From a virus, in IMG/VR virus record IMGVR_UViG_3300032093_000751, positions 1-25,758 of that record: a stretch of 25,758 nt of DNA. One strand, given 5' to 3'. Below, piece by piece: positions 1 through 25,758 of the stretch (its first letter is position 1; every line of letters starts with the position of its first letter). Under the pieces are notes generated by a model that saw only the letters and a program-made list of their open reading frames with translations, did not search any database and was not told the origin of the DNA. Made by a program: the position numbers and the translations under genes.

Positions 1-746
1 ATGTCATCAACGGATCCGACGAAGGACGTTTCCTGGATACTGTACGGAACCAAGCAAAGAACTTCGCTTCGACCGTCTCACTTACGGGATCTTCTAAACA
101 CAAAGTCATCATCATCGATGAAGCTGATAACACAGGGAACGACGTACAACTCCTACTACGGGCGAATATTGAGACATTTTATAACAACTGCCGATTCATC
201 TTCACCTGCAACTACAAGAACAAAATCATTGAACCCCTGCACTCCCGATGTGCCGTCATCGACTTCACAATCAAAGGGAAGCAAAGAGTTCAACTTGCAG
301 GAAGTTTCTTTCAACGACTTCAAACAATCTTGGATACGGAAAGGATTGAGTACGATCAAAAAGTCGTTGCGGAACTTGTTTCGAAGCACTTCCCAGACTT
401 CCGTAGAGTCCTCAATGAAATTCAGCGATACTCTACGGGAGGTAAAATTGACGCGGGAATTCTTGCATCTTTCTCAGACATCTCTGTAAATGAACTCATC
501 AAAAACCTTAAAGAAAAGAACTTCACCGAAGTACGCAAGTGGGTGGTCTCCAACTTGGACAACGATGCTCCTGTCCTACTTCGCAGGGTTTATGACGCCT
601 GCTATGATTACCTTTCACCCCAATCTATCCCTGCTGCCGTTCTTGTTATTGCTAAGTATCAATACCAATGTGCGTTCGTTTGTGACCAAGAAATTAATCT
701 CTTAGCAGCATTGACTGAATTGATGTGTGAGGTTGAGTTCAAATGA
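1..746 (+). CDS. gp44: Clamp loader large subunit gp44 (3' part)
   Basis: This is the C-terminal part of the T4-type sliding-clamp loader ATPase, which with gp62 opens the gp45 clamp and places it on primed DNA. The reading frame is open from base 3, so the N-terminus with Walker A lies before the window. Visible are the Walker B box (VIIIDEAD, about residues 36-43 of the visible part), the sensor-1 region (FIFTCN) and the SRC box (HSRCAVIDF) of clamp-loader AAA+ proteins, followed by a helical C-terminal domain with an FRRVLNEIQRY segment. The stop overlaps the start of the next gene (ATGA). GC content is high locally: 33 of 60 bases at 541-600, against 16 of 60 at 841-900 in the next gene. 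Confidence 0.95.
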   Translation, partial: VINGSDEGRFLDTVRNQAKNFASTVSLTGSSKHKVIIIDEADNTGNDVQLLLRANIETFYNNCRFIFTCNYKNKIIEPLHSRCAVIDFTIKGKQRVQLAGSFFQRLQTILDTERIEYDQKVVAELVSKHFPDFRRVLNEIQRYSTGGKIDAGILASFSDISVNELIKNLKEKNFTEVRKWVVSNLDNDAPVLLRRVYDACYDYLSPQSIPAAVLVIAKYQYQCAFVCDQEINLLAALTELMCEVEFK

Positions 747-1261
747 TTGATTTTTCCAAGTGTATTGAATTGGATAGGTTTTCTAAACTTCTTTCCTCTC
801 TAACTGGAAATAATGATAATACTCAATATTTTGATGTTGGTAGAATGATTGAACTTGGATATGAAGCATACAGTAATGGAAATTTAAAGAGAGTTAATTT
901 GACTGGTAAGGATTTGGTCGATTTGAATCAAAATACATACGAATCTAAAAAAGTAACATTTACTAACAAAAATGAAAGGGCGGTAAGAGGAGTTGTTTTG
1001 AAAAATGGTAGAGGAAATGATAAAGACATATCAAATTTTGTTCCAGCAGACTATTATATTTTTAGCGATCCAGGCAAGTTGAAAGCTTGTTGTGTTCCTG
1101 GATCAATGTTGTATAATCTTAAAAAGTCTGGTAGTAATGATATTACTGCTTCTTGTAATCCAGAACCAGAACACTTTTTTCTAGATGGCGGTCCAATTTC
1201 TGATAAAAATTATTTTGAGGAAAAAGATAAACTTATTATAAATTTTATTTGGAGTATGTAA
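743..1261 (+). CDS. Putative PD-(D/E)XK nuclease, possible restriction enzyme partner of Dam
   Basis: A 172-residue protein without a family I can name with certainty. It shows the order expected of a small type II restriction endonuclease: an N-terminal helix with acidic residues (GRMIELGYEAY, residues 33-43), then GKDLVD with D57 and D60, then YESKK with E67 and K69. This gives a D-x9-ExK pattern like a PD-(D/E)XK active site. A predicted beta hairpin follows (ADYYIFSDPGKLKACCVP, 102-119). It starts in the gp44 stop (ATGA) and its stop overlaps the methylase start (TAATG), so it is coupled to both. Its base composition is much more AT-rich than gp44. The nuclease role is inferred from motif spacing and from the adjacent methylase; an unrelated small phage protein remains possible. 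Confidence 0.5.
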   Translation: MIDFSKCIELDRFSKLLSSLTGNNDNTQYFDVGRMIELGYEAYSNGNLKRVNLTGKDLVDLNQNTYESKKVTFTNKNERAVRGVVLKNGRGNDKDISNFVPADYYIFSDPGKLKACCVPGSMLYNLKKSGSNDITASCNPEPEHFFLDGGPISDKNYFEEKDKLIINFIWSM

Positions 1262-2115
1262 TGAAATCTCTTAAAACGCCCTTGAGGTATCCAGGCGGTA
1301 AGTCCCGTGCTTGCGTCAAGATGGATCCTTATTTTCCAGATCTTCGCAATTATGATGAGTTTCGTGAACCATTTCTTGGCGGTGGTTCTGTGGCAATTCA
1401 CATCACAAAGAAATACCCCAACATTAAGATTTGGGTAAATGATCTTTATGAACCTTTGGTAAATTTCTGGCAACAACTCCAGATGTTTGGTAATGATCTG
1501 AAAAATGAACTTAGTGAATTGAAATCTGCATATTGTACCTCAGAACTTGCAAAGGATCTTTTTATCAAATCAAAGGAAAATATCAATGATGAGTCTGAAA
1601 CGAACTTTAATCGCGCTGTCGCTTTCTATATTGTTAACAAATGTTCTTTTAGTGGTCTTACAGAAAGTTCATCTTTCTCAGAGCAAGCAAGTAACTCCAA
1701 TTTTTCTCTGCGAGGAATCGAAAAATTGCCCGAGTATTCCAAGTTAATTGCCAACTGGCGTATAACTAATTACTCTTACGATTATCTGATGGATGGGAAC
1801 AAGAGTGCTTTTATGTATCTCGATCCTCCTTATGACATTAAGGATAATCTCTATGGGCGTAAAGGATCAATGCACAAAGGATTTGATCACGATAAGTTTG
1901 CTGCTGACTGCGACTCTAACAATATGGACCAGTTGGTAAGTTATAATTCTGATCAATTAGTGAAAACACGTTTTCTTGGTGGAAAATGGACTGCTGCTGA
2001 GTTTGATTTGACTTATACAATGCGTTCTGTTGGCGAATATATGCGAGAGCAAAAACAACGTAAAGAACTATTGCTTTTTAATTATGGAATTGAAGGACTG
2101 GCTGAACTCAATTAA
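1261..2115 (+). CDS. dam: DNA adenine-N6 methylase, D12/Dam class
   Basis: A 284-residue S-adenosylmethionine-dependent DNA adenine methyltransferase of the D12 (Dam) class. The N-terminal LRYPGGK (residues 8-14) and FLGGGS (38-43) form the AdoMet site, and DPPY (188-191) is the catalytic motif IV. The C-terminus ends with the family-like KELLLFNY stretch. Length fits single-domain Dam enzymes; Dam relatives usually methylate GATC, but the target here is an inference. I chose the ATG at 1261, which overlaps the upstream stop, over the in-frame ATG at 1249, because the conserved N-terminus begins right there. It sits between gp44 and gp62, where T4-like cyanophages normally have no gene, next to the putative nuclease. 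Its 3' end overlaps gp62 by 32 bases. Confidence 0.92.
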   Translation: MKSLKTPLRYPGGKSRACVKMDPYFPDLRNYDEFREPFLGGGSVAIHITKKYPNIKIWVNDLYEPLVNFWQQLQMFGNDLKNELSELKSAYCTSELAKDLFIKSKENINDESETNFNRAVAFYIVNKCSFSGLTESSSFSEQASNSNFSLRGIEKLPEYSKLIANWRITNYSYDYLMDGNKSAFMYLDPPYDIKDNLYGRKGSMHKGFDHDKFAADCDSNNMDQLVSYNSDQLVKTRFLGGKWTAAEFDLTYTMRSVGEYMREQKQRKELLLFNYGIEGLAELN

Positions 2116-2452
2116 TCTTACAAAAGAAGATTTGTCTGAGAATATTAAAGAATATGCTCCGTATATTATCAATCGTTGTTTATCCGGAAATATTGATTGT
2201 GTTCTTTTTGCAAATGAAATGAATATGAATCATCATCTTGATAAAGATATGCAATATTCGTTTTATCTAAATACTATAAGAAAAAGGAAGAGATATTCTC
2301 CCTGGCTCCGTAAAGATAAAATCAAAGACTTAGAATGTGTTAAACAATACTATGGATATAGTAATGAAAAGGCATCTCAAGCACTGAAAATTTTGTCGAA
2401 AGCGCAAATAAACTTTATCAAACAACGACTTGAAATTGGCGGAACAAAATGA
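2084..2452 (+). CDS. gp62: Clamp loader small subunit gp62
   Basis: A 122-residue protein at the gp62 position (gp44 ... gp62, regA). gp62 is the non-ATPase subunit that completes the 4:1 clamp loader with gp44. The sequence is helical and diverged, with YSPWLRKDK around residues 72-80 and a C-terminal LSKAQINFIKQRL helix. Identification rests mainly on size and gene order, since this family is poorly conserved. The frame is open further upstream (to 2030) inside the methylase, but MELKDWLNS at 2084 is the natural start. It therefore overlaps the methylase by 32 bases, which suggests the inserted pair was spliced in without a spacer. The stop overlaps the regA start (ATGA). Confidence 0.8.
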   Translation: MELKDWLNSINLTKEDLSENIKEYAPYIINRCLSGNIDCVLFANEMNMNHHLDKDMQYSFYLNTIRKRKRYSPWLRKDKIKDLECVKQYYGYSNEKASQALKILSKAQINFIKQRLEIGGTK

Positions 2453-2889
2453 CTAACCAAACAATTGAACCTCAAGTAAACTGGTCTCCAAATATGATGG
2501 TGGAGGTCATTCTAAATGAACCAGACGACTTTTTAAAAGTTCGTGAGACTTTGACTCGTATTGGGGTTGCTTCTAGAAAAGAAAAAAAACTATACCAAAG
2601 TGCTCATATTCTTCATAAGCAAGGTCGGTATTTTATTACTCATTTCAAAGAACTCTTTGCATTAGATGGTAAGCACGCAAATCTTACTGTAAATGATGTT
2701 CAACGTAGAAATCGTATTGTACGTCTTCTTTCTGATTGGGGACTTATTACTGTAGTTGATCAGGATAAGATTCTTGATATAGCGCCTCTTAATCAAATTA
2801 AAGTTCTTGCATATAAGGATAAAGGGGATTGGATTCTGGAACAAAAATATAACATTGGTAAGAAAGGTAAGGAAGTAGAAACCGAATAA
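2449..2889 (+). CDS. regA: RegA translational repressor
   Basis: A 146-residue homologue of T4 RegA, an RNA-binding protein that represses translation of early phage mRNAs by binding near their initiation codons. The match is clear along the chain: DDFLKVRETLTRIGVA, then LYQSAHILHKQGRYFITHFK, then LLSDWGLI, each with a close T4 counterpart. It is longer than T4 RegA (122 residues) because of about 16 extra N-terminal residues. Internal methionines at residues 16 and 17 (MMVEVIL) align with the T4 start, so 2497 is an alternative start. The ATGA overlap with gp62 favours 2449. It is the last gene of its operon, with a terminator directly after it. Confidence 0.95.
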   Translation: MTNQTIEPQVNWSPNMMVEVILNEPDDFLKVRETLTRIGVASRKEKKLYQSAHILHKQGRYFITHFKELFALDGKHANLTVNDVQRRNRIVRLLSDWGLITVVDQDKILDIAPLNQIKVLAYKDKGDWILEQKYNIGKKGKEVETE

Positions 2890-2894
2890 AAAGG

Positions 2895-2920
2895 AGCGGG
2901 AAACAACATCCCGCTTTTTT
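2895..2920 (+). terminator. Intrinsic terminator after regA
   Basis: A perfect 7-bp GC-rich stem (AGCGGGA / TCCCGCT) with a 7-base loop is followed by six T. It ends the gp44-gp62-regA transcript. Confidence 0.9.
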
Positions 2921-2929
2921 ATGATCTCT

Positions 2930-2935
2930 TATAAT
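2930..2935 (+). promoter_or_regulatory. Possible -10 box for hsp20
   Basis: TATAAT lies between the regA terminator and hsp20. I see no good -35 box at the right distance, so this is weak. A promoter somewhere here is expected because a terminator lies directly upstream. The hsp20 ribosome binding site AAAGGAG is at 2981-2987. Confidence 0.35.
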
Positions 2936-2995
2936 TAGTAATGGATGCCGAAAGGGTCCACACAACACAAACTCGCTTTTAAAGGAGCTACTATA

Positions 2996-3430
2996 ATGAC
3001 TAACCTTGCACGTTACACTGCATCAGACCTTCCTGCCTTGATGGAAAGGATTACTAGAAATAGTATCGGTCTTGATGAGTACTTTGATCGACTCTTTGCA
3101 CTTCACGAAACTACTTCCAATTATCCTCCATACAACCTTGTTCAAGTCAGTAATGTAGAATCGAGACTTGAACTTGCACTTGCCGGATTTAAGAAAAAAG
3201 AGGTTTATGTCTACACTCAAGACGGTAAACTCTTTATTGAGGGACAAAAAGAAGATAAAGAAACGGAGTCTAACTATCTTCACAAAGGTTTAGCTCAACG
3301 GAGTTTTAAGAGAGCGTGGACACTCTCTGATGATACGGAAGTTAAATCAGTTGATTTTGAGGATGGTCTTTTGTCCGTAACTCTTGGGAGAATTGTTCCA
3401 GAGCATCATAAGCGCAAAGATTATCTATAA
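2996..3430 (+). CDS. hsp20: Small heat-shock protein Hsp20
   Basis: A 144-residue small heat-shock chaperone of the alpha-crystallin family, a common gene in T4-like cyanophages. The alpha-crystallin domain runs from about residue 42 (YPPYNLVQ) through LELALAGFKKKEVYVYTQDG and LFIEG to FEDGLLSVTLGRIVPE, where the GLL.V.L segment is the family hallmark. The likely role is to hold unfolded phage or host proteins during infection or assembly. The frame is open from 2945, but the ATG at 2996 has an excellent AAAGGAG nine bases upstream and gives the natural N-terminus. It stands as a single-gene unit between two terminators. Confidence 0.93.
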   Translation: MTNLARYTASDLPALMERITRNSIGLDEYFDRLFALHETTSNYPPYNLVQVSNVESRLELALAGFKKKEVYVYTQDGKLFIEGQKEDKETESNYLHKGLAQRSFKRAWTLSDDTEVKSVDFEDGLLSVTLGRIVPEHHKRKDYL

Positions 3431-3433
3431 ATA
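3426..3433 (+). promoter_or_regulatory. T4-type late promoter octamer at the hsp20 stop
   Basis: TATAAATA, an exact match to the T4 late promoter, overlaps the hsp20 stop codon (3428-3430). Oddly it is followed about 23 bases later by a strong terminator, so it may be a chance match or may need read-through. Confidence 0.4.
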
Positions 3434-3455
3434 TAATTGAATATCGTCGGCGCAT

Positions 3456-3497
3456 GAGGAGTACCTGGCAAAATCCAGGTTGACTCCTCCTTTTTTT
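3456..3497 (+). terminator. Intrinsic terminator after hsp20
   Basis: A 13-bp stem (GAGGAGT + ACCTGG against CCAGGT + ACTCCTC) has a 6-base loop, a two-base TG bulge in the right arm, and seven T. The bulge belongs to the TTGACT box of the next promoter. Confidence 0.92.
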
Positions 3498-3507
3498 GTA
3501 GTAGAAT
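3480..3507 (+). promoter_or_regulatory. Early sigma70-type promoter for the polymerase operon
   Basis: TTGACT (3480-3485), a 16-base spacer, then TAGAAT (3502-3507). The same boxes and spacing recur in front of the primase gene (TTGACA-16-TAGAAT). The -35 box lies inside the right arm of the preceding terminator. Confidence 0.75.
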
Positions 3508-3528
3508 ACTAAGAGGTATGGAGTAAAA

Positions 3529-3912
3529 ATGACTGTAAGACTTTTGCTTTTAAAATCTGGAGAAGATATAATTTCAGATGTTTCTGAAATGGTAATTGGG
3601 GAAGAAGGAGAAGATAAGGATTTTAGGAGAGTAGTTGGATATTACTTAGATAGTCCTTGTGCGGTTAAAATTATAAATCAATCTTTTTCTTCTTTAACTG
3701 AAGACAAAAAACCGGGAGTTGAAGTTTCTCTTCATCCGTGGATTCCTTTGACCAGTGATAAAAAAGTTCCCATTCCAGCAGATTGGGTAATTACAATGGT
3801 TGAACCGGTGTCCTCTCTAAAAGAAATGTATTTAAATAGCGTAAATAAAAATGGAAAAGATAATCAAAGTAATAGTGTTGATGAGCAATCAGAACTTGGT
3901 CTCACAGATTGA
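3529..3912 (+). CDS. Conserved phage hypothetical protein upstream of gp43 (paralogue 1)
   Basis: A 127-residue protein of unknown function at the head of the polymerase operon. It starts with a short beta-rich segment (VRLLLLKSGEDIISDVSE, residues 3-20), which resembles the first strands of a small Sm-like barrel; that fold is only a guess. A middle part (DSPCAVKII) and DWVITMVEPVSSLKEMY near residues 87-103 follow. The last 25 residues are polar and probably disordered. It starts about 22 bases after a good early promoter, with GGAG at 3520-3523 as a likely ribosome binding site. It overlaps the next gene by 62 bases, and that gene looks like a shortened relative. Confidence 0.75.
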   Translation: MTVRLLLLKSGEDIISDVSEMVIGEEGEDKDFRRVVGYYLDSPCAVKIINQSFSSLTEDKKPGVEVSLHPWIPLTSDKKVPIPADWVITMVEPVSSLKEMYLNSVNKNGKDNQSNSVDEQSELGLTD

Positions 3913-4111
3913 AGAAGTTGGTGCTGACATTGGAGAACCAGATTGTAAACTAATTAAACCATTTGTCGTAAATAGCGACAAAACTTTAGAACCATTTCTT
4001 TGTGGATATACAAAAGAAGATACATTTATGATGAGTTCTGACAAGATTCTTACTCTTGCAGATCCAACTCCAACTCTACTTGAAAAATATCAGGATTTAA
4101 TTAAAGAATGA
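3851..4111 (+). CDS. Small hypothetical protein, likely paralogue of its upstream neighbour
   Basis: An 86-residue protein of unknown function. Its layout follows the preceding protein: an N-terminal IIKVIVLMSNQNLVSQIEEV matches VRLLLLKSGEDIISDVSEM in pattern, EPDCKLIKPF matches DSPCAVKIIN, and the C-terminal KILTLADPTPTLLEKY matches DWVITMVEPVSSLKEMY. This suggests an old tandem duplication or two partners of one complex. The start at 3851 is used because it preserves this alignment; ATG 3881 would remove the first strand. Its stop overlaps the gp43 start (ATGA), so polymerase translation is probably coupled to it. Confidence 0.75.
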   Translation: MEKIIKVIVLMSNQNLVSQIEEVGADIGEPDCKLIKPFVVNSDKTLEPFLCGYTKEDTFMMSSDKILTLADPTPTLLEKYQDLIKE

Positions 4112-6609
4112 CTCAAAGATTTTATACTAATGTTCAAATGATTGGAAACCAGTTTCTGGTTCGTGGAGTTGAAAATGGAAAGAGGTTTGAAACTAGAGAT
4201 GAGTTTTTCCCAACTCTCTTTGTAAAAACTAAGAAACAGTCAAAGTATAAAACTTTAAATGGGGAATTTGTAGAACCAGTAAAACCAGGTACAGTTAGAG
4301 ATTGTCGTGAGTTTTATAGTAAGTATGAAAATGTTGATGGATTTGAAATTCATGGAAATGATAGATATATCTGCCAATATATCTCCGAAAAATATCCAGA
4401 GAATGAAATTAAGTTTGATATTAGTAAAATTAAACTTTTAACTCTGGATATTGAGGTTGCTTCTGAAGCAGGATTCCCTGATGTAGAAACTTGCGCAGAA
4501 GAAATTCTTGCTATTACTATTCAGGATTATACAACAAAAGAGATTATTACTTGGGGGGTAAAACCATTCAATCATAATCGTAAGGACTTGACTTATCATC
4601 ATTGTCCTTCTGAATATGAACTATTAAATCATTTTATTAATTATTGGATGGTAAATGTTCCAGATGTTATTACTGGATGGAACATTCAACTTTATGATAT
4701 TCCTTATATTTGTAAAAGATTGAATAGAGTTCTTGGTGAGAAACTAATGAAACGTTTCTCTAACTGGGGATTAGTTACTGAAGGCGAAATCCATATTAAT
4801 GGACGTAAGCATACTGTTTTTGATGTCGGTGGTTTGACTCAACTTGACTATTTGGATCTTTATAAGAAATTCACGTATAAAGCACAGGAATCATATCGTC
4901 TAGATTATATTGCTGATGTTGAACTTGGACAGAAAAAATTGGATCACTCTGAGTTTGACACGTTCAAAGATTTCTATACAAACGGTTGGCAAAAGTTTAT
5001 TGAATATAACATTATTGACGTGGAACTTGTTGACCGTTTGGAAGACAAGATGAAACTGATTGAACTTGCAATTACTATGGCATATGATGCTAAAGTAAAT
5101 TATGCCGATGTATTCTATCAGGTTCGGATGTGGGATAATATTATCTACACATACCTCAAGAAAAGAAACATTGTTATTCCACCAAAGAACAAGACTCAGA
5201 AAGATGAGAAGTATGCTGGTGCTTATGTAAAAGAACCTATTCCTGGGATGTATGACTGGGTGGTGAGTTTTGACCTTAACTCCCTGTATCCACACCTAAT
5301 TATGATGTATAACATCTCACCAGAAACTCTTCTGGAAGAAAAGCATCCTACAGTTTCTGTAGATAAGATTTTGAATCAAAGTCTCAGTTTTGAAATGTAT
5401 AAGGATTATGCGGTATGTGCAAATGGTGCTATGTTCCGTAAGGATGTTCGCGGATTTCTTCCTGAGTTGATGGAGAAGATTTATAATGAACGTGTAATCT
5501 TTAAAAAGAAAATGCTTGTAGCAGAGCAAGAATATGAAAAAACCAAGGATAAGGAATTAATTAAAGAAATCTCTCGCTGCAATAATATCCAGATGGCACG
5601 TAAGATTCAATTAAACTCTGCTTATGGTGCTATTGGTAATCAGTATTTTCGATATTATAAACTTGCAAATGCGGAAGCTATTACATTGTCTGGACAGGTT
5701 TCTATTCAATGGATTATGAACAAGGTTAATTCTTATCTAAATAAGGTTCTGAAAACCGAAGATGTAGATTATGTTATTGCTTCTGATACTGACTCTTTGT
5801 ATATTAATATGGGTCCTTTGGTTGAAAATATATTCGAAGGAAGAGAGAAAACTACTCAGGGCGTTGTTTCTTTCCTTGATAAGGTCTGTCAGGTGGAATT
5901 TGAAAAGTATATTGAAAATTCTTACAAAGAACTGGCGGAATACGTAAATGCTTATGAACAGAAAATGATCATGAAGCGTGAGTGTATTGCTGAACGCGGT
6001 ATTTGGACTGCGAAGAAGCGATATATTCTAAGTGTGTGGGATAGTGAAGGTGTTCGTTATGAAGAACCTAAACTGAAGATTAAGGGTATTGAGGCAATCA
6101 AGTCTTCTACTCCAGCACCTTGTCGAAAGATGTTGAAAGAATCTTTTAATCTAATGATGAGTGGGACTGAAGATGAGGTAATCAATTTTATTGATAAGTG
6201 TAGGAAACAGTTTAAAAGTCTTTCTCCAGAACAAATTGCATTTCCACGTTCTGCATCGGATGTTCAAAAGTATTATTCGTCGGCTACAATTTATTCTAAG
6301 GGAACTCCTATTCACGTAAGAGGAGCACTTTTGTTTAATCATTATATAAAACAAAATAAACTTAATGGCAAATATTCTCTCATTCAAAATGGAGAAAAAA
6401 TTAAATACATTTTTCTAAAAAAACCGAATATTATTCATGAAAATGTAATTTCATTCATTCAAGACTTTCCGAAGGAACTTAATCTTGACAAATATATTGA
6501 TTATGAACTACAATTTGAGAAAGCATTTTTGGAACCACTCAAGATTATTCTTGATGCAATTGGGTGGAAAGTAGAAAAAACAGCAAATCTAGATTCATTT
6601 TTTTCTTAA
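4108..6609 (+). CDS. gp43: DNA polymerase gp43 (family B)
   Basis: The 833-residue T4-type replicative DNA polymerase, intact and unsplit. The N-terminal 3'-5' exonuclease shows Exo I with D114 and E116 (TLDIEV), Exo II (NIQLYD, D197) and Exo III (YNIIDVE, D304). The polymerase palm shows motif A DLNSLYPH (D389), motif B KIQLNSAYGAIGN and motif C DTDS (560-563), followed by the KKRYIL segment. It acts with gp45, gp44/62, gp41, gp61 and UvsX encoded nearby. It begins inside the stop of the preceding small gene, and its stop (TAATG) overlaps a 41-codon ORF. Some T4-like phages carry homing genes in or split gp43; I see none here. Confidence 0.98.
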   Translation: MTQRFYTNVQMIGNQFLVRGVENGKRFETRDEFFPTLFVKTKKQSKYKTLNGEFVEPVKPGTVRDCREFYSKYENVDGFEIHGNDRYICQYISEKYPENEIKFDISKIKLLTLDIEVASEAGFPDVETCAEEILAITIQDYTTKEIITWGVKPFNHNRKDLTYHHCPSEYELLNHFINYWMVNVPDVITGWNIQLYDIPYICKRLNRVLGEKLMKRFSNWGLVTEGEIHINGRKHTVFDVGGLTQLDYLDLYKKFTYKAQESYRLDYIADVELGQKKLDHSEFDTFKDFYTNGWQKFIEYNIIDVELVDRLEDKMKLIELAITMAYDAKVNYADVFYQVRMWDNIIYTYLKKRNIVIPPKNKTQKDEKYAGAYVKEPIPGMYDWVVSFDLNSLYPHLIMMYNISPETLLEEKHPTVSVDKILNQSLSFEMYKDYAVCANGAMFRKDVRGFLPELMEKIYNERVIFKKKMLVAEQEYEKTKDKELIKEISRCNNIQMARKIQLNSAYGAIGNQYFRYYKLANAEAITLSGQVSIQWIMNKVNSYLNKVLKTEDVDYVIASDTDSLYINMGPLVENIFEGREKTTQGVVSFLDKVCQVEFEKYIENSYKELAEYVNAYEQKMIMKRECIAERGIWTAKKRYILSVWDSEGVRYEEPKLKIKGIEAIKSSTPAPCRKMLKESFNLMMSGTEDEVINFIDKCRKQFKSLSPEQIAFPRSASDVQKYYSSATIYSKGTPIHVRGALLFNHYIKQNKLNGKYSLIQNGEKIKYIFLKKPNIIHENVISFIQDFPKELNLDKYIDYELQFEKAFLEPLKIILDAIGWKVEKTANLDSFFS

Positions 6610-6734
6610 TGGAATTGCCTATAAATGAAACTGAATTAAAATTTATTATTGAAAAAATAAAAGATTGCAATCCCCAACTTTATGCCAAATTGTGGTCTTA
6701 TAAAATAAACTGTTTAACAAAGGGAAAAAAATAA
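6609..6734 (+). CDS. 41-residue ORF between gp43 and uvsX
   Basis: A short ORF of 41 codons that exactly fills the space between gp43 and uvsX. Its ATG overlaps the gp43 stop (TAATG) and its TAA overlaps the uvsX ATG in the same way. The peptide starts MELPINETEL, has a central amphipathic helix (ELKFIIEKIKDCN) and a QLYAKLWSYKIN segment, and ends with basic residues. The perfect double coupling and sensible composition argue for a real gene rather than a spacer. The function is unknown; a small accessory factor for polymerase or recombinase, or simply a ribosome-ferrying ORF, are both possible. Confidence 0.65.
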   Translation: MELPINETELKFIIEKIKDCNPQLYAKLWSYKINCLTKGKK

Positions 6735-7741
6735 TGGATTTTCTTAAGGATATTGTAAAGGAGATTGGCGACGACTATACCAAGTTGGCGTCAGATATTG
6801 ATGAGACTGAAACTTATGTTGATACGGGTTCATACATTTTTAATGCATTGGTTTCGGGTAGTATATTTGGCGGCGTATCTGGGAATAAAATTACTGCTAT
6901 TGCTGGAGAGTCTTCTACTGGAAAGACTTTCTTCAGCCTCGCCGTTGTTAAGAATTTTCTTGATACCCATCCCGATGGTTATTGTCTCTACTTTGATACT
7001 GAGGCTGCTATTACTAAATCTCTTTTAGAAAGTCGTGGAGTTGATACTTCGCGTTTAGTAGTTGTCAATGTTGTTACGGTAGAAGAATTTCGTACTAAGG
7101 CACTTAAAGCAGTAGATATGTACATGAAGAAACCAGAGAGTGAGCGTAATCCTTGCATATTTGTGCTAGACTCTCTTGGTATGCTTTCTACAAGTAAAGA
7201 GATTACAGATGCTCTCAACGAAAAAGAAGTTAGAGATATGACTAAATCTCAACTTATTAAGGGTGCTTTTAGAATGCTCACACTCAAACTAGGTCAAGCA
7301 AATGTTCCACTCCTTGTCACAAATCATACATACGATGTCATCGGAGCTTATGTACCAACGAAAGAAATGGGAGGAGGTTCTGGACTCAAATACGCAGCAA
7401 GTACGATCATTTATCTTAGCAAGAAGAAAGAAAAGGATGGAACGGAAGTGGTCGGAAATCTTATCAAGGCTAAGACTGCTAAATCGCGTTTGAGTAAAGA
7501 AAATAAAGATGTTGAGATTCGTTTGTTTTATGATGAACGTGGTCTGGACCGATATTATGGACTACTTGAACTTGGCGAGATTGGCGGTCTGTGGAAGAAT
7601 GTTGCAGGTCGTTATGAAATTGACGGAAAGAAACTCTATGCTAAACAGATTCTTAAGGAACCTGAAGTATATTTCACTGAAGAAGTGATGCAAAAGTTGG
7701 ATGAAATTGCACGTAAGGAATTTAGTTATGGAGAAAGTTGA
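6734..7741 (+). CDS. uvsX: Recombinase UvsX (RecA-like)
   Basis: A 335-residue RecA/Rad51-type strand-exchange ATPase that drives recombination-dependent replication and repair in T4-like phages. Walker A is GESSTGKT (residues 58-65), and Walker B is CIFVLDSLG with D146. The region around LLVTNHTYDVIGAYVPTKEM matches the L2-type DNA-binding loop, followed by GGGSGLKYAAS. The start is fixed by the overlap with the 41-codon ORF, with AAAGGG about ten bases upstream. The 3' end overlaps gp41 by 14 bases. Together with gp41 and gp43 this is the standard cyanophage replication block. Confidence 0.97.
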   Translation: MDFLKDIVKEIGDDYTKLASDIDETETYVDTGSYIFNALVSGSIFGGVSGNKITAIAGESSTGKTFFSLAVVKNFLDTHPDGYCLYFDTEAAITKSLLESRGVDTSRLVVVNVVTVEEFRTKALKAVDMYMKKPESERNPCIFVLDSLGMLSTSKEITDALNEKEVRDMTKSQLIKGAFRMLTLKLGQANVPLLVTNHTYDVIGAYVPTKEMGGGSGLKYAASTIIYLSKKKEKDGTEVVGNLIKAKTAKSRLSKENKDVEIRLFYDERGLDRYYGLLELGEIGGLWKNVAGRYEIDGKKLYAKQILKEPEVYFTEEVMQKLDEIARKEFSYGES

Positions 7742-9101
7742 GTTTCTAATTCTTAGAAACCTGTTGCATAATGAGCAATACATTAGAAAAGTAGTACCAT
7801 TCATAAAATCTGAATATTTTGAGGACCAAAATCAAAAAATTATTTTTGAAGAAATACTTTCTTTTGTTGAAAAATATAATCAACCTGCAACTAAAGAAGT
7901 TCTTTGTATTGAAGTAGAAAAACGTAAAGATATTAATGATACTTCTTTTAAAGAACTTCTTCAATTAATTTCTTGTTTGGAAGATGTTCCGGTTGAAATA
8001 AATTGGTTGGTTGCAACAACTGAAAAATGGTGTCGCGATCGTGCCATATACTTGGCACTTATGGAATCTATTCATATTGCTGATGGTAAGGATGAAAAGA
8101 AAAATCGTGATAGTATTCCTTCTATTCTTTCTGATGCTCTTGCTGTAAGTTTTGATAATCATGTTGGACATGATTATCTGCAAGATTATGAACAACGATA
8201 CGAATCTTATCACAAAAAGGAGGATAAAATTGAATTTGATCTCGAATACTTTAACAAAATCACAAAAGGTGGTCTCCCTAACAAAACTCTTAACATCGCT
8301 CTTGCTGGTACGGGCGTCGGGAAATCTCTATTCATGTGCCATGTGGCTAGCTCCGTCTTGCTCCAAGGACGGAACGTTCTGTACATTACGCTGGAAATGG
8401 CAGAAGAACGCATTGCTGAAAGAATTGATGCAAACCTTTTGAATGTTCCCATTCAACAACTTGTAGAACTTCCTAAACAGATGTTTGAAAGTAAAGTAAC
8501 TAACCTTTCAAAGAAAACTCAAGGAACTCTTATTATTAAAGAATACCCAACTGCTTCGGCACACGCCGGACATTTTAAATCACTTCTTAACGAACTTTCA
8601 CTTAAGAAGTCGTTTAGTCCCGATATTATCTTTATTGATTATTTGAATATCTGCTCATCCTCAAGGTATAAAGGAAGCAATATCAATTCATATACATTTG
8701 TTAAGGCAATTGCTGAAGAACTTCGGGGTCTCGCAGTTGAGTTTAATGTTCCTATCGTCAGTGCCACACAAACGACCAGATCTGGTTTTGGGTCATCTGA
8801 CGTAGAATTAACTGATACTTCTGAGTCCTTTGGTCTGCCTGCTACTGCAGATCTTATGTTTGCTCTTATCAGCACTGAAGAATTGGAACAACTTGGGCAG
8901 ATTATGGTGAAGCAACTTAAGAATAGGTATAATGATCCTACAATCTATAAGCGTTTTGTGATTGGTATTGATCGTGCTAAAATGCGTCTTTATGACTGCG
9001 AACAATCTGCGCAAGAAGACATACTTGACTCTGGAAAGGAAGAAGAGTATGATTATGAAGATAAGAAACTTAAAAAAACATTCGAGGGATTTAAATTCTA
9101 A
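7728..9101 (+). CDS. gp41: Replicative DNA helicase gp41 (DnaB-like)
   Basis: A 457-residue hexameric 5'-3' helicase that unwinds DNA ahead of gp43 and works with primase gp61. The N-terminal helical domain covers about residues 1-160. The RecA-like motor has Walker A AGTGVGKS (193-200), TLEMAEERI just after it, Walker B IIFIDYLNI, and the VPIVSATQTTR motif of DnaB-family helicases. The frame is open from 7701, but the ATG at 7728 (MEKVEFLILRNLL) matches the family N-terminus and leaves a 14-base overlap with uvsX. Its stop overlaps the mazG start (TAATG). Confidence 0.97.
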   Translation: MEKVEFLILRNLLHNEQYIRKVVPFIKSEYFEDQNQKIIFEEILSFVEKYNQPATKEVLCIEVEKRKDINDTSFKELLQLISCLEDVPVEINWLVATTEKWCRDRAIYLALMESIHIADGKDEKKNRDSIPSILSDALAVSFDNHVGHDYLQDYEQRYESYHKKEDKIEFDLEYFNKITKGGLPNKTLNIALAGTGVGKSLFMCHVASSVLLQGRNVLYITLEMAEERIAERIDANLLNVPIQQLVELPKQMFESKVTNLSKKTQGTLIIKEYPTASAHAGHFKSLLNELSLKKSFSPDIIFIDYLNICSSSRYKGSNINSYTFVKAIAEELRGLAVEFNVPIVSATQTTRSGFGSSDVELTDTSESFGLPATADLMFALISTEELEQLGQIMVKQLKNRYNDPTIYKRFVIGIDRAKMRLYDCEQSAQEDILDSGKEEEYDYEDKKLKKTFEGFKF

Positions 9102-9505
9102 TGACTATTGATCTTAATAAGTATGTTGAGTTTGTCAATACAACTACTTCAAAGCCCAGTAAAAATTTCTCTGAATTTGCTGACCGACTTAATGACCTTG
9201 AGATTCAAGGATTTCCTACAGAACGATTGCTTACTGCTGCTGTAGGAATGTCTGCCGAAGCAGGTGAATTTACTGAAATCGTGAAAAAGATTGTTTTTCA
9301 AGGCAAACCAGTAAATGAAGAAAATCTATTTCACCTAAAGCGAGAACTTGGAGATATTATGTGGTATGTTTCTCAGGCATGTCTTGGACTTGATATTTCT
9401 CTTGAAGAAGTAATCCAAATGAACTTTGAGAAACTGAGTGCTCGTTATCCTGAAGGTGCTTTTAGTATCGAACGTTCTGAAAATCGTGTGGAGGGAGATC
9501 TGTGA
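9101..9505 (+). CDS. mazG: MazG-like nucleotide pyrophosphohydrolase
   Basis: A 134-residue all-alpha NTP pyrophosphohydrolase of the MazG superfamily. The metal site is visible as SAEAGEFTEIVKK (ExxE type) in the first half and ELGDIMWYV (ExxD type) in the second, the usual arrangement for a single MazG domain. Such genes are common in cyanophages downstream of gp41. They were first proposed to lower ppGpp in the host; published work on a cyanophage MazG instead supports hydrolysis of dGTP and dCTP, fitting a role in shifting the dNTP pool toward the AT-rich phage composition. It starts in the gp41 stop and ends in a GTGA overlap with the next gene. Confidence 0.93.
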   Translation: MTIDLNKYVEFVNTTTSKPSKNFSEFADRLNDLEIQGFPTERLLTAAVGMSAEAGEFTEIVKKIVFQGKPVNEENLFHLKRELGDIMWYVSQACLGLDISLEEVIQMNFEKLSARYPEGAFSIERSENRVEGDL

Positions 9506-9690
9506 CTAAAGAAAAACAAGTAACAATTAAAATTGATGCTCGTACAGCAGCGGCAGTTCGTCAAGTTTTGTTTGATGCTCAGAAAGGATATACCTATGAT
9601 GAGTTTAGTGTTCCCCCTCGCGTCTCTGATATTCGCAAAGTAATTCAGCAACTTGACGAGAACATTGAATCTGCTCTTGGAGTAGAATAA
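9502..9690 (+). CDS. 62-residue hypothetical protein, GTG start
   Basis: A small protein of unknown function, last in the replication operon. It starts with GTG at 9502, overlapping the mazG stop (GTGA), and has a strong GAGGGAG ribosome binding site at 9490-9496. The peptide has a strand (KQVTIKIDA), a long helix (TAAAVRQVLFDAQKG) and a second helix (VSDIRKVIQQLDENIESAL), the look of a small dimeric DNA- or protein-binding module. Codon use resembles the upstream replication genes. No catalytic motif is visible. Confidence 0.8.
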   Translation: MTKEKQVTIKIDARTAAAVRQVLFDAQKGYTYDEFSVPPRVSDIRKVIQQLDENIESALGVE

Positions 9691-9693
9691 ATA
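9686..9693 (+). promoter_or_regulatory. Late promoter-like octamer AATAAATA
   Basis: It matches the NATAAATA late motif and overlaps the preceding stop codon, at the border between the early and late modules. It is only 9 bases before the next ATG, leaving almost no leader, so its use is uncertain. Confidence 0.4.
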
Positions 9694-9702
9694 AAAGCAA
9701 AA

Positions 9703-10101
9703 ATGTCTTTAATTGGAAAAAGAAGAGGAAGACCAACTACAAGATTTCAATTTGAATCAATTCTCAATAAATTTTTGGTATTTCTAAAAAGAGAAATTAG
9801 ATTCGATTATGATATTCCAATTATTCTTGTGGATGACGTAGATTTTTGTAAAAAAAATAAAACATTTGGATTGATGTATCCAGATAAGATTGTTATTAGT
9901 ATTGTCAATCGTCATCCAATAGATATTTTGAGAACTGTTGCTCACGAATATATTCATCATAAGCAGCAAAGTGAAGGTAAAAAATTAAATGGAAATGCAG
10001 GAAGTGCCAGTGAAAACGAAGCAAATGCAAAGGCAGGAGAAATACTTAGAAAGTATGGAAGCATTCATCCGGAGTTATTTGACCTAATACCTGTTAGATA
10101 A
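9703..10101 (+). CDS. Putative zinc metallopeptidase-like protein (HExxH)
   Basis: A 132-residue protein with a zincin signature: HEYIHHKQ at residues 81-88 gives H81, E82 and H85, and an acidic helix SASENEANAKAGEIL (101-115) could supply the third zinc ligand (E104 or E106). The N-terminus is basic (GKRRGRPTTRF). This is the minimal HExxH...E layout of small phage metalloproteases, so a role in processing virion or host proteins is plausible, but the substrate is unknown. It lies first in the late module after an AATAAATA octamer. No clear ribosome binding site is seen before the ATG. Confidence 0.7.
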   Translation: MSLIGKRRGRPTTRFQFESILNKFLVFLKREIRFDYDIPIILVDDVDFCKKNKTFGLMYPDKIVISIVNRHPIDILRTVAHEYIHHKQQSEGKKLNGNAGSASENEANAKAGEILRKYGSIHPELFDLIPVR

Positions 10102-10109
10102 TTTGTTTT

Positions 10110-10117
10110 TATAAATA
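10110..10117 (+). promoter_or_regulatory. Late promoter TATAAATA
   Basis: It matches the T4 late consensus exactly and lies 22 bases before the ATG at 10140, in the only gap between the two genes. The flank (AACTAGAAA) resembles that at 12706. Confidence 0.75.
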
Positions 10118-10139
10118 ACTAGAAAGTATTCGTAAAAAA

Positions 10140-11231
10140 ATGTCTAGAATCACTGGAAACGATGCATACGGTCTGATGGAGGCATATTCTGCCGTTTATC
10201 AACCCAGACTAGAACTAACTGAAGAACAAGTTTGGGAAGAAGTAGAAGAGTGGGTAAATGCACTTATAGAAGAAGGATATGATCTGAGTGATTATACCTG
10301 GGAAGAAATGTATGAAGCATATATTGAAGAGGCAAGAGCAGAAGGTGTAAAACCTTATAAAGCAGGCCCAACTCAAGCAGATGTAAGAGCAAATGCTGCT
10401 GCTGCTCGTCAAAGGCACGTATCTGGAGCTGCTGGACAGTCTGGATATGGTGATGAGGAGAAGTTCAAGAGTGATTGGAAACTGAGAGCAACCCCATCTT
10501 CAACAAGTAAGAGAAGAGATGGAAGTGTTGAAACTGTTTCTCAAAGAATGGATAGAGAACAACCTTATAAAAAGAGAATGACTGGGGAACTTGCTAGAAA
10601 GCAAGGAAGTCGTATTGCTTCTGCTGTTACTAGAACAATTGAAGGTCCTGGAGAACCTCAAGCAGTCACAATGCCTAGAATCAAGGCAAAAGCATCTAAG
10701 GAAATTGTTAGAAAGGAACAAGTAGATGTTTATGATATTATTCTTTCTCACTTGCTTGATGAAGGATATGCAAATTCTGTAGATGCTGCAGAAGTAATTA
10801 TGGTTAATATGAGCGAAGAGTGGAGAGATATTATTATTGAAGAAATTCTTGATGAAGCAGAAGGTTCTTATGGGAAGACACCTAAAGCAAGAACTGCAAT
10901 GGGCAAACTTCTTATGTCTAGAAGGGAAAAGCCTGTGGGTGAATATGGTAAGAGAGGTGAAAAGACTAGGAAGGTGAAGGCAGTAGAGAAGCATACTAGA
11001 AGAATGGATGATGGCCCTGATGTAGGAAATCGTGGTAAGAGATCTACCTCTCCAAGATGGTCTGGTTATCTGGGAGCAAAAGGTAGAGGTAAGATGGATC
11101 AAGATGCTAGGGATTGGTCAAGAGAACGTGATGTTGAGTATAGTGCTGGTGAGAACCAACCTGGTTCTGGTTCAGTAACCAGAAATCCTAAGAAACTCCG
11201 TAAGCAAAGAGCAATGGGAGAAATTGATTGA
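10140..11231 (+). CDS. Cyanophage virion-type structural protein
   Basis: A 363-residue protein of a type repeatedly found in T4-like cyanophage particles; a structural role is inferred from sequence style and late promoter. An acidic N-terminal helical region (LTEEQVWEEVEEWVNALIEE, then GYDLSDYTWEEMYEAYIEEA) is followed by a basic, low-complexity middle. A second acidic helical module follows around residues 199-237 (VDVYDIILSHLLDEGYA ... MSEEWRDIIIEEILDEAEG), and a very basic Gly/Arg/Lys tail ends the chain. The DEGY-type module recurs in the 861-residue late protein. Alternating acidic and basic blocks suggest a packaged internal or core-associated protein. It has no enzymatic motif. Confidence 0.75.
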   Translation: MSRITGNDAYGLMEAYSAVYQPRLELTEEQVWEEVEEWVNALIEEGYDLSDYTWEEMYEAYIEEARAEGVKPYKAGPTQADVRANAAAARQRHVSGAAGQSGYGDEEKFKSDWKLRATPSSTSKRRDGSVETVSQRMDREQPYKKRMTGELARKQGSRIASAVTRTIEGPGEPQAVTMPRIKAKASKEIVRKEQVDVYDIILSHLLDEGYANSVDAAEVIMVNMSEEWRDIIIEEILDEAEGSYGKTPKARTAMGKLLMSRREKPVGEYGKRGEKTRKVKAVEKHTRRMDDGPDVGNRGKRSTSPRWSGYLGAKGRGKMDQDARDWSRERDVEYSAGENQPGSGSVTRNPKKLRKQRAMGEID

Positions 11232-11256
11232 AAATCTAAATTATAGAATTTATTGA

Positions 11257-11294
11257 CCCCTCTTTCTAAATATAAGAAAGGGGGGGATTTTTTT
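11257..11294 (+). terminator. Intrinsic terminator touching the next start codon
   Basis: An 11-bp stem (CCCCTCTTTCT against AGAAAGGGGGG, one G-T pair) with loop AAATATA is followed by GA and seven T. The last T is immediately followed by the ATG at 11295. Confidence 0.85.
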
Positions 11295-12707
11295 ATGCAA
11301 GTTGCTGATGATATTAATATTTTTAATTTTTTTAATAAGTTAAAATATATTGATAATTTTGTAATTGATAATGTTGAATTTACTAAAGATGGGGTTGAAA
11401 TTACTTTTGTAGTCAAAAGTAATTATGAGGGGGAAGTTGAATTAAAAATTAATAATTTATTAGAAAAAAATTTTAATACAGTACCAAAACTTACATCAAA
11501 GGGGATGGTAAGGGGAAAATATAAAATTTTAATTGAAACTACGCAATCTTATAATAATAATCCAACAGCAGCACAGCAAGAAAAGGGATCTATATGGATT
11601 TTTAATAAAGTTCTTAAAAATAAAGATTCGAAGGCAAAATTTTCTACTATTCAAGATATTAAAACCAACCCTGATTATGATGAATTAAAAAGAATATTTG
11701 GTGGAGAAGTCCCTAATGATTGGTTAGACTCATATTTAAAGCAACAAAAGAAAATGTTTGAAATATATGCAAGCCCTGAGTGGGACGAATTTAAATATTC
11801 TGGATCTAATAGTTTTATGGATTATATAAAAGATAAAGTTAAAAGTTTAGGGATAAAAAAGTATGCTGATTGGACACCAGCTGATATTTGGATGGTTAAA
11901 AATCAAAAACTAATAGAAGAAGAAATAGAAAACGAGTTAAGTAAGAATGGATCAATACCGACACAAACTGTAAATGAATTAAATGATATTTTAAGAAGAT
12001 TGTTTAAAGAAAAAAAAGTTGTTGGAGTATCTCTAAAAAAAATTTCTGGAAAAGAATCTAAATTTGAGCAAGTCAATGTCAGAATACCAACTGATGATAG
12101 AATATTAAGAAGACAAAAAAATAGTTATAATGTACCAAAAAGTAAAATTAAAATATTGTTAGACTTATCTTATAGTTCTTTAAAGAAATCCTTTGGAACT
12201 CAGGATCTTACTGTAAAACTTGGAAATAATTATAAGTTTCAAATTAAAAACCTTAGTGGAAATGATCGTAGCTTTGATAATTTAAAATTTGAAGGAACGC
12301 CCGTAGGATCTTCATCTGCAAGAGGAGGAAAAGCACCAACTGAAATGGTAGTTGAATTGATAAAAAGTAATGGTTTTGTATTTAAAAATGATCATAATAA
12401 TTACCCCAAAAATTTAGAACAATTTGAAAAAAATAAAGAAAAATACTTAAAGATGTTTAATAAGGTTAAAAGATTTGCAACTACTAATATATCAAATGAC
12501 ACTGAATTTATATTGAATTTTTCTAGGATGTTTAGTTCGGATAAAAAAAATATTATCATTGCCAATTCTAAATTAATGCAATTGGAGTTTATATCTAAAG
12601 TTTTAGAAATAACTCCTTCCCCTAAATATGAAGAGTTTTGGACTGATATGTTTTGGATTTCAATTAGAAAAGGAAAAAACTTTGGACCCCACGGAAAACT
12701 GTATTAA
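11295..12707 (+). CDS. Unrecognised AT-rich late-region protein
   Basis: A 470-residue protein that I cannot assign. It is very rich in Lys, Asn and Ile, with mainly ATT/ATA, TTA and AAA/AAT codons, giving a more AT-rich gene than its neighbours. A WTPADIWMVKNQKL segment (about residues 195-208) and SSSARGGKAPTEMVVELIK near residue 350 are the most distinctive stretches. No signal peptide or membrane segment is evident. The frame can be extended to a TTG at 11253, but this would run through the terminator stem, so ATG 11295 is preferred. No normal ribosome binding site is free: the only G-rich stretch is in the terminator arm. It may be an acquired cargo gene. Confidence 0.8.
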   Translation: MQVADDINIFNFFNKLKYIDNFVIDNVEFTKDGVEITFVVKSNYEGEVELKINNLLEKNFNTVPKLTSKGMVRGKYKILIETTQSYNNNPTAAQQEKGSIWIFNKVLKNKDSKAKFSTIQDIKTNPDYDELKRIFGGEVPNDWLDSYLKQQKKMFEIYASPEWDEFKYSGSNSFMDYIKDKVKSLGIKKYADWTPADIWMVKNQKLIEEEIENELSKNGSIPTQTVNELNDILRRLFKEKKVVGVSLKKISGKESKFEQVNVRIPTDDRILRRQKNSYNVPKSKIKILLDLSYSSLKKSFGTQDLTVKLGNNYKFQIKNLSGNDRSFDNLKFEGTPVGSSSARGGKAPTEMVVELIKSNGFVFKNDHNNYPKNLEQFEKNKEKYLKMFNKVKRFATTNISNDTEFILNFSRMFSSDKKNIIIANSKLMQLEFISKVLEITPSPKYEEFWTDMFWISIRKGKNFGPHGKLY

Positions 12708-12713
12708 TAAATA
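12706..12713 (+). promoter_or_regulatory. Late promoter-like octamer AATAAATA
   Basis: It overlaps the preceding stop codon and lies 18 bases before the ATG at 12732. The flank AATTAGAAA resembles the 10110 promoter. Confidence 0.65.
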
Positions 12714-12731
12714 ATTAGAAACCACTATAAG

Positions 12732-14039
12732 ATGAAGAAGTTTTCCCAATTTATATTAGAAGCAAAAGAAACCAGAGCATCAGAGCAAGCTAAAAAACTT
12801 GGTCTGGTTGGTGATGGTCATGGGGATTGGTATAATTCTCAGGGAGAGTTTGTTGCAAAAACTGTAGATGGGCAGTTGAAGTTTTTTAATAAAGGACAAA
12901 GAATTGGATTAAGAGATATTCCTCCCAAACCGGGCAAAGGAGGAGGAGCACCCGCAACAGCACAACAACAAATTTCTCCACAACAATCGCAGGGACAGCA
13001 AATTTCTCCTCAGAGAATACCTGTAGGACAAGAAGATCAAATGCCTGCCGATGATGAATTTTTAACTGTAGTTCTTGCTAAATTCAATCCACCATCAAAG
13101 GAACATAAGAAATTATTTACCGCAGCAAAAAGGGTTTCCTTGGGAGGTGAGATAAGAATATATCCATCTAGGATAGAGGATACTAAATCAAATCCATTGA
13201 GTTCAAATAGAAAGATTTATTATTTGAAGACGATGTTTCCCGAAATTAAAGATGATATTGTAAATAACCCAGAAATAAGAACTATATTTGATGTGTTGCT
13301 TGCGGGAAATGAAGATGGATATTCAAATGTAAATATTGTTGTCGGATCTGATCGTCAAGCTGAAATTCAAAATTTAGCAAATAAACACAATGGAAAATTT
13401 TATCAGTATAATGAGATAAAAGTAATTCCTACAGGAACCTTTGATTCTGAAAAAGATATTTCTGGTATTTCTTCTGGTATGATGAGAAAAACTGCTGCCG
13501 ATAATAATTTTAGAGAATTTAAGAGAGCAGTTCCTAAAACCATCGATGAGGTTGATGCTAGAAAATTATTTAATGAAATCAGAAAAGCGATGGGATTTAA
13601 AGAAAATGTTAAAGAACATTATAATCTTTGGGAAATAGCACCAGAATTAGATTTTACAAATTTAAGAGAAAATTATATTCAAAATAAAATATTTAAACTT
13701 GGAGATATTGTAGAGAATGTAAATACTGGATTAGTTGGAAAAGTTATACGTAGAGGAACAAATTATCTAATTTGCGTGACCGAAGAAGATATTATGTTTA
13801 AATCTTGGATAAAAGATATTGTTGAATATACAGAAGTGAAAATGGATAGTCCAATGAGAGATAAGATTCACCCAAATACTCTTGTTGGAACTTTAGGGGC
13901 ATTTAAACATTATGCAAAAATGACTCCAGGTGCTATAGGAACAAATAGTAAATACCTCCAAACAGGAGGCAAGGCATATGGGGTCAATTTTATAAATAAG
14001 TATAAGGCAAAAAAGCAAGCACTTGTTAAAAATGACTAA
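12732..14039 (+). CDS. Virion-type protein with nucleotidyltransferase-like domain
   Basis: A 435-residue modular protein. The N-terminus (MKKFSQFILEA) is of a kind frequent in cyanophage virion proteins, followed by a Gln/Pro-rich linker (about residues 64-100). Residues 108-270 resemble the NMN/cytidylyltransferase fold: VVLAKFNPPSKEH (113-125) at the place of the HxGH motif, VVGSDRQAE in the middle, and ISSGMMR (246-252) at the place of ISSTxxR. The canonical glycine of HxGH is replaced by Glu (E124) and the Thr of ISST by Gly, so activity is doubtful. A small beta domain (FKLGDIVENVNTGLVGKVI) follows. The late promoter upstream fits a packaged protein. The domain call is from motifs; the structural role is inference. 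Confidence 0.75.
   Translation: MKKFSQFILEAKETRASEQAKKLGLVGDGHGDWYNSQGEFVAKTVDGQLKFFNKGQRIGLRDIPPKPGKGGGAPATAQQQISPQQSQGQQISPQRIPVGQEDQMPADDEFLTVVLAKFNPPSKEHKKLFTAAKRVSLGGEIRIYPSRIEDTKSNPLSSNRKIYYLKTMFPEIKDDIVNNPEIRTIFDVLLAGNEDGYSNVNIVVGSDRQAEIQNLANKHNGKFYQYNEIKVIPTGTFDSEKDISGISSGMMRKTAADNNFREFKRAVPKTIDEVDARKLFNEIRKAMGFKENVKEHYNLWEIAPELDFTNLRENYIQNKIFKLGDIVENVNTGLVGKVIRRGTNYLICVTEEDIMFKSWIKDIVEYTEVKMDSPMRDKIHPNTLVGTLGAFKHYAKMTPGAIGTNSKYLQTGGKAYGVNFINKYKAKKQALVKND
13991..13998 (+). promoter_or_regulatory. Late promoter TATAAATA inside the upstream gene
   Basis: An exact late consensus 33 bases before the ATG at 14032, within the 3' end of the nucleotidyltransferase-like gene. It is well placed to drive the next gene independently. 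Confidence 0.6.
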
Positions 14040-16617
14040 AGCAAAACCCGATTACCTTGATTTTGATGGTGATAATAACACTAAAGAATCAATGAGAAAG
14101 GCATTGAGAGATAAAAAATCAAAGTCTGTTAAAGAAGGATTGATTGGTGGTCAGACTAAAATTGATGTTGCTGCACCTTATGGGAAACTAACATCTGATG
14201 ATTTTAAACAACTCCGTAAAGGAAAGAAGAAAAAAATAAAGGAAGGTTTCTCAAATTGGAGAGAAGACCTGATTGAAATTGCGGATAAACTCCCATCTAA
14301 AGATAAAGATCAAAAAATTGTAGAGAAGAAAGTCAATAATAAAGTAAATATTAATCCAAAACTTGATCTTGGTGAGGCAGTAGAAAATCTTGGTGGAACT
14401 CTCATTGAGATGATCGAGATTAATGAAGTAGATTATATTATTGAAAGTGTTTATGAAGAACTGTTTGATGAAGGATATGAAGAGGATGATATTGAAGAAG
14501 CACTTGAATATGCTTTAGTTGAGGCAAAAGTAACTTTTGGACACGATACGGATAAACCATACGAACATAAAAAGAAAAGTGGAGTTGGTAATTTAGTTAA
14601 GGCAGTGGGAAGACTTGCAAGACAAAAGTTGTCTTCAAAATATCGCGGTGCTAAAAGATCAGTAGGTTCGGCAGCTGTTGGTGGATTAAGGAATGTTGCT
14701 AAAGGTGCTTTAGGTGTTGCTCGCAAAATTGAAGGCGATAAAAAACCAAGTACAGCACATACTAAAACAAGAACTGCATCAACTTACCGTGGTGCTGGAG
14801 TTGGACAAAGAGAAAGAGTAAGTAGTGGATCCTATTCGGCACCAAAATCAGAAGCACCAAAACCATCACCAAAACCAGAACCAAAAAAGGCATCAACACC
14901 AGTTGCTGATCCTTGGGGACCTGCAACTACTCCTTCAAAAAAGTCAGCACCAAAACCTCAGGCAAAGACAACCAAAGTTCCTGTAAAAACTTCAGAACCA
15001 GATCAGGGATTGATTGCTAGACAAAAGGCAGCAGCTGTAAGAGCGCAGCGTAGAAATATAAACATATCGCTAGGAGATCTCCAGAGAGTTATTAGTAATG
15101 TAAAAGAAGATTATTATGATCTTGCATCAAAGTCAGTAAAACCAGGAAAACCCGGAGAAGAGCAAAAAAGAACAATTGAAACTTTAGCTTCAAAAGCAAG
15201 AACAAAAAAGAAAACTAGAACTCCAGTAGGAACTGCTAGAAGAGGAAGTGCTACTTTTAAACCATCTTCTCCAGAAGAGGCGGAAGCAAATAAAAAGTCT
15301 TGGGGTGATTATTGGAGTTCTGCTGCTAAAGGATATAAAGAAGAATATGACCTACTAGAAAAGGCAGAAAGTGAGCAGCAGCAAAAGATTTTTGGTCTTG
15401 CTCTTTCTGTAAAAAGAGGTCAAACCCCAAGATCTGAAGTAAGTGATAGAGTTCTTAAAATTGTTGATGGAATGGGCGAAAAGGAAATTCGTAAGTTTGC
15501 TAAAACAAAGCATGAAGGACTTCCCCACAAAGTCGAAACAAAAGAAGAAGTAATAAGACAACAAATTATTGCTAGAATGATTAATAAAATTGAAGAACAA
15601 AGTGAGATTTGCGTAGATGAAGCAAAACTTCCAAGTTCAATGAAAAAGGGCAAAAAGAAAGTAGAAAGTAAAACACAGGTCATCCACGATGTAGATGATA
15701 ATCTTGCAGATCAGAGACATCCTGATGCTGCTAAAATTGATGTGATGAGAAAGAAATCGGGTGAGTGGAAGAAGGTACAATCATTAACACCTAGCCAGTT
15801 TGCCCATCATAAACTCAGAAAACCGGGAGAACCTGTAAAGGAAGAAAATGATCCTGGGGATAAGTATGGATTTGATCAGTTTAGAGATACTCAAAAATTC
15901 AAAAAAACAACAAAGGCAAATAAACCAGTGGTTAGATTGGGGGATAGTCCAAGAAGACCCGCACAAAAATCTGTTGTGACCGCTCGTGGTGGATCTGAAT
16001 TTGGAAGCAAAAAACCAAGCACTCCTATGGATAAACCCGGAGAATTTGCTAAAGATTTAAAAACTAGAATTGGTGTAAAAAACCTTGAAAGGAAGAATGT
16101 TCATTTTACCGGCGGAATGCGTAGTGGATCTGGTCCCGAAAAGAAAGGTGAAGTCGTTAAAAAAATTGTAAAACCTGATGCTAAAAAAGTTATTACAACT
16201 GATGACCATTTACAAAATGTAAGACATATGGCGGCAGCAGCATCTTCAGTTGCACCAAAAGCTAAGGTTAGAGCATATCAATCTAAACCTGCTACAAAAG
16301 CAAAAGGAAAGGTAAAAACTGGAGATATTGTTCCAGTAAGAGTTGGTAAAGAAAGTGATTTGCAAAGTAAGAATATAGGAATTCGTTCGAATACTTCTCC
16401 TTCAAAATCTCCTCAAGAAACACAAAAAAGAAGAAAGCAACAAAAGATGAGAGAAGCAGTTGATGTTGCTCAAACCAGAGAAAAACCACAAAATCCTTCT
16501 GCAATTAATCAAGTTCTTCAGGCAAAAGCAAAAGCAGATGCTGCAGAAAGAGAACTTGCAAATAAGCAGAGAATGGCTACTCAAAAAGGAGTGAATTTAT
16601 CTTCAATTTCTTCATAA
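14032..16617 (+). CDS. Large virion-type protein with HAD-like domain
   Basis: An 861-residue modular protein. The N-terminus KPDYLDFDGDNNTKESM recurs in phage head or core proteins. An acidic helical module around residues 138-164 (VYEELFDEGYEEDDIEEALE) is followed by a long basic Lys/Ala/Pro-rich region (about 180-330). Residues 548-735 match the HAD hydrolase motif order: DVDDN with D553 and D555 (motif I), VVTARGG with T650 (motif II), a lysine-rich stretch KKGEVVKKI, and TTDDHLQNV with D724/D725 (motif IV). Many lysines suggest DNA contact. The frame reaches back to TTG 14023, but ATG 14032 is preferred, overlapping the upstream gene by 8 bases. The virion location is an inference. Confidence 0.75.
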   Translation: MTKAKPDYLDFDGDNNTKESMRKALRDKKSKSVKEGLIGGQTKIDVAAPYGKLTSDDFKQLRKGKKKKIKEGFSNWREDLIEIADKLPSKDKDQKIVEKKVNNKVNINPKLDLGEAVENLGGTLIEMIEINEVDYIIESVYEELFDEGYEEDDIEEALEYALVEAKVTFGHDTDKPYEHKKKSGVGNLVKAVGRLARQKLSSKYRGAKRSVGSAAVGGLRNVAKGALGVARKIEGDKKPSTAHTKTRTASTYRGAGVGQRERVSSGSYSAPKSEAPKPSPKPEPKKASTPVADPWGPATTPSKKSAPKPQAKTTKVPVKTSEPDQGLIARQKAAAVRAQRRNINISLGDLQRVISNVKEDYYDLASKSVKPGKPGEEQKRTIETLASKARTKKKTRTPVGTARRGSATFKPSSPEEAEANKKSWGDYWSSAAKGYKEEYDLLEKAESEQQQKIFGLALSVKRGQTPRSEVSDRVLKIVDGMGEKEIRKFAKTKHEGLPHKVETKEEVIRQQIIARMINKIEEQSEICVDEAKLPSSMKKGKKKVESKTQVIHDVDDNLADQRHPDAAKIDVMRKKSGEWKKVQSLTPSQFAHHKLRKPGEPVKEENDPGDKYGFDQFRDTQKFKKTTKANKPVVRLGDSPRRPAQKSVVTARGGSEFGSKKPSTPMDKPGEFAKDLKTRIGVKNLERKNVHFTGGMRSGSGPEKKGEVVKKIVKPDAKKVITTDDHLQNVRHMAAAASSVAPKAKVRAYQSKPATKAKGKVKTGDIVPVRVGKESDLQSKNIGIRSNTSPSKSPQETQKRRKQQKMREAVDVAQTREKPQNPSAINQVLQAKAKADAAERELANKQRMATQKGVNLSSISS

Positions 16618-16620
16618 ATA
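16613..16620 (+). promoter_or_regulatory. Late promoter CATAAATA
   Basis: It overlaps the stop codon of the 861-residue gene and lies 28 bases before the ATG at 16649, with a strong ribosome binding site in between. Confidence 0.65.
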
Positions 16621-16648
16621 TTTTGGATACACTTATACGGAGGACATT

Positions 16649-16822
16649 ATGGGAGTGTTAGTAGAGATTGTAAAACCGCTTCTTCTTGCTGCAATGAATT
16701 CTTGTCATACTAAAAAACTTGTTTGCGAATTGCTTGATCGTTATGTAGATACTACTGATAATGATATTGATGATTTAATTGCCGGGACAGTAAGAACCGC
16801 ACTACTTAAAGGTTGTAAGTAA
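16649..16822 (+). CDS. 57-residue small protein in the late region
   Basis: A short gene with a strong CGGAGGA ribosome binding site (16638-16644) five bases before its ATG and a late promoter just upstream, so expression is well supported. The peptide (start MGVLVEIVKPLLL) is one hydrophobic helix followed by KKLVCELLDRYV, an acidic turn (DTTDNDIDDLI) and a final TVRTALLKGCK helix. It contains three cysteines. The function is unknown; it may be a small helical virion or assembly protein. A terminator follows 37 bases downstream, making it a monocistronic or end-of-transcript gene. Confidence 0.75.
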   Translation: MGVLVEIVKPLLLAAMNSCHTKKLVCELLDRYVDTTDNDIDDLIAGTVRTALLKGCK

Positions 16823-16859
16823 TTTTCAACCAGTATTTTAAAAACAAATATCACACATA

Positions 16860-16888
16860 GGAGATCAAAAGTAGGGTCTCCTTTTTTT
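16860..16888 (+). terminator. Intrinsic terminator after the 57-residue gene
   Basis: A 7-bp stem (GGAGATC / GGTCTCC, one G-T pair) with an 8-base loop is followed by seven T. Its last T starts the next late promoter. Confidence 0.85.
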
Positions 16889-16895
16889 ATAAATA
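16888..16895 (+). promoter_or_regulatory. Late promoter TATAAATA
   Basis: An exact late consensus that begins at the last T of the preceding terminator and lies 33 bases before the ATG at 16929. Confidence 0.75.
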
Positions 16896-16928
16896 ATTTT
16901 TAGCAAATAACTTTACGGAAGAAAGAAC

Positions 16929-17681
16929 ATGGCACTCTGGGGAAATAATGATGCTAAGGGTTCTGGGGGAACAGTATCTTTAAATTACGGCACTCTCACT
17001 GTAACAGGATCTGGAACTACCTTTGGACGAGTAGGAGCTGCTGCAACAGGAGATGTGATCAGATTTGGAACTGCTTTTGGAGTACATTATGGCGATGCTG
17101 TAATTGTTGGGATCGCAAGCACAACTCAACTTTCAATTGCATCAACTGCTGGATTAAGCGGAGCAGCAATTTCTGGGGTTCAATTTGAAATCAGCGAGTC
17201 TCCAAAGTACGCTGTTTTAGATAGTCATCTCAATCAATCATCGGGTTCTGTTACCGAGTCTTATACCTCTCTTAATACAACGGCATCCTTAACTGCTGGA
17301 ATTGGAACTAATAGAGTATTTGTTGCTAGTGTTACTGGAATTTTGGCAGGAGATACTTTAACTAGTGGTTCATTATCTAGATCAGTTACTTCTATCGGAA
17401 ATACTTTCGTCTCACTTGGATCTACAATTGCTTCTGCTATTAATTCGGGAAGTGTCGTTACTTTCTCTAGAGTAACTGGTGGTCGCGAAACATCTGTAAT
17501 TGGTGTTAGTGGTGCAGTGGTTGCTGGAGTTGAGGCAAATACAAGATATAAATTGACTCATGGCGGATGGGTTGGAGTTACTACTTATAAAGATAGTGAA
17601 GGCAATCTAAGAGTTAGAAGTGAAGTTCTTGTTGCTATGTCTGGTATTACAACAGGAAATACAAATTACCCACCTGCATGA
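16929..17681 (+). CDS. Virion structural protein, Gly/Ser/Thr-rich
   Basis: A 250-residue protein starting MALWGNNDAKGSGG, rich in Gly, Ser, Thr, Ala and Val with alternating beta-strand patterns and almost no charged helices, as in phage head-decoration, tail or fibre proteins. Two similar beta modules are suggested by TGDVIRFGTAFGVHYGDAVIVGI and AGDTLTSGSLSRSVTSI. The C-terminal part (YKLTHGGWVGVTTYKDSEG, ending in TTGNTNYPPA) is the most ordered stretch and is of a type I associate with T4-like cyanophage virion proteins. ACGGAAG lies about ten bases upstream as a weak ribosome binding site. It has its own late promoter and a terminator upstream, so it is probably made in quantity late. 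Confidence 0.8.
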   Translation: MALWGNNDAKGSGGTVSLNYGTLTVTGSGTTFGRVGAAATGDVIRFGTAFGVHYGDAVIVGIASTTQLSIASTAGLSGAAISGVQFEISESPKYAVLDSHLNQSSGSVTESYTSLNTTASLTAGIGTNRVFVASVTGILAGDTLTSGSLSRSVTSIGNTFVSLGSTIASAINSGSVVTFSRVTGGRETSVIGVSGAVVAGVEANTRYKLTHGGWVGVTTYKDSEGNLRVRSEVLVAMSGITTGNTNYPPA

Positions 17682-17687
17682 TAATGT

Positions 17688-18080
17688 ATGATTTTTAATG
17701 AGTTGAACGAGGATAATTTCATATTATTTGCAATCAAAAACTATGAAAATCCTCAAGCAGTAACTAAAGAAGATTTTGAGAAAGATCTGAATCATTTTAA
17801 ATATATTAAAAGATTATTGAAAAGATATAAGAATAATGGACAGTTAAAAACTCATCTTCTTCTAAATCATTTTATTATTCTATATAATATTTTTGGTGAG
17901 GCAACAACCCCAATGTTGTTTTTTAAAATAGAAAAAGAACTTTGGTCTTCTTTGAAATCATTTATTATTTTTCTTGGTAGATTCCCAGAATATCCAAAAA
18001 CATCAATACACGATATTCCAGTCGATATAAATTGTCTTTCTAACCTATACCAGATCTATAATGGAAAAGAAGAAAATTGA
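17688..18080 (+). CDS. Conserved hypothetical protein
   Basis: A 130-residue helical protein of unknown function. It begins FNELNEDNFILFAIKNYENP and has a basic helix (FKYIKRLLKRYKNNG) and a hydrophobic run (LLLNHFIILYNIFG) followed by TTPMLFFKIEKELW. The hydrophobic run contains polar residues and is more likely buried than membrane-spanning. It is six bases downstream of the structural gene and overlaps the next small gene by 20 bases, so the three probably form one late transcript. I have seen this type of protein in T4-like phages without a function attached. Confidence 0.75.
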   Translation: MIFNELNEDNFILFAIKNYENPQAVTKEDFEKDLNHFKYIKRLLKRYKNNGQLKTHLLLNHFIILYNIFGEATTPMLFFKIEKELWSSLKSFIIFLGRFPEYPKTSIHDIPVDINCLSNLYQIYNGKEEN

Positions 18081-18303
18081 TAAAGTCGTTGAAGCATTTC
18101 GCAATTATATAAATTTGAAAGAAGAAATGATGACGACTCAAAGTTCTCCCGGCAAACCTGGATTTAGTTCAGATGCTGATGATCAAGGACCAACAGCAGG
18201 CAGAAGTCCAAAAATGTTTCTTTTAGCAAGAAAATTTGCCAAAACTTATGCTAAAGGTGGTCATGGGTCTCGTAAAAAATGGTTAGATTATTTAAAAAAA
18301 TAA
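18061..18303 (+). CDS. Small basic hypothetical protein
   Basis: An 80-residue protein of unknown function. It has an N-terminal charged helix (KIDKVVEAFRNYINLKEEM), a flexible Gly/Pro/Ser centre (SSPGKPGFSSDADDQGP) and a basic C-terminus (LARKFAKTYAKGG, then SRKKWLDYLKK). It overlaps the preceding gene by 20 bases. Its stop codon is part of a late-promoter octamer for the next gene. No motif indicates a role; a small nucleic-acid-binding or assembly protein would fit the charge. Confidence 0.7.
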   Translation: MEKKKIDKVVEAFRNYINLKEEMMTTQSSPGKPGFSSDADDQGPTAGRSPKMFLLARKFAKTYAKGGHGSRKKWLDYLKK

Positions 18304-18306
18304 ATA
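18299..18306 (+). promoter_or_regulatory. Late promoter-like octamer AATAAATA
   Basis: It overlaps the preceding stop codon. A start about seven bases downstream would place the RNA 5' end at the beginning of the structured leader at 18314. Confidence 0.6.
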
Positions 18307-18313
18307 ATATTAA

Positions 18314-18368
18314 TACTACTTGAGGTATTTGTTTCATGTAAAAAGTAGTATGAAACTAATAACCTCAG
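18314..18368 (+). promoter_or_regulatory. Structured 5' leader with competing or pseudoknot pairings
   Basis: Three complementary pairs are nested or crossed: TGAGGT (18321-18326) with ACCTCA (18362-18367); GTTTCAT (18331-18337) with ATGAAAC (18350-18356); and TACTACTT (18314-18321) with AAGTAGTA (18343-18350) inside the loop of the second stem. The third pairing crosses the others, so it forms a pseudoknot or an alternative fold. The structure ends five bases before the ATG at 18373, and no ordinary ribosome binding site is seen. Confidence 0.55.
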
Positions 18369-18372
18369 AAAA

Positions 18373-18783
18373 ATGTTTAATCAAAATACACCTACAGAAA
18401 CTAAAATTGCTGTATTAGAAGAAAGACTTTCTTCTTATGAACTAATGATAAAAAAAATTGATGAAGCAATCCAGATAATGGGAAAGACGAGTCAAAATAT
18501 CAGCAAAATGCTTGCAGTCCATGAAGAAAAGATCGAACAATGCCACAAATCGGATGACAATATCAGTAAATTGATAGAAGAATTAAAATCCGAAAATAAA
18601 ACTTCCCATGAGGCAGTAATTGTAAGAATAGAAAAGGTAGAAAATAAGTTAGAAGAATTTGCAAAATATAGATGGATCATTCTTGGAGTATTCGCAGTTA
18701 TTTCTTTTGCAATGTCTCAATCCCATATGGTTGTAGATATTTTGACTCCAGATGCTCAGCAAGTTCAAGTAAAAAATAAATAA
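18373..18783 (+). CDS. Coiled-coil protein with C-terminal membrane segment
   Basis: A 136-residue protein with a long heptad-rich coiled coil (about residues 10-92, for example TKIAVLEERLSSYELMIKKI and VIVRIEKVENKLEEFAKY). One hydrophobic segment follows (WIILGVFAVISFAM, about 97-110), then a short polar tail (TPDAQQVQVKNK). This topology, a cytoplasmic coiled coil with a single membrane anchor near the C-terminus, occurs among phage lysis-related and membrane-tethered proteins, but nothing here proves a lysis role. It has its own late promoter and a structured leader, so its translation may be regulated. Confidence 0.75.
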   Translation: MFNQNTPTETKIAVLEERLSSYELMIKKIDEAIQIMGKTSQNISKMLAVHEEKIEQCHKSDDNISKLIEELKSENKTSHEAVIVRIEKVENKLEEFAKYRWIILGVFAVISFAMSQSHMVVDILTPDAQQVQVKNK

Positions 18784-18790
18784 TTAAGTG

Positions 18791-18807
18791 TTGGCATAGA
18801 GTGCCAA
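18791..18807 (+). repeat. Small perfect hairpin after the coiled-coil gene
   Basis: TTGGCA / TGCCAA with loop TAGAG forms a 6-bp stem. No T-run follows on either strand, so it is not a typical intrinsic terminator; it may protect the 3' end of the late transcript. Confidence 0.5.
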
Positions 18808-18897
18808 TGAAAACCAAAAATAAAACATCCATTTATTCTCTCCAAAAAATAACGAATTCTGTTGTAAAATGGACTTCTATTATGACCGTTTTGTGCC

Positions 18898-18925
18898 TTG
18901 ACAAGATTTGATAACCTGCTAGAAT
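18898..18925 (+). promoter_or_regulatory. Early sigma70-type promoter for the primase-RNR operon
   Basis: TTGACA (18898-18903), a 16-base spacer and TAGAAT (18920-18925), close to consensus and with the same spacing as the promoter at 3480. The expected start near 18932 leaves a leader of about 17 bases before the primase ATG. Confidence 0.85.
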
Positions 18926-18948
18926 AAACAGACTCTCAATGTATCGTC

Positions 18949-19917
18949 ATGGATTTTGTTGATGTTAAGTACATCAATTTGGTTTCCTCAAGATTTCAAA
19001 AGTTTAAAAAAGTAAAACATAATCTTTATAATTTTCGATGTCCTCTTTGTGGTGATTCTCAAAAAAATAAAAATAAGGCAAGGGGATATCTATATCAAGT
19101 AAAAAATAATACAAATTTTAAATGCCATAATTGTGGTGTAAATGTATCTTTTAATAATTTTTTAAAACAGATTGACCCCACAGTCCATAAGCAATACATA
19201 TTTGAAAAATTTAAGGAAGGTCATACTGGAAAAAACTTTATTGTAGAAGAACCAGTATTCAAATTCGAAACTCCAAAGTTTAAACAAAAGTTGGAATTGC
19301 CTAAGGCATCTTCAAATCCCGATGCAAAGAATTACTTAGAAAGTAGAAAATTAAACCCACATAACTATTATTACGCTGAAAAATTTAAAGATTGGACCAA
19401 TTCTCTTCGACCTACATTCGACAGTACAGATAAAGATGAACCAAGAATTATCATACCTTTGTTCTATCAAAATAATCTAGTCGGATTTCAGGGAAGAGCA
19501 TTAGGTCCATCCAAAGTTAAATATATTACTATAATGCTTGACGATGAATCACCAAAAATCTATGGTCTCGATGAAGTCCAAAAAAATAAAACTGTCTACA
19601 TTACAGAAGGTCCCTTTGATTCAACTTTCGTTTCAAACTCTATTGCTCTCTGTGGTGCTGATGGTGATGTCTCTAAGTGGGGCATTCGCGATTGCGTTTG
19701 GATATATGATAACGAACCACGTAATACAGAAATCTTATCAAGAATTTCCCGTGTTATCGGAGATGGACAAAAAGTTGTCATCTGGCCTTCAGTAATAAAA
19801 GAAAAAGACATTAATGATATGGTTTTATCTGGACTGGATGTTCAGTCTGTGGTAGAATCAAATACTTACACAGGATTAGAAGCAAAACTTAAGTTTACCA
19901 CTTGGAAGAAAATATGA
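18949..19917 (+). CDS. gp61: DNA primase gp61
   Basis: A 322-residue T4-type primase that makes RNA primers for lagging-strand synthesis together with helicase gp41. The N-terminal zinc ribbon has CPLC (C31, C34) and CHNC (C59, C62). The TOPRIM domain shows VYITEGPFD with the catalytic E220, then IYDNEPRN with D254 and DIND (D287-D290) as the acidic metal-binding positions. It is first in its operon after a near-consensus early promoter, with a short leader and no obvious ribosome binding site. Its stop overlaps the nrdA start (ATGA). Confidence 0.96.
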   Translation: MDFVDVKYINLVSSRFQKFKKVKHNLYNFRCPLCGDSQKNKNKARGYLYQVKNNTNFKCHNCGVNVSFNNFLKQIDPTVHKQYIFEKFKEGHTGKNFIVEEPVFKFETPKFKQKLELPKASSNPDAKNYLESRKLNPHNYYYAEKFKDWTNSLRPTFDSTDKDEPRIIIPLFYQNNLVGFQGRALGPSKVKYITIMLDDESPKIYGLDEVQKNKTVYITEGPFDSTFVSNSIALCGADGDVSKWGIRDCVWIYDNEPRNTEILSRISRVIGDGQKVVIWPSVIKEKDINDMVLSGLDVQSVVESNTYTGLEAKLKFTTWKKI

Positions 19918-22211
19918 GCAACGGAACAAAAGTTATCAAGAGAAATGGTCGCGTCGAATCTCTTGAGTTAGACAAGATGCATTTGATGGTGGAAGAAGCA
20001 TGTAGAGGACTTGCTGGCGTGTCTGCCAGTCAAGTTGAAATGACCTCGGGCATTCAGTTTTATGATGGCATTACAACTGCAGAGATTCAAGAGATCTTGA
20101 TTCGATCAGCTTCTGATTTGATTGATTTGGAACACCCAAACTATCAGTATGTTGCTGCTCGTCTTCTTCTATTTTCAGTCCGTAAGCAACTTTACGGAAA
20201 AATGAAAGAACTGCCTACTCTTGAGCAGCACATTTATGTGTGTGTTAATCAGGAAGTGTATGATAATGATATTTTTAACAAATATTCTAAGGAAGAGATC
20301 GACAAAGTTAATACATATATCGATCATGACCGCGACTATTTGTTCACTTATGCAGGTCTACGTCAAGTCGTTGACAAGTACCTTGTACAGGACAGGAGTG
20401 GCGGTGGAGTATATGAAACTCCGCAATTTATGTACATGATGATTGCTCTGACCATCTTTTCAGAGTATCCAAAGGAAACCCGTCTTTCTTATGTAAAGAG
20501 GTATTATGACGCAATCTCAAAGCACAAAATCAACATCCCAACTCCCATCATGGCAGGAGTTAGAACACCACTTAGACAATTTGCTAGTTGTGTTCTTGTT
20601 GATGTTGATGACACCCTCGATTCTATCTTTAGCAGTGATATGGCTATTGGTCGATACGTTGCACAAAGGGCGGGAATCGGCATCAATGCAGGCAGAATCC
20701 GTGGCATCAACGCTAAAATCAGAGGTGGGGAAGTTCAGCACACAGGTGTTGTCCCTTTCCTCAAAAAGTTTGAAGCAACTGTCCGATGCTGCACTCAAAA
20801 TGGCATCAGAGGTGGATCAGCGACTGTCCACTTCCCCATCTGGCACCAGGAAATAGAAGATATTCTGGTTCTCAAGAATAACAAGGGAACGGAAGATAAT
20901 CGTGTTCGTAAACTTGATTATTCCATCCAAATTAGCAAGTTGTTCTATGAAAGATTTATTCAAGACGGCGAGATCACTCTTTTCTCTCCGCATGATGTCC
21001 CTGGACTTTATGATAGCTTTGGACTCCCTGAGTTTGATGCTCTCTACGTACAATATGAAGAAGATACGTCCATTAAGAAAAAAACTATTAAAGCACAAGA
21101 ACTCATCCTTAATCTTCTTAAAGAACGTGCGGAAACGGGTCGCATCTATATCATGAATATAGATCATTGCAATTCTCATAGTTCTTTTAAAGACAAAGTT
21201 AATATGAGCAATCTTTGTCAAGAGATTACTCTTCCAACTGATCCTATTCAGCATATTGATGACGATATGGGTGAAATTGCTCTATGCATTCTTTCTGCTA
21301 TTAATGTGGGTAAAGTAAAGTCTGATGAAGAACTTGAGGACCTCTGTGATCTTTCTGTTCGTGGTTTGGATGAGTTGATTGACTATCAAAAATATCCCGT
21401 AAAGGCAGCAGAAATCGCAACTAAGGCACGTCGTTCTCTTGGTATAGGGTTTATTGGTCTTGCTCACTACTTGGCAAAACTTGGGTTCAATTATGATTCT
21501 CAAGAAGCATGGAATGCTGTTCATGGTCTTTCGGAGTCTTTCCAGTATTATCTACTGAAAGCATCAAATCAACTTGCTAAAGAAAAGGGGTATTGCGAAT
21601 ACTTTGGTCGTACCAAATACGCAGATGGCATTCTTCCAATTGACACTTACAAAAAAGATGTAGACGAAATTTCTTCTATTGGACTCCAACATGATTGGGA
21701 AACTCTTAGAGCATCTATCTTGGAACATGGACTCAGGCACTCAACGTTGTCCGCACAGATGCCATCGGAGAGCAGTTCCGTTGTGTCAAACGCAACAAAT
21801 GGAATCGAACCCCCTCGCGGATTCTTGTCCATTAAGAAATCTAAAAAAGGACCACTCAAACAGATTGTTCCTCAATATCATACTCTTAAGAACAATTATA
21901 CGCTTCTTTGGGATATGGAGTCCAATCGTGGTTATATTAATATTGTTGCTATGATGCAAAAATTCTTTGATCAAGCAATCTCTGGAAATTGGTCATACAA
22001 CCCAGAAAACTACAAAGATAATGAAGTTCCGGTGTCAGTAATGGCGCACGATATGCTTTACTCATACTCAATGGGATGGAAAACGAGTTATTATCAAAAC
22101 ACTTATGATATTAAAACTGATGAGGTAGTGGAAGAACCAAAACAAGACCTTCAATCACTACTTCAAGAACTTTCTGGGGATGAAGAAGATTGCGAAAGTT
22201 GTAAAATTTGA
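19914..22211 (+). CDS. nrdA: Ribonucleotide reductase large subunit NrdA (class Ia)
   Basis: The 765-residue alpha subunit that reduces ribonucleotides to deoxyribonucleotides. An ATP-cone is present at the N-terminus (KRNGRVESLELDKMH). Active-site residues can be placed: C226 (FASCVLVD) and C458 (ALCILSA) form the redox pair, and N433-C435-E437 in SNLCQEITLP forms the radical site. KTSYYQNTYD has the tyrosine pair of the radical path. The C-terminal CESC (C760, C763) is the shuttle pair for thioredoxin or glutaredoxin. The frame opens at TTG 19902, but the ATG at 19914 overlapping the primase stop is preferred. It is separated from nrdB by a homing endonuclease gene. Confidence 0.98.
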   Translation: MSNGTKVIKRNGRVESLELDKMHLMVEEACRGLAGVSASQVEMTSGIQFYDGITTAEIQEILIRSASDLIDLEHPNYQYVAARLLLFSVRKQLYGKMKELPTLEQHIYVCVNQEVYDNDIFNKYSKEEIDKVNTYIDHDRDYLFTYAGLRQVVDKYLVQDRSGGGVYETPQFMYMMIALTIFSEYPKETRLSYVKRYYDAISKHKINIPTPIMAGVRTPLRQFASCVLVDVDDTLDSIFSSDMAIGRYVAQRAGIGINAGRIRGINAKIRGGEVQHTGVVPFLKKFEATVRCCTQNGIRGGSATVHFPIWHQEIEDILVLKNNKGTEDNRVRKLDYSIQISKLFYERFIQDGEITLFSPHDVPGLYDSFGLPEFDALYVQYEEDTSIKKKTIKAQELILNLLKERAETGRIYIMNIDHCNSHSSFKDKVNMSNLCQEITLPTDPIQHIDDDMGEIALCILSAINVGKVKSDEELEDLCDLSVRGLDELIDYQKYPVKAAEIATKARRSLGIGFIGLAHYLAKLGFNYDSQEAWNAVHGLSESFQYYLLKASNQLAKEKGYCEYFGRTKYADGILPIDTYKKDVDEISSIGLQHDWETLRASILEHGLRHSTLSAQMPSESSSVVSNATNGIEPPRGFLSIKKSKKGPLKQIVPQYHTLKNNYTLLWDMESNRGYINIVAMMQKFFDQAISGNWSYNPENYKDNEVPVSVMAHDMLYSYSMGWKTSYYQNTYDIKTDEVVEEPKQDLQSLLQELSGDEEDCESCKI

Positions 22212-22228
22212 TGAAAGTATGTTAGAAT
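22199..22228 (+). promoter_or_regulatory. Possible weak promoter at the nrdA end
   Basis: TTGTAA (22199-22204), an 18-base spacer and TAGAAT (22223-22228). A start near 22235 would lie inside the left arm of the hairpin that covers the next start codon, so such RNA would lack the blocking stem. The -35 box matches only four of six positions. Confidence 0.3.
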
Positions 22229-22260
22229 AATCCATATGTTTAAATCCATATGGATTATTC
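22225..22260 (+). repeat. Perfect 14-bp inverted repeat over the HNH start codon
   Basis: GAATAATCCATATG (22225-22238) and CATATGGATTATTC (22247-22260) are perfect complements around an 8-base loop. The right arm contains the ATG at 22250-22252, so in read-through RNA from nrdA the start codon would be in a stable stem. Confidence 0.9.
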
Positions 22261-22819
22261 CAGACAGTATAATCTAATTATTAATAAAGCAAAAGAAAGA
22301 GTTTTGGAAGAATACTCTGAAACACATCATATTATTCCAAAATGCTTAGGTGGGACTAATGAAAATACTAATCTAGTGGAATTAACTCCTAGAGAACATT
22401 TGATATGTCATAGATTATTAGTTAAAATGTATCCAAACAATATAAGTCTTCATCGAGCATATAATGCTATGGGAACTAGATGTAATTTTTCTTCTAAACT
22501 ATTTGCAAAAACTAGAAAATATATTTCTGAATATCAAACAGGAACAAAACTTTCAGAAGAAACAAAACAAAAAATGTCTAAAACTAGAAAGGGAGTTCTT
22601 AAAAGTGAAGAAACTAAAAGAAAAATGTCTAAACCAAAAACAGAGGAAACTAAAAGAAAAATGTCTTTAGCACAAAAAGGCAACACTAAAGGTTCTAAAA
22701 ACAAAGGAACCTTCTTTTGGATAAATAATGGAGTTGTTGGTAAGAGAGTATCTTCAGAAGAAAAAATTCCAGAAGGTTGGAAAAGAGGACACGGAAACTT
22801 GCATATTAAAAACTTATGA
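22250..22819 (+). CDS. HNH homing endonuclease with NUMOD3 repeats
   Basis: A 189-residue free-standing homing endonuclease gene inserted between nrdA and nrdB. The HNH nuclease motif is ETHHIIPKCLGG (H26, H27), then NTNLVELTPREHLICH with N41, H50 and H54. Behind it come three NUMOD3-type DNA-binding repeats (SEETKQKMSKTRKG, SEETKRKMSKPK, TEETKRKMSLAQKG, about residues 102-143), and a C-terminal FFWINNGVVGKRV segment. It probably cuts phages that lack the insert in nrdA or nrdB and so spreads the element. The start codon is buried in a 14-bp hairpin. The stop overlaps the nrdB start (ATGA). The gene is more AT-rich than nrdA and nrdB. Confidence 0.9.
   Translation: MDYSRQYNLIINKAKERVLEEYSETHHIIPKCLGGTNENTNLVELTPREHLICHRLLVKMYPNNISLHRAYNAMGTRCNFSSKLFAKTRKYISEYQTGTKLSEETKQKMSKTRKGVLKSEETKRKMSKPKTEETKRKMSLAQKGNTKGSKNKGTFFWINNGVVGKRVSSEEKIPEGWKRGHGNLHIKNL
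22559..22666 (+). repeat. DNA repeats encoding NUMOD3 units
   Basis: Two identical 21-base copies lie at 22610-22630 and 22646-22666, 36 bases apart, with a diverged copy at 22559-22579, 51 bases before the first. They encode EETKRKMS-type helices of the HNH protein, so the repeat arises from module duplication. Confidence 0.8.
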
Positions 22820-24009
22820 CCGAATATAACTTTAAAACAAGTATCGATAATGAAAATACAAGTACAAGTATAAGAGGAATGACTGTTTTTAATACTGAAA
22901 AGGTTGATACTAAAAAGTCTCCTATGTTTTTTGGAAAACCTCTTGGAGTTCAAAGATACGATTCATACAAGTACCCAATTTTTGATAAACTAACTACTCA
23001 GCAACTTGGATACTTCTGGAGACCTGAAGAGGTTTCCCTCCAGAAGGATCGTGGGGACTATCAGACCCTTCGTCCAGAGCAGAAGCATATCTATACTTCT
23101 AACCTGAAGTATCAGATTATGCTTGACTCCGTTCAGGGTCGTGGTCCTGGTATGGCATTCATCCCATATTGCTCACTTCCTGAACTGGAAGCGTGTATGG
23201 AAGTATGGGGATTTATGGAAATGATTCACAGTCGCTCATACACATATATTATCAAAAACATTTATTCCGACCCTTCTGAGGTATTTGATACTATCATTGG
23301 AGATGAGCGCATTCTGGAGCGTGCCAAGAGCGTTACAGAGTCATATGATGACTTTATTCAATCAGCACAACAATATGGTGTATCTGATGCTTGGATGCAC
23401 AATCTTGAAGGAGTTTCATACGCAAAGGAAACAATCAACGATGTTAAACGAAAACTGTACAGAGCAGTCGCAAACGTTAATATTCTTGAAGGTATTCGCT
23501 TCTACGTTAGTTTTGCTTGTAGTTTCGCCTTTGGCGAACTTAAGCTTATGGAAGGATCCGCTAAGATCATCTCTCTTATCGCAAGAGACGAAAACCAACA
23601 CCTAGCACTTACTCAGAACATTCTGAATAAGTGGAGAGAAGGTGATGATCCGGAAATGCAAAAGATTATGAAAGAGGAAGAAGAATGGACATATAAAATG
23701 TTTGATCGTGCTGTAAATGAAGAAAAGAAATGGGCGGATTATCTGTTCAAAGATGGCAGCATGATTGGACTGAATGATAAACTTCTTCAGCAATACGTAG
23801 AGTGGATCGCAAATAGAAGACTTAAAGCAATTGGATTAAAACCCCAATATGATATTTCAGCAAACAATAATCCACTTCCTTGGACTCAGCACTGGATTTC
23901 CTCTAAAGGTCTTCAAGTAGCCCCACAACAAACACAAGTACAATCTTATGTGGTTGGTGGTATTAAACAGGATGTTAAAAAGGACACATTTAGTGGATTT
24001 AAACTTTGA
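22816..24009 (+). CDS. nrdB: Ribonucleotide reductase small subunit NrdB (class Ia)
   Basis: The 397-residue beta subunit carrying the di-iron centre and tyrosyl radical. Metal and radical residues can be placed by comparison with E. coli NrdB: D81 (GDYQTL), E135 and H138 (FMEMIHSR), radical Y142 (SRSY), then EGIRFYVSF and ARDENQHL for the second metal half. The C-terminal DTFSGFKL is the tail that binds NrdA. The family-like start (TVFNTEKVD, as in T4 NrdB) begins at M22 (22879), so with the ATG at 22816 there are 21 extra residues. The ATG at 22816 overlaps the HNH stop. A GIY-YIG gene follows. Confidence 0.97.
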   Translation: MTEYNFKTSIDNENTSTSIRGMTVFNTEKVDTKKSPMFFGKPLGVQRYDSYKYPIFDKLTTQQLGYFWRPEEVSLQKDRGDYQTLRPEQKHIYTSNLKYQIMLDSVQGRGPGMAFIPYCSLPELEACMEVWGFMEMIHSRSYTYIIKNIYSDPSEVFDTIIGDERILERAKSVTESYDDFIQSAQQYGVSDAWMHNLEGVSYAKETINDVKRKLYRAVANVNILEGIRFYVSFACSFAFGELKLMEGSAKIISLIARDENQHLALTQNILNKWREGDDPEMQKIMKEEEEWTYKMFDRAVNEEKKWADYLFKDGSMIGLNDKLLQQYVEWIANRRLKAIGLKPQYDISANNNPLPWTQHWISSKGLQVAPQQTQVQSYVVGGIKQDVKKDTFSGFKL

Positions 24010-24038
24010 TTGACTTTAAGACTGAAATAGTGTATTAT
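24010..24038 (+). promoter_or_regulatory. Possible early promoter between nrdB and the GIY-YIG gene
   Basis: TTGACT (24010-24015), a 17-base spacer and TATTAT (24033-24038). RNA started here would lack the left arm of the inverted repeat. The -10 box runs into a late promoter octamer. Confidence 0.5.
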
Positions 24039-24069
24039 ATAAATAATAATAGGTAAGTTCAGTCTTAAA
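24015..24069 (+). repeat. Perfect 12-bp inverted repeat before the GIY-YIG start codon
   Basis: TTTAAGACTGAA (24015-24026) and TTCAGTCTTAAA (24058-24069) are perfect complements separated by 31 bases. The right arm ends directly at the ATG at 24070, and the AGG at 24051-24053 lies in the loop. Confidence 0.9.
24038..24045 (+). promoter_or_regulatory. Late promoter TATAAATA inside the inverted repeat loop
   Basis: An exact T4 late consensus between the two arms. A start about seven bases downstream gives RNA lacking the left arm, so the start codon would be free late in infection. Confidence 0.7.
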
Positions 24070-24684
24070 ATGAATAACTATATTCTTTACTATTACTTAA
24101 GGGAGGACTTTAGTTCTCCCTTTTATGTTGGTTATGGAAGACCAAGAAGAATTAATTCCAGACACTCTAGAAGAAATGGTGCTGAAATTTTACCCCCAAG
24201 AGAAAGAAGATGGATTGTAAAATCTGGATTAACTAAAGAAGAAGCAATAGAACTTGAGATAAAACATATAGCACTCTGGAAAAGAGAATGTGATGGTGGA
24301 ATTCTATTAAATCAAAATCTTGGTGGTGAAGGAAAACCTGGAGGACAAAGAACGAAGGGATTTGGTGGAAGAAAACATAGTGAAGAAGCAAAGAAAAGAA
24401 TAAGTGAAAAGGTTGCTGGTAAGAATAATCCAAGATATGGAGTTAAACTATCGCAAGAGACAAGAAATAAGATAAGTCAAAATAGAGCACCAAAGTTTGG
24501 TAAAGATAATCCAAACTCTAAAACTTGGAAGATTGTTTCTCCAGAGAATAAGGAGTACATTATTACTGGAGCATTAAAAGAGTTTTGTAAGTCTCAAAAT
24601 ATTTCATATGCTACTATGAGTGCCGCAATTAAGTATGATAGAAGAGGTCCAAGAAAAAATGGATGGAGTATTGAGAAAGTTTAG
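24070..24684 (+). CDS. GIY-YIG homing endonuclease with NUMOD repeats
   Basis: A 204-residue free-standing homing endonuclease gene just after nrdB. The GIY-YIG domain is recognisable in a variant form: ILYYYL at the first strand, FYVGYG with Y19 and G21, arginines in GRPRRINSRH, a glutamate-bearing helix (TKEEAIELEIKHIALW, E61 or E63) and LLNQNLGGEG. NUMOD3-type repeats follow (GRKHSEEAKKRISEK and GVKLSQETRNKISQ). A NUMOD1-like helix-turn-helix ends the protein (YIITGALKEFCKSQNISYAT). It probably targets the nrdB region of related phages. Expression appears controlled by the inverted repeat and late promoter upstream. Its 3' end overlaps the next gene by 26 bases. Confidence 0.88.
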   Translation: MNNYILYYYLREDFSSPFYVGYGRPRRINSRHSRRNGAEILPPRERRWIVKSGLTKEEAIELEIKHIALWKRECDGGILLNQNLGGEGKPGGQRTKGFGGRKHSEEAKKRISEKVAGKNNPRYGVKLSQETRNKISQNRAPKFGKDNPNSKTWKIVSPENKEYIITGALKEFCKSQNISYATMSAAIKYDRRGPRKNGWSIEKV

Positions 24685-25072
24685 AATATCATTACCTGAA
24701 GATGAGTGCGTAGTTAAACTTCAAGAGTATTGTAAGTTTTCTCTTACTCTGTTAAAAGTTCCTGTAGTATCTAAACCTTTATGTGCCGACGCAAACTGTC
24801 ACAATAATGTTAATCATTATGTGAATACTTATGGTGGAGAAAAAATAAGTGGATATTATCTAATCACCGATGTTGATGATGAAACTTATGGATGTGCGAT
24901 ATATCATAGTATTTGGAAGAACACTTATGGAGATTTGATAGATATAACACCATTTGACGATGAAAGAGAATATAATATGTTTTCAGTATTGGATACTACA
25001 GAATATTACTCTGGAGTTGCTTATGATGGAAAAGTTTATAAAATATTAGAACCGGGGATTAATGTAATCTAA
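24659..25072 (+). CDS. Hypothetical protein with possible Cys-His-Asp triad
   Basis: A 137-residue protein. After a short N-terminal helix region it shows CHNNVNHYVNTYGG, then GYYLITDVDDETYG, YHSIWKN and GDLIDITPF. This order of conserved-looking Cys, His and Asp is reminiscent of papain- or transglutaminase-like folds, and I have seen similar CH-N...YGG...H-W...D-TP layouts in bacterial and phage proteins of unknown function. Enzymatic activity is inference. I chose ATG 24659, ten bases after AGAGGT (24643-24648), over the upstream ATG at 24620. The start lies within the end of the GIY-YIG gene. The stop overlaps the next small gene (TAATG). Confidence 0.7.
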   Translation: MDGVLRKFRISLPEDECVVKLQEYCKFSLTLLKVPVVSKPLCADANCHNNVNHYVNTYGGEKISGYYLITDVDDETYGCAIYHSIWKNTYGDLIDITPFDDEREYNMFSVLDTTEYYSGVAYDGKVYKILEPGINVI

Positions 25073-25221
25073 TGTTACCAAAAATACTTTCTCAGGATTC
25101 AAATTATGACGAATGGTGCGAACAGGAAATCCTGAACGCATATAGAGAGGCAGCAGAGTGTGATGAGTTTATGTTTGGTGATTATGACTACTGTAAAGAA
25201 TGGTTAGGTGCAAATAACTAA
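25072..25221 (+). CDS. 49-residue acidic hypothetical protein
   Basis: A short gene whose ATG overlaps the preceding stop (TAATG). The peptide starts MLPKILSQDS and is strongly acidic and aromatic (DEWCEQEILNAYREAAECDE, then FGDYDYCKEWLG), with three cysteines. Small acidic phage proteins of this kind sometimes mimic DNA or inhibit host enzymes, but nothing specific is visible. A strong terminator 12 bases after the stop supports it as the true end of the transcript. Confidence 0.65.
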   Translation: MLPKILSQDSNYDEWCEQEILNAYREAAECDEFMFGDYDYCKEWLGANN

Positions 25222-25233
25222 TCGCACATAGAT

Positions 25234-25260
25234 AGAGGAGGTTACGCCTCCTCTTTTTTT
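25234..25260 (+). terminator. Intrinsic terminator
   Basis: An 8-bp GC-rich stem (AGAGGAGG / CCTCCTCT) with loop TTACG and seven T (25254-25260). As at 11294, the T-run ends directly at an ATG, here that of the next gene. Confidence 0.92.
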
Positions 25261-25422
25261 ATGCCCAAAAATCAACTGAATAAAGACGAATTGAAAGTTC
25301 GTGTTTTGAAACTAAAAGATAAACTTCATAAAGATCACATTAGACCTGAAATGGATATGAAAGGACTCGCCCATAAATATCTGAATGAAGTTCTTGACAT
25401 AATAGATGAGTACAGATATTGA
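25261..25422 (+). CDS. 53-residue conserved small protein
   Basis: A short, charged, helical peptide: LNKDELKVRVLKLKDKLHKD, then KGLAHKYLNEVLDIIDEYRY. Its ATG follows the last T of the terminator, with no free ribosome binding site except the GAGGAGG in the terminator stem. It overlaps the next gene by 17 bases, and the overlap plus a regular amphipathic pattern supports a real gene. I believe similar small proteins precede the GIY-YIG-like gene in related cyanophages, but cannot verify it here. Function unknown. Confidence 0.65.
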   Translation: MPKNQLNKDELKVRVLKLKDKLHKDHIRPEMDMKGLAHKYLNEVLDIIDEYRY

Positions 25423-25758
25423 CTATGAAAATCCTTGGATTTATAATGGAGTGCCTTTTACTTCCTCTAATATTCAAGATAATTTTGGTTTTGTTTATCT
25501 TATCCAGAATAATCTTAATGGCAAAAAATATATTGGAAGAAAATATCTTTGGCAGTTCCGTACTCCAAAGGGTAAAAAAAGAAAAGTAAAATCTGAATCT
25601 GATTGGAAAAACTATTATGGGTCTTGTCCGGAACTTAAAGAAGACATTGACAAATTGGGCAGAGAAAATTTTAGTCGAACTATCTTATCATTACATAAAA
25701 CAAAGGGCAAAACAAACTTTGGAGAGACCAGCCAACTCTTCAAAAACGATGTCCTCAC
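25406..25758 (+). CDS. GIY-YIG-like endonuclease-family protein (5' part)
   Basis: At least 117 residues, cut by the window end. After a short N-terminal part (MSTDIDYENPWIYNGVPF) the GIY-YIG fold starts with FVYLIQNNLNGKKYIGRKY (about residues 29-47), giving YLI...YIG and the following arginine/lysine. A basic loop, SDWKNYYGSCPELKEDI and FSRTILSL follow. Unlike the NUMOD-bearing homing genes upstream, this type seems to be a resident gene of T4-like cyanophages rather than a mobile insert; that is from memory. The start at 25406 overlaps the preceding gene by 17 bases. Confidence 0.75.
   Translation, partial: MSTDIDYENPWIYNGVPFTSSNIQDNFGFVYLIQNNLNGKKYIGRKYLWQFRTPKGKKRKVKSESDWKNYYGSCPELKEDIDKLGRENFSRTILSLHKTKGKTNFGETSQLFKNDVL

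Follow-up and report, generated by a model that had tools for sequence, protein, structure and literature searches.

The 'cytidyltransferase' T4-GC190 (PHROG_395) is a core gene of cyanophages, and 529 phage records match the family. According to excerpts of the respective reports, mass spectrometry detected its members in cyanophage particles, namely in purified virions of S-SM1 (PMC3037559), of S-SCSM1 (PMC9602691), of S-CREM2, with S-CBWM1 also named (PMC10665884), and of S-SZBM1, where the product of the gene following the nucleotidyltransferase (NT) gene was detected as well (PMC9146016). In the same excerpts the authors of PMC9602691 and PMC10665884 allow for carry-over in CsCl preparations, and a role of the virion NMNAT in NAD supply was already proposed (PMC9602691). 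In T4, the internal proteins IPII and IPIII begin with the capsid-targeting peptide MKTYQEFIAE↓A, and a gp21-type cleavage specificity of L/I-x-E is given in the available part of PMC9026906. T4 Alt is described as a head-packaged, injected, NAD-using ADP-ribosyltransferase (excerpt of PMC9503650). Phage polyvalent proteins, multidomain virion proteins with enzyme domains, resemble in this respect the proteins studied here; the accessible portion of their survey does not mention a HIGH-type nucleotidyltransferase and uses 'HAD superfamily' 0 times (PMC5512222).

The window, which is the whole analysed stretch of 25,758 nucleotides from the virus record IMGVR_UViG_3300032093_000751, carries a member of this family followed by a gene for a modular basic protein (Table 1). 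The positions of both open reading frames were correct in the original prediction, which also held that both genes follow late promoters. Late-promoter-like octamers do precede both genes, and for 5 of the 19 genes tested the motif lies no more than 45 nt upstream (mean of the shuffles 0.98; 5 or more in 13 of 5000), all five between mazG and primase. We dropped an overall enrichment of the motif, as its count in the whole window (12 versus 10.95 expected) does not exceed chance. The promoters are putative.

Table 1. Features of the two-gene locus, with positions in the window.
Feature	Position	Strand	Remark
AATAAATA, late-promoter-like octamer	12706..12713	+	18 nt before NT start
435-aa protein with NT domain, family PHROG_395 / T4-GC190 (entire ORF)	12732..14039	+	
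Capsid-targeting-like N-terminus MKKFSQFILEA	12732..12764	+	putative gp21-type cleavage after ILE (residue 10)
HIGH/NMNAT-like NT domain, ~residues 108-291	13053..13604	+	AlphaFold2 model and PDB matches
NT motif I, SKEH	13095..13106	+	canonical (H/T)xGH
NT motif II, ISSGMMR	13467..13487	+	canonical SxSxxR / ISSTxxR
C-terminal small beta domain (FKLGDIVENVNTGLVGKV..MFKSWIKDI)	13692..13826	+	PHROG_4808, 22379 matches; model strands
TATAAATA, late-promoter-like octamer	13991..13998	+	33 nt before ATG at 14032
861-aa modular basic protein: N-terminal region, DUF3008, HAD-like domain	14032..16617	+	likelier ATG start; ORF 14023-16617 gives 864 aa from TTG 14023
DUF3008 module, residues 448-504	15364..15534	+	Pfam PF11450, E 6.9e-12
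HAD-like phosphatase domain, ~residues 548-750	15664..16272	+	invariant motif residues, model, PDB matches
HAD motif I, DVDDN	15688..15702	+	
HAD motif IV, TTDDHLQNV	16195..16221	+	

The NT domain that had been proposed for the 435-aa protein is borne out by family and fold. PHROG_395 matches the protein over its full length (E 1.1e-83), and the gene keeps the family's place between mazG and primase/nrdA, in synteny with P-SSM2, S-SCSM1 and S-SZBM1. Pfam CTP_transf_like does not match the window protein itself; among 50 aligned relatives, 45 give a match at E<=1, the best at 9e-10, the 50 being those kept under 92% identity from 77 rows left after 16 rows with unmappable coordinates and 12 duplicates were skipped. 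An AlphaFold2 model covering residues 106-374 (mean pLDDT 84.0) has the Rossmann-like fold of the HIGH/NMNAT-like superfamily and resembles solved PPAT, NadD and NMNAT enzymes, all top matches being adenylyltransferases: the best Foldseek match is 8aih (E 2.2e-6), and the VIA comparison, which speaks for the listed families only, gives 5h16_A (Z 13.6, 156 aligned, 3.0 Å). PPAT ties with NadD and NMNAT, and therefore the fold does not choose among them. PDB sequence searches with the NT domain or with profiles A1, A2 and A3 yielded no meaningful match, and a search for plasmid relatives found none. The small C-terminal beta domain also occurs without the NT in other phage proteins and is a separate ORF in ACG-2014h.

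The HAD motif order proposed for the second protein is likewise present: DVDDN (556-560), VTARGG (652-657), GPEKK (704-708) and TTDDHLQNV (725-733) follow one another, and none of the motif residues varies among the 16 aligned relatives, which are 31-96% identical to the window (alignment A1). The DxDx, S/T, K and DD motifs are also invariant in all 14 rows of a second alignment. The model of the domain (pLDDT 71.4) finds HAD phosphatases as its first structural matches, with the Legionella Lem4 HAD first in Foldseek and the T4 Pnkp 3'-phosphatase (5uj0_B; Z 9.5, 134 aligned, 22% identity) on top in VIA. No curated Pfam HAD model matched any of the 16 alignment members, a relative (L292) reached 1.1e-4 and 22.2 bits against PF03767, under the 27-bit cut-off, and tblastn with two different HAD versions gave no match to the HAD part in 50,697 phage records. 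Both domains are under constraint: dN/dS is 0.05-0.20 for the NT within the window clade, which indicates purifying selection, and 0.038-0.057 for the HAD against its four closest relatives; between closer HAD members of one version it is at most 0.28, with higher values for diverged pairs, where dS is near saturation. Fold, conservation and dN/dS rule out chance motif matches, and both domains are real. Upstream of the HAD, the N-terminal region of the 861-aa protein is common to S-SCSM1 gp280, and DUF3008 has a counterpart in gp279, a separate 69-aa protein of the same phage; both are annotated as virion proteins.

The start of the NT protein, MKKFSQFILE↓A, resembles the capsid-targeting peptide of T4 IPII and IPIII and shares its L/I-x-E↓A site of gp21 type, therefore indicating a location inside the head. 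Unlike in the T4 internal proteins, the cargo here is an NT, no homology of the mature part is seen and the cleavage site is a predicted one. A regular expression for the peptide hit 106 of the 4669 Met near a start and none of the 9670 internal ones; the 106 comprise 88 members of the NT family, 14 of a second family, a Melnitz protein, a protein of locus L047, and T4 IPII and IPIII. In a second lineage, the gene after the NT gene also starts with MKDWxEIISEA or MRTWKEIIKEA. There is a precedent in T4 Alt, a head-packaged enzyme that is injected, with a fold and chemistry that we take to be unlike those of the window NT. Delivery with the particle, a speculation in the original prediction, is thus better supported than before by the T4-like peptide and the reported virion detection of relatives, although that published signal could be the CsCl carry-over for which its authors allow. 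The HAD-bearing lineages are known here from metagenome contigs alone and the virion proteomes are those of other phages. An NT in a virion protein is already known, because the family, its detection by virion mass spectrometry and an NMNAT/NAD role are published; what is added here is the targeting peptide, the HAD protein and a linked motif change. Our literature search found no earlier report of the targeting peptide or of a HAD domain in cyanophage virion proteins.

As originally read, the NT motifs of the window are FNPPSKEH (residues 118-125) and ISSGMMR (246-252), in contrast to (H/T)xGH and SxSxxR in T4-GC190. Thus in the window lineage (KEH clade) TxGH became SKEH and SxSKMR became SSGMMR, and a second lineage shows a similar change, to SKNH (SK(N/L)H among its records) and SSAxMR. 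Canonical motifs occur in 80 of the 105 rows tallied (93 distinct; the window, 77 of 80 loci from a first set, without the partial L011, L019 and L028, plus 27 of 80 from a second) and a canonical GH in all eight isolate or single-cell-virus NT genes inspected. The active sites are therefore not collapsed throughout the homologues, most of which keep HxGH or TxGH plus SxSxxR. The replacement of Gly by Glu in HxGH may have abolished catalysis. The second His and the motif-II Arg, however, persist in 23 of the 25 KEH rows, with Lys in the other two, and in NT alignment A2 F, N, P, P, H, G, D and R are among the invariant columns, as are S and R of motif II. In a tree built without the motif columns (44 rows; L197 omitted from the trait pairs) two changes are needed for the motif and two for the HAD, and the starred branches force two motif changes. 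Two origins of the altered motif are favoured, while a single origin is not rejected (AU p 0.069).

The altered motif largely goes together with the HAD domain. Where at least 3 kb of downstream sequence is present, the HAD was found in all 21 KEH loci; of 61 canonical loci with 3 kb, none has it. Whole canonical records gave 0/34 with profile A1 (G022, G023 and G025-G030, 8; G042-G057, 16; and 10 others; several of the 34 are short fragments; L285/G024, with its NT motif not read, was left out) and 0/25 with the broader profile A4, which found 4/4 positive controls. Among 22 SK(N/L)H records searched (16 + 6), 10 were positive; 11 of the 12 negative ones end before or within ~150 bases after nrdB, so that the HAD is present in 10 of the 11 records running past this gene. 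The pairing is not strict: L227/G032 (SKNH) extends 2.6 kb past nrdB with no HAD, and L197 (TKGH/SSAKMR) has the HAD though its motif I retains Gly. In the window lineage the HAD sits in the protein beside the NT gene, and in the second lineage in a modular late or virion-type protein behind nrdB. Owing to shared ancestry, these counts amount to only one or two independent motif/HAD pairs.

We favour, with a probability of about 55%, a reading in which NT and HAD are internal head cargo that is injected, both being working enzymes of one early-infection pathway. The 435-aa protein would be housed inside the head of a T4-type cyanophage-like virus, most likely drawn into the prohead core by its N-terminal peptide, trimmed by the prohead protease after ILE and ejected with the DNA as the T4 internal proteins are; the 861-aa protein is most likely also head or particle cargo. 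The HAD domain would dephosphorylate a nucleotide or a nucleic-acid end, and the re-tuned NT would use a related substrate or a different donor. We more tentatively extend this to a two-enzyme pathway packaged in the heads of both lineages, in which altered NT and HAD would be co-injected and share one substrate: both lineages would have changed the NT alike (TxGH to SKxH, SxSKMR to SS[GAS]xMR), and a mobile HAD module would have moved between host proteins and two genome places.

Other readings share parts of this evidence. NT and HAD might be only folded building blocks of the head core, with the altered motifs marking pseudoenzymes; in the window clade HxGH has indeed lost its Gly, and SxSKMR its Ser/Thr and Lys, and both proteins are modular and basic and contain low-complexity stretches. 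We find this doubtful given the retained NT residues, the invariant HAD catalytic motif residues and the low dN/dS, and that two lineages changed the motif in similar ways speaks for selection, not decay. It is improbable, in our view, that the NT is an NMN or NaMN adenylyltransferase that replenishes NAD as infection begins, perhaps to counter an NAD-depleting defence. Its fold is closest to PPAT, NadD and NMNAT, the NT of locus L031 weakly matches the nicotinamide-nucleotide adenylyltransferase PHROG_3462 (E 0.076) and relatives were found in virions; however, the tie with PPAT leaves the fold undiscriminating, the ATP motifs of the window clade are altered, and the NAD made stoichiometrically by a few packaged copies would be small against the cell pool. 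None of 7 NT-bearing phage genomes contained a NadV partner (PF04095); the control was found in 6 of 14 genomes, and the window genome is a fragment. The suggested role on NAD-type cofactors is hypothetical, and for one against nucleotide-depleting defences we found no evidence.

A further proposal is that the NT repairs or modifies DNA or RNA ends early in infection, together with the ligase-like DUF6267 and, here, with the HAD as a Pnkp-like 3'-phosphatase. In 27 of 27 HxGH loci DUF6267 is the immediate upstream neighbour of the NT; it is fused to CTP_transf_like in one S-PM2 protein and occurs in 465 phage records, and its conserved KWDG ... PEGFVAI ... KLVDR presumably recalls ligase motifs I, IV and V. 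Yet it has no PDB relative by sequence and was not found in the sequenced flanks of the window and other KEH loci (25), and we dropped it as a partner in the window. Moreover, S-SZBM1_141 does not appear in the available text or virion table of PMC9146016, in which 136, 139 and 140 do. For the HAD, the T4 Pnkp match in VIA is joined by matches of relatives L292 and L290 to PHROG_415 'polynucleotide kinase' (9.4e-8 and 1e-4), but Foldseek puts Lem4 first and hhalign of the HAD alignment against T4 Pnkp finds nothing (probability 0.3%). In addition, the window HAD protein has no identified kinase domain, and we do not take the HAD as a proven Pnkp. Altogether, end processing seems an unlikely function of the pair.

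The reading of NT and HAD as injected head cargo concerns the 'cytidyltransferase' core gene of T4-like cyanophages, which are abundant ocean viruses, a product found in virions in 2010. The capsid-targeting peptide makes injected cargo directly testable, and the linked active-site change and phosphatase presence provide a genetic handle on the substrate, as the target of the pair should be common to both.

Nucleotidyltransferase motifs in the 435-residue protein and HAD motifs in the following one were the basis of the original prediction, and both domains proved real. The first protein belongs to an already known family: it matched PHROG_395 ('cytidyltransferase', E 1.1e-83), has relatives in 529 of 50,697 phage records, and its P-SSM2 member is annotated T4-GC190. 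The AlphaFold2 model of the nucleotidyltransferase (NT) domain (residues 106-374, pLDDT 84.0) resembles PPAT, NadD and NMNAT enzymes to a similar degree (VIA Z 13.6 to 12.2), therefore the NT reaction is not readable from the fold. The second protein is modular, with an N-terminal region, a DUF3008 module and the HAD-like domain. The N-terminal region is common to S-SCSM1 gp280 (36% over 145 residues), annotated as a virion protein like gp279, which is a DUF3008 protein. HAD motif residues are kept in 16/16 aligned relatives, as well as throughout a wider 14-row set including canonical DxDET versions. The HAD model (pLDDT 71.4) resembles HAD phosphatases, with Lem4 HAD as the top Foldseek match (E 8.7e-4) and T4 Pnkp in all top six VIA rows (Z 9.5-9.0). 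Two HAD relatives, L292 (9.4e-8) and L290 (1e-4), matched PHROG_415 'polynucleotide kinase'; profile comparison of the HAD alignment with T4 Pnkp gave no match. Modular proteins 3' of NT also carry repeated DxDxDG loops (DxDNDGxxNxxD) resembling calcium-binding EF-hand/dockerin loops.

Features of the window and of related loci (L numbers)
Feature	Record	Position	Remark
NT protein	window	12732-14039 (+)	435 aa
Second protein	window	14032-16617 (+)	861 aa (864 from TTG 14023)
DUF6267	L200 (S-PM2)	3992-5767	NT neighbour, sometimes fusion partner
DUF6267	L090	5718-6911	as above
DUF6267	L091	4538-5770	as above
DUF6267	L092	4317-5564	as above
PD-(D/E)xK-like strings	window	11253-12707	by eye
PD-(D/E)xK-like strings	L091	3487-4545	by eye
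PD-(D/E)xK-like strings	L088	11121-11798	by eye
DxDxDG loops	window	14047-14079	
DxDxDG loops	L089		gp280
DxDxDG loops	L016, L020		downstream proteins
Homing endonucleases	window	22250-22819; 24070-24684	on both sides of nrdB

The window, a 25,758-base virus fragment from IMG/VR, has the gene order of T4-like cyanophages (DNA polymerase, uvsX, gp41, mazG, unknown genes, primase, nrdA, nrdB), with the NT and HAD-bearing genes both inside the unknown-gene set and nrdB flanked by homing endonuclease genes. Published reports place the NT family in particles: T4-GC190, a cyanophage core gene, was detected in S-SM1 (Sullivan 2010, PMC3037559), and further members in S-SCSM1 (PMC9602691), S-SZBM1 (PMC9146016), where the product of the gene 3' of NT was likewise found, and S-CREM2 (PMC10665884); PMC9602691 and PMC10665884 caution about possible carry-over in CsCl preparations. 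The N-terminus of the 435-residue protein, MKKFSQFILEA, is similar to MKTYQEFIAEA, with which T4 IPII and IPIII both start. According to PMC9026906, T4 gp21 cleaves after L/I-x-E, and the 10 N-terminal residues of IPIII are enough to direct packaging. Among the loci compared, a strict targeting-peptide pattern occurred at Met close to an ORF start in 106 of 4669 cases and at internal Met in none of 9670; 88 of the matches belong to the NT family and 14 to a second family, and the other four are a Melnitz-1 protein, an L047 protein, IPII and IPIII. Because many near relatives are counted, the number of independent families (six clusters) weighs more than these raw numbers. The second family is unrelated (~153 aa, MKTFLEFISEA; L031 and 13 other loci). 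L/I-x-E-A sites number three in the 363-residue neighbour (0.32 expected) and three in the 864-residue protein (0.52 expected), with none in the seven replication and nucleotide-metabolism proteins tested. We infer that the 435-residue protein is packaged into the head core and trimmed; by analogy with T4, it would then be ejected into the host. Virion-region proteins adjoining NT contain PD-(D/E)xK-like strings found by eye (ADIWMV..GVSLKK, KTDFTIGNNKISLK, PDAMFMY..LEVK) and, judged from these strings, may be packaged nucleases.

Among 105 aligned NT relatives, motif I is canonical in 80 (TxGH 53, HxGH 27), all with SxS in motif II, and (S/T)KEH in 25 including the window, all with SS(G/A)M; mixed canonical/altered pairs were not found (0/105). 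The KEH rows group together in a single clade; its sister, L197, carries TKGH and SSAKMR. Since dN/dS inside this clade is 0.05-0.20, its NT domain is not decaying. A second altered lineage carries SKNH or SKLH (47 of 80 loci), with SS(A/S)xMR or SSALMK in motif II (13 rows aligned), and its gene 3' of NT also starts with a targeting-like peptide, MKDWxEIISEA or MRTWKEIIKEA. All eight NT genes inspected from isolates or single-cell viruses have GH.

Using the HAD-domain HMM, we found HAD in the next gene(s) of all 21 KEH loci whose downstream sequence reaches 3 kb or more (the four KEH loci lacking it are cut short) and in none of 61 canonical loci. HAD is also present in L197. Whole canonical-motif records were negative with profile A1 of the HAD domain (0/34; 8 + 16 + 10 records) and with its broader profile A4 (0/25; positive controls 4/4). 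In the SK(N/L)H lineage, HAD lies 9-11 kb downstream of NT, behind nrdB, in 10 of 22 records; 11 of the 12 others end before nrdB or within ~150 bases after, and one (L227/G032) has 2.6 kb beyond nrdB without HAD, with a homing endonuclease in between. In a tree built without the motif columns, two changes each must be assumed for the motif and for HAD. No bootstrap tree united both altered lineages, yet the AU test did not reject a one-clade origin of the altered motif (p 0.069). The pairing is a strong pattern but of few independent events, namely one or two independent pairs. In G005 (SKNH), the one record where both are comparable, HAD is close to the window type while NT is just 49% identical, suggesting that the HAD module moves. 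HAD-bearing proteins elsewhere in the genome (L189, L191, L192, L193, L194, L286; directly behind nrdB in L189 and L192-L194) likewise indicate movement between host proteins and loci.

Action of NT on NAD-type cofactors, as originally predicted, is possible, and NAD supply was proposed for the S-SCSM1 protein in PMC9602691; however, the NadV partner is absent from 7/7 NT-bearing genomes, while phages with NadM always have NadV according to PMC9503650. A role at nucleic-acid ends is suggested by DUF6267, which lies directly upstream of NT in 27/27 HxGH loci and is fused to it in S-PM2. The invariant DUF6267 motifs KWDG, PEG(F/Y)VA and KLVDR recall those of ATP-dependent ligases; its Pfam entry gives the function as unknown. 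Against this role, DUF6267 was not found in the flanks of the KEH loci, and the S-SZBM1 DUF6267 protein is absent from the virion proteins listed in PMC9146016.

NMNAT-like proteins in virions have been published before, as has the NAD idea. In the literature searched, no mention was found of the targeting peptide, of the HAD domain or of the connection between that domain and the altered active site. We propose that NT and HAD would be injected cargo. Packaging is the best supported part, followed by the predicted phosphatase activity. That the two share a pathway, in which they would act on a single phosphorylated substrate at an early stage of infection, is a guess based on their co-occurrence.
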